Source of the DNA: Burkholderiales bacterium
GTDB lineage: Bacteria > Pseudomonadota > Gammaproteobacteria > Burkholderiales > Burkholderiaceae_C
DNA length: 47,018 nt
NCBI GenBank assembly: GCA_016213265.1
Contig: JACRBA010000191.1
Location: forward strand, 1-47,018
Direction of reading: 5' to 3'
Shown here: positions 1-47,018 of the stretch, piece by piece
How positions within the stretch are numbered: position 1 is the stretch's first letter
How the letters are laid out: the number at the start of each line of letters is the position of its first letter
The notes under the pieces: generated by a model
Databases searched by the model: none
What the model saw: only the letters and a program-made list of their open reading frames with translations
What the model was told of the DNA's origin: nothing
Made by a program: the position numbers and the translations under genes

Positions 1-884
1 GCGGCACCCGCTGCGCCCACGGCGCCCACGGCGCCCGCTGCAGCGGCGGGCCGCCGCGCCGCCGGCCGGGCCGGCCACACGTCGGCGGCCAGGCGCACCA
101 CGTCCTTGAAGCGGTCCAGGCCGTGGGTACCGCCATTGACGGCGCGCCGCGCGGCCGCCCAGTCGGCCCGCTCGAAGGCGGCGCGCAGGCGGTCGGCCTG
201 GCCGGCCAGGAACGCCGCCAGCAGCACCGCGGCCACCTCGGGCGCGTTGGCGAGATCGGGCGTGTCGGTCAGCGGCAGGCCGGTGTGCTCGCCCAGGCGG
301 GTGTAGTTCGCGCGGCCGGTCAGCTGCACGAAGCCGCGGCCCCGGAAGCGTGCGCCGTCGCCCGCCTGGCGGTTGCCCAGCGCGCGCCGGCCCTCGTAGG
401 CCGAGAACGGCGCCCCGCCCGCCGGGGTGTTGAACTTGGAGGGCAGCTCGGCGATGGGCACGAAGCCCTCGGTTTCCGCACGGATGGTGCCCAGCGCGGC
501 CACCACCATGGCGCGGTCGGTCAGGCCGGCGGCAGCGAGCGCCGCCTCGATGTAGGGCAGGTAACGGGCCACGTTGGCGGGCTTGGTGGCGGGGAACAGG
601 CGCGTCACGGCCGACACGCTCAGGGGCGTCTCCTGAAAGCGATCGCCGGGCGGCTCCATCAGGCCCAGCAGCACCTGGCAGCGTGGCCCCACCAGGCCAT
701 CGGCGATGACGCCCACGCCGGCCTGCCAGCGCCGGATCGCCGCGTCGAAGCCCTCGTCGATGGGGGCGCGCCGCCGCGCCAGCGTGGGAAACCAGGTGGC
801 GTCGGCGCCCAGTTCACGCCGCAGGGCAGTGGCGAGGCGGTCGACATCGGGGCCCTGGTCGCCCCGGCGGAGGATGGCTGGCAT
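1..884 (-). CDS. Peptidoglycan-binding / GH19 chitinase-like endolysin (3' end beyond window)
   Basis: I translated this frame directly; it is open from an ATG at 884 to the window edge, so the C-terminus is missing. Residues 3-75 look like a PG_binding_1 domain (start MPAILRRGDQGPDVDRL). Residues about 85-265 match the GH19 lysozyme/chitinase fold: AETEGF at 136-141 (region of the catalytic Glu), RFRGRGFVQLTGRANY at 179-194, and VNGGTHGLDRF at 249-259. The family cleaves peptidoglycan or chitin beta-1,4 linkages. There is no signal peptide, as in phage endolysins, which need a holin or another exporter. The visible tail is low-complexity Ala/Gly/Val/Pro. A good SD (AGGAG) lies 8 nt upstream of the ATG. 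No phage genes are visible, so it may be a domesticated lysin or a secretion-system effector. Confident for the domain family, not for the role. Confidence 0.8.
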   Translation of the reverse strand, partial: MPAILRRGDQGPDVDRLATALRRELGADATWFPTLARRRAPIDEGFDAAIRRWQAGVGVIADGLVGPRCQVLLGLMEPPGDRFQETPLSVSAVTRLFPATKPANVARYLPYIEAALAAAGLTDRAMVVAALGTIRAETEGFVPIAELPSKFNTPAGGAPFSAYEGRRALGNRQAGDGARFRGRGFVQLTGRANYTRLGEHTGLPLTDTPDLANAPEVAAVLLAAFLAGQADRLRAAFERADWAAARRAVNGGTHGLDRFKDVVRLAADVWPARPAARRPAAAAGAVGAVGAAGA

Positions 885-1124
885 GGTGGACGGTCTCCTG
901 CGTGGTGCGGATGCGGCGCCAGCGCTGGCCCCGCATGCCCGGGCGAGTATCCGCCCCATCCGAGGCGTGTGCAGCACCTGTTTCGAGGGAGCCGGGCCCC
1001 GCAGGCAAGGGGGCCGGGCGGCTGACAAAAAACGAAACACAGCGAGACGCCACCGAAAGGACGGCGCCCCGGCGGGCCGGCACGATCGGCCCATCGACGA
1101 TTCCACCCCGTGAAGGAGCCCGCC

Positions 1125-1622
1125 ATGCGAACCTGGATCAAGAACTCACTCATTGCCCTGCTGGGCGCCAGCACCGTGCTCGGGGGCCTGGCGGTGGCGC
1201 AGGGCGTGCGCGGTGGCTGCTGGCACGGCCATGGGGCGTTCAGCGGCCCCATGAGCGAGGCGGACGCGGCCCGCTGGCGCGAACGCATGCTCGAGCGTGC
1301 CGGCAAGGAGCTGTCGCTCGATGCCACCCAGCGCGAGCGCCTGTCCGCGCTGATGGACGCCGCGCGCCAGCAGCGGCAGGCGCTGGTGGCCGCGGGCGGC
1401 GACCCGCGCACGGCGCTGGCCGGCTTCATCGCCGGCGAGCGCTTCGACGCCGCGGGGGCCCAGGCCTGGGCGCTGGACAAGCTGGACGGCCTGCGCGAGG
1501 CGAGCCCCGCCCTCATCGCCGCCACCGCCGCCTTCTACGACAGCCTGCGGCCCGAGCAGCAGCAGCAACTGCGCGACCTGCTGGCCCAGGGGCCGCGCGC
1601 TCGCCATGCCTGGGGCGGCTGA
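1125..1622 (+). CDS. Spy/CpxP-family periplasmic protein
   Basis: 165 aa. Residues 1-26 form a signal peptide (Lys near the N-terminus, then LIALLGASTVLGGLAVA), so the product should be periplasmic. The mature part is helical and Gln/Arg-rich, with two LTxxQ-type motifs (SLDATQRERL about residue 65 and SLRPEQQQQLRDLL near the C-terminus), the hallmark of Spy/CpxP chaperones that bind unfolded envelope proteins. I chose ATG 1125 because AAGGAG lies 6 nt upstream; the GTG at 1110 lacks an SD. It is the first gene of a tight operon with a membrane protein, an OmpR-type regulator and a sensor kinase. This suggests it feeds back on the kinase as CpxP does on CpxA; that role is inferred. Confidence 0.75.
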   Translation: MRTWIKNSLIALLGASTVLGGLAVAQGVRGGCWHGHGAFSGPMSEADAARWRERMLERAGKELSLDATQRERLSALMDAARQQRQALVAAGGDPRTALAGFIAGERFDAAGAQAWALDKLDGLREASPALIAATAAFYDSLRPEQQQQLRDLLAQGPRARHAWGG

Positions 1623-2002
1623 TGGCCGCGGCGACGAGTGTGGCACCCTGGCGCCACCTGCCGGTGGGCCGTGCGGTGATGAGCGGGTCGCTGGCGCTGC
1701 TGGCAGGCACGGCCCTGTGGCTGGACGCTTCGTTCGGTGCCGACGCCTCCGGTGCGCAGGCGCGCCTGCTGGCCTGGCACGCGGTGAGCGTGCTGGGGCT
1801 CGCCGCCCTGGGCTGGAGCGCGCTGTGGGCGTCGCCGTGGCCGCCGGGTGTGGGGCGCGCCGTGGCCGGCCTGGCGGCCGTGCTCATCGCCGGCGGCACC
1901 GTGCTCACGGGCGGTGATGGGCCGGCTCTCGTGGCGGTGGGTGGCGCGGCGCTGCTGTTCGCGCTCGGCCAGCGCTGGTCGCGGCAGGAGATCCGTTGGT
2001 GA
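1622..2002 (+). CDS. Small four-helix membrane protein (DUF423-like)
   Basis: 126 aa, with about four predicted membrane segments (for example SLALLAGTALWLDASF, WHAVSVLGLAALGWSALW, AVAGLAAVLIAGGTVLTGG and LVAVGGAALLFALGQRW). The topology and the WHAVSVLGL / GGTVLTGG spacing recall DUF423 (YgdD-like) inner-membrane proteins of unknown function, but similarity is weak. The ATG overlaps the stop of the Spy-like gene by one base (TGATG), and the response regulator starts 25 nt after its stop, so it is very likely co-transcribed and translationally coupled. A role in envelope sensing is inferred from context only. Confidence 0.6.
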   Translation: MAAATSVAPWRHLPVGRAVMSGSLALLAGTALWLDASFGADASGAQARLLAWHAVSVLGLAALGWSALWASPWPPGVGRAVAGLAAVLIAGGTVLTGGDGPALVAVGGAALLFALGQRWSRQEIRW

Positions 2003-2027
2003 GCCGTGGCTGTGCCACCATGCGCGC

Positions 2028-2738
2028 ATGCCTCGACTGCTGCTGATCGACGACGACGAGCACCTGGCGCGGCCGCTGGGGGCCTACCTGGCCCGCTTCG
2101 GCTTCGAGCTGGCGTGGGCCGGGCGGCCGAGCCAGGGCCTGGCGCGGCTGCGCGCCGAGCCCTTCGACGCCGCCATCCTCGACGTGATGCTGCCCGAGAT
2201 GGACGGCTTCGAACTGCTGCGCACGCTGCGCCGCGAGGGCGGGGCGGTGGGGGCGCTGCCGGTGGTCATGCTCACCGCCCGCGGCGAGCTGCCGGACAAG
2301 GTGGCGGGGCTGGAGCTGGGTGCCGACGACTACCTGCCCAAGCCCTTCGAGCCGCGTGAGCTGGCCGCGCGCCTGCAGACGGTGCTGCGCCGCCACCGCG
2401 CCGCGCCGCCAGCCGCGGCCGCCAGCGTTCCGCCGGACCGGCTGTGCTTCGACGGGCTGACGGAGGACCAGGCGCGGCGAGAGGTGCAGCGGCATGGCCA
2501 GGTGGTGGAACTCACCGGTACGGAGTTCGCCCTGCTGGCGCTGCTGGCCGGCGAGCCGCGCAAGGTCTTCGGCCGCGACGAGATCCTCAACCGCCTGCGC
2601 GGCCACGACGCCGACCTGGCCACCCGCGCGGTGGACATCCTGGTGTCGCGCCTGCGCCGCAAGCTCGAGCCGCTGGACTGCATCAAGACGCTGCGCAACG
2701 CGGGCTACGCCTTCGCCGGCGCGCCGGTGGTGGCATGA
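2028..2738 (+). CDS. OmpR/PhoB-family response regulator
   Basis: 236 aa. The N-terminal receiver domain (1-118) has the acidic pocket D8-D10, the phosphoacceptor D52 (AAILDVMLPEMDGFE), T83 and K105 (LPKPFEP). The C-terminal winged-helix DNA-binding domain (about 140-232) shows LTGTEFALLALLAGEPRKVFGRDEI-type helices and the VDILVSRLRRKLE recognition segment. The stop overlaps the start of the sensor kinase by ATGA, a classical coupled pair. In this context it should control the operon starting at 1125 and other envelope genes, similar to CpxR/RstA-type regulators. The start was chosen at the ATG giving the canonical MPRLLLIDDDE N-terminus; no SD is visible. Confidence 0.92.
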   Translation: MPRLLLIDDDEHLARPLGAYLARFGFELAWAGRPSQGLARLRAEPFDAAILDVMLPEMDGFELLRTLRREGGAVGALPVVMLTARGELPDKVAGLELGADDYLPKPFEPRELAARLQTVLRRHRAAPPAAAASVPPDRLCFDGLTEDQARREVQRHGQVVELTGTEFALLALLAGEPRKVFGRDEILNRLRGHDADLATRAVDILVSRLRRKLEPLDCIKTLRNAGYAFAGAPVVA

Positions 2739-4123
2739 AGGCGCATCGCGTGTCCACTCCCCCGGCGTCGGCCGGCGCGCCGGCCGGTGCGGCGACCGAC
2801 CCGTCCACCTGGCGCCTGTGCAGCGACCCGCGCTGGCACCGTCGCTGGCAGCACCGCTGGCGGCACTCGCTGTGGCTGCGGCTGATGGCGCTGTTCCTCG
2901 CGCTGGCGCTGGCCATCGCCTTCACCTTCATGGTGGGCATGCAGCGGGCGTTCAGCGGCGGCTGGCGCGATGTCGTGCGCCCGCTGGTGGCCGACTACGT
3001 GGACCGCCTGGCCGACGACATCGGCAGCCCGCCCGACCTGGCACGCGCGCAGGCGCTGGCCGAGCGCTTGCCCGTGGCCATCGAGATCACCGGGCCGGTG
3101 GTCAACTGGCGCTCGGCGGCGCGCTGGCCCGATGCCGTGAAGGACCACCCGCTGGAGATGCTGGTGCGGCAGACGGCCGACGGGCACCGCCTGCGCTTCG
3201 GTGTGGACGCCCAGGCCTGGATGGCACGGCCGCGCGGCGTGGCCTGGGTGACGCTGGGCGTGCTGCTGGCGCTGTGCGCGGTGGCGTGGAAGCTGGCGCA
3301 CCACCTGTTCCGCCCGCTGCAGGCCATCGGCGCCGGGGTGGAGCGCTTCGGCCGCGGCGAATTCACCCAGCCGATTCCGGTGCACCGCCACGACGAGCTG
3401 GGCGCGCTGGCCGAGCAGGTGAACACCATGGCGGCCGATCTCTCGGGCCTGCTCGATGCCAAGCGGGCGCTGCTGCTGGCCATCAGCCACGAGCTGCGGT
3501 CACCGCTCACCCGGGCGCGCCTGAACGCCGAGCTGGTGGCCGAGGGGCCGGAGCGCGACGCGCTGCTGCGCGACCTGGCCGAGATGCGCGACCTGATCAC
3601 GAGCCTGCTGGAAAGCGAGCGCCTGTCGCAGCCCCACGTGGCGCTGCACCGCGAGCCCACCGACCTGTCGGCGCTGGTGCACGGCCTGCTCGCCGCGCCG
3701 CCGCTGGCGCAGGGTGGGGTGCGGGTGTCGCTGCCCGAGGCGCTGCCGGCGGCGGCGGTGGACCGCACCCGCCTGGCCCTGCTGCTGCGCAACCTGCTGG
3801 ACAACGCGGTGCGCCACGGTGGGGCGGCTGCCGCGCCGCCGGAGCTCAGCGGCCAGTGGGACGGCGCCACGCTGACCGTGACCGTGCGCGACCACGGCCC
3901 CGGCGTGCCGCCCGAGCTGCTGGACCACCTGGCCGAGCCCTTCTTCCGCGCCGATGCCGCGCGCGAGCGCCGCACGGGGGGCGTGGGACTGGGCCTCACG
4001 CTGTGCCGGCTGGTGGCGCAGGCCCATGGCGGCCGCCTGCACTTCGAGAACGCCGGCCCCGGCCTGCGCGCCGTGCTCAGCCTGCCATGGGCGGCTGCAG
4101 CAGGGCGTCCATCGCCCGGTTGA
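2735..4123 (+). CDS. Membrane sensor histidine kinase
   Basis: 462 aa. Transmembrane segments at about 47-69 and 168-188 flank a periplasmic sensor domain of about 98 residues. Then come a HAMP domain (about 189-240, FRPLQAIGAGVERFGRGEF), HisKA with phosphoacceptor H252 (LLAISHELRSPLTRAR), an N box (LLLRNLLDNAVRHGG), G1 (VRDHGPGVP) and G2 (GGVGLGLTLC). The N-terminus has a cytoplasmic Arg/Trp-rich stretch. It is translationally coupled to its regulator (ATGA). The last 47 nt overlap the 3' end of the convergent hybrid kinase gene. It is probably the CpxA/RstB-like partner of the regulator at 2028. The stimulus is unknown, but the Spy-like protein points to misfolded envelope protein or metal stress. 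Confidence 0.92.
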   Translation: MKAHRVSTPPASAGAPAGAATDPSTWRLCSDPRWHRRWQHRWRHSLWLRLMALFLALALAIAFTFMVGMQRAFSGGWRDVVRPLVADYVDRLADDIGSPPDLARAQALAERLPVAIEITGPVVNWRSAARWPDAVKDHPLEMLVRQTADGHRLRFGVDAQAWMARPRGVAWVTLGVLLALCAVAWKLAHHLFRPLQAIGAGVERFGRGEFTQPIPVHRHDELGALAEQVNTMAADLSGLLDAKRALLLAISHELRSPLTRARLNAELVAEGPERDALLRDLAEMRDLITSLLESERLSQPHVALHREPTDLSALVHGLLAAPPLAQGGVRVSLPEALPAAAVDRTRLALLLRNLLDNAVRHGGAAAAPPELSGQWDGATLTVTVRDHGPGVPPELLDHLAEPFFRADAARERRTGGVGLGLTLCRLVAQAHGGRLHFENAGPGLRAVLSLPWAAAAGRPSPG

Positions 4124-6074
4124 ACAGCTCGAAGTCCAGCGGCTTGGTCCAGTAGTCGACGAAGCCGGCCGCCAGCGCGGCATGGATGTCCTCGCGCATG
4201 GCGTTGGCCGACAGGGCGATGCACGGGATGCGGGCCGTGCGCGGGTCGGCCCGCAGCCGCGCGAGCACCTCGGTGCCGGGCATGTCGGGCAGCTGCATGT
4301 CGAGCAGGATGAGCGCGGGCGCCAGGTCGACGGCCATGGCCAGGCCGCTGCGGCCATCGGGCGCGGCCGCGAAGCGCAGGCCCGGGCGGCGTTCGGCCAG
4401 CTCCTGCACGATCATCACGTTGACCTCGTTGTCCTCGATGTACAGCAGCAGGGGGCGGGGGCTGGGCGCCGGCCGCACGGTGCTGCGCGGCCCGCCCGCG
4501 CCGGCAGGCGGCGCCTCTTCGAGGGGAATGAAACCGCTCGGGCCGAGCAGCGGCTCGTCCTCGTCCGCGCGCCGCAGCCACAGCTCGAACTCGCTGCCCT
4601 GGCCCACCACGCTGCGCGCGGTGACCTCGCCGCCCATGCGCTGCATGAGCGTGCGCACGACGGCCAGGCCGATGCCCACGCCCGGCACGCCCGGGTGGCG
4701 CTGGGCGGCGCGCTGGAAGGGCTCGAAGGCGCGCTCCAGCGCTTCCTGCGTCATGCCGTGCCCGCTGTCGCGCACGGTGACGAGCAGGCGCTCGTCCGAG
4801 GTGGCGCGCGCCGTGACCTGCACCCAGCCGCCGCGCCGGTTGTACTTGATGGCGTTGGTGAGCAGGTTGAGCAGCACCTGGCGGATCCACAGCGCGTCAC
4901 CATGCGCGGCCAGGTCGGGCGGCTCCACCACGGGCGGATGCAGGCGGATCTGGCGCTCGGCCGCCGGGCCCTCCACCAGCGGCAGGGTGTCGGCCAGCAG
5001 CGGTGCCAGCGGCACGGCCCCCAACGGGTGCGTGGCCTCGGCGCCGGGGCGCGCCAGCTCGAGCACGTCGTTGATGAGGGCCAGCAGGTGGCGCCCGGCG
5101 GACTGGATGTGCTCCAGGCGCGAGCGGCGGGCGGGCTCGTCCAGCCGGTCGCCCGCGGCCAGCATCAGCTCGGTGAAGCCGAGAATGGCGTTCAGCGGCG
5201 TGCGCAGCTCGTGGCTCATGCGGGCCAGCAGCTCCGACTTGGCCTCGCTCTCGCGCTGCGCCAGCGCGGCGGCCTGGCGCTCCTGCTCGGCGGCGCGCGC
5301 GGCGGTGATGTCCCAGTTCACGCCGATGCGGCGCACGACGCGGCCCTGTTCGTCAAGCACCGGCATGGAGCGCGAGGCCAGCCAGCGCACGCTGCCATCG
5401 GGCAGCAGCACGCGGAACTCGTACTGGGTGATTTCATCGCCGGCCGAGGCGCGGAAGATCTGCTGGCTGACACGGTCGCGGTCGTCCGGGTGCACCAGCC
5501 GGGTCATCTGCTCCAGCGAGGGCGCCCGCGGCTGCGGGGCCAGGCCGCGCAGCAGGAACATCTGCTCGTCCCAGCGGCTATGGCCGTCGGGCAGGTCCCA
5601 CTCCCAGGTGCCGATGCCCGCGGTGCGGGCGATCAGCGCGATGCGCTGGTTGGCGTCACGCAGGCGCTGCTCGTCGCGCAGCCGCTCGGTCACGTCGAGC
5701 AGCATGCCGAAGAAGCTCACCAGGTGGCCCTGGGCGTCGCGGATGGGCATGCGCCGCGAGAGCACATGGCGCCAGCGGCCGTCGCGGTGGCGAAAGCGCG
5801 ACACCAGCTCCACCGCCTGGTTGAGCTGTCGCGACCGGTGGGCCGCCTCTTCCACGCCGGCACGGTCTTCCGGGTGGATGAGCGACATGATCGCCTCCAC
5901 TGCGAGCCCGCTGACGCGCGGCTGCAGGCCGAGCAGGCGAAACGAGGCCGCGTTGGCGTGCACCACCTGGCGGGCGATGTCCATGCGCCAGATGCCCACG
6001 CCCGACATGTCGAGCGCGAGGTGCAGCTGCTCCAGATCGAAGCTCGGATCCTGCGGTGAGTCGAAAGTGGGCAT
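4077..6074 (-). CDS. PAS-PAS hybrid sensor histidine kinase with C-terminal receiver
   Basis: 665 aa, soluble (no membrane segments). Order: PAS (about 15-130, ends FFGMLLDVTE), PAS (about 145-260, ends IGVNWDITAAR), short coiled coil, HisKA with H288 (ARMSHELRTPLNAILGF), HATPase_c (N box QVLLNLLTNAIKYN; G boxes VRDSGHGM and GVGIGLAVV), then a receiver domain (about 542-662) with D592 (LILLDMQLPDMPG) and K644. No output domain and no adjacent regulator, so it probably passes phosphate to a separate Hpt protein or is regulated by its own receiver. ATG 6074 is preferred to the GTG at 6092; neither has an SD. It is convergent with, and overlaps, the kinase at 2735-4123. Confidence 0.9.
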   Translation of the reverse strand: MPTFDSPQDPSFDLEQLHLALDMSGVGIWRMDIARQVVHANAASFRLLGLQPRVSGLAVEAIMSLIHPEDRAGVEEAAHRSRQLNQAVELVSRFRHRDGRWRHVLSRRMPIRDAQGHLVSFFGMLLDVTERLRDEQRLRDANQRIALIARTAGIGTWEWDLPDGHSRWDEQMFLLRGLAPQPRAPSLEQMTRLVHPDDRDRVSQQIFRASAGDEITQYEFRVLLPDGSVRWLASRSMPVLDEQGRVVRRIGVNWDITAARAAEQERQAAALAQRESEAKSELLARMSHELRTPLNAILGFTELMLAAGDRLDEPARRSRLEHIQSAGRHLLALINDVLELARPGAEATHPLGAVPLAPLLADTLPLVEGPAAERQIRLHPPVVEPPDLAAHGDALWIRQVLLNLLTNAIKYNRRGGWVQVTARATSDERLLVTVRDSGHGMTQEALERAFEPFQRAAQRHPGVPGVGIGLAVVRTLMQRMGGEVTARSVVGQGSEFELWLRRADEDEPLLGPSGFIPLEEAPPAGAGGPRSTVRPAPSPRPLLLYIEDNEVNVMIVQELAERRPGLRFAAAPDGRSGLAMAVDLAPALILLDMQLPDMPGTEVLARLRADPRTARIPCIALSANAMREDIHAALAAGFVDYWTKPLDFELFNRAMDALLQPPMAG

Positions 6075-6164
6075 CGGGCGGGATCGTCGCACGAAAGACA
6101 GTGTTCAGTGGCGGCCGTATCGCGCCGTGACACCTGCGCGACGCCCCCACGCGACGGCCCTGGC

Positions 6165-6170
6165 CAGAAT
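6165..6170 (+). promoter_or_regulatory. -10-like hexamer CAGAAT, start-proximal
   Basis: CAGAAT ends 8 nt before the ATG at 6179 and no SD is present between them. Transcription would begin at or next to the start codon, giving a leaderless mRNA. One of eight similar cases in the window. Confidence 0.45.
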
Positions 6171-6178
6171 CCGCGCCC

Positions 6179-8002
6179 ATGCAGACGACGACGCTGAAGG
6201 CGCCCGTGCAGGGCCAGGTGAGGGTGGTGGCGGTGCAGCCCGGGGACCCGGTCGCCGCCGGGCAGGTGCTGCTGGTGCTCGAATCCATGAAGATGGAAGT
6301 GCCGGTCGAGGCGCCGCACGCCGGCCAGGTGCAGACGGTGTGGGTGCAGCCCGGCGACGTGGTGGCCGAGGGTGAGGCGCTCCTGGCCTGCGTGGCCGGG
6401 GAGCCTGGCACCGCACCGGCGTGGCCAGGCGCCGAGGTGGCCTCGCCTGCGCCCGCCGAGCACCCGCAGGCCGCCGAGCTGCGGGCGCGGCGCCACGCCC
6501 TCACCGACGCCGCCCGGCCCGAGGCCGCCGCCCGGCGCCACGCCGCGGGCGGCCGCACCGTGCGGGAGAACGTGGCAGCGCTGCTCGACGCCGGCAGCTT
6601 CACGGAGTACGGCGGGCTGGCCGTGGCGGCGCAGCGCAGCCGCCGGCCACTGGACGAGCTCATCGCCCAGACGCCGGCCGACGGCCTGGTCACCGGCATC
6701 GGCACCGTGGGGGCCGGGCTGCACGGCCCCGAGCGCGCGCGCTGCGCGGTGATGGCCTACGACTACTCGGTGCTGGCGGGCACGCAGGGCGTGTTCAACC
6801 ACCGCAAGGCCGACCGGCTGCTGGAGGTGGCCGAGCGGCTGTCGCTGCCGGTGGTGCTGTTCGCCGAGGGCGGCGGAGGGCGCCCGGGCGACGTGGACTG
6901 GCCCATCGTCGCCGGCCTCGACTGCACCACCTTCGCGCGTTGGGCGGGGCTGGCGGGCCGGGTGCCCCGCATTGCGGTGGTGGCTGGGCGCTGCTTCGCC
7001 GGCAATGCGGCGCTGGCGGGCAGTGCCGACGTGCTCATCGCCACCGAATCGGCCAGCCTCGGCATGGGCGGGCCGGCCATGATCGAGGGCGGCGGCCTGG
7101 GCAGGGTGGCGGCTGAGGACGTGGGCCCCGTGCCGGTGCTGGCGCCGGCGGGCGTGGTGGACCTGCGCGTGGCCGACGAGGCGGCCGCGGTGCAGGCGGC
7201 TCGTCGCTACCTGGGCTTCTTCCAGGGCGCGGTGCCGGCCCGCGCGGCGGGTGACCAGGCCGCGCTGCGTCACGCGGTGCCGCCGAACCGGCAGGCGGTG
7301 TTCGACCCGCGGCCCATCGTGGCCACGCTGGCCGACGGCGGCGACGTGATGGAGCTGCGCGCCGATTTCGGCCCCGGCGTGGTGACCGCGCTGGCGCGCA
7401 TCGACGGGCGCACCGTGGCGGTGGCCGCCAGCCACCCTCGCCATTTGGGTGGCGCGCTCGATGTGGCGGCCTGCGACAAGCTCGCGCGCTTCATGCAGCT
7501 GGCCGACGCCTTCGGCCTGCCGCTGGTGACGCTGGTCGACACGCCGGGCTTCATGGTGGGCCCGGCGGCCGAGGCCACGGGCCTGGTGCGCCACGCCGGC
7601 CGGCTGTTCGTGCAGGCGGCCGCGCTGCGTGTGCCTGTGTTCAGCGTGGTGCTGCGCCGCGGCTTCGGCCTGGGCGCGATGGCGCTGACGGCGGGGCACT
7701 TCCACGCGCCCGTGGCCACCGCGGCATGGCCGGGCGCCGAGTGCGGTGCCATGGGCATCGAGGGGGCCGTGCGCCTGGGCTTCCGCAAGGAGCTGGAGGC
7801 GGCGGGGGCCGGCCGCGAGGCGCTGTTCGAGCGGCTGGTGGCCGAGCATGCCGCGCGCGGGCGGGCCATCAACCTGGCCAGCCACCTGGAGATCGACGAT
7901 GTGATCGACCCGGCCGAGACGCGCGACTGGCTGGTGCGTGGCCTGCGGGCGGCGGCCGGCACGCCGCTGGCGCCCCGCCGCGCCACGCTCGACACCTGGT
8001 AG
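6179..8002 (+). CDS. Biotin carboxyl carrier-carboxyltransferase fusion (acyl-CoA carboxylase)
   Basis: 607 aa. Residues 1-72 form a biotinyl domain with the attachment motif LESMKM (K38). After a linker rich in Ala/Arg (about 73-125), the rest is a PccB/AccD5-type carboxyltransferase: N-terminal half with MAYDYSVLAGTQGVFNHRKADRLLEVA and MGGPAMIEGGG, C-terminal half with LVTLVDTPGFMVGPAAEATG and GAECGAMGIEGAVRLGFRKE segments. The enzyme would move CO2 from carboxybiotin to an acyl-CoA. A biotin carboxylase subunit is needed but none is encoded in the window, so it must use one from elsewhere. Fusing BCCP to CT rather than to biotin carboxylase is unusual. Substrate not determinable. No SD; see the -10 at 6165. 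Confidence 0.88.
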   Translation: MQTTTLKAPVQGQVRVVAVQPGDPVAAGQVLLVLESMKMEVPVEAPHAGQVQTVWVQPGDVVAEGEALLACVAGEPGTAPAWPGAEVASPAPAEHPQAAELRARRHALTDAARPEAAARRHAAGGRTVRENVAALLDAGSFTEYGGLAVAAQRSRRPLDELIAQTPADGLVTGIGTVGAGLHGPERARCAVMAYDYSVLAGTQGVFNHRKADRLLEVAERLSLPVVLFAEGGGGRPGDVDWPIVAGLDCTTFARWAGLAGRVPRIAVVAGRCFAGNAALAGSADVLIATESASLGMGGPAMIEGGGLGRVAAEDVGPVPVLAPAGVVDLRVADEAAAVQAARRYLGFFQGAVPARAAGDQAALRHAVPPNRQAVFDPRPIVATLADGGDVMELRADFGPGVVTALARIDGRTVAVAASHPRHLGGALDVAACDKLARFMQLADAFGLPLVTLVDTPGFMVGPAAEATGLVRHAGRLFVQAAALRVPVFSVVLRRGFGLGAMALTAGHFHAPVATAAWPGAECGAMGIEGAVRLGFRKELEAAGAGREALFERLVAEHAARGRAINLASHLEIDDVIDPAETRDWLVRGLRAAAGTPLAPRRATLDTW

Positions 8003-8038
8003 CCCGGCGCGGGGGCGGGCGAGGGCCACGGGTGGCGC

Positions 8039-8044
8039 CACAAT
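8039..8044 (+). promoter_or_regulatory. -10-like hexamer CACAAT, start-proximal
   Basis: CACAAT ends 10 nt before the ATG at 8055; no SD follows. Suggests a leaderless or nearly leaderless transcript for the dioxygenase gene. Confidence 0.4.
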
Positions 8045-8054
8045 CGGCAGCACC

Positions 8055-8798
8055 ATGCTGCTGCCGCCCGTCCTCACGCCCCCCGATCTCCTGGACGCCA
8101 CGCTGGCCCGCGACGGCTTCGCCGTGCTGGGCGCCGACGACCTGCCCGCGCTGCTGGGGCACCCCGTTTCGGCGCTCGCCCACTGGCTGCCGCTGTGGGA
8201 CCAGCTGCCGCCCGACCGGTACCTGAAGGATGGCGGGCGCTACCGGCGCCGACGCCACGGCAGCTACCTCATCGAGGGCGACCGGGCCACCCTGCAGCCG
8301 CACCGGCCGCACTGGCAGCCGGTGGAATACAACGCGCTGCATGGTGGCATCGAGCGGCATTTCGAGCCGCTGCCGCCCGCGCTGGTGGACGACCCGATGT
8401 GGGCGCGCTTTCTCGTGATGGGCGCCGCACGTGCATCGGCCCTGAACGGCGCCCGGCCCTGGTACGTGGAAGCGCACCTGTTCCGCATCGACACCGCCGA
8501 CGGCATCGGCCGGCCCACGCCCGAGGGCGCGCACCGCGACGGGGTCGATCTCGTCTCGGTGACGCTCATCGCGCGCGAGGGCATCAAGGGCGGCGAGACG
8601 CGCGTGTTCGCCGCCGAGGGCCGCGAGGGCCTGCGCTTCACGCTGACCCAGCCTTTCGCCACCCTGTGGCTCGACGACGAGCGCGTGATCCACGAGTCCA
8701 CCCCCATCCAGCCAGCGCAGCCCGGGGCCAACGGCCACCGCGACACGCTGGTCCTCACCTACCGCGCCGGGGGCTTCCAGGGCCCCTCGGCCACCTGA
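8055..8798 (+). CDS. 2-oxoglutarate/Fe(II)-dependent dioxygenase family protein (PF10014-like)
   Basis: 247 aa, soluble. The jelly-roll iron site is clear: HRDGVD gives H160 and D162, VIHESTPIQP gives H213, and R229 (GHRDTLVLTY) is placed to hold 2-oxoglutarate. The GGETRVF, LTQPFATLWLDDERVIHE and PIQP segments match the 2OG-Fe_Oxy_2 family, which includes bacterial L-isoleucine 4-hydroxylase and related free-amino-acid hydroxylases. The substrate here is unknown; an amino acid or small metabolite is likely. It sits in a same-strand run between the carboxylase fusion and an S10 peptidase (19 nt downstream), but a shared pathway is not evident. Confidence 0.85.
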   Translation: MLLPPVLTPPDLLDATLARDGFAVLGADDLPALLGHPVSALAHWLPLWDQLPPDRYLKDGGRYRRRRHGSYLIEGDRATLQPHRPHWQPVEYNALHGGIERHFEPLPPALVDDPMWARFLVMGAARASALNGARPWYVEAHLFRIDTADGIGRPTPEGAHRDGVDLVSVTLIAREGIKGGETRVFAAEGREGLRFTLTQPFATLWLDDERVIHESTPIQPAQPGANGHRDTLVLTYRAGGFQGPSAT

Positions 8799-8817
8799 CC
8801 ACGACGAGCCCCCGACA

Positions 8818-10383
8818 ATGAGCGACACCCCGAGCAACCCGCCTTCCGCCACGGGCCCCCTGGCCGCCGGCACCCCATCGGCCGAGGCCGACCGCCGCCA
8901 GCGCGCTGCCGTGGACCGTGCCTTGTCCGAATCGCCCGCGCGGCGCACCGGGCGGGTCACGCTCGGCGGCGAGACGCTGGCCTACCGCGTGGATGCCGGC
9001 TTCGTGCCCGTCCGCTCATCCGTGCTGGGTGAGACCTATGGCGAGCCCGAGGCGGCCGTGTTCACCACCGCCTACCAGCTTGAGCCCGCGGAGCCCGGCG
9101 GGCCGGTGCCCGACCGTGCCGTGTGCTTCGCCTTCAATGGCGGGCCCGGCTCGGCGTCGGTGTTCCTGCACCTGGGCGCGCTCGGCCCCAAGCGCGTGCG
9201 GGTGCGCGACGATGGCGGCATGCCCGTGGCGCCCTACCGGGTGGAGGACAACCCGGTGTCCTGGTTCCGTCACTTCGACCTGGTGTTCATCGACCCGCCG
9301 CACACCGGCTACTCGCTCACCGCCAGCGAGGCGGCCCGCCGCCGCGCGTTCAGCGTGGACGGCGACGTGGACATGCTCTGCGACGCCATGCGCGCCTGGC
9401 TCACGCGCCATGGCCGCTGGGGCTCGCCGGTGTACCTGTGCGGCGAGAGCTACGGCACCACGCGCGCCGCCGCCATGGCCGACAAGCTGTGCGACCAGGG
9501 CGTGGCGCTGGCCGGGCTCATCCTGGTGTCCTGCGCGATGGACATCCAGGTGCTGGAGTTCTCCCCGCGCAACCTGCTCAGCCATGCGGTGTTCCTGCCC
9601 GCCTTCGCCGGCACGGCGCAGTACCACGGCTGCCTCACCGGCCCCCAGGCCGCGTCGCCCGAGGCCGCACGCGCGGCGGCGCTGGATTTCGCGCAGGGCG
9701 ACTACCTGCGGGCGCTGTACCGCGGCGCCTCGCTGGGGGCGGCGGAGCAGTCGCGCATCGCCACCCGCCTGGCCGAGCTCACCGGGCTGCCTCGCGCGCT
9801 GGTGGAGCAGTGCCACCTGCGCATCTCCGACGTGCGCTTCTTCTCCGAGCTGCTGCGCGAGCGCGGCCAGGTGCTGGGCCGGCTGGATGCCCGGGTGGCG
9901 GGCCCGCTGGGCACCGACCGGCGGCGCGACTGGGAGTTCGACCCCTCCATCGACGCGCTGGTGGCGCCCTACACGATGGCGGCGATGGCCTACTTCGGCG
10001 GCGAGCTGGGGCTGGGTGGCCACGAGGCCGGGGGCGCCGCCGAGCGCGTCTACGTGCCCATGTCCTCCGCGGCGCACAAGGCGTGGAACTGGAACCGCGG
10101 CGAGGCGCAGGGCAACGGCTACACCTGCACCAGCCCCGACCTGGCGCGTGCCATGCGGCGCCTGCCGCACCTGCGGGTGTTCGTGGCCAGCGGCCACTAC
10201 GACCTGGGCACCCCCTCCAGCGCCACCGACTGGAGCCTGGACCAGCTGGAGGTGGACGGCGCGGTGCGCGAGCGGCTCACCCACCGCTACTACGACGCCG
10301 GCCACATGATGTACACGCGCGAGGCCGACATGCTGCGCCTGCAGGCCGACCTGGCCGAGTGGATCGCCGCACTGCCGCACTGA
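8818..10383 (+). CDS. S10-family serine carboxypeptidase-like peptidase
   Basis: 521 aa. Alpha/beta-hydrolase fold of peptidase family S10. FNGGPGSAS (oxyanion region, near residue 105), the nucleophile S211 in GESYGT, D462 in SGHYDLGTP and H496 in YDAGHMMY complete the triad in the correct order. S10 enzymes remove C-terminal residues at acidic pH and are usually vacuolar or secreted in eukaryotes. This bacterial copy has no signal peptide: the N-terminus is Ser/Pro/Ala-rich and hydrophilic, so it is probably cytoplasmic. The start ATG lies 19 nt after the dioxygenase stop and the PFK gene begins 21 nt after its stop, so 8055-11475 could be one transcript. Confidence 0.88.
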   Translation: MSDTPSNPPSATGPLAAGTPSAEADRRQRAAVDRALSESPARRTGRVTLGGETLAYRVDAGFVPVRSSVLGETYGEPEAAVFTTAYQLEPAEPGGPVPDRAVCFAFNGGPGSASVFLHLGALGPKRVRVRDDGGMPVAPYRVEDNPVSWFRHFDLVFIDPPHTGYSLTASEAARRRAFSVDGDVDMLCDAMRAWLTRHGRWGSPVYLCGESYGTTRAAAMADKLCDQGVALAGLILVSCAMDIQVLEFSPRNLLSHAVFLPAFAGTAQYHGCLTGPQAASPEAARAAALDFAQGDYLRALYRGASLGAAEQSRIATRLAELTGLPRALVEQCHLRISDVRFFSELLRERGQVLGRLDARVAGPLGTDRRRDWEFDPSIDALVAPYTMAAMAYFGGELGLGGHEAGGAAERVYVPMSSAAHKAWNWNRGEAQGNGYTCTSPDLARAMRRLPHLRVFVASGHYDLGTPSSATDWSLDQLEVDGAVRERLTHRYYDAGHMMYTREADMLRLQADLAEWIAALPH

Positions 10384-10404
10384 ACGCCTGCCAGGAGCCA
10401 CCCC

Positions 10405-11475
10405 ATGCACATCGGTCTGCTCACCGGCGGCGGCGACTGCCCCGGCCTGAACGCCGTCATCCGCGCCGTCACCTTGGCGCTGGCCAACGAATGCAGGGCC
10501 CGCGTGACGGGCATCGAGCGCGGCTTCTGGGGCCTGCTGCATGGCCGCGCCCGACCCCTGGAGCCGGCCACCGTGCACGGCATCCTGGCCGAGGGGGGCA
10601 CCATCCTCGGCACCCACAACCGCTGCGATCCGTTCCACGACACCGACGGGGCCGACCGCTCCGCGCAGGCGCTGGCCTTCGCGCGCGACGAACTGCGGCT
10701 CGACGGCCTGGTGGCCATCGGCGGCGACGGCACCATGCAGATCGCCGAGCGCTTCCACCGCCTGGGCCTGCCGGTGGTGGGGGTGCCCAAGACCATCGAC
10801 AACGACCTGCCGCGCAACGACCGCAGCTTCGGCTTCGACAGCGCGGTGGCGGTGGTCGCCGAGGCGCTGGACCGCCTGGCCACCACCGCGCGCAGCCATG
10901 GTCGGGTGATGATCGCCGAGACCATGGGGCGCTACGCGGGCTGGATCGCGCTCGAGGGTGGCCTGGCCGGCGGGGCCGACGCCATACTCATCCCCGAGCG
11001 GCCCTTCGACGTGGCGGCACTGGCTCGCTGGTGCCGCGAGCGCGAGGGCACGGTGGGCCACACGCTCATCTGCATCGCGGAGGGCGCCCGCGCGCACGGC
11101 CAGGGTCTCACGGTGCAGGCCCGCATCGCCGATAGCCCCGACCCCATCCGCCTGGGCGGCGTGGGGGCCTGGCTGCAGCAACAGCTGCAGCCCGCCCTGA
11201 CGAGCGAGGTGCGCACCACGCTGCTGGGCCATGTGCAGCGCGGCGGCACGCCCACGCCGTTCGACCGCGTGCTGGCCACGCGCTTCGGCTACCACGCGGC
11301 ACAGCTGGTGCGGGGTGGCCGCTGGGGCCGGATGGTGGTGCTGGCCGGCGCCGAGTGCGACAGCGTGCCGCTGGACGAGGTGGCGGGCCTCAGCCGGCCA
11401 GTGCCGGCCACGGACGGGCGCCTGCAGGCCGCACTGGGCCTGGGCGTGTGGATGGGCGACGCACCGGGCGCGTGA
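10405..11475 (+). CDS. 6-phosphofructokinase (group III-like)
   Basis: 356 aa. Phosphorylates fructose 6-phosphate to the 1,6-bisphosphate. Visible motifs: TGGGDCPGLNAVIR (8-20, phosphoryl-donor loop), GGDGT (106-110), PKTIDND (128-134, catalytic Asp), MGRYAGWIAL, and GHVQRGGTPTPFDR. The family uses either ATP or pyrophosphate. Gly at 109 (E. coli G104) favours ATP, whereas Lys at 129 (E. coli G124) is typical of PPi-dependent and group III enzymes, so the donor needs testing. SD (CAGGAGCC) is 7-8 nt upstream. Many Burkholderiales lack a full Embden-Meyerhof pathway, so the gene is of metabolic interest. Confidence 0.92.
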   Translation: MHIGLLTGGGDCPGLNAVIRAVTLALANECRARVTGIERGFWGLLHGRARPLEPATVHGILAEGGTILGTHNRCDPFHDTDGADRSAQALAFARDELRLDGLVAIGGDGTMQIAERFHRLGLPVVGVPKTIDNDLPRNDRSFGFDSAVAVVAEALDRLATTARSHGRVMIAETMGRYAGWIALEGGLAGGADAILIPERPFDVAALARWCREREGTVGHTLICIAEGARAHGQGLTVQARIADSPDPIRLGGVGAWLQQQLQPALTSEVRTTLLGHVQRGGTPTPFDRVLATRFGYHAAQLVRGGRWGRMVVLAGAECDSVPLDEVAGLSRPVPATDGRLQAALGLGVWMGDAPGA

Positions 11476-11486
11476 ACGGGTGAGCG

Positions 11487-11942
11487 TCAGGCGCCGTGGG
11501 CGAGCGCGGCGCGCCCCGGGCTGTCACGCGGCGGCATGCGCACGCCCGTGCTGCGGCGCGCACGGCGGCGGGCCAGGTCGCGTGCCACGGCGGTCTGCCA
11601 GCCCAGGCTGTGGATGGCGTCGTTCCAGGCCAGCAGCTGCCGGCCATGGGCCACGGCCTCGCCGTCGGGCCCGAGCAGGCGGGCGTTGGAGCACACGCCC
11701 ATGGGGTTGGACAGCACCACCACACCCGGTTGCACCTCGCACCACTCCCAGCACAGGCCGATCGAGGCCGTGCCGCGCGGCACGCCCCAGACCACCTGGC
11801 CCTGTCCCTCGGTGCGGCACTCCGCCTGCGGCCAGTGGGTGATGCCCAGCGGCTCGAACCGGCGCACGGCGCGGGTCCAGTCGTCGAGGGTGGCCGTGAC
11901 CGGTTGCCACAGGCCCATCAGCGTCGGCAGGCGGCTTTTCAT
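11487..11942 (-). CDS. Conserved hypothetical protein
   Basis: 151 aa, no signal peptide, no membrane segment, Trp-rich (10 Trp including WDDW-, HWPQ-, WEW-, WND-type contexts). The C-terminal 35 residues are very Arg-rich (RDLARRRARRSTGVRMPPR). I do not recognise a domain. The SD-like GGGGAG lies about 9 nt before the ATG. It converges with the PFK gene (11 nt between stops) and is divergent from the LuxR gene at 12059, sharing a 116-bp intergenic region that contains a lux-box-like palindrome. It could therefore be co-regulated with the LuxR locus, but its own function is unknown. Confidence 0.65.
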   Translation of the reverse strand: MKSRLPTLMGLWQPVTATLDDWTRAVRRFEPLGITHWPQAECRTEGQGQVVWGVPRGTASIGLCWEWCEVQPGVVVLSNPMGVCSNARLLGPDGEAVAHGRQLLAWNDAIHSLGWQTAVARDLARRRARRSTGVRMPPRDSPGRAALAHGA

Positions 11943-12005
11943 GGATGTGTGCTCCCCGGGTTGCGATAGGCTTGCAGTCTCGTGTCACGCCCGGCCATCG
12001 ACAAG

Positions 12006-12021
12006 CCATCCGAACGGATAG
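12006..12021. promoter_or_regulatory. lux-box-like palindrome, copy 1
   Basis: CCATCCGAACGGATAG differs at a single position from the perfect CT-N12-AG palindrome at 12817-12832. It ends 37 nt before the luxR-type ATG (12059). LuxR-family dimers bind such 16-20 bp inverted repeats. The absence of a clear -10 at the class II distance means this copy could serve activation or repression (autoregulation). Confidence 0.65.
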
Positions 12022-12058
12022 TCCGTCTCATTCCGGGTGACCTCCTGATGACGTCCCG

Positions 12059-12772
12059 ATGAACCTGCAGCGCTACCTCGACATCAGCCAGTCGGCCGAC
12101 CCCACGGAGTTCAAGCGCCAGCTCATCGGCTTCGCGCACGAGATGGACTTCCCCCTGGTCAGTGCCAGCCTGGTGCTGGAGCGGCCGGGCACCGACCCGC
12201 AGTTCTTCTACATCGGCAACCGGCCGGAGGAGTTCAAGGCCAGCAGCGACCCGCGCCTGGCCATGCAGGACCCGGTGCTCACCCGGCTGCGCCGCCACGG
12301 GCTGCCGTTCATGTACGACCAGAAGTTCTACGTCGATGCCGGCGCGCCGGAGCTCTGGGACAACGCCGCGCCCTTCGGCTTTCGCACCGGCGTGTGCGTG
12401 GCGCTGCGCCTGTCGGGCCACCAGCAGTTCATCGTGGGGCTGGACCGGGAGCGGCCGCTGCCGCGCAGCGAGGCCAAGCTCACCCGGTTGCTGGCCGATC
12501 TTCAGCTGCTGGCGGTGCATTGCCAGGACGCTGCGCTGCGCTTCCTCACGGCTCCCCGGCCGGCGGCGGACGTGCCGGCGCTGTCGGCCCGCGAGCTCGA
12601 CGTGCTGCGCTGGACGCGCGCCGGCAAGACCGCCTGGGAGACCGGGCAGCTGCTGTCCATCAGCGAGGCCACGGTCAAGTACCACCTGAAGAACGTGCTG
12701 ACCAAGCTGGACGCCACGTCCAAGCACGTGGCGGTGCTGAAGGCGATTTCCCTGGGCCTGCTGGAGCCCTGA
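12059..12772 (+). CDS. LuxR-family (quorum-sensing type) transcriptional regulator, solo
   Basis: 237 aa, the usual size. Residues about 15-165 form an autoinducer-binding-like domain; 173-237 are the LuxR HTH (LSARELDVLRWTRAGKT, ISEATVKYHLKNVLTKL), keeping the invariant E179, L183 and G189. In the ligand domain D71-P72 and G111 align with TraR D70, P71 and G113, but W57 is replaced by Phe (F59), W85 by Met/Tyr, and the Tyr61 region by Ala/Ser. A standard acyl-HSL is thus doubtful. No luxI homologue lies in the window. Lux-box-like palindromes lie just upstream and just downstream, so autoregulation and control of the following short transcript are likely. No SD precedes the ATG. Confidence 0.88.
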   Translation: MNLQRYLDISQSADPTEFKRQLIGFAHEMDFPLVSASLVLERPGTDPQFFYIGNRPEEFKASSDPRLAMQDPVLTRLRRHGLPFMYDQKFYVDAGAPELWDNAAPFGFRTGVCVALRLSGHQQFIVGLDRERPLPRSEAKLTRLLADLQLLAVHCQDAALRFLTAPRPAADVPALSARELDVLRWTRAGKTAWETGQLLSISEATVKYHLKNVLTKLDATSKHVAVLKAISLGLLEP

Positions 12773-12816
12773 GCGGGGCTGTGCCTGCCCGGCCGGACAG
12801 GGGCGCGGGCGTGAAA

Positions 12817-12832
12817 CTATCCGAACGGATAG
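12817..12832. promoter_or_regulatory. lux-box-like palindrome, copy 2 (perfect)
   Basis: CTATCCGAACGGATAG: perfect 7-bp inverted repeat around AA and an exact CT-N12-AG lux/las-box layout. Its centre (12824.5) is 43-44 bp upstream of the transcription start predicted from the -10 at 12856, the position from which LuxR proteins activate as class II activators. Confidence 0.75.
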
Positions 12833-12855
12833 GTGGCATCCCGGCCCCCCTTTGC

Positions 12856-12861
12856 TGAAAT
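12856..12861 (+). promoter_or_regulatory. Extended -10 of the lux-box promoter
   Basis: TGAAAT preceded by TGC (extended -10). It predicts a start near 12868, about 32 nt before the 19-codon ORF. No -35 hexamer is evident; the lux-box-like palindrome covers that region. Confidence 0.5.
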
Positions 12862-12899
12862 GACTCCCATCCAAGGACGTCATCTGAAAGGGGCGAGAC

Positions 12900-12959
12900 A
12901 TGTGGGAAATCCTTCTCGAGGTGTTCGGCCTGTGCGGCATTCCGTACCCTGGCGCATGA
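12900..12959 (+). CDS. 19-aa micro-ORF downstream of the lux box
   Basis: MWEILLEVFGLCGIPYPGA, ATG 12900 to TGA 12957-12959. A purine-rich SD (AAAGGGGCGAGA) ends just upstream of the start codon. The peptide is hydrophobic, net acidic, and has one Cys; it lacks N-terminal basic residues, so it is not a standard Sec signal. It lies between a perfect lux-box-like palindrome with a matching -10 and a strong intrinsic terminator, with no longer gene on that predicted transcript. It could be a microprotein partner of a LuxR regulator, a precursor of a peptide signal, or a leader peptide. No known family recognised. Expression is inferred. Confidence 0.5.
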   Translation: MWEILLEVFGLCGIPYPGA

Positions 12960-13015
12960 CGGCATGGCCCGGGTGCCCCCCACGCAGGTGCTCGAAGGCA
13001 CCGCATCGACGGTGA
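12956..13015 (+). CDS. Second 19-aa micro-ORF, ATGA-coupled
   Basis: MTAWPGCPPRRCSKAPHRR, starting in the ATGA that ends the first micro-ORF. It is strongly basic with two Cys, opposite in charge to the first peptide. The overlap would allow translational coupling, but there is no SD of its own and in such GC-rich DNA a 20-codon open frame can occur by chance. Kept as a tentative entry because of the arrangement. Confidence 0.25.
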   Translation: MTAWPGCPPRRCSKAPHRR

Positions 13016-13133
13016 GGGGCCCGGCCTGGGAAGAGACAACAACACGCGCAAGGCGCACCACGCTCAGGGAAGACAACAGCGAATCCCTCCACAACCAGCG
13101 TCGGGGTCACCACCCTGGCTTGGTTGATCTTGC
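13016..13133 (+). ncRNA. Untranslated part of the lux-box transcript (possible small RNA)
   Basis: The interval 12773-13197 (425 nt) has no conventional gene. It holds lux box 2, the -10, two micro-ORFs, this 118-nt stretch and a terminator. The stretch is less GC-rich than its surroundings and contains a near-repeat (GGAAGAGACAACA at about 13028 and GGAAGACAACA at about 13069). The predicted transcript (about 12868-13173) would be about 305 nt, a plausible small-RNA size. No Rfam-type structure recognised. Confidence 0.3.
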
Positions 13134-13173
13134 GGGTGCTGGCGGGGATGCCGCCAGCACCCCTCTTTTTTTT
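13134..13173 (+). terminator. Strong intrinsic terminator
   Basis: Perfect 12-bp stem (GGGTGCTGGCGG / CCGCCAGCACCC) with a 5-nt loop, followed by CTC and eight T. It ends the lux-box transcript and lies 25 nt before the start of the second regulator, so it may also limit readthrough into that gene. Confidence 0.9.
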
Positions 13174-13197
13174 CGCCAGGCGGGAGCGAAGAGCGTC

Positions 13198-13938
13198 ATG
13201 CCGGAGAAGATGGGGGAGGTGATCGACGCGCTGCGATCGGCGGGCTCGGTGGCCCCGCTGCGCGCGCTGCTCGACAGCCTGGTGACACGCCACGCGCTGG
13301 CCTGGGGCCCGGCGATCGTGCATGCCGAGCAGCCTGAGGAGGCTGCCGCAGACGCGCCGCCGGTGCAGGTGAACTGGAGCGAGGCCACGCTCGAGGTGCC
13401 CTTGGCCGGCCGCTTCCTGGCCCCGCTGACCGCCGTGATGCGCCATGTGGCCAGCGTCACGCTGCACACCGTGTGGGACGCGGCGGACTACCGCACGCCC
13501 GGGCAGGGCGGCGAGTTCTACCGCGCCATGTCCGACTTCGTCACCAGCCGCGCGCTGCGCTTCGGGCTGTCGCTGCCCCGCACGGCGCACTGCCGCGTCG
13601 GTTTCGCCACGTCCTCGGCGGTGCTGGCCGACCGCGGCCAGGTGTTGCCGCTGATCGCGCAGGTGCAGGTGTTCGCCACGCACCTCGACGAACTCGGTCG
13701 CGCCTTGCTGCATTCACCCTACCAGCTCTCGCCGCTCACCTCGCCGCTGGATGCCGGCGAGGTGGAAGTGCTGCAGGGCCTGCTCGCCGGCCGCAGCACG
13801 GCCGACCTCGGCCTGGCGCTGCGCATGTCGCAGCCCGCGGTGCGCAAGCGCGCCACCTCGGCGGCGGAGAAGCTGGGCTGCGTGGGCGCCCACCAGGCGG
13901 CGGCCCGGGCGCTGCACATGGGCTGGCTGGCCGCCTGA
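13198..13938 (+). CDS. Divergent LuxR-family regulator
   Basis: 246 aa from ATG 13198. The C-terminal 65 residues align with LuxR HTH domains (SPLDAGEVEVLQGLLAGRS, LRMSQPAVRKRATSAAEKLG), keeping E188 and G198, with Ala/Arg substitutions in the recognition helix. Residues 1-175 are helical/beta-like and may be a degenerate ligand domain, but no acyl-HSL contact residues can be identified. The frame stays open upstream to ATG 12964 (324 aa), but that form would read through the terminator stem and exceeds the family size. No promoter is evident between terminator and ATG, so expression may depend on readthrough. It could oppose or heterodimerise with the LuxR at 12059; inferred. Confidence 0.7.
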   Translation: MPEKMGEVIDALRSAGSVAPLRALLDSLVTRHALAWGPAIVHAEQPEEAAADAPPVQVNWSEATLEVPLAGRFLAPLTAVMRHVASVTLHTVWDAADYRTPGQGGEFYRAMSDFVTSRALRFGLSLPRTAHCRVGFATSSAVLADRGQVLPLIAQVQVFATHLDELGRALLHSPYQLSPLTSPLDAGEVEVLQGLLAGRSTADLGLALRMSQPAVRKRATSAAEKLGCVGAHQAAARALHMGWLAA

Positions 13939-13960
13939 GGCGAGCGCGGCCGCTGGCCGG

Positions 13961-15806
13961 TCAGCGGGGGCGGTCGTCGCGGGGCTCGCCCGGGGCACCA
14001 GCGCCCTCGCTCGCCTCGTCGCTGCTGAGCTGCTGAAGTTCCACCAGGCGGCGGTACAGGCCGCCGTCGATCGCCATCAGCGCCTCGTGCGGCCCGGCTT
14101 CGGCGATGCGGCCGTGGTTGAGCACCACGATGCGGTCCGCATCGCGGATGGTGGACAGGCGGTGGGCGATGGAAATCAGCGTGAGCCGGCCGCGCAATGC
14201 CGCCAGTGCCCGCTGCACCACCGCCTCGGTCTCGCTGTCCACATGCGAGGTGGCCTCGTCCAGCAGCAGGATCTTCGGCTGCCCGGCCAGGGCACGGGCG
14301 ATGGCGATGAGCTGCTTCTCGCCCACCGCCAGGCGGGCGCCGCCTTCGCCGAGCCGGGTCTGGTAGCCGTGCTCCAGCCGCTCGATGAAATCGTGCGCGC
14401 CGGCGGCCCGGGCGGCCTGCTGCACCTGGGCCTCGTTCAGGGGCCGGCCCATGGCGATGTTCTCGTGCACCGTGGTGGCCAGCAGGAACGGCTCCTGCGG
14501 CACCAGGCCCACCGCGTCACGGAAGGCCTCCTCGTCCAGGCTGGCGATGGGCTGGCCATCCACGAGCAGCTGTCCGCCGGTGGGCACATAGAAGCGCAGC
14601 AGCAGCGACAGCAGGCTGGACTTGCCGCTGCCGGTCGGCCCCACGATGCCGATGAACTCGCCCGGCGCGATGTCCAGAATCACCTGCCGCAGCACCGGCA
14701 CCCCGGGCGTGTAGGCGAAGTCCAGCGCCTCGGCGCGCACGGCGCCGGCCGTCACCCGCCCGGTGGCGGCCGGCCGGTCGGCCTCGGCTTCGTCCAGCAG
14801 CGTGTTCACGCGCGCGGCGGCGATGATGGCCTGTTGCAGCTGCGAGAACTGCATGGTCAGCTGGATGAGTGGCTCGGTCACCCGGCCCACGTAGCTCACG
14901 AACGCATACAGCACGCCCACCTCGATGGCGCTGAGTGTGCCGCCTGCTTCGCGCAGGCCGAACACCGCGATCACCACCGCGAGCATGGCCACGTTAAGCA
15001 GGTCCAGCGCCGGGCGCAGCAGCCAGGCGTTGGCCTTCAGCTCGGTGCGCCGCGACTCATAGTGCGAGCGGTTGATGTGGGCGTAGCGTTCGCCGTAGCG
15101 TTGCGTGGCGCCGGTGGCCTGCAGCACCGCCATGCCGCTGATCGATTCCGCCGTCTGCGCGTTCAGCTCGCTGCGCAGCTCGCGCGTGCGCGCCACCGCG
15201 GGGGCCGACAGGCGCTGGTACAGGTAGACGATGCCGAAGACGGCCGGCACCAGGGCCGTCACGATGAGCATGAGCCGCCAGTCCAGGAAGGCCATGGTCA
15301 CCAGCAGGCTGGCCAGCATGATCAGCGCGTCCAGCATGACGAACAGCACCTGCACGTACAGCTGCTTCACCGCCTCGGTGTCGTTGGTGACGCGGCTGAC
15401 CAGCTGGCCGGTGATGGCCTTGTCGAAGAAGGCCATGGGCAGGCGCAGCACATGGCCGTACACCGACTCGCGGATGCGCCGCACCGAGCGCATGGCCACG
15501 CCGGCCAGCCGGCTGAGCTGGCGGTAGCGCACCCAGCTGGCCACCCAGCCGGCCACCAGGGCACCCAGCAGCAGGCCGGCCATGGCGCCGATGGCCGGGT
15601 CGCGGGGCAGCAGGTAGCGGTCGATGAAGGCCTTGCCCAGCACCGGGCCCAGCGCGTCCAGGCCGGCCGCCAGCGCGAGCCAGGCCAGGCCGGCCCACAG
15701 GTGGGCGGATTCGGGCCGCGCGGCGCGCCACAGCAGCGCGGCGGCTCGGCGGGCGGGGGTGCCGCCGGTTTCCGGCTCGGCGGAGGTGGGCGGGGCCACA
15801 GCGGTG

Positions 15807-15820
<14 letters not shown>
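13961..15820 (-). CDS. mdlB: ABC exporter half, MdlB/SmdB-like
   Basis: 619 aa from TTG 15820, chosen because GGAGG sits 6 nt upstream. Six-helix exporter domain (about 20-310) then an ATPase: Walker A GPTGSGKSS (about 392), a degenerate signature LAVGEKQL (about 495; canonical LSGGQ), Walker B with catalytic Glu (LLLDEATSHVD) and switch His (IAHRLSTIRDADR). It forms a heterodimer with the upstream product; the pair carries one consensus and one degenerate ATP site, as in E. coli MdlA/MdlB and other asymmetric multidrug or lipid exporters. The gene overlaps its partner by 14 nt, so translation should be coupled. Substrate unknown. Confidence 0.88.
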
Positions 15821-17558
<1,738 letters not shown>

Positions 17559-17580
17559 GGTGCGGCGGGCGAAGCGCGCG

Positions 17581-17586
17581 ATTCTA
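17581..17586 (-). promoter_or_regulatory. -10 hexamer TAGAAT of the ABC operon
   Basis: On the minus strand TAGAAT (5 of 6 to consensus) lies 22 nt upstream of the mdlA ATG. A convincing -35 was not found. Confidence 0.4.
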
Positions 17587-17652
17587 GTGAGGGGCCGTGA
17601 CCGCTGCTGACAGCGCCACAATGCCGGGTTGCCGCTGCTGTACTGCCCGCCC

Positions 17653-19611
17653 ATGGCCAAGGATTTCGACCACATGGAGGACTCCAACCGGAGTGCCAAC
17701 CCGACCTTCGACGAGGTGTCCGATCCGGCCCGCCGGCAATGGCTGCGGGGCGGGGCGGCCGCACTCGGGGCCCTGGCGGCGCCCGGCTGGCTGGCCGGCT
17801 GCGTGCCGGTGGCGCTGGCTCCTCGCCATGCCGGCGGCCCGGGCGTTCCCCCGTCCCAGGGCGCCGCAGGCGCGGCCGGGTTCCGGCTCGGCTTCTCGCC
17901 CGTGGCCATGGCGGCCGTGGACACCGTGGCGGTGCCGGCGGGCTACCGCGCCGAGGTGCTGCTGCGCTGGGGCGACCCGGTGGGCATCGCCGGTCGCATG
18001 CCGGCCTTTCGGCCGGACGCGGCCAACACCGCCGAGGACCAGGCGCTGCAGGCCGGCATGCACCACGACGGCATGGCGTACTTCCCGCTAAACGGCGCCC
18101 GGCGCGGCCTGCTGGCAATCAACCACGAGTACACCGACGAAGGCCTGCTGCACCCGGACGGCCGGGCCGGCTGGTCGCCCGAGAAGGCGCGCAAGTCCAT
18201 GGCGGCGCACGGTGTGTCGGTGATCGAGGTGGCGCGGGGCGATGACGGGTGGCGGGTGGTGCGTCCGTCGCGTTACGCGCGCCGGCTCACGGCCACCACG
18301 CCGATGCGGCTGTCCGGGCCGGCGGCCGGCCACCCCATGATGCGCACGGCGGCCGACAGCACCGGCCGCCGCGTGCTGGGCACCTTCAACAACTGCGCCA
18401 ACGGCCAGACGCCCTGGGGCACCTACCTCACCTGCGAGGAGAACTGGGCCGGCTACTTCGAGGGCCCGGCCGAGCCCGACGCGCACCAGCGCCGCTGGGG
18501 CATTGCAGCCGGCTTGGGCGGCTGGTACCGCTGGCACGAGGCCGACGAGCGCTTCGACGCCCGCCTGCACCCGAACGAGCCCAACCGCTTCGGCTGGGTG
18601 GTGGAGATCGACCCCGCCGACCCGGCCAGCACGCCCGTCAAGCGCACGGCGCTGGGCCGCGCCGCGCACGAGGGCGCGGCCACCGCGCTCACGGCCGACG
18701 GCCGGGCGGTCGTCTACATGGGCGAGGACGCGCGCTTCGAGTACATCTACAAGTTCGTCAGCCGCCAGCGCATGCGCCCCGGCGGCGCGGCCGCCAACCG
18801 CGAGCTGCTCGACCACGGCACACTGTACGTGGCGCGCTTTGGCGCCGATGGCCGTGGCCAGTGGTTGCCGCTGGTGCATGGGCAGGGCCCGCTCACGGCG
18901 GCCCATGGTTTCGCCGACCAGGGGCAGGTGCTCATCCAGTCGCGCCAGGCGAGCGACCTGCTGGGCGCCACGAAGATGGACCGTCCCGAGTGGACCGCGG
19001 TGGACCCGGTGACGCGCACCGTCTACTGCACGCTCACCAACAACAGCGCCCGTGGCCGGCCGGGCCAGCCGGGGCCCGATGCGGCCAACCCGCGCGAGGC
19101 CAACACCATGGGCCAGATCATCCGCTGGCGCGAGGACGGCGACCTGGACGCCACCACCTTCACCTGGGACCACCTGGTGCTGGCGGGCGACCCGCTGGCC
19201 GAGCGCCCCGCCGCCCGTGGCAACGTGCACGGCGATGTCTTCGGCAGCCCGGATGGCCTGTGGGTGGACCCGCGCGGCGTGCTGTGGGTGCAGACGGATG
19301 CCTCCTCCTCGGTGATGGGCCAGGGCGACTACGCCCGGCTGCCCAACAACCAGATGCTGGCCTGCGACCCGGCCACCGGCGAGTTCCGCCGCTTCCTCGT
19401 GGGGCCGCGCGGCTGCGAGGTCACCGGCATCGCCATGGCGCCCGACCTGCGCAGCCTGTTCGTCAACATCCAGCACCCGGGCGAGCCGCCGAACGACGAG
19501 AGCGATCCGGCCGACCCGGCCCGGCACTCCAGCTGGCCCGATGGGCAGGGCCGGCCCCGCTCGGCCACGGTGGTGATCACGCGCGAGGACGGCGGGCCGA
19601 TCGGCAGCTGA
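17653..19611 (+). CDS. PhoX-family phosphatase (DUF839)
   Basis: 652 aa from ATG 17653. The N-terminus MAKDFDHMEDSNRSANPTFD is typical of proteobacterial PhoX, which supports this start. A twin-arginine signal (RRQWL at 27-31, then a hydrophobic stretch AAALGALAAPGWLAGC) sends the folded protein across the inner membrane; C50 in LAGC could be lipidated. PhoX is a Ca/Fe-dependent beta-propeller alkaline phosphatase releasing phosphate from organic esters. Conserved propeller segments include the TCEENWAGYF (about residue 260), YMGEDARFEYIYKF, NVHGDVFGSPDGLWVD and SSWPDGQGRPRSATVVI regions. No Pho box could be recognised upstream. Divergent from the ABC operon. Confidence 0.9.
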   Translation: MAKDFDHMEDSNRSANPTFDEVSDPARRQWLRGGAAALGALAAPGWLAGCVPVALAPRHAGGPGVPPSQGAAGAAGFRLGFSPVAMAAVDTVAVPAGYRAEVLLRWGDPVGIAGRMPAFRPDAANTAEDQALQAGMHHDGMAYFPLNGARRGLLAINHEYTDEGLLHPDGRAGWSPEKARKSMAAHGVSVIEVARGDDGWRVVRPSRYARRLTATTPMRLSGPAAGHPMMRTAADSTGRRVLGTFNNCANGQTPWGTYLTCEENWAGYFEGPAEPDAHQRRWGIAAGLGGWYRWHEADERFDARLHPNEPNRFGWVVEIDPADPASTPVKRTALGRAAHEGAATALTADGRAVVYMGEDARFEYIYKFVSRQRMRPGGAAANRELLDHGTLYVARFGADGRGQWLPLVHGQGPLTAAHGFADQGQVLIQSRQASDLLGATKMDRPEWTAVDPVTRTVYCTLTNNSARGRPGQPGPDAANPREANTMGQIIRWREDGDLDATTFTWDHLVLAGDPLAERPAARGNVHGDVFGSPDGLWVDPRGVLWVQTDASSSVMGQGDYARLPNNQMLACDPATGEFRRFLVGPRGCEVTGIAMAPDLRSLFVNIQHPGEPPNDESDPADPARHSSWPDGQGRPRSATVVITREDGGPIGS

Positions 19612-19631
19612 CGCGCGCCACGCGTGCGGCT

Positions 19632-19660
19632 CTTGAAACCCCGGGGACGCGTCCTCACGT
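19632..19660 (+). promoter_or_regulatory. Sigma-32 (heat-shock) type promoter
   Basis: CTTGAAA (exact -35 core for RpoH) at 19632-19638, 14-nt spacer, then CCTCACGT at 19653-19660 (5 of 8 to CCCCATNT). Correctly placed upstream of the Hsp20-Hsp20-HtrA operon. Confidence 0.7.
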
Positions 19661-19676
19661 CGTGAACTGACCGGCA

Positions 19677-19708
19677 GCGCCGGGCCTCGAGCCCCCCGCC
19701 GCCGGCGC
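19677..19708 (+). other. 5'-leader hairpin upstream of hsp20
   Basis: GCGCCGG and CCGGCGC arms (7 bp) enclose 18 nt in the predicted leader, just before the SD (AAAGGAG, 19715-19721). It does not directly cover the SD, so a thermosensor role is only a possibility. Confidence 0.3.
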
Positions 19709-19729
19709 GACCTGAAAGGAGCGAACCCC

Positions 19730-20188
19730 ATGTACGAATCCCTCTGGAGCTTCCCGGGCGGCCTGATGGGCGAATTCGATCGCCTGCGCCGCGAGCTCGA
19801 CGACGTCTTCGGTGCCGGCGCACCGGCCAGCATCCGCTCGGCCGCGCCGGGCGCCTTCCCGGCCATCAACGTCGGCCACACGCCCTCGTCGGTGGAGGTC
19901 TACGCCTTCGCGCCAGGCATCGACCCGGCCAAGATTGACGTGGTGCTGGACCGCGGCGTGCTGACCATCTCTGGCGAGCGACCCGCCGCCGCGCCCGCGC
20001 CGACCGAAGGCGAGGGCAAGGCCAACGTCTACAGCCGCGAGCGCTTCGCCGGCAGCTTCAAGCGCGCCATCAGCCTGCCCGACGACGCCGACCCCGCCCG
20101 GGTGAACGCCACCTACCGCGACGGCGTGCTGCAGGTCAGCATCGCCCGGCGCGAAGAGGCGCAGCCCAAGCGCATCACCGTGCAGTGA
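19730..20188 (+). CDS. Small heat-shock protein Hsp20 (first copy)
   Basis: 152 aa. An N-terminal arm starting MYESLWSFPGGLMGEFDRL is followed by an alpha-crystallin domain (about 42-145): PAINVGHTPSSVEVYAFAPG, the RGVLTISGERP strand and YRDGVLQVSIARRE near the C-terminus. It binds unfolding proteins without ATP. SD AAAGGAG about 8 nt upstream. First gene of an operon with another Hsp20 and a serine protease, under the sigma-32-like promoter at 19632. The C-terminal IxI motif is absent or weak (RITVQ), which may influence oligomer size. Confidence 0.92.
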   Translation: MYESLWSFPGGLMGEFDRLRRELDDVFGAGAPASIRSAAPGAFPAINVGHTPSSVEVYAFAPGIDPAKIDVVLDRGVLTISGERPAAAPAPTEGEGKANVYSRERFAGSFKRAISLPDDADPARVNATYRDGVLQVSIARREEAQPKRITVQ

Positions 20189-20236
20189 CGGCCGCCGCGG
20201 CAGCCCCCACGGAAGGACATGCAAGGAGCACACGAG

Positions 20237-20661
20237 ATGACCGACACCCGCATCACCCCCGCGCAGCCCGAGCTGCAGAAGGCCCCGGCGCCCGCTGGCC
20301 AGACCGCCCGCGCCGCCACGCCGGCCGACACCCGCGCCATGCTGCCGCGCGTGGACGTGTTCGAGGACGAACGCGGCATCACGCTGCTGGCCGACCTGCC
20401 GGGCGTGGCCCGCGAGCAGCTCGACATCCGCGTGGACGGCGAGACCCTCACCATCGAAGGCACCGTGAGCCCGGCCGCGCCCGACGCGCTGCAGCCGGCC
20501 TACGTGGAGCTGCGCGTGCCCCGCTACCGGCGCGCCTTCACGCTCAGCCGCGAGCTGGACGCGGCGAACATCCAGGCCAACCTGAAGGACGGCGTGCTGA
20601 ACCTGCGTATCCCCAAGCTGGCGCACGCGCAGCCACGCCGCATCAGCGTCAACGTGGCCTG

Positions 20662-20662
<1 letters not shown>
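20237..20662 (+). CDS. Small heat-shock protein Hsp20 (second copy)
   Basis: 141 aa from ATG 20237 (AAGGAG upstream; an ATG at 20219 adds six residues but lacks an SD). The N-terminal 30 residues are a disordered Thr/Pro/Ala arm, different from the first copy. The alpha-crystallin domain (about 35-140) shows RVDVFEDERGITLLADLPGV, RVDGETLTIEG and LKDGVLNLRIPK. The pair probably forms mixed oligomers. Its stop shares one base with the ATG of the protease (TGATG), so chaperone and protease translation are coupled. Confidence 0.92.
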
Positions 20663-21792
<1,130 letters not shown>

Positions 21793-21810
21793 CACCGCAG
21801 CGAACGGGGA

Positions 21811-21832
21811 CCGAGGGCGCCGCGGCCCTCGG
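21811..21832. terminator. Bidirectional hairpin between htrA-like and ETF-QO genes
   Basis: CCGAGGGC / GCCCTCGG 8-bp stem with a 6-nt loop in the 45-bp gap between convergent stops. No T-run on either strand, so termination may be inefficient or Rho-assisted. Confidence 0.45.
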
Positions 21833-21837
21833 CGGGC

Positions 21838-23526
21838 TCACATGCCCACGTAGTTCGGGCCGCCGCCGCCCTCGGGCGTGACCCAGACGATGTTCTGCGT
21901 CGGGTCCTTGATGTCGCAGGTCTTGCAGTGCACGCAGTTCTGCGCGTTGATCTGCAGGCGCTGGCCGCTGCCGTCTTCGCGGGGCACGAACTCGTACACA
22001 CCCGCCGGGCAGTAGCGGGACTCCGGTCCGGCGTACTTCTCCAGGTTCACCTGCACCGGCACGGCGTCGTTCTTCAGCGTCAGGTGGGCCGGCTGGTTCT
22101 CCTCGTGGTTGGTGTTGCTGATGAACACCGAGGACAGGCGGTCGAACGTGAGCTTGCCGTCGGCCTTGGGGTAGGCGATGGGCTGGCATTCGGACGCCGG
22201 CTTGAGCGATTCGTGGTCGCGCCGGGTGGCGTGCAGCGTCCAGGGCGGGCTGGCCACGCCGATCTTCGGCAGCAGCCACTGCTCGATGCCCGTCATGAGG
22301 TTGCCGACCGTCTTGCCCTTCTTGAACCAGAGCTTGAAGTTGCGCGTCTGGTCCAGCTCCTGCTTCAGCCAGCTCTGCTCGAAGGCCACGGGGTAGGCGG
22401 CCAGCAGGTCGTGCGAGCGGCCGCCGGCCAGGGCCTCGGCGATCGCGTCGGCGCACAGCATGCCGCTCTTGATGGCGGCGTGGCTGCCCTTGATGCGCGC
22501 CGCGTTCAGGTAGCCGGCGTCGCAGCCGACCAGCGCCCCGCCCGGGAACACGGTGGTGGGCAGCGCCTGCGGCGTGCCGTTGTTGATGGCGCGGGCGCCG
22601 TAGCCGATGCGCTTGCCGCCCTCGATGTGGGCGCGGATGGCCGGGTGGGTCTTCCAGCGCTGCATCTCCTCGAAGGGGCTCATGTACGGGTTCTGGTAGT
22701 CCAGCCCGATCACGAAGCCCAGCGTCACGAGGTTGCCGTCGAGGTGGTAGAGGAACCCGCCGCCGAAGGTGTCGTCGGTCATCGGCCAGCCGGCGGTGTG
22801 CACCACCAGGCCGGGCCTGGCCTTGTCCGCGGGAATCTCCCACAGCTCCTTGATGCCGATGGCGAAGCTCTGCGGGTCCTTGCCCTTGTCCAGCTCGTAC
22901 TTGGCAATGAGCTGCTTGCCCAGGTGGCCGCGGGCGCCCTCGGCGAAGACGGTGTACTTGCCGAGCAGCTCCATGCCCAGCTGGAAGTGGTCGGTCGGCT
23001 GGCCGTCCTTGCCGACGCCCATGTCGCCGGTGGCCACGCCGCGCACGCGGCCCTGCTCGTCGTACAGCACCTCGGCGGCCGCGAAGCCCGGGAAGATCTC
23101 CACGCCCAGCGCCTCGGCCTGGCCGGCCAGCCACTTCACCACGTTGGACAGCGAGACGACGTAGCAGCCGTCGTTGTGCAGGTTGCGCGGCACCAGCCAG
23201 TCGGGGGTGCGCGTGCTGCCGGTCTCGGACAGGAAGAGGATGCCGTCGCCGGTCACGGGCTGGTTCAGCGGCGCGCCGCGGTCCTTCCAGTCGGGCAGCA
23301 ACTCGGTGAGCGCGCGCGGGTCCATCACCGCGCCGGACAGGATGTGTGCGCCGGGCTCGGAGCCCTTCTCGAGCACGACGACGTTGATCTCCTGCCCCTT
23401 CTCGGCGGCAAGCTGCTTGAGCCGGATGGCCGTGGCCAGGCCCGCCGGGCCGCCGCCGACGATCACCACGTCGTATTCCATGGATTCGCGGGGGCCGAAT
23501 TGGGCGAGCAGGTCGGGGTGGGTCAT
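21838..23526 (-). CDS. Electron transfer flavoprotein:ubiquinone oxidoreductase
   Basis: 562 aa. Passes electrons from ETF (reduced by acyl-CoA and other dehydrogenases) to ubiquinone at the inner membrane. FAD-binding motif VIVGGGPAGLATAIRL (21-36). The C-terminal ferredoxin domain carries Cys ligands in SRYCPAGVYEFV and in NCVHCKTCDIKDP, for one 4Fe-4S cluster, and ends GGGGPNYVGM as usual. Full length for the family. It is transcribed in the same direction as the upstream diguanylate cyclase gene, 88 nt away, and a TAGAAT -10 (23578-23583) suggests its own promoter. Supports fatty-acid and amino-acid oxidation. Confidence 0.95.
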   Translation of the reverse strand: MTHPDLLAQFGPRESMEYDVVIVGGGPAGLATAIRLKQLAAEKGQEINVVVLEKGSEPGAHILSGAVMDPRALTELLPDWKDRGAPLNQPVTGDGILFLSETGSTRTPDWLVPRNLHNDGCYVVSLSNVVKWLAGQAEALGVEIFPGFAAAEVLYDEQGRVRGVATGDMGVGKDGQPTDHFQLGMELLGKYTVFAEGARGHLGKQLIAKYELDKGKDPQSFAIGIKELWEIPADKARPGLVVHTAGWPMTDDTFGGGFLYHLDGNLVTLGFVIGLDYQNPYMSPFEEMQRWKTHPAIRAHIEGGKRIGYGARAINNGTPQALPTTVFPGGALVGCDAGYLNAARIKGSHAAIKSGMLCADAIAEALAGGRSHDLLAAYPVAFEQSWLKQELDQTRNFKLWFKKGKTVGNLMTGIEQWLLPKIGVASPPWTLHATRRDHESLKPASECQPIAYPKADGKLTFDRLSSVFISNTNHEENQPAHLTLKNDAVPVQVNLEKYAGPESRYCPAGVYEFVPREDGSGQRLQINAQNCVHCKTCDIKDPTQNIVWVTPEGGGGPNYVGM

Positions 23527-23577
23527 GGTGGGCTGGGGCCGGGGCGGCCCGGCAGGGTGGAGGTGCGACGCGGGGCG

Positions 23578-23583
23578 ATTCTA
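23578..23583 (-). promoter_or_regulatory. -10 hexamer TAGAAT upstream of ETF-QO
   Basis: Minus-strand TAGAAT, 51 nt upstream of the ETF-QO ATG, with no strong -35. Confidence 0.35.
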
Positions 23584-23614
23584 GCGAGCGGCGTCGCAGA
23601 ATCGAACGAGCGTG

Positions 23615-26593
23615 CTATTTTCCAACGCCCGGGACGACCTCCGCCGCGTCGACGGGCTCGGCATAGGCCACGCGGTTGCGCCCGCTCCGCTTGGCGCGGT
23701 ACAGCGCTTCATCCGCCTCCTGGATGCAGGTCTCCACGGCCAGCAGCCCGCGGCCCTGGGTGCAGGTGGCGCCGAACGAGCAGGTCACCCACCGCTCGCC
23801 GGACGGCCCCAGCGACATCGGGGTGTCCGAGACAGCCTGGCGGATGGCCTCCAGACGGGCGCGCCCGTCCGGCTGGTCGGTGGCCAGGCCCGGCAGCACG
23901 AGCACGAACTCCTCGCCACCGAAGCGCCCGATCAGGTCGTAGGGCCGGGCGACGCCGCGCAGGCGCGACACGAACTGGCGCAGCACCTCGTCGCCCGCCG
24001 GGTGGCCCAGTTCATCGTTGACCCGCTTGAAGTGGTCGATGTCGGCCAGCGCCACCGTGACGGGCAGGCCCTCCCGCCCGGAGCGTTCCAGCTCCTGGGC
24101 GAGCAGCTCCAGCACCGCGCGCCGGTTCCAGGCGCCGGTGAGTCCGTCCTTGGTGGCCCATTCGCGCAGTTGCTCGCGCGAGGCCTCCAGCTCTCGGGTG
24201 CGTTCGGCCACCTGCGCCGCCAGTTCCGTTTCGCGGCGGCGGGCCACCCGCAGCCGCCAGCGGTGCGCGCCCCACCCGCTGGCCAGCAACAGCAGGGCGG
24301 CGGTGCCCCGCGCCGGCCAGCTGTCCCACCAGGGCGGGTCGATGTCGAACGCCCACTCCGCGGTGCCGCTGGCCAGGTCGAGCTGGGTGTGCGCCAGACG
24401 CACCTGGAGGCGGTAGCTGCCGGCCGGCAGGCCGGTGAACTGCAGCGTCGGCCGGTCGCTGCGCTGCCACCGGTCGTCGAACCCGAGCAGCCGGTATTCG
24501 AATGCCAGCTGCGAGCGGTCATGCAGGGTGGCCGCCTCCAGCTGCACCTCCAGCGTGGTGCCGCGGTGCCAGTCCATGCGCCCCGGGGCGGCCGTGGACT
24601 GGGCCTGGCCGCGGTGCGTGGCGCCGGCCACCCGCGGCGTGTCCAGAGACGCGGAGAACAGGGACGCCGGATCCCGCAGATGGGACAGCCCGCGGCTCGT
24701 GGCCACCCACAGGCTGCCATCGCGGTCCTCGTGCAGGCCGCCGCTCGAGGTGTCGTTCCACAACCCGGTCTCGCGCTGCGTCACCAGGCGCCACTGCCGG
24801 CCGTTCCAGGCGGCGAGGCCGGCGTCGGTGGCCACCCAGAGCCAGCCGCGCCGGTCGGCCAGCATGTCCACCACGGCGCTGTCCGCGAGCAGCCCGGGCG
24901 TGATCTCGTCGCGTGTCCATTGCCCGCCCGCCTGCGGGCGCACCCGGTGGATGCGCCCGCCGACGGTCGACGCGTACACCGTGCCGTCGCGTGCACATGC
25001 CAGGGCGGTGATGTAGACATCGAGCTCGGGCAGGCCCACGGCCTCGGGCCAGGCGTGGCCCACGCCCGTGCGCAATCCGTCCGTCGTGGCCACCCAGTGC
25101 CGACCGTCCGGCGTCTGGCAGGCCATGGGGGCGCCCACCGGCGCGGGCGCCCGGTGTGGCCGCCCGGGCGTGCCGCCGGCGGGGCCTGCCACCGGCCAGC
25201 GGGCGATGGTGTCGCTGCCGTAGGCCCAGACGCTGTCGCCCACCTGCTCGACATGGAACAGGCCGCCCAGTCGCTCGGCCACGGTGTGCAGGGTCGTCGT
25301 GGTGCCGCCGGCCGATCCGTGGAGCACCGCGCCGTCGGCGGTGACCGCCCACACGCCGCGGGCGTCGTCCTGGGTGATGTCGAAGACGTGGCGGCCGGCC
25401 GTGCCCGGCAGGAGGCGGAAGCGGGCGGTCGCCGCGTCGAACCAGGCCGCGCCACCGCTGGTGCCGGCGCGCAGCAGGCCATCACGCCCGCGCTCCACGC
25501 CCCACACCACATCGTGTGGCAGGCCGTCGCCCACGCCGAAGTGCTCCCACTGCCCGTATCCCGTCCAGCGCCACAGGCCCGACCCGGCACGGCTCAGCCA
25601 CACGGCGCCTTCGCGGTCGGTCAGGAGGGCAGTGAACCGCCCGCCGGGTGGCATGCCCTGCGCCTGCGTGAACAGCTCGGGGTCGACCGGCGTGCGTGGG
25701 CGTTCCCAGCGCGCCAGGGCCTGCACACCGGCAGTGAGCAGACGGCCCTGGGCATCCACCGCCATCGGTGGGTCGAACCCTTCGATCACCCGGGCCGCCG
25801 CGGGCAGCGGCCAGGCCTGCAGGTGGCCGCCGGGCGCCAGCCGCGCCAGCTGGCCCTCGCTGCGAAGCCACAGGCCGCCGTCATGCTTGGGCACCAGAGA
25901 CACCCAGGGCGACACGGTGAGGCCACCCGTGTGCGGCACGGTCAAGGCGGTGCCCTCCTGCAGCCGGCACAGCGCCAGGTCGCACCCCAGCCAGACCGTG
26001 CCGGCGTCGTCCACGGCCACGGCGCGCAGGCGCATGGGGGCCGCGTGGGTGGCATCGCCCAGGACGCGTTCGACCTGCCAGTCCCCACCGGGCGCGCCGG
26101 GCGGGGGCGGGCGCACATGCACCAACCGGTCGTCACTGAGCACCCACAGGCCGCCCTGCCGGTCGGGCGCCATCGACCCGTGGCGCTCGGCGAAGAGGTC
26201 GGTTTCCCCGGCACGCAGGCGCTGCAGACCTTGCCGGCCCCAGTGGAACAGCCCGGTGTCCGTGCCCACCCACAGCCCTTCGTGCGCGTCCGCGGCCAGG
26301 GCGGTGACCTCGTGCAACTGATCGGGTGCGATGCGCGTGAAGCGGTGGCCGTCGAATCGGTACAGGCCGTTGCCGGTGCCGGCCCAGATGAACCCGGCGC
26401 TGTCCTGCGCGAGGCTCATCACCATCAGGTTGTGCAGGCCCTCCGCCTGGCCAAAGCCCTGCAGGGACACCTGTTCAGCCGCCGCCCCAGCCGCAATCCA
26501 CAGCAGCCACGCAGACAGCCAGAGGGGGGCAGCGGCAGCCGGCCACCGGCGTCGTTGACGGGGCCGGGCGCCTGAGGAGGACGCGAATCGCAC
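23615..26593 (-). CDS. Two-component-regulator-propeller GGDEF diguanylate cyclase
   Basis: About 992 aa from GTG 26593; GTG 26626 is also possible, there is no ATG in frame and no SD. A signal peptide (LWLSAWLLWIAAGAAAE) is followed by a long periplasmic double propeller of Reg_prop repeats (first: GLHNLMVMSLAQDSAGFIWA), then a Y_Y_Y domain (about 690-752, LAFEYRLLGFDDRW), one transmembrane helix (about 758-778), a coiled coil, and a GGDEF domain with active site GGEEF at 892-896. RPYD at 883-886, five residues before, is a complete inhibitory I-site. It should make cyclic di-GMP in response to an extracellular ligand, with product feedback. The open frame continues upstream past the start but is antisense to the SDR gene. 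Confidence 0.88.
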   Translation of the reverse strand: MRFASSSGARPRQRRRWPAAAAPLWLSAWLLWIAAGAAAEQVSLQGFGQAEGLHNLMVMSLAQDSAGFIWAGTGNGLYRFDGHRFTRIAPDQLHEVTALAADAHEGLWVGTDTGLFHWGRQGLQRLRAGETDLFAERHGSMAPDRQGGLWVLSDDRLVHVRPPPPGAPGGDWQVERVLGDATHAAPMRLRAVAVDDAGTVWLGCDLALCRLQEGTALTVPHTGGLTVSPWVSLVPKHDGGLWLRSEGQLARLAPGGHLQAWPLPAAARVIEGFDPPMAVDAQGRLLTAGVQALARWERPRTPVDPELFTQAQGMPPGGRFTALLTDREGAVWLSRAGSGLWRWTGYGQWEHFGVGDGLPHDVVWGVERGRDGLLRAGTSGGAAWFDAATARFRLLPGTAGRHVFDITQDDARGVWAVTADGAVLHGSAGGTTTTLHTVAERLGGLFHVEQVGDSVWAYGSDTIARWPVAGPAGGTPGRPHRAPAPVGAPMACQTPDGRHWVATTDGLRTGVGHAWPEAVGLPELDVYITALACARDGTVYASTVGGRIHRVRPQAGGQWTRDEITPGLLADSAVVDMLADRRGWLWVATDAGLAAWNGRQWRLVTQRETGLWNDTSSGGLHEDRDGSLWVATSRGLSHLRDPASLFSASLDTPRVAGATHRGQAQSTAAPGRMDWHRGTTLEVQLEAATLHDRSQLAFEYRLLGFDDRWQRSDRPTLQFTGLPAGSYRLQVRLAHTQLDLASGTAEWAFDIDPPWWDSWPARGTAALLLLASGWGAHRWRLRVARRRETELAAQVAERTRELEASREQLREWATKDGLTGAWNRRAVLELLAQELERSGREGLPVTVALADIDHFKRVNDELGHPAGDEVLRQFVSRLRGVARPYDLIGRFGGEEFVLVLPGLATDQPDGRARLEAIRQAVSDTPMSLGPSGERWVTCSFGATCTQGRGLLAVETCIQEADEALYRAKRSGRNRVAYAEPVDAAEVVPGVGK

Positions 26594-26698
26594 GGGAACG
26601 GAAAGAGCGAGCGCATATGCTGCCACACGGGGCCACCCGGGCGACACCCGTGTTTGCGCCCGTGCTACGCTGGCTGATCGACTGACAAGACCATTGCC

Positions 26699-27481
26699 AT
26701 GAGCTATTCCATCGACCTGTCCGGCCGCGTCGCGCTCGTCACCGGCGCCTCCAGCGGCCTGGGCGCCCAGTTCGCCCGCACGCTCGCCAAGGCGGGTGCC
26801 GCCGTGGTGCTGTCCGCCCGCCGCGTGGAGCGGCTGAAGACCTTGCGTGCCGAGATCGAGGGCGCCGGCGGCGACGCCCACGTGGTGGCCATGGATGTGG
26901 CCGACCCGCACAGCATCCGCGCCGGCGTGGCGCATGCCGAGACGGAGGTCGGCACGCTGGACATCCTCATCAACAACGCCGGCGTGAGCACGACGCAGAA
27001 ACTGCTCGACGTGACGCCCGAGGACTACGACTACGTCATGGACACGAATGCGCGAGGCGCGTTCTTCGTGGCGCAGGAGGTGGCCAAGCGCATGGTGGCC
27101 CGTGCCCGGGGCGCGGCGCCCGGCACCTTCACCGGCGGCCGCATCGTGAACATTGCCTCGATGGCGGGCCTGCGTGTGCTGAGCCAGATCGGCGTCTACG
27201 CCATGAGCAAGGCGGCGGTGGTGCACATGACGCGGGCCCAGGCGCTGGAGTGGGGCCGCTACGGCATCAACGTGAATGCCATCTGCCCCGGCTACATTGA
27301 CACCGAGATCAACCACCACCATTGGCAGACCGAGGGCGGCCAGAAGCTCATCGACATGCTGCCGCGCAAGCGCATCGGCAAGCCGGAGGACCTGGACCTG
27401 GCGCTGCTGATGCTGTGCGCCAAGGAAAGCCACTTCATCAACGGCGCCGTGCTCCAGGCGGACGATGGCTTCGGTGTTTGA
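26699..27481 (+). CDS. SDR-family oxidoreductase
   Basis: 260 aa. Classical short-chain dehydrogenase/reductase: cofactor motif TGASSGLG (15-22), R41/R42 after strand 2 (SARRVERL) favouring NADP(H), NNAG (92-95), catalytic S154, Y167 and K171 (YAMSK). The C-terminus ends ADDGFGV. The family interconverts hydroxyl and keto groups; the fabG-like look suggests a 3-hydroxyacyl or similar substrate, not determinable here. Divergent from the cyclase gene. It is followed by a hairpin repeat that may act as its terminator. Confidence 0.9.
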   Translation: MSYSIDLSGRVALVTGASSGLGAQFARTLAKAGAAVVLSARRVERLKTLRAEIEGAGGDAHVVAMDVADPHSIRAGVAHAETEVGTLDILINNAGVSTTQKLLDVTPEDYDYVMDTNARGAFFVAQEVAKRMVARARGAAPGTFTGGRIVNIASMAGLRVLSQIGVYAMSKAAVVHMTRAQALEWGRYGINVNAICPGYIDTEINHHHWQTEGGQKLIDMLPRKRIGKPEDLDLALLMLCAKESHFINGAVLQADDGFGV

Positions 27482-27520
27482 GCCCCCACGCTCCCTCCGG
27501 TCGCTGCCCCCCGAGGGGGC
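27482..27520. repeat. Intergenic GC-rich hairpin repeat (Comamonadaceae type)
   Basis: Starts GCCCCCACGCTCCCTCCGG and ends CCCCCCGAGGGGGC, with GCCCCC/GGGGGC outer arms and a CCCCC/GGGGG inner palindrome. I know near-identical intergenic units from many Comamonadaceae genomes. Placed right after the SDR stop, it could terminate transcription. Only one copy is seen in the window. Confidence 0.6.
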
Positions 27521-27607
27521 TCGCGCAGCGGACCGGCAGAGCCGGATCCGCGCACGCCACTTGATGACGGCGGCGCTGCGCGCGCCGGTTTCACGCGGAG
27601 CGGGGTC

Positions 27608-28231
27608 ATGCTGAATCGGTCTTTGACCGCGCTGGAGGCGCGGGTGCTGGGGGTGCTGGTGGAGAAGCAGCACACGGTGCCGGACACCTACCCGCTCTCG
27701 CTCAACGCCCTGGTGGCGGGCTGCAACCAGAAGACGGCGCGCGCCCCGGTGATGGAGGCGAGCGAGGCCGAGGTGCTGCAGGCGCTGGACGAGCTGAAGA
27801 GCCTGCACCTGGTGGTGGAGGTCAGCGGCAGCCGGGTGGTGCGTTTCGAGCACAACATGGGCCGGGTGCTGGGCGTGCCCAGCCAGTCGGTGGCGCTGCT
27901 GGCGGTGCTGATGCTGCGGGGGCCGCAGACGGCGGCCGAGCTGCGCCTGAACAGCGAGCGGCTGCACCGCTTCGCCGACATCTCCTCGGTGGAGGGCTTT
28001 CTCGACGAGCTCGCCACCAAGCCGCCTGCGCGGGTGCTCAAGCTGGCGCGCGCGCCGGGCGAGCGTGAGGCGCGCTGGGCGCACCTGCTGTGCGGTGAGC
28101 CGGCGCTGCCGGCGGCGCCGTGGCGCCAGCGGACGGCGCACCCTCGGGCGGCGAGCTGGCCGCGCTGCGCGCCGACGTGCAGCGCCTGCTCACCGAGGTG
28201 GCCGGGCTGCGCGACGACCTGGCCCGTGTGA
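27608..28231 (+). CDS. yceH: YceH-family protein (DUF480), C-terminus frameshifted
   Basis: The frame starts [21 protein letters not shown] and shows two winged-helix domains typical of YceH/DUF480 ([54 protein letters not shown]). After about residue 165 (near 28100) the frame yields an atypical tail ending at 28231. In the neighbouring frame the expected coiled-coil tail appears ([20 protein letters not shown] and onward) and stops at 28252-28254, immediately before the next gene. So a single-base deletion (or sequencing error) lies between 28096 and about 28145. The core domains are intact; function of the family is unknown. Confidence 0.8.
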
Positions 28232-28256
28232 AGGGCGAACTGGGGCTGCACTGAGC

Positions 28257-28676
28257 ATGCGATTCGAGCTGCCTGCCGAGAAAAAGCTGGTCTACGAAAT
28301 GACCATCCCCATCCGCTGGGGCGACATGGACGCCATGGGCCATGTCAACAACACCGTCTACTTCCGCTACCTCGAGATCGTGCGGGTGGACTGGCTGCGC
28401 ACGCTGGGCGGGCCGCCCGATCCGTCCGGCCAGGGGCCGGTGATCGTCAACGCCTTCTGCAATTTCCTCAAGCAGCTCGAGTACCCCGGCGACATCCTCG
28501 CGCGGCACTACGTGGCCAACCTGGGTCGCACCAGCTTCGACACCTTCATCACGCTGGAGCGCACCGACCAGCCCGGCGTCATCTATGCCGAGGGCGGCGC
28601 CACGACGGTGTGGGTCGACTTTCCCGCCGGCAAGTCGGTGCCGGTGCCCGGCTGGCTGCGCGACATCATCGGCTGA
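28257..28676 (+). CDS. Acyl-CoA thioesterase, YbgC/FadM-like hotdog
   Basis: 139 aa. Hotdog fold of the 4-hydroxybenzoyl-CoA thioesterase type: RWGDMDAMGHVNNTVYFRYLE carries the catalytic Asp (D25) in the DMDxMGHVNN motif. It hydrolyses acyl-CoA thioesters; chain length is not determinable. The start ATG 28257 lies 2 nt after the stop of the restored yceH frame (28254), which supports both the frameshift interpretation and an operon. Its 3' end overlaps the convergent LytTR gene by 11 nt. Confidence 0.88.
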   Translation: MRFELPAEKKLVYEMTIPIRWGDMDAMGHVNNTVYFRYLEIVRVDWLRTLGGPPDPSGQGPVIVNAFCNFLKQLEYPGDILARHYVANLGRTSFDTFITLERTDQPGVIYAEGGATTVWVDFPAGKSVPVPGWLRDIIG

Positions 28677-29592
28677 GCCGGGCGCGCAGCGGCTCCAGGT
28701 AGGTGCGGCTGCAGGGCACGCTGGCGCCGTCGGCCATGCGCAGGCGCGCATCGCCGGCTTCGGTGGGCTCGATCACGGCCACGCAGCCGAGGTTGACCAG
28801 GTAGCTGCGGTGCACGCGCACGAAGCCCTGCGTGCCCAGGCGCCGCTCCATGGCGGCCAGCGTGGCGCGCAGCGGGTAGTCGTGCTGACGGCGGTGCAGG
28901 TTCACATAGTTGCCGCAGGCCTGCACCCATTCGATCTCGGCCACGGGCAGCAGGAATTCCTTGCCGAGCTTGCGCACCAGGAAGCGGTCGGCCGGCGCCG
29001 CGTCGGCGGGTGAGGGGGGCGGCGCGGGCGGCGCGGCGGTGGCCACGCTGGCGGCCACCGTGGCCGGTGGCGCCGCGTCGTCAGGCGCCTGCAGCACGCT
29101 GGCCTCCCCCTGCCAGCGCCACAGCAGCAGGCGGTAGCCCAGCATGATGCCCACGACCATGGCGTAGCTGCGCACGTCCTTCAGCGCCTCGTAGGCCAGC
29201 TCGGTGGGCCAGTGGCCGAATTCGTAGCGTTCGCCGAATGCCGCGTACACGGCCTGCCGGGCCGCCACCATCACGCCCACATGCAGCACGCTGACGCCCA
29301 GGCTGGCGGCGAGATGCCGTGGCAGGTGCGCCCGCAGCACGCCGATGTGCAGCGGCCAGCGCCGAAGCAGCCAGGCGATGAGCGGCACCAGAGCCAGCCA
29401 GGTGAGGTTGCTGCTGGCCTCCCAGGTGACCACCTCCCAAAGCCGGAAGGGCAGGCCCAGCCGGCGGATCTCCAGGGTCACGGTGATCGAGTTCGCCAGG
29501 ATCTGCACGGCGAACATGGCGCACCACAGCGCCGGCTCCAGCCAGCGGCGGTGGGCCAGGTAGCGGTGCAGCAGGTCGGGTGCGGCGGGCAT
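28666..29592 (-). CDS. Membrane-bound LytTR transcriptional regulator
   Basis: 308 aa from ATG 29592. About four transmembrane helices in residues 15-165 (LWCAMFAVQILANSITVTL, NLTWLALVPLIAWLL, LGVSVLHVGVMVAAR, AMVVGIMLGYRLLLW), an Ala/Pro/Thr linker, then a LytTR DNA-binding domain (about 205-305: LPVAEIEWVQACGNYVNLH, FVRVHRSYLVNL, VPCSRTYLEPLRARL). No receiver domain and no kinase next to it, so it is a one-component regulator tethered in the membrane. Its divergent promoter region has three phased repeats (29634-29696) that may be its targets. A longer frame upstream has no support. Confidence 0.88.
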   Translation of the reverse strand: MPAAPDLLHRYLAHRRWLEPALWCAMFAVQILANSITVTLEIRRLGLPFRLWEVVTWEASSNLTWLALVPLIAWLLRRWPLHIGVLRAHLPRHLAASLGVSVLHVGVMVAARQAVYAAFGERYEFGHWPTELAYEALKDVRSYAMVVGIMLGYRLLLWRWQGEASVLQAPDDAAPPATVAASVATAAPPAPPPSPADAAPADRFLVRKLGKEFLLPVAEIEWVQACGNYVNLHRRQHDYPLRATLAAMERRLGTQGFVRVHRSYLVNLGCVAVIEPTEAGDARLRMADGASVPCSRTYLEPLRARLSR

Positions 29593-29633
29593 GGGGCAGG
29601 CAGTGTAGGGCCGGGCGGGCACGCCGTGGCCGC

Positions 29634-29696
29634 GGCTCGTCACCGGGGCGGGGCGGTTCGTCACTTCGTGGTGCCGGGTGGGCGCCGGGCCGTCAC
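29634..29696. promoter_or_regulatory. Three phased repeats, candidate LytTR sites
   Basis: GGCTCGTCAC (29634-29643), GGTTCGTCAC (29655-29664) and GGGCCGTCAC (29687-29696). Start-to-start distances of 21 and 32 bp equal about two and three helical turns. LytTR-domain regulators usually bind direct repeats spaced by about two turns. They lie in the 115-bp region between the LytTR gene and the acyltransferase gene. Confidence 0.5.
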
Positions 29697-29707
29697 GCTG
29701 ACGGCCC

Positions 29708-30988
29708 ATGACACCCTCCACCTCTTCCCCCGGCGGCCGGCTCGTCGAGCTCGACTGGCTGCGCATCGGCGCCTTCGGGCTGCTGATCCTGTACCACGTG
29801 GGCATGTTCTACGTGAGCTGGGACTGGCACGTGAAGTCCCCGCGCCTGATTCCCGCGCTCGAAGTGCCCATGCGCCTGATGAGCCCCTGGCGCATGTCGC
29901 TGCTGTTCGTGGTGTCGGGCGCGGCCACGGCGCTGCTGGCGGCCGGCGGCCGGCCGCTGGCCGGCCCGCGCACGCGGCGCCTGCTGTGGCCATTGCTGTT
30001 CGGCATGGCCGTCGTGGTGCCGCCGCAGGCCTACCTCGAAGTCGTCGAGAAGGTCGGCTACGCCGGCAGCTACCTCGACTTCCTGGCGCTGTACTACACG
30101 GGCTACGGCGGCTTCTGCCGGGGCGACGACTGCCTGGACCTGCCCACCTGGAACCACCTGTGGTTCGTGGCCTACCTGTGGGTCTACACGCTGGTATGGG
30201 CCGCCGGCAGGTGGGTGCTGGGCCAGCATGGCGGCGCCGGCGAGTCACGCACCTGGGCCTGGCCGGCCTGGCTGGCCCATGGCGGCCGGCTGATCTGGGC
30301 GCCGTGGCTGCTGTTCGCGGCCGCGCGCGTGGCCCTGCTGCAGCGCTTTCCCACCACCCACGACCTGCTGCACGACCACTACATGCACGTGCTGTACGGC
30401 AGCATGTTCGCGCTCGGCGCCCTGCTGTTCGGCCACCGCGACGACCGCCACGGCGCGTGGGCGGCGGCCGTGCGGCTGCGCTGGTGGGCGCTGGGGCTGG
30501 CGGTGGCGGCGGCGGGCGTGTCCGAGGCCGCCGCGGTGTGGTGGGCGGACGTGGACGTGCCGCCCGCCGGCTGGCTGGCGGCGCTGCGGGCCAGCAACGC
30601 CATGCGCCAGTGGGCGCCCATCGTCGCGTTGCTCGGCTTCGCCCGCCTGCACCTGGCCGGGCGCGACCACCAGTGGCGCGCGTGGCTGGGCGGCGGCATC
30701 TTCGCCTTCTACATCGTGCACCAGACGGTCACCGTGGTGGCGGGCCACGCGCTCGCGGCCCGGGGCTGGCCGCTGTGGGTGGAGCTGCCGGCGCTGGTGG
30801 GGGCCACGCTGGCGGGCTGCGTGCTGGCCTACGAGGCGGCCCGCCGGGTGCGCTGGCTGCGGCCGGTGATGGGCGTGTCGAGCCCGGGGCTCAACTCGAG
30901 AGCAGCCGGTGCACCAGCTCCGGGGTCGTGTTCGCACCCACCTTGCGCATCAGTCGCGCGCGGTACACGTCCACCGTCCGCGGACTGA
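29708..30988 (+). CDS. Acyltransferase-3 family membrane protein (OpgC-like)
   Basis: 426 aa, about ten membrane segments. The N-terminus VELDWLRIGAFGLLILYHVGMFY with the Arg and His of the family (R20, H30), MSLLFVVSGAATALLAAGG and WNHLWFVAYLWVYTLVW place it with acyltransferase 3 proteins such as OpgC, which move acyl groups onto periplasmic glucans or other glycans. The last 35-40 residues (after VRWLRPVMGVS, about 30885) are unlike the family and are antisense to the HTH of the next gene, so an ancestral stop seems lost. It shares the divergent region with the LytTR regulator and is a likely target. Confidence 0.8.
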   Translation: MTPSTSSPGGRLVELDWLRIGAFGLLILYHVGMFYVSWDWHVKSPRLIPALEVPMRLMSPWRMSLLFVVSGAATALLAAGGRPLAGPRTRRLLWPLLFGMAVVVPPQAYLEVVEKVGYAGSYLDFLALYYTGYGGFCRGDDCLDLPTWNHLWFVAYLWVYTLVWAAGRWVLGQHGGAGESRTWAWPAWLAHGGRLIWAPWLLFAAARVALLQRFPTTHDLLHDHYMHVLYGSMFALGALLFGHRDDRHGAWAAAVRLRWWALGLAVAAAGVSEAAAVWWADVDVPPAGWLAALRASNAMRQWAPIVALLGFARLHLAGRDHQWRAWLGGGIFAFYIVHQTVTVVAGHALAARGWPLWVELPALVGATLAGCVLAYEAARRVRWLRPVMGVSSPGLNSRAAGAPAPGSCSHPPCASVARGTRPPSAD

Positions 30989-31442
30989 TGCCCAGCTTCT
31001 TGCCGATCTGCTTGCTGGTGGCGCCATCGATGAGCAGAGCCGCGATCTCGCGCTCGCGGGCGGTGAAGTCCACCTTGAGCGCGCGGCGGGCGGACAGGTC
31101 CTCGAAGCTCCAGATGCCGGCGGCGTGGGGGTCGGCCGCGTCCAGCGCGCGGCCGGACACATGGCACCAGAACAGCTCGCCGTCCATGCGCTTCATCACC
31201 CGGTCGTCGGCGTAGCCGCCGTCCGCGCCCAGGCTGGCGACGATGCGCGCACCGGTGCGTTCGTACTCGTCGGTGCTGGGGTAGAGCACCTCGAAGGACC
31301 GGCCCACCAGCTCGTCGCGCTGGGCACGGAACATCTCCAGCACGCGCCGGTTGCAGTCCACCACCAGCCGGTGGCGCGAGAGCACCATGCCGATGGGCGC
31401 CAGGTCGAAGGCGGTGCGGTAGTCGAGGTCGGGGGCACTCAC
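30891..31442 (-). CDS. PAS-LuxR transcriptional regulator
   Basis: 183 aa. One PAS domain (about 5-115: YRTAFDLAPIGMVLSRHRLV, CNRRVLEMFRAQRDELVGRS) fused to a LuxR-type HTH (about 120-183: FTAREREIAALLIDGATSK, ISPRTVDVYRARLMRKVGA). It is a one-component regulator that binds a small molecule or redox cofactor in PAS; no Cys/His haem ligand is obvious. Its start is 7 nt after the stop of the thioesterase at 31450, so the two form an operon. Its 3' 98 nt are covered by the acyltransferase frame on the other strand. Confidence 0.88.
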   Translation of the reverse strand: MSAPDLDYRTAFDLAPIGMVLSRHRLVVDCNRRVLEMFRAQRDELVGRSFEVLYPSTDEYERTGARIVASLGADGGYADDRVMKRMDGELFWCHVSGRALDAADPHAAGIWSFEDLSARRALKVDFTAREREIAALLIDGATSKQIGKKLGISPRTVDVYRARLMRKVGANTTPELVHRLLSS

Positions 31443-31449
31443 GGCCGGC

Positions 31450-31887
31450 TCAGAGCAGGGCGTAGGTGGTGGTGGCGTGGGCGGCCAGCTTGCCGTCGGG
31501 CAGCAGGCATTCCACTTCGCCGAAGACGAGCTGGCGGCCGGGCTTGAGCACGCGGGCCACCACCGTCACTTCCGCCACGTCGCCGGGCACGGGGCGCAGG
31601 AAGCTGGTCTGCAGCTGCACCGTCGTCATGGGCCGGAAGCCGCCCAGCTGGGCGCTGACCGCCAGCACCATGGCGGTGTCGGCCGCCGACATCAGCGTCT
31701 GGCCGCACATGACGCCGCCACCGTGCACATGGCGCGCATCCACCGGCAGGCGCAGCATCACGCCGTCGGGCTCGACGGCCTGCACCTGCAGCTGCAGCTC
31801 CTGCACCCAGGGCGCGAAGACGGCCGCCAGCAGCTGCTGCAGGTCGGCCACGGTGACGGGGGGCGGGGCGGGGTGGGGAGCGCTCAT
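31450..31887 (-). CDS. PaaI-family hotdog thioesterase
   Basis: 145 aa. Hotdog fold with HVHGGGVMCGQTLMSAADTAM (helix with the HGG motif and Asp), and FLRPVPGDVAEVTVVARVLKPGR, typical of PaaI/YigI-type acyl-CoA thioesterases. Cytoplasmic. First gene of an operon with a PAS-LuxR regulator, and divergent from a 3-oxoacid CoA-transferase operon across a 93-bp AT-richer region with palindromes. Together these suggest CoA-thioester metabolism under shared control. Confidence 0.85.
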   Translation of the reverse strand: MSAPHPAPPPVTVADLQQLLAAVFAPWVQELQLQVQAVEPDGVMLRLPVDARHVHGGGVMCGQTLMSAADTAMVLAVSAQLGGFRPMTTVQLQTSFLRPVPGDVAEVTVVARVLKPGRQLVFGEVECLLPDGKLAAHATTTYALL

Positions 31888-31909
31888 GCTTAGTCAAATC
31901 TACGTAACG

Positions 31910-31931
31910 ACTACTTAATGTCTTAGGTAGT
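31910..31931. promoter_or_regulatory. 22-bp near-perfect operator palindrome
   Basis: Arms ACTACTTAA and TTAGGTAGT (8 of 9 paired) around TGTC. A second pair, TAGTC (31891-31895) and GACTA (31909-31913), overlaps it. The location between divergent thioesterase and CoA-transferase genes and the low GC content suggest a promoter/operator. CTTAAT (31914-31919) could be a -10 for the + strand. Confidence 0.55.
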
Positions 31932-31980
31932 ACGCTTGCGGCCCATCCGAAATGACCCGGATAACCAGGAGACCAGGCGA

Positions 31981-32679
31981 ATGAACAAGGTGTACCCGAG
32001 CGCCGCCGCGGCGCTGGAAGGCGTCGTCCGCGACGGCCAGCTCATGGCCGTGGGCGGCTTCGGCCTGTGCGGCATCCCCGAGGCGCTCATCGACGCGCTG
32101 CAGGCCAGCGGGGCCAAGGACCTCACCGTCATCTCCAACAACGCGGGGGTGGACGGCTTCGGCCTGGGCAAGCTGCTGGCCACGCGCCAGATCAAGAAGA
32201 TGATCAGCAGCTACGTGGGCGAGAACAAGGAGTTCGAGCGCCAGTACCTCTCGGGCGAGCTGGAGCTGGAGTTCACGCCGCAGGGCACGCTGGCCGAGAA
32301 GCTGCGCGCCGGCGGCGCCGGCATCCCCGCCTTCTTCACCAAGACCGGCGTGGGCACGGTGGTGGCCGAGGGCAAGGAGGTGCGCGAGTTCGACGGCGAG
32401 ACCTACGTGATGGAGCGTGCGCTGGTGCCCGAGGTGTCGCTGGTCAAGGCCTACATGGCCGACAAGAGCGGCAACCTGCGCTTCCGCCGCACGGCGCGCA
32501 ACTTCAACCCCAACGTCGCGATGGCCGGCCGGCTGACCATCGTCGAGGTGGAGAAGATCGTCGAAACGGGCGCCATGGACCCCGACGACGTGCACCTGCC
32601 CGGCATCTTCGTGCACCGCATCGTGCTGAATGCGACGCCGGAAAAGCGCATCGAACAACGCACCACCCGCAAGGCCTGA
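31981..32679 (+). CDS. scoA: 3-oxoacid CoA-transferase subunit A
   Basis: 232 aa from ATG 31981 (AGGAG 9 nt upstream). Family I CoA-transferase alpha subunit: the glycine loop [17 protein letters not shown] (about 20-36), [16 protein letters not shown], and [24 protein letters not shown]. With subunit B it moves CoA from succinyl-CoA to acetoacetate or a related 3-oxoacid, for ketone-body and short-chain fatty-acid use. Subunit B follows after 17 nt with its own SD. The divergent palindrome at 31910 probably controls the operon. Confidence 0.93.
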
Positions 32680-32696
32680 GGCAAGGAGCACACGAC

Positions 32697-33335
32697 ATGG
32701 CATGGACCCGCGATGAAATGGCCGCCCGCGCCGCCAAGGAACTGGCCGACGGCTTCTACGTGAACCTGGGCATCGGCCTGCCGACGCTGGTGGCCAACCA
32801 CGTGCCCGAGGGCATGGAGGTGTGGCTGCAGAGCGAGAACGGCCTGCTGGGCATCGGCCCCTTCCCGACCGAGGAGGAGGTGGACGCCGACATGATCAAC
32901 GCCGGCAAGCAGACCGTGACCACGCTGCCCGGCTCGTCGATCTTCAGCAGCGCGGACAGCTTCGGCATGATCCGCGGCGGCAAGATCAACCTGGCGATCC
33001 TGGGCGCGATGCAGGTCAGCGAGAAGGGCGACCTGGCCAACTGGATGATCCCCGGCAAGATGGTCAAGGGCATGGGGGGCGCCATGGACCTGGTGGCCGG
33101 CGTGAAGAACGTCGTGGTGCTCATGGAGCACGTGGCCACCAAGAAGGACGGCAGCACCGACCTGAAGATCCTGCCGCACTGCACCCTGCCGCTCACCGGC
33201 GTGGGCGTGGTCGACCGCATCATCACCGACCTGTGCGTGCTGGACGTGACGCCGCACGGCCTGAAGATCGTGGAACTCGCCCCGGGCGTGAGCCGCGAGG
33301 AAGTGCAAGCCAAGACGGGCGTGCCGGTGCATTGA
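32697..33335 (+). CDS. scoB: 3-oxoacid CoA-transferase subunit B
   Basis: 212 aa. Beta subunit carrying the catalytic glutamate E47 in SENGLLG, which forms the covalent CoA thioester. Also [13 protein letters not shown] (about 25-37), [23 protein letters not shown] and [20 protein letters not shown]. The SD (CAAGGAG) is about 8 nt upstream of the ATG. Pairs with the product of the preceding gene. The following gamma-glutamyltransferase gene starts 32 nt later but has its own -10-like element. Confidence 0.93.
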
Positions 33336-33352
33336 ACACCGGCGGGCTGGTG

Positions 33353-33358
33353 CATGAT
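33353..33358 (+). promoter_or_regulatory. -10-like hexamer CATGAT, start-proximal
   Basis: CATGAT (4 of 6) ends 9 nt before the ggt ATG; no SD present. Confidence 0.3.
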
Positions 33359-33367
33359 CGCCGGCCC

Positions 33368-35266
33368 ATGAGACGCGCTGTACCGCACGCGGCCTGCCTG
33401 GCCGCGTGTCTGTTTCTGGCGGCAGGCTGTGCGCCGCTGCGTTCGCCCGTTCGATCCGACCCGGCCGTCCCGGCATTGCCCGAGCCGGCCGTCGCCCTGC
33501 GCCCGGCCAGCGCCGCGGCACCGGCCCAGCCGGTGCCCTGGGCCGTGGCCACCGCCCACCCGCTGGCCAGCGAGGCCGGGCGCGACATGCTCCTGGCGGG
33601 CGGCAGCGCGATCGACGCTGCCGTGGCTGCGCAGGCGGTGCTGGCGCTGGTGGAGCCGCAGTCCAGCGGCATGGGCGGCGGGGCCTTCCTGCTGCACTGG
33701 GACGGCGCCGCCGTGCAGGCCTGGGACGGCCGCGAGACGGCGCCCGTGGCCGCGCACGGGCGGCAGTTCCTGCGCGACGACGGCCGCCCCATGGCGTTCG
33801 ACCAGGCCACCGGCAGCGGCCTGGCGGTGGGCGTGCCGGGTGCACTGCGCATGCTCGAGGCCGCGCACCGCCAGCACGGGCGCCTGCCGTGGCGGCGGCT
33901 GTTCGAGCCCGCGGTTCGGCTGGCGGAGCAGGGCTTCGCCGTGTCGCCGCGGCTGGCTGGCTTGTTGCGCAGCCCGGCCGGCGAGCGGCTGGCCGACGAC
34001 GCGCAGGCGCGCGCCCCGTACTTTCCGGCAGGGCAGCCCCTGCGGGCCGGCGAGACGCTGCGCAACCCGGCCCTCGGTGCGGTGCTGAGGCGCATCGCGG
34101 CCCAGGGCGCCCAGGCGCTGCACGAAGGCCCGGTGGCGCAGGCCATCGTGCAGCGCGTGGCTGCCGCGCCCCACGGGGGCGGCATGACCGCCACCGACCT
34201 CGCGGGCTACCGGCCGGTGCAGCGCGAGCCACTGTGCGCGCCGTGGCGACGCTGGGTGCTGTGCGGCTTTCCGCCGCCCGGCTCGGGCCACCTGGCGACG
34301 ATGCAGATCCTGGGCCTGCTGGATCGCGTGGACGCGGCCCGGCCCGCGGTCGATGCACCGCCCGGCCTGGCCGAACACCGCTACGCCGAGGCCGCCCGGC
34401 TGGCCTTCGCGGACCGTGCCGCGTACGTGGGCGACCCCGCGTTCGTGGCCCCGCCGACGGGCGACTGGGCGGCGCTGGTCTCGCCCGCCTACCTGGACGC
34501 GCGCGCCCGCCGCATCGACGACACGCGCAGCCAGGGCGTGGCGCCACCAGGACGACCGGAGGCGCCTGCCGACGACGGCGTGCCGCCTGGCGACGAGGGC
34601 AGCCCGCCCGAACGCGGCACCAGCCACCTGAGCATCGTGGACGCGCAGGGCCGGGCGGTGGCGCTCACGACCACCATCGAGGCGGCCTTCGGCAGCCGCC
34701 GCCTCACCGACGGCGGCACCGGCCTGCCGGGCGGGTTCCTGCTCAACAACCAGCTCACCGACTTCTCGTTCGTGCCGAAGGACGCCGAGGGCCGTCCCGC
34801 GGCGAACCGTGTGCAGCCCGGCAAACGTCCGCGCTCCAGCATGAGCCCCACGCTGGTCTTCGACGCCGGCCCGGCAGGCACGCTGGGGCCGCTGCGTGCG
34901 GTGACCGGCTCACCGGGCGGCGCCGCCATCATCCACTTCAACACCCGCGTGCTGCACGGCCTGCTCGCGGATGGCCTGTCGCCTCTGCAGGCCGTGAACC
35001 GGCCGCACCTGGCCAACGACAACGGCGTGACGCGGCTGGAGCGGGGCCGCTTCGCGCCCGCGGTCGCCGAGGCACTGCGGCGGCGCGGCCACACCGTGGT
35101 GGAACAGGACCTCACCAGCGGCACCCAGCTGCTGTGGCGCACGGAGGGCGGTTGGCTGGGCGCCGCCGACCCGCGGCGCGAGGGCGTGGTGCTCGGGCCG
35201 CCCGTGCTCGCTCAGCCGGCGGCCAGCGCCGAGGCGGCCTCGGGCACCAGCGCCGGCCCGCGGTAG
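33368..35266 (+). CDS. ggt: Gamma-glutamyltransferase (lipoprotein-type signal)
   Basis: 632 aa. Cleaves the gamma-glutamyl bond of glutathione in the periplasm. The signal ends in LFLAAGC, a lipobox, so it may be membrane-anchored; most Ggt are soluble. The precursor must cut itself before the catalytic Thr, here T418 in [10 protein letters not shown]. Other motifs: [12 protein letters not shown] (about 101-112), [22 protein letters not shown] and [11 protein letters not shown]. Residues about 390-417 before the cut are Pro/Asp-rich. The last 55 nt overlap the convergent pyrD gene. Confidence 0.92.
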
Positions 35267-36252
35267 ATCAGGCCGGTGTAGATCTGCACGAGGTCGGCGC
35301 CCGCCTCGCGCTTGGCGCGGGCGTCGGCCGCGCTCATCACGCCCCCCACGCCGATGATGGGAAAGCCGGGGCCCAGGCGCGCGCGCAGGGCGCGGATCAC
35401 CCGGTTGCTCGCCTCGCGCACCGGCGCGCCGGACAGGCCACCCGTCTCGTCGGCATGGGGCAGGCCCTGCACCGCATCGCGTGCGATCGTGGTGTTGGTG
35501 GCCACCACGCCGTCGAGGCCATGGCGCTGCAGCGTGGCGGCGATGACGCCGATCTGCGCCTCGTCCAGATCCGGCGCGATCTTCAGGAACATCGGCACCT
35601 GGCGACCATGGAGCTGCACCAGCTCGGCCTTGCGCCGCACCAGGGCGCCGAGCAGGGCGTCCAGCGCCTCGTCGCTCTGCAGCGCGCGCAGGTTCTTGGT
35701 GTTGGGGCTGGAGATGTTCACTGTCACGTAGTCGGCGTGGGGGAACACGCCGTCCAGGCCGATGAGGTAGTCGTCCACGGCCTGCTCGATGGGCGTGGCG
35801 GCGTTCTTGCCGATGTTCAGGCCCAGGATGCCCCCGGCCGCGCGAAAGCTGCGTGCGCGGCGCACGTTGGCCAGGAAGACGTCCAGCCCCTCGTTGTTGA
35901 AGCCCAGGCGGTTGATCAGCGCGTCGGCCTGCGGCAGGCGGAACATGCGCGGCTTGGGGTTGCCGGGCTGGCCCTTGGGCGTGACGGTGCCCACCTCGAT
36001 GAAGCCGAAGCCCATGGCGCCCAGGCCGTCGATGCAGCGGCCGTTCTTGTCGAGCCCCGCGGCCAGGCCCACCCGGTTGGGAAAGCGCAGGCCGGCGACC
36101 GTGACCGGGTCGTCCACCCGGCGCTGCGCCCACAGGCATTGCGCGGGCGTGTTCTGCAGGCGGGCGATGCTGCCGAGCGTCAGCTCGTGGGCAGCTTCCG
36201 CATCGAGGCCGAAGAGAAAGGGGCGGGCCAGGCCGTAGGGAACGAGGGACAT
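35212..36252 (-). CDS. pyrD: Dihydroorotate dehydrogenase (quinone), class 2
   Basis: 346 aa. Oxidises dihydroorotate to orotate in pyrimidine synthesis, passing electrons to ubiquinone at the inner membrane. The N-terminal helix ([22 protein letters not shown]) is the class 2 membrane-associated segment. FMN/substrate motifs: [44 protein letters not shown] (catalytic Ser), and [21 protein letters not shown] lies 8 nt upstream of the ATG. Divergent from rpiA across 53 bp. Confidence 0.96.
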
Positions 36253-36260
36253 GGGGCGGG

Positions 36261-36266
36261 ATTGTC
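36261..36266 (-). promoter_or_regulatory. -10-like hexamer GACAAT for pyrD
   Basis: Minus-strand GACAAT, 8 nt upstream of the pyrD ATG; no SD. Back-to-back with the rpiA element at 36292. Confidence 0.4.
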
Positions 36267-36291
36267 TCAGGCCGCACCCCGGCCGCCGCGG

Positions 36292-36297
36292 GATAAT
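36292..36297 (+). promoter_or_regulatory. -10 hexamer GATAAT for rpiA
   Basis: GATAAT (5 of 6) ends 8 nt before the rpiA ATG, with no SD: likely leaderless. Confidence 0.5.
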
Positions 36298-36305
36298 CCG
36301 CCGCC

Positions 36306-36968
36306 ATGACGCAAGACGAACTCAAGGCCCTCGTGGGCCAGGCGGCCCTGGCCGAGGTGGTGCCCGGCACCGTGGTGGGCGTGGGCACCGGCTCCACGGT
36401 GAACCGCTTCATCGATGCCCTGGCGACGATGAAGGACCGCATCGCCGGGGCGGTGTCCAGCTCCGTGCAGAGCACCGAGCGCCTGCGCGCGCTGGGCATC
36501 CCGGTGCTCGACGCCTCGCAGATCGAGCGCATCCCGGTCTACATCGATGGCGCGGACGAGATCGATCACCGCGGCCACATGGTCAAGGGCGGCGGCGCGG
36601 CGCTCACGCGCGAGAAGATCGTGGCCGACCTGGCCGAGCGCTTCGTGTGCATCGCCGACGAATCCAAGCTGGTGGACACGCTGGGCGCCTTTCCGCTGCC
36701 GGTGGAGGTGATTCCCATGGCGGCCGCCCAGGTGGCACGGCGATTCCGCAGCAGCTACGGCGGCGACGCCCAGCTGCGTGCCGGCGTGGTCACCGACAAC
36801 GGCAACCCGATCCTGGACGTGCGCGGCCTGGCCATCACCGACCCGCTGGCCATGGAAACCGAGGTCAACCAGTGGCCCGGCGTCGTCACGGTGGGCATCT
36901 TCGCCCGCCACAAGGCCAGCGTCTGCCTGCTGGGCACGGCGGCCGGCGTGAAGACGCTGCGCTTCTAG
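36306..36968 (+). CDS. rpiA: Ribose-5-phosphate isomerase A
   Basis: 220 aa, full length. Interconverts ribose 5-phosphate and ribulose 5-phosphate in the pentose phosphate pathway. Motifs: [14 protein letters not shown] (about 24-37, phosphate loop), DGADEID (about 82-88, catalytic Asp), [11 protein letters not shown] (about 95-105, catalytic Glu region), [11 protein letters not shown] and the C-terminal [19 protein letters not shown]. Start supported by the family N-terminus [15 protein letters not shown]. Confidence 0.96.
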
Positions 36969-36987
36969 GCAAGACCCTGCGCCGCCG

Positions 36988-37007
36988 ACCGGGGCGGTGA
37001 CCCCGGT
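36988..37007 (+). terminator. Hairpin after rpiA (no T-run)
   Basis: ACCGGGG / CCCCGGT 7-bp stem with a 6-nt loop, 20 nt after the rpiA stop. Lacks a T-run, so weak as an intrinsic terminator. Confidence 0.35.
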
Positions 37008-37067
37008 GTATCGTTGGCCCGGTATGACGCCGCCGTCCCGGCGGTGTCACTGAAGCAAAGGACGCCT

Positions 37068-37280
37068 GTGGCCACACCGAACTATTCCTACGAAAAGCGC
37101 CAGCGGGAACTCGCCAAGAAGAAGAAGAAGGCCGAGAAGGACGCGGAAAAGGCCGCGCGCCGTGCCCACGGCGGCACGACGAACGCCGACCCCTCCGGCG
37201 GCGGCAGCGACGTGGCCGACCTGCCGCGCGACGAGCCGCCCCCCACCTCCGACGCGCCCACGGGCGGCCTGGCCGGCTGA
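37068..37280 (+). CDS. Small Lys-rich conserved hypothetical protein
   Basis: 70 aa from GTG 37068, chosen because AAAGGA lies 6-7 nt upstream and because proteins starting ATPNYSYEKRQRELAKKKK are common small conserved proteins in Burkholderiales. The first half is a basic helix (KKKKKAEKDAEKAARR), likely to bind nucleic acid or be a coiled coil; the second half is disordered and rich in Pro, Gly, Asp. Function unknown. The longer frame from 37014 has no SD. Confidence 0.75.
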   Translation: MATPNYSYEKRQRELAKKKKKAEKDAEKAARRAHGGTTNADPSGGGSDVADLPRDEPPPTSDAPTGGLAG

Positions 37281-37310
37281 GCGCCGCCGACGCGGTTCAG
37301 GCCCAGCGGT

Positions 37311-39302
37311 TCAGGGGCGCCCCTGCCGCATGGCCCGGCTCACGAACCGCGCCGGGTCCACCGCGTCCAGCAGGCTGCCCGCCACGGGCAGCGGCGAGCC
37401 GCGCACACAGGCCGCGAGCACGTCGCCGGCCAGCGCGGCCCAGGTGATGCCCCGAGATCCCAGCCCGGTCATCACATACAGGCCCGGCACCCTCGGCACA
37501 TGGCGCGGCTGGTCGAGCCGTGGCTGGCCCGCCAGCCCGGCCAGCGGCTGTGGCACGGGCCCCACCACCGGCAGCCGGTCGTCCGTGCCCAGGCGCCAGC
37601 CCACCCGGCCTTCGGCCTGGACCGCCAGCTCGGCCAGGCGATCGGGCGGCACCCCCTGCGCACCGGTCAGCCGCGCGATCTGCGCCAGGTTGGCCAGGTG
37701 GTCCTCCCGGCGAAGCGCTGCGCCGTCGTCGCCCGCTTGCGAGGTGGCGCCGCAGAGCAGGCCGCCGCCCAGGCGCGGGTGCAGCGTCTCGGGCAGGGCG
37801 ATCAGGTAACCCCCGCTCGCCAGTGGCAGGCGCGGCCGTGGCAGGCCCGCGGCGGCGGCCGGCGGCAGCAAGGTGACCTGCCCGCGCGTGCGTCGCCATG
37901 GCCACTGGGCCGCGTCGCTGTGCGGCGCCAGCAGGTCCACCGCGCCCGCGGCTGCACACACCACCACCACGTCCCAGGGCGCCGCACCTCCCAGCGGGCT
38001 GCCGTGGGCATCGACGGCGCGCCAGCCAGCCTCCGAGCGCCGCAGCGCGGCCACCGACGTGTCGGTGAGGCAGCGCACGCCCGGCGTGGCCAGCCAATGC
38101 CGGGCGAGGGCGCCTGGCTGCAGCCAGCCGCCGCCCGTGAAGCACCACGCCGCCCCGGCCACGGGGCAGCCGGCCATCGCCGAGGCCTCGTCGCGCGAGA
38201 GGGGCCGGGCATAGCCCGCCGGCACCTGGCTGCCCAGCCGCGACAGGGTGTCCCACGGCGTGTCGGCGGCGCCGCGCAGCAGGCCAGTCGCCTGGCCGGG
38301 CACCGTGCCGCCGGCCAACAGGGGGCCGTAGACCTGGGTCGCCCTCAGGGCCGCGGCGCGCAGCCATTGGGCGTGCGCACCATCGTCCGCATGCACCACG
38401 CCATGGAACAGCCCGGCCAGGTTGCCCGAGCCGGCCTCGGCCGGGTGTGCCCCGGCTTCCATCACCGTGACCTCCAGCCCCTCACGCGCCAGCGCGTGCG
38501 CGGCCGCGGCGCCGGCCAGCCCGGCACCGACCACCAGCGCGCGCCGGGCGGCCGGTTGAGGCCGGCGCCCCGCGGGGGCGCCGTGCCGCCGGGCCACCGC
38601 CTGGGCATCCACCTCGGCCACGGTCATGTCGCGTTTGTCGGCAAAGCCGGGCACACGCTGCACACGAAAGCCCGCCGCCGAGAGGCCGTCACGCACGCTG
38701 CGGGCCGCGCTCCAGGTGGCGGCCGTGCAGCCCGGCGCCGCCAGGCGCGCGAGGCCGCGCAGCAGATGCGTGTCCCACATCGGCGCGTTGCGTGCCGGGG
38801 CGAAGCCATCGAGGTAGACCGCGTCGGCCTGCAACTGCAGCTCGGGCAGCCAGGCGGCCACGTCGCCGAGCGCCAGCAGCAGGCGCACGCGGCCACCGTC
38901 GAACTCGAGCCCGTGCAGGCCCGGGGTGGCCGGCGGCCAGGCAGACACCAGGGACGCGGCCAGTGCCGGCGCCGGGCTCTGCGCGTGTGCGCGGACCAGG
39001 TCGTCCGCCGTCGGCGGGTGCTTCTCGATGGAGACGAACACCAGCTGGCCGCTGCGTGCCGGGTCGTCGCGCCAGGCGGACCAGGTGGCGAGGAAGTTGT
39101 TGCCCAGCCCGAAGCCGGTTTCGAGCACCACGAAGCGCTCGCGCCCGCGCCAGCGGCCCGGCAGGCCGTTGCCGGCCAGGAAGACCTGCTGCGCCTGCGC
39201 GAAGGCGCCGGCCCGCGCGTGGTACACGTCGCCGAAGTCCGGCGCGAACGGCACCCCGTCGCACCACTCGATGCGGGCGGGGACAATGGGCTGCGTCTTC
39301 AT
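37311..39302 (-). CDS. mnmC: Bifunctional tRNA mnm5s2U biosynthesis protein MnmC
   Basis: 663 aa. Two enzymes in one chain for the last steps of 5-methylaminomethyl-2-thiouridine at the tRNA wobble position. Residues 1-245: SAM-dependent methyltransferase (VLETGFGLGNNFLATW; DAVYLDGFAPARNAPMWD). Residues 253-663: FAD oxidase (VVGAGLAGAAAAHALAREG, FHGVVHADDGAHAQWLRA, TGLGSRGITWAALAGDVLA). Start supported by the family N-terminus and by the efp terminator ending just upstream (39314-39340). Convergent with the small gene at 37068. Confidence 0.95.
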   Translation of the reverse strand: MKTQPIVPARIEWCDGVPFAPDFGDVYHARAGAFAQAQQVFLAGNGLPGRWRGRERFVVLETGFGLGNNFLATWSAWRDDPARSGQLVFVSIEKHPPTADDLVRAHAQSPAPALAASLVSAWPPATPGLHGLEFDGGRVRLLLALGDVAAWLPELQLQADAVYLDGFAPARNAPMWDTHLLRGLARLAAPGCTAATWSAARSVRDGLSAAGFRVQRVPGFADKRDMTVAEVDAQAVARRHGAPAGRRPQPAARRALVVGAGLAGAAAAHALAREGLEVTVMEAGAHPAEAGSGNLAGLFHGVVHADDGAHAQWLRAAALRATQVYGPLLAGGTVPGQATGLLRGAADTPWDTLSRLGSQVPAGYARPLSRDEASAMAGCPVAGAAWCFTGGGWLQPGALARHWLATPGVRCLTDTSVAALRRSEAGWRAVDAHGSPLGGAAPWDVVVVCAAAGAVDLLAPHSDAAQWPWRRTRGQVTLLPPAAAAGLPRPRLPLASGGYLIALPETLHPRLGGGLLCGATSQAGDDGAALRREDHLANLAQIARLTGAQGVPPDRLAELAVQAEGRVGWRLGTDDRLPVVGPVPQPLAGLAGQPRLDQPRHVPRVPGLYVMTGLGSRGITWAALAGDVLAACVRGSPLPVAGSLLDAVDPARFVSRAMRQGRP

Positions 39303-39313
39303 GCGCGGAAGTG

Positions 39314-39340
39314 AAAAAGCCGACCCCGGGGGGTCGGCTT
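39314..39340 (-). terminator. Intrinsic terminator downstream of efp
   Basis: AAGCCGACC / GGTCGGCTT 9-bp stem with a 6-nt loop; on the minus strand it is followed by a T-run (plus-strand AAAAA at 39314-39318). It lies 12 nt upstream of the mnmC start, so mnmC needs readthrough or its own promoter. Confidence 0.85.
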
Positions 39341-39364
39341 CGTCATTCTGGGACCGGAAACGCG

Positions 39365-39919
39365 TTACACGCGTTTGCGGTATTCGTGGGTGCGCGTGTC
39401 GATTTCGATCTTGTCGCCGTTTTCCACGAACAGCGGCACGGCGATCTCGAAGCCGGTGCCCACGATCTTGGCGGGCTTCATGACCTTGCCGGAGGTGTCG
39501 CCCTTCACGGCAGGCTCGGTCTCGATCTCGCGCACGACGCTGGTGGGCAGCTCGACGGAAATGGCCTTGCCGTCGTAGAACACCACCTCGACGGGCATGC
39601 CGTCTTCCAGGTAGTTGATGGCGTCGCCCATGTTCTCGGCCTCGACCTCGAACTGGTTGTACTCGGAGTCCATGAACGCGTACATCGGGTCGGCGAAGTA
39701 GGAGTAGGTGCACTCCTTCTTGTCGAGGATGATCTGGTCCATCTTGTCGTCGGCCTTGAACACCACTTCGGCGCCGGCGCCGTTGAGCAGGTTCTTCATC
39801 TTCATGCGGACCGTGGCGGCGCCGCGGCCACCGCGGCTGTATTCGGTCTTGAGCACGACCATCGGGTCCTTGCCCTGCATGATGACGTTGCCGGCGCGGA
39901 TTTCCTGAGCGAGTTTCAT
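39365..39919 (-). CDS. efp: Elongation factor P (Arg32 type)
   Basis: 184 aa. Relieves ribosome stalling at polyproline stretches. The tip of domain I has R32 in SRGGRGAA, where E. coli has a modified Lys34. Arg32 is the residue rhamnosylated by EarP, encoded immediately upstream (40007-41110). Three beta domains, ending [12 protein letters not shown] as usual. Start chosen at [12 protein letters not shown], matching the family. Minus-strand TAAAAT at 40004-40009, at the very end of earP, could be its own -10. Followed by a strong terminator. Confidence 0.97.
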
Positions 39920-40006
39920 GGTGTGTGTCCGATGTTCCGCGGGCAGCCCCGCGGCGTGGCGGCCAAACAAGGGTTCCGGCCGCCGGGATATGCAAAGCCT
40001 TGAATT

Positions 40007-41110
40007 TTAACGCTTTTGCGCGACGAAGGCGATGAGCTGGCTCAACAGATCCTCCTGGCCGAGCAGGTGTTCGCGCCAGCGGGCGGCGAGCGCCTGCCAG
40101 GCCGCCGGGTCGGGCCAGGCCGCGGGCCAGGGGCCGAGCCCGGTCCAGGCCAGGAAGGCCGCCCGCACCGACGGCGCCAGGCCACCGGGCGCGTCGGCGA
40201 GGTGCCGGTCGAGGAAGGCCTGCAGCTTGGCGGCATGGGCGCCGTCGTCCTGGGCGTAGATGTGCCAGAGAAAGGGCCGGCCCGCCCACTGGGCGCGCAC
40301 GAAGGAATCCTCGCCCCGCACGAGGTTCAGGTCGCAGCTCCAGAGCAGCCGGTCGTAATCGGGCTGGGTGAGCCACGGCAGGGGCTGGTGGCGCACGCCG
40401 GGCGGCCAGGCCACCTGCGCGGCCAGCGCCGTGGCCGGCCCCGGGGTGGTGAGCACCAGGGTGGGCGTGCCGGCCAGCGCCGCCAGCCAGGGGCCCAGCC
40501 CGGCGTGCGCGTAGCAGAACAGGCTCACCACCTGTTCTCCGGCGCGGGGCGCGATGTGGTGGGCGGCGCGCCAGGCGCTGGCGTCGAACGCGGCCTGCGA
40601 CGCGGCCAGGTCGCGCTCGCGCAGCAGACCGCCCGTGCGGGCCGTGAACCCAGGGTAGAAGAACCACTTCACGAGCCCGGCGCCCGGCCCACTGGCCTGC
40701 GGTGAGGGCAGGCCGTGGCTGCGTTCCACATAGGCTTCGGCGCTCAGGTATTCCAGGTTCACCCAGACGGGCGGCCGACCCGCGGCCGCGCGCGCGGCCA
40801 TGGCGGCGATGAATGCCGCTGGGGGGTCGCAGCCGAAGGCCTCCACCACCACGTCGCCCGGGGCGGCGGGGGGCGTGGCGTCGGTCCAGGGCACGACGGT
40901 GACGCCCGGCGAGCCGCACGGCGCCATCCAGGCGAGGGCGGCGGGGTCATCGATCCACAGGCGCGCGGCGTGGCCGCGGCGGCCCAGCTCGGCCGCGAGC
41001 CGCCAGCACACGCCGAGGTCGCCATGGTTGTCGATGACCCGGCAGAAGATGTCCCAGTGCAGGCTATGGCCCGTGGCGTCGTGGGCGGCAGGGCGGGGAG
41101 CGGCAGTCAC
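40007..41110 (-). CDS. earP: EF-P arginine rhamnosyltransferase EarP
   Basis: 367 aa from GTG 41110. Transfers rhamnose from dTDP-rhamnose to Arg32 of EF-P. Motifs: [21 protein letters not shown] at the N-terminus (catalytic Asp residues), [39 protein letters not shown], and [19 protein letters not shown] (nucleotide-sugar site). The GTG start is favoured because GATAAT lies 6 nt before it and a longer frame would run into uvrC. The family is limited mainly to beta- and gammaproteobacteria. Adjacent to efp as in other genomes. Confidence 0.94.
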
Positions 41111-41116
41111 CCGGGC

Positions 41117-41122
41117 ATTATC
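41117..41122 (-). promoter_or_regulatory. -10 hexamer GATAAT for earP
   Basis: Minus-strand GATAAT, 6 nt upstream of the GTG start; predicts a transcript starting at the start codon. Confidence 0.45.
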
Positions 41123-41130
41123 GAAGCGGC

Positions 41131-41136
41131 CACAAT
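41131..41136 (+). promoter_or_regulatory. -10-like hexamer CACAAT for uvrC
   Basis: CACAAT ends 9 nt before the uvrC ATG; no SD. Together with the earP element it forms a 35-bp divergent promoter. Confidence 0.4.
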
Positions 41137-41145
41137 CGCGCTCCC

Positions 41146-43158
41146 ATGCCCGACTCCGTGCCTTCTCCTGCCGAACTGCCCGGCGGCGCGCTGCCCGCCG
41201 CCCCGGCGGCCGACCCCGCCGCCATGCGCGAGCGCCTGCTCGCCGAGGTGGCGGCACTGCCCGGGCTGCCGGGCGTCTACCGCTACTTCGACGCGGCCGG
41301 CCAGGTGCTGTACGTGGGCAAGGCGCGCGACCTGAAGAAGCGCGTCTCGAGCTACTTCCACAAGGACCTGGGCGGCACCCGCATCGGCGTCATGGTCTCG
41401 CGCATCGCGCGGCTGGAGACCACGGTGGTGCGCACCGAGGCCGAGGCGCTGCTGCTCGAGAACAACCTCATCAAGGCGCTGAACCCGCGGTTCAACATCC
41501 TGTTCCGCGACGACAAGAGCTACCCCTACCTGAAGCTGGTGACGCACCGCTTCCCGCGGGTGGCCTACTACCGCGGCGCGGTGGACCGCAAGCACCGCTA
41601 TTTCGGGCCCTACCCCGGCGCCTGGGCGGTCAAGGAGACGATCCAGCTCATCCAGAAGGTGTTCCGCCTGCGCACCTGCGAGGACACGGTGTTCGCCAAC
41701 CGCTCGCGGCCCTGCCTGCTGTACCAGATCCGGCGCTGCTCGGGCCCGTGCGTGGGCCTGATCTCGCCCGACGACTACGCGCGCGACGTGCACGACACCG
41801 AGCGTTTCCTGCTGGGCGAGCAGCAGCAGGTGATCGATGAGCTGCAGGCGCAGATGCTGGCCCATGCCGAGGTGCTGGAGTTCGAGAAGGCGGCCGAGGC
41901 GCGCAACCGCATCGCGGCGCTGGCGCGTGTGCTGCACCAGCAGTCGGTGGACGAGAGCAGCCTGTCGGCCGCCGGCAAGGAGGTGGACATCCTGGCCGTG
42001 AAGCTGGCGGGTGGCCGAGCGTGTGTGAACCTGGCCATGGTGCGCGGCGGCCGGCACCTGGGCGACCGGGCCTTCTTTCCCACCCACGTGGACGACGCCA
42101 CGGCGCTGGCGGCGGACGAATCCACGGCGCTGGATGACGTGGCCGACGAGCCGGCCGAGGACCCGCTGCGGCGTGCCGAGCAGCAGGTGCTGCAGGCCTT
42201 CATCGCCCAGCACTACCTGCACAGCCCGCCGCCGCCGCTGCTGGTCACCAGCCACCCGGTGGACAAGGCGCTGCTGGCGGCACTGTCCACGCAGACGGGC
42301 GTGCGCATCGTGGCGCAGCATCAGCCGCGCGACCAGCGCCGCATCTGGCTGGACATGGCCATCAAGGGCGGCGAGCTCGCGCTGGCGCGCCTGCTGTCGG
42401 AGGAGGGCTCCCAGCGCGAGCGCACACGGGCGCTGGTCGATGCGCTGGACCTGGCCATCGACGACCTCGACGGTTTCCGGGTGGAGTGCTTCGACATCAG
42501 CCACACGGCCGGCGAGGCCACGCAGGCCAGTTGCGTGGTCTACGAGGGCCACAGGATGCAGAACAGCCAGTACCGCCGCTACAACATCGAGGGCGTGACG
42601 GGTGGCGACGACTATGCGGCGATGCGCCAGGTGCTCACGCGCCGTTACCAGAAGATCGCCGAGGCCGTCGCCGAACAGGGCCGCGAGGCCGTGGCTTCAG
42701 GCAAGCTTCGCCTGCCCGACCTGGTGCTGGTGGATGGCGGGCGCGGGCAGGTGGCCATGGCGCGCGAGGTCTTCGGCGAGCTGGGCCTCGACCTGTCCCT
42801 GATCGCCGGCGTGGAGAAAGGCGAGGGCCGCAAGGTGGGGTTGGAGGAACTGGTGTTCGCCGATGGGCGCGACAAGCTGGCGCTGCCGCCCGACTCGGCC
42901 GCGCTCATGCTGATCGCCCAGATCCGCGACGAGGCGCACCGCTTCGCCATCACCGGCATGCGGGCCAAGCGCGCGAGCGTGCGCACCGGCGGCAGCCGCC
43001 TGGAGGACATCCCGGGCGTGGGCCCCAAGAAACGCGCGAAACTGCTGCAGCGCTTCGGCGGCGTGCGCGGCGTCACGGCGGCCAGTGTCGACGACCTGGC
43101 CAGCGTCGAAGGCGTATCCAAAGAACTGGCGGAGGAGATCTACCGTGCCCTGCATTGA
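41146..43158 (+). CDS. uvrC: Excinuclease ABC subunit C
   Basis: 670 aa. Makes both incisions in nucleotide excision repair. GIY-YIG nuclease ([26 protein letters not shown], about 42-68), UVR domain ([18 protein letters not shown], about 244-262), RNase H-like second nuclease ([20 protein letters not shown]), and C-terminal helix-hairpin-helix pair ([13 protein letters not shown] ... [13 protein letters not shown]). Longer than the usual 610: about 25 extra N-terminal residues rich in Ala/Pro and an acidic insert (about 308-340, [18 protein letters not shown]). Overlaps the downstream lipoprotein gene by 14 nt. Confidence 0.97.
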
Positions 43159-43657
43159 CCCGAGCGACCCGATCGAGCAGCGCCGCCGCGCCGGCCTGGC
43201 CCTGCTGGCCAGCCTGACCGCGTCGTCGGCCTGGCTGGCCGGGTGCACCAGCCCCACGCCCGCGCCGGCCCCTGCGCCGCGCCCGATGGTGCCCGCACCG
43301 CGCCCGGCGCCGGCCCCCTCGCCATCGGCGGCCCGTACCTGGCAGGAATACCGCGAGCGTGCGGCCCGCATGCTCGTCGAGGCCAACCCGTCCATCACCT
43401 ACACCGGCCCCGTGCCGGAGCCGCTGCTGGCCATCCCGGTGCTCGAGATCGAGCTGCACGCCGATGGCAGCATCCGCAAGATCGACGTGCTGCGCTACCC
43501 CCGGCAGGCCAAGGACACCACGCAGATCGCCATCGACGCCGTCAAGCGCGCCGCGCCCTTCGGTGACGTGTCGCGCCTGCCCAAGCCGTGGAAGTTCGCC
43601 GAGACCTTCCTCTTCGACGACGACCGTCGCTTCAAACCCGTCACGCTGGACCGCTGA
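43145..43657 (+). CDS. Lipoprotein with TonB-C-like domain
   Basis: 170 aa from GTG 43145 (GGAGGAG 7 nt upstream, inside uvrC). A signal with lipobox (ASSAWLAGC) indicates a periplasmic lipoprotein. A Pro/Ala-rich linker (about 40-65) is followed by a domain like the TonB C-terminus ([20 protein letters not shown] ... [18 protein letters not shown]). There is no N-terminal transmembrane helix or ExbB/ExbD, so it is probably not an energy transducer. Conserved beside uvrC/pgsA in related genomes as far as I recall, function unknown. Confidence 0.75.
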
Positions 43658-43678
43658 GGCGGCGGCGCCATGGCTTGG

Positions 43679-43684
43679 CAGAAT
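43679..43684 (+). promoter_or_regulatory. -10-like hexamer CAGAAT for pgsA
   Basis: CAGAAT ends 9 nt before the ATG at 43694 and lies inside the longer frame starting at 43670. It favours the later start. Confidence 0.4.
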
Positions 43685-43693
43685 GCGCGCACC

Positions 43694-44260
43694 ATGTTCT
43701 TCACCATCCCGACGCTGCTGACCTGGGCCCGCATCCTGGCCATCCCGCTGATCGTCGGGGTGTTCTACCTGCCCCTGTCCGACGCCACGCGCAACCTCGC
43801 CGCCACGGTGATGTTCGTGGCCTTCGCGCTCACCGACTGGCTCGACGGCTACCTCGCACGCAAGCTCAACCAAAGCTCGGCCTTCGGCGCCTTCCTCGAC
43901 CCGGTGGCCGACAAGTTCCTGGTGTGCGCCTCGCTGCTGGTGCTGGTGCACCTGCACCGGGTGGACGCGCTGATCGCGCTGGTCATCATCGGCCGCGAGA
44001 TCGCGATCTCCTCGCTGCGCGAGTGGATGGCGCAGATCGGCGCGTCGCGCAGCGTGGCCGTGCACATGCTGGGCAAGCTCAAGACCACGGTGCAGATGGT
44101 GGCCATTCCGTTCCTGCTCTACGACGGCCGGCTGTTCGGCATGGTGGACACGCATGCGTGGGGCACCGTGCTGATCCTCGCCGCGGCCGTGCTCACCATC
44201 TGGTCGATGGTGTACTACCTGCAGAAGGCGCTGCCGGAGATTCGCGCCAAGGCGCGCTGA
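43694..44260 (+). CDS. pgsA: CDP-diacylglycerol-glycerol-3-phosphate 3-phosphatidyltransferase
   Basis: 188 aa. Makes phosphatidylglycerophosphate from CDP-diacylglycerol and glycerol 3-phosphate in the inner membrane. The CDP-alcohol phosphotransferase motif DG-x2-AR-x8-G-x3-D-x3-D is complete (DWLDGYLARKLNQSSAFGAF then LDPVADK). About five to six membrane helices. Start at MFFTIPTLLTWARI agrees with the family; ATG 43670 would add eight residues covering the -10-like CAGAAT. Confidence 0.94.
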   Translation: MFFTIPTLLTWARILAIPLIVGVFYLPLSDATRNLAATVMFVAFALTDWLDGYLARKLNQSSAFGAFLDPVADKFLVCASLLVLVHLHRVDALIALVIIGREIAISSLREWMAQIGASRSVAVHMLGKLKTTVQMVAIPFLLYDGRLFGMVDTHAWGTVLILAAAVLTIWSMVYYLQKALPEIRAKAR

Positions 44261-44314
44261 CGCCCGCGCGACACCGGGCGCCCCGGGGTTTACACATAGA
44301 ATCCGGCGCCGCGC

Positions 44315-44344
44315 TTGACAGCGGCCGACGGGCGACGCTGTAAT
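44315..44344 (+). promoter_or_regulatory. Sigma-70 promoter of hupB
   Basis: TTGACA (exact) at 44315-44320, 18-nt spacer, TGTAAT (5 of 6) at 44339-44344. Start expected near 44351, giving a leader of about 33 nt. It is the best sigma-70 promoter in the window. Confidence 0.8.
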
Positions 44345-44383
44345 GATTTTTCGCCTGAGAGAACACCGAGAGAGGGTAATTTC

Positions 44384-44656
44384 GTGAACAAGACCGACCT
44401 GATCGAACACATCGCCCAGCAGGCAGACATCTCCAAGGCGGCCGCCACGCGCGCGCTCGAGGCGATGATCGGCGGCGTGAAGACCACGCTGAAGAAGGGC
44501 GGCAGCGTCTCGATCGTCGGCTTCGGCACGTTTGCCGTCACCAAGCGGGCTGCCCGCACCGGCCGCAACCCGCGCACCGGTGCCGCCATCAAGATCAAGG
44601 CCGCCAAGGTGCCGAAGTTCCGGCCGGGCAAGGGCCTGAAGGACGCGTTGATCTGA
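44384..44656 (+). CDS. hupB: DNA-binding protein HU
   Basis: 90 aa from GTG 44384 ([21 protein letters not shown]). Histone-like nucleoid protein that bends DNA as a dimer. Conserved arm region [22 protein letters not shown] with the intercalating Pro. SD GAGGG about 8 nt upstream. Strong promoter upstream as expected for an abundant protein. Position before ppiD matches the E. coli hupB-ppiD order, here with a tRNA gene between them. Confidence 0.96.
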
Positions 44657-44666
44657 TTCAACCCGT

Positions 44667-44742
44667 GGGTGCTTAGCTCAGTTGGTAGAGCGGCGCCCTT
44701 ACAAGGCGTAGGTCGGGGGTTCGAGCCCCTCAGCACCCACCA
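44667..44742 (+). tRNA. tRNA-Val (anticodon TAC)
   Basis: Acceptor GGGTGCT pairs with AGCACCC; D arm GCTC AGTTGGTAGA GC; anticodon stem GCGCC/GGCGT with loop CTTACAA (anticodon TAC); T arm GGGGG TTCGAGC CCCTC; encoded CCA. Ten nt after the hupB stop, so probably processed from the hupB transcript. Confidence 0.96.
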
Positions 44743-44774
44743 CACCCACACGGCGGGCGCGCGCCCGGTTTGAT

Positions 44775-44780
44775 TAGAAT
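44775..44780 (+). promoter_or_regulatory. -10 hexamer TAGAAT upstream of ppiD
   Basis: TAGAAT (5 of 6) after an AT-rich TTTGAT. Transcripts from here would meet the terminator at 44811 before ppiD. Confidence 0.35.
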
Positions 44781-44810
44781 CCCGCGCGGCGTGCGCAGAC
44801 CGTCGACGAC

Positions 44811-44836
44811 AAGGCGAACCCCGGTTCGCCTTTTTC
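44811..44836 (+). terminator. Intrinsic terminator after tRNA-Val
   Basis: AGGCGAACC / GGTTCGCCT arms (innermost pairs open to a 4-nt loop), followed by TTTTTCGTTTT. Ends the hupB-tRNA-Val transcript; 37 nt before ppiD. Confidence 0.85.
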
Positions 44837-44872
44837 GTTTTCGCCGCCGATGACCTCAACAGGTGCCACTAC

Positions 44873-46792
44873 ATGCTCGAGTTCTTTCGTACACACGGCA
44901 AGCCGCTGCAGTTCCTGCTGCTGCTGGTCATCATCGTCGCCTTCGTCTTCGTGGGCGTCGAGGGCTACCTCGGGATGACCGACAAGGCCAACGCCACCGT
45001 CGCCTCGGTGGCGGGCGCGGACATCAAGCAGGCCGAGCTCGACCAGGCACACCGCCAGCAGATCGAGCGCATGCGCCAGCAGATGCCCGGTGTGGACATG
45101 AAGCTGCTCGACACGCCGGCCATGCGACAGAACACGCTCGACGAGATGGTGCGCGACCGCCTGCTGCTGGCCGCCGCCATCAAGGAGCATCGGCACGTGA
45201 CCGACCAGCGCCTGCTGGAGGAACTGCAGCGCATGCCCGAACTCGCCTCCGTGCGCGGCCCCGACGGCCGCCTCGACAAGGCCGCCTACACCGCCTTCCT
45301 GGCCGCACGCGGCCTGAGCGTGGAAGCCTTCGAGGCGCAGATGCAGCAGGGCCTGCTGCGCCAGCAGGTGATGCAGGCCGCGGGCACCGCGGTGATGCCC
45401 GGCCAGCTGGCCACCCAGGCCGCTCTCGACGCGCTGCTGGAGCGACGCGAAGCGCAGGTGCTGCGCTTCGACGCCAAGGATTACCTTGCCAAGGTGAACC
45501 CGAGCGACGCCGACCTGCAGGCCTACTACGACAAGCACGCCGATCGCTTCAAGACCACCGAGGAGGCGCGCATCGAGTACGTGGTGCTCGACCTCGACAC
45601 GGTGAAGAAGCAGGTCAACCTCAGCGAGGACGACCTGCGCAAGTACTACGAACAGAACCTCAGCCGCTACACGGTGGCGGAAGAGCGCCACGCCGCGCAC
45701 ATCCTCGTGAATGCGCCCAAGGACATGCCGGCGGCCGAGCGCGACAAGGCGCGTGCCAAGGCCGAGTCGCTGCTGGCCGAGGCGCGCAAGAACCCGGCCG
45801 GCTTCGCCGAACTGGCGAAGAAGCACTCCGACGACAAGGGCTCGGCGGTCAATGGCGGCGACCTCGATTTCTTCGGCCGCGGCGCCATGGTCAAGCCTTT
45901 CGAGGACGCGGCCTTCGCCATGAAGCCGGGCGAGATCAGCAACCTGGTCGAGTCCGACTTCGGCTTCCACATCATCAAGCTCATCGCCGTGCGTGGGGGC
46001 GACAAGCGCCCCTTCGAGGCCGTTCGCGCGCAGATCGTCGACGAGGTGAGCAAGCCCAAGGCCCAGGAGCTGTATGCCGCGGCCGCAGAGCAGTTCTCCA
46101 ACACGGTGTACGAGCAGTCCGACAGCCTGCAACCGGTGATCGACAAGCTCAAGCTCACCAAGGCCGAGGCCACGGTGCAGCGCCAGCCGGCACCCGGCGC
46201 CACGGGCCCGCTGGCCTCGCCCAAGCTGCTGGAGGCCGTGTTCTCCACCGACGCCGTGAAGAACAAGCGCAACACCGAGGCGGTGGAGACGGGCCCGAGC
46301 CAGCTGGTGTCGGCGCGTGTCATCGAGCACCGCCCCGAGCGTGTGCGGCCGCTGGCCGAGGTGCGTGACCAGGTGCTGGGCCTGGTGCGCGTGGAGCAGG
46401 CGGCTGCGGCGGCCCGCAAGGACGGCGAAGCGCGCCTGGCCGCGCTGAAGCAGAACCCCGCCGAGTCGCTCGGCACGCAACCCGCGCTGGTGCTCTCGCG
46501 CACCCAGCCGCAGGGCCAGCCCCGCCCCGTGGTGGATGCGGTGCTGCGGGCCGACATCGCCAAGGGCCCGGCCGCCGTGGGCGTGGACCTGGGCGAGCAG
46601 GGCTACGCCGTGGCGCGGGTGGTGAAGCGGGTGGCGCGCGACGCCGCCGACCCCGACAACGAGCGCGCGAAGCCCTTCCTGCGCCAGGCCATGGCGTCGG
46701 CGCAGGCCGAGGCCTACTACGAGGCGCTCAAGCGCCGCCTGAAGGTGAAGGTGGACGCCGTGGCCGGCGCCGCATCGGCACCGGCCCCGTGA
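44873..46792 (+). CDS. ppiD: Periplasmic peptidyl-prolyl isomerase PpiD-like
   Basis: 639 aa. One N-terminal transmembrane anchor ([22 protein letters not shown], about 10-31) followed by a large periplasmic SurA_N-type chaperone part (35-170), a parvulin PPIase domain (about 265-365: [48 protein letters not shown]) and a C-terminal helical region. Assists folding of exported proteins at the SecYEG exit. No SD is visible upstream of ATG 44873. Located next to hupB as in many proteobacteria. Confidence 0.93.
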
Positions 46793-46816
46793 CGAGCGCA
46801 GAAAGTCGGTTATACT
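46789..46816 (+). promoter_or_regulatory. Promoter of tRNA-His
   Basis: GTGACG (4 of 6) at 46789-46794, 16-nt spacer, TATACT (5 of 6) at 46811-46816. It overlaps the last codons of ppiD. Confidence 0.6.
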
Positions 46817-46831
46817 CCTACGCTTTCCGGC

Positions 46832-46908
46832 GGTGGCTGTAGCTCAGTTGGTAGAGTCCCAGATTGTGATTCTGGTTGTCGTGGGTTCGAGTCCCATCAG
46901 CCACCCCA
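46832..46908 (+). tRNA. tRNA-His (anticodon GTG)
   Basis: Acceptor GTGGCTG/CAGCCAC with the extra G at -1 (46832) facing discriminator C, a tRNA-His identity feature. Anticodon stem CCAGA/TCTGG with loop TTGTGAT (anticodon GTG); T arm GTGGG TTCGAGT CCCAT; encoded CCA. Confidence 0.96.
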
Positions 46909-47018
46909 TCCCAGCGTTTCATCAGGTCCCATGCCGGACCGAACTTCCCGCTAAATCAACGACTTAGACAGTCGCTTGAGTCAGGAAGGCTCCTGTCGTC
47001 CCACGGCAGCGCAGCGAA
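46909..47018. other. Sequence after tRNA-His, lower GC, no gene seen
   Basis: 110 nt to the window end, about 58% GC by count (64 of 110). Contains AT-richer CTAAATCAACGACTTAG. No ORF or terminator can be supported. The 3' end of a tRNA gene is a common integration site, so this could be the edge of a mobile element, but no integrase or att duplicate is visible. Confidence 0.35.

Follow-up and report, generated by a model that had tools for sequence, protein, structure and literature searches.

A small peptide gene with a candidate signalling role beside a LuxR solo and an RsaM-like gene in Burkholderiales

Introduction

In the Rgg-SHP and ComC/ComA systems of Gram-positive bacteria, a short or a double-glycine peptide is encoded beside a regulator, a C39 ABC exporter is used, and the circuit runs by positive feedback. 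Most LuxR solos have no known ligand. According to one census, solos make up 75% of luxR genes (PMC4357305). PipR has been described as a LuxR homologue that responds to peptides imported by an ABC transporter (PMC4981722). RsaM has been described as a dominant regulator of acyl-homoserine lactone (AHL) quorum sensing, and the same source lists rsaM-luxR solo pairs in Pelomonas and others, under a 'type 6' topology (PMC10710839).

Here we describe a module found on a stretch of 47,018 nucleotides from a Burkholderiales bacterium (contig JACRBA010000191.1), referred to below as the window. A preliminary description of this DNA had proposed a self-contained unit, in which a lux-box-controlled short transcript lies between two LuxR-family genes and no autoinducer synthase is present. 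The analysis supports a self-contained module under lux-box control and without a synthase, and the micro-ORF recurs in the corresponding position of related loci. In the open-access literature (titles and the beginnings of abstracts, with bioRxiv and most subscription journals outside the search) we found no description of such a module.

Results

For comparison we took the best 80 of 214 confirmed relatives, all of them named Burkholderiales loci, which together with the window make a set of 81. The closest of these 80 was L055, from Vitreoscilla sp. MAG_67, whose LuxR1 is 65% identical to that of the window. Its layout is that of the window: RsaM-like gene, LuxR1, box, −10 element, 19-residue ORF, terminator and LuxR2.

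LuxR1 of the window (12059–12772, + strand) matched Autoind_bind (E 5.5e-14) and GerE (4e-16) in Pfam, in agreement with its earlier assignment to the LuxR family. A Gram-positive-type receptor was ruled out by these two domains; the only other Pfam matches were weak ones to HTH and sigma regions, none of them to the TPR receptor that defines an RRNPP (Rgg) system. An AlphaFold2 model of LuxR1 was obtained with a mean pLDDT of 90.8, and RhlR, SdiA and QscR were its best matches in Foldseek. The model, of high confidence, predicts an RhlR/SdiA-like protein that folds like RhlR, SdiA and LasR.

The AHL synthase family (PF00765) gave no match in the window's draft genome (89.9% complete), as expected from the earlier claim that a synthase is lacking, and LuxI was not found in another genome of the same genus (G076). 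LuxR1 has both domains of a LuxR solo and no cognate luxI was found for it in the draft genome. Among 38 genomes with a receptor match of at least 158 bits, five had any PF00765 match. The match was strong in three (G013, G028 and G127), each time on a contig other than that of the receptor. It was weak and partial (35 bits) in the other two, lying on another contig in G103 and on the receptor's contig, about 15 kb off, in G034.

The module has a third part that was absent from the preliminary description, namely an RsaM-like (DUF4902-type) gene at 11487–11942 (− strand), divergent from luxR. The window protein alone gave no Pfam match; its L055 counterpart matched PF16245 DUF4902 (E 5e-7) and the RsaM structure 4o2h (E 3e-4). 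With a family HMM seeded by the proteins of the window, L055 and L063, the gene was found divergent from the receptor in 79 of the 81 loci, the window included, and was not found in L086 (where the contig ends) or L097. The score of the window protein (E 1.6e-33) is circular, as this protein is itself a seed.

The same palindrome had been reported on both sides of LuxR1, and a 16-mer search recovered both sites. The box of the peptide promoter, CTATCCGAACGGATAG (12817–12832), starts after 44 bases downstream of the LuxR1 stop, and its half-sites pair at 7 of 8 positions, the sole exception being the two centre bases. The upstream box, CCATCCGAACGGATAG (12006–12021), begins with CC, where the pattern first given has CT. 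Allowing up to three mismatches, the window held four matches, that is, the two sites on both strands, against 0.02 expected. Without mismatch, the box pattern occurred in the 4.6 Mb draft genome at these two sites only. Two further genomic sites matched with one mismatch; a wider regulon was rejected, since neither of them has the −10 promoter element.

Downstream of the second box lies an extended −10, TTGCTGAAAT (12852–12861, + strand; hexamer 12856–12861), the correctly spaced promoter signal noticed earlier, and the same element and spacing are conserved in an alignment of 67 loci. The 67 boxes had been chosen without −10 information. The alignment displayed TGCTtcAAT at 20–29 nt 3′ of the box, with a variable spacer; A27 was conserved in 63 loci, T29 in 59 and G22 in 54. 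The spacing is the class II activation geometry of LuxR proteins. From the conserved −10, transcription would start near 12868, in agreement with the preliminary description. The distance from the end of the box to the ATG had a median of 74 nt (IQR 71–78, n = 64). The transcript would end at an intrinsic terminator (13134–13173, + strand) made of a 12-pair stem (13134–13162) and a T-run, as strong as first described; this region is 76% alike in L055, which also has a terminator there.

An upstream box with a passing score was present in 53 of the 81 loci. In these, a CACACT-like −10 was conserved between the box and the RsaM-like gene, but not between the box and luxR. The tentative −10 of the window's RsaM-like gene (11976–11981, − strand) reads GAGACT, shifted by one base. 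The palindrome before luxR is therefore present as claimed, but it probably serves the RsaM-like gene and not luxR. LuxR1 is thus the probable activator of the peptide gene as well as of the RsaM-like gene.

The 19-codon ORF proposed for the short transcript is present at 12900–12959 (+ strand) and encodes MWEILLEVFGLCGIPYPGA, a candidate pheromone precursor. L055 carries a 19-residue ORF, MFEFFCDLMARCGFPYAGG, at the same place; it is identical to that of the window at 7 of 19 residues, in register, and five of these seven identities fall within the last eight positions. The palindrome and the ORF are both conserved in position among related loci, and the preliminary description thus withstands the refuting condition that it had set for them.

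Precursor genes were called throughout the set by fixed rules on the box, the −10, the ribosome-binding site and the length, with the peptide sequence left unused. A small ORF was called after the receptor in 75 of the 81 loci. Among the six others, ORFs are visible by eye in L061 and L066, contigs end in L118 and L121, and no peptide ORF was found in L067 and L083. A C-terminal proline-x-x-glycine/tryptophan core, defined by a loose regular expression, was present in 64 of the 75 called precursors, compared with 201 of 1552 random positions (13%) within these loci and 11 of 75 alternative ORF candidates from the same regions. The eleven called precursors lacking it include that of the window, which ends in IPYPGA; this end and those of L130 and L132 are variants of the core. 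The P-x-x-G core is internal to the ORF in L065, L074 and L105, and lies in a frame different from the called one in L080 and L085. In L071, L079 and L082 the called ORF has no core.

The expressions for the core and for the leader (see below) were both written after the first loci had been seen. The core expression was therefore frozen and run, with the caller unchanged, on new loci. There were 53 of these, from a pair of searches that each covered 399 genomes of the family; 32 were exact copies of earlier loci and three had too little flank. Twelve of the 18 left matched; with three repeats removed, 9 of 15 distinct loci did so (binomial P 2e-5 if the loci are independent; the set may include near relatives of the first ones). 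The six distinct misses comprised three internal cores (L201, L202 and L236), two likely wrong ORF picks (L212 and L226) and one boxless locus (L200).

Among pairs of precursors (at least 70% alike, 14–60 codons, the pairs overlapping), dN was below dS in 40 of 44, with a median ratio of 0.30. Conservation by codon position, taken over eleven Roseateles/Pelomonas-type loci, was highest at position 2 (0.78) and lowest at position 3 (0.40). The synonymous bias anticipated for the 19 codons is seen at the level of the precursor family, the relatives found being too distant to show it for these very codons. In our judgement the small ORF is a genuine peptide gene under selection and belongs to the LuxR/RsaM module; this is nearly certain for the family and very likely for the window.

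Regarding its distribution, the receptor was found at E 1e-40 or better in 102 of 399 family genomes and in 38 of 141 genera, the counts being of receptor homology and not of the peptide. Within the window's genus, a receptor scoring above 170 bits was present in 14 of the 15 other genomes. In an order-wide search of 300 genomes, scores above 200 bits occurred, among the matches listed, only in the window's genome (G000), G091 and G274. As the query alignment included LuxR2, its own LuxR2 score is circular. G274 belongs to another family, and no such peptide was found within 330 nt of its receptor.

The main role of the transcript could also be that of a regulatory RNA, with or without the peptide. 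We regard such a main role as improbable, although the window transcript folds better than its shuffles (z −2.5, terminator hairpin included), CCCTCCACAAYCAGC turned up within the genus only at LuxR-peptide loci, and a hairpin of the type CGTTCGG(6 nt)CCGAACG is common to ten Pelomonas/Roseateles-type loci. In its 3′ portion, the window transcript carries a 15-nt element, CCCTCCACAACCAGC (13085–13099, + strand), which occurred at three places in 16 genomes of the genus, all three being LuxR-peptide loci (the window and two in G162). Across the family these RNA parts are not conserved, whereas the peptide core is, and the only Rfam matches in the window were two tRNAs, with none at the transcript. 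A hairpin with a C-rich loop was rejected as a general feature, since it was found in 23 of 75 loci against 23 expected from shuffles.

Two types of precursor could be distinguished. In the leader type, an LxxxxLxxVxGG-like leader is followed by one to four cores, e.g., SPKGTW or LPRGTW. The short type has mostly 16–24 residues and a core such as LPRTGGW or FPYTGG, the window having IPYPGA; in a few short-type precursors the core precedes a hydrophobic tail. Exact tandem repeats of five or more residues were present in 15 of the 75 precursors (shuffle mean 0.1). Genes for HlyD and for a peptidase-C39 ABC transporter lie downstream in 34 of the 81 loci, and every one of these 34 has the leader; five further called loci had the leader only, none the exporter only and 36 neither (Fisher 3e-16). 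Leader and exporter occur together in, for instance, L102 (Rivibacter subsaxonicus DSM 19570) and L129 (Roseateles noduli HZ7). L126, a leader-only locus, is cut short by its contig end, and L104, among the 36, has just 1 kb of flank. On the receptor tree, whose root is arbitrary, two changes between precursor types are required. L112 and L134, which have neither leader nor exporter, are placed among the leader-type receptors, which suggests that both features were lost together there.

The double-glycine/C39 combination of the 34 relatives is not found in the window, which has neither a double-glycine leader nor an adjacent C39 exporter; no C39 domain (PF03412) was detected anywhere in its genome. 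On the receptor tree the window falls within a clade of 37 rows that has full support and consists of 33 short-type and four uncalled rows. As leader and adjacent exporter are lacking in this clade, its short peptide would leave the cell by another route or act inside it. An ABC exporter pair at 13961–17924 (− strand) found no support as the peptide exporter: it has no C39 domain, and downstream in L055 no obvious ABC exporter appeared in the ORF list, most of which is unannotated. In the leaderless clade, then, an unsecreted peptide could bind LuxR1 intracellularly as a co-activator or anti-activator. Other proteins do bind LuxR proteins, the LasR-Aqs1 and RhlR-PqsE structures being among the Foldseek matches, but a similar P-x-x-G core occurs in exporter-adjacent loci. 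A secreted signal is therefore favoured for the family, and intracellular action appears unlikely.

Receptor columns of the 81 loci were mapped through an alignment with LasR, in which Y56, W60 and D73 are the contacts to the AHL head group. Only the D73 equivalent is kept (80 of 81 receptors) and the set of three contacts is incomplete across the 81. The Y56 equivalent is Tyr in none of them, and at W60 Trp is retained in 4 and replaced by Phe/Tyr in 76. At the W88 column, all 39 leader-type receptors have Trp, and 33 of the 36 short-type ones have Tyr. These pocket changes fit a non-AHL ligand and a matching of receptor to peptide, but clade structure might by itself account for the W88 pattern. 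Since D73 is kept, the ligand may still be a small molecule.

The retained D73 also agrees with a view of the peptide as output only, i.e., a bacteriocin or secreted effector, with LuxR1 sensing an unrelated ligand such as a neighbour's AHL or a plant compound. Double-glycine leaders and C39 exporters serve bacteriocins too, and one of seven precursors scanned gave weak, sub-cut-off bacteriocin/lantibiotic matches (best E 0.01). Tandem six-residue cores and forms of 16–24 residues are, however, unlike the bacteriocins that we know. Moreover, the precursor adjoins an RsaM-luxR pair without luxI, the W88 column tracks the precursor type, and genes for modification or immunity were not noted among the partly annotated neighbours. 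We hold this explanation to be quite unlikely. The conserved core, the tandem repetition and the co-inherited exporter make the peptide a candidate signal, that is, an input of the circuit. The peptide, named at first with the RNA as a possible output, is probably more than that.

The second LuxR-like regulator, LuxR2 (13198–13938, + strand), is matched in L055 by a counterpart in the corresponding position. The window's LuxR2 matches GerE only weakly (E 0.036), short of the Pfam cut-off for that family. In the tree it groups with LuxR2 of L055 (34% identical, support 100/99) on long branches, as a fast-evolving protein. It had been called divergent, which is true of its sequence but not of its orientation, as it lies on the same strand as LuxR1.

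Discussion

From comparison of sequences, we consider it probable that the module works as a quorum-sensing circuit in which a LuxR receptor is combined with a peptide autoinducer, whose gene takes the place of luxI. LuxR1 would activate two promoters through lux-type boxes. One would produce the short transcript with the small peptide precursor, giving positive feedback; the other would produce the divergent RsaM-like protein, probably a brake. In place of an AHL, the ligand of LuxR1 would be the whole peptide or a piece of six to eight residues around its P-x-x-G-W/G core. In many relatives the double-glycine precursor would probably be cut and exported by the adjacent C39 ABC transporter with its HlyD adaptor. 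The peptide would be translated, secreted, taken up and bound by LuxR1, and the circuit activated.

More broadly, we lean towards the view that a group of Burkholderiales senses ribosomal peptide pheromones by LuxR-type receptors, the features in common being a precursor that replaces luxI, feedback through the lux box and a partner of the RsaM type; in many genomes a leader-cleaving exporter would accompany the precursor. Many solos are presented here with a genetically linked candidate ligand which, being encoded in DNA, can be synthesised and tested directly. If the proposal is true, a Gram-negative receptor class and a Gram-positive signal class are joined in one circuit which, judged by receptor homology, would occur in roughly one in four of the genomes sampled from the window's family. 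Confirmation would give LuxR receptors a class of self-made, readily diversified peptide signals, and variants of receptor and signal would stand already paired in dozens of genomes for studies of specificity.

With the LuxI/LuxR AHL systems that have RsaM (Burkholderia, Acinetobacter), the module shares the LuxR fold, the lux-type box in its class II promoter arrangement and the adjacent RsaM-type gene. It differs from them in that luxI was not found, a small ORF with a recurring core standing in its role, and in that two of the three AHL head-group contact positions are altered. As for the 'type 6' RsaM-LuxR solo pairs, the main text of the paper listing them is without the word 'peptide' (PMC10710839). 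The LuxR solos PipR and OryR offer the precedent of a peptide-responsive LuxR homologue, as proposed here. Their peptides are external and imported, and a precursor gene paired with the receptor is not mentioned in the accessible part of the source (PMC4981722). The likeness to Rgg-SHP and ComC/ComA lies in the peptide gene beside the regulator, the C39 ABC exporter (in relatives) and the proposed positive feedback, while the receptor here is a LuxR autoinducer-binding protein and not an RRNPP protein or a histidine kinase. The module fits the definition of an AHL system as little as that of a Gram-positive peptide system, and its receptor is by definition a LuxR solo.

Possible RNA elements downstream of the peptide gene

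In the window, the peptide transcript carries the 15-nt element CCCTCCACAAYCAGC (13085-13099) close to its 3′ end. A search of 16 genomes from the window's genus gave three copies in all, every one (3/3) downstream of a LuxR-linked peptide gene; the other two lie in one genome, G162, on contigs C196 (27543) and C148 (28120).

A CGTTCGG[6 nt]CCGAACG-type hairpin, 3′ of the peptide stop, is common to ten Pelomonas/Roseateles-type loci (L056, L057, L059, L064, L070, L073, L075, L076, L077 and L081), and in most of them AAAGCGACACCTCCATCGCTTT stands ahead of it. This hairpin is possibly a small-RNA part of the peptide transcript.

Neighboring exporter and regulator genes

In the window, a pair of ABC exporter genes on the reverse strand (13961-15952 and 15807-17924), both lacking a C39 domain, terminates beside LuxR2. 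At L055/L196 (G162 C196), the closest relative found for the window's locus, LuxR2 is immediately followed by a second RsaM-like gene; past the first RsaM-like gene there is a third LuxR, encoded on the opposite strand.

Four additional tandem LuxR paralogues follow the receptor-peptide pair in L193 (G096 C20), where two HlyD/C39 exporter sets were found nearby, and precede it in L194 (G066 C143). In neither locus were these extra paralogues seen to have a separate box-linked core peptide; possibly, they are receptors with one signal in common.
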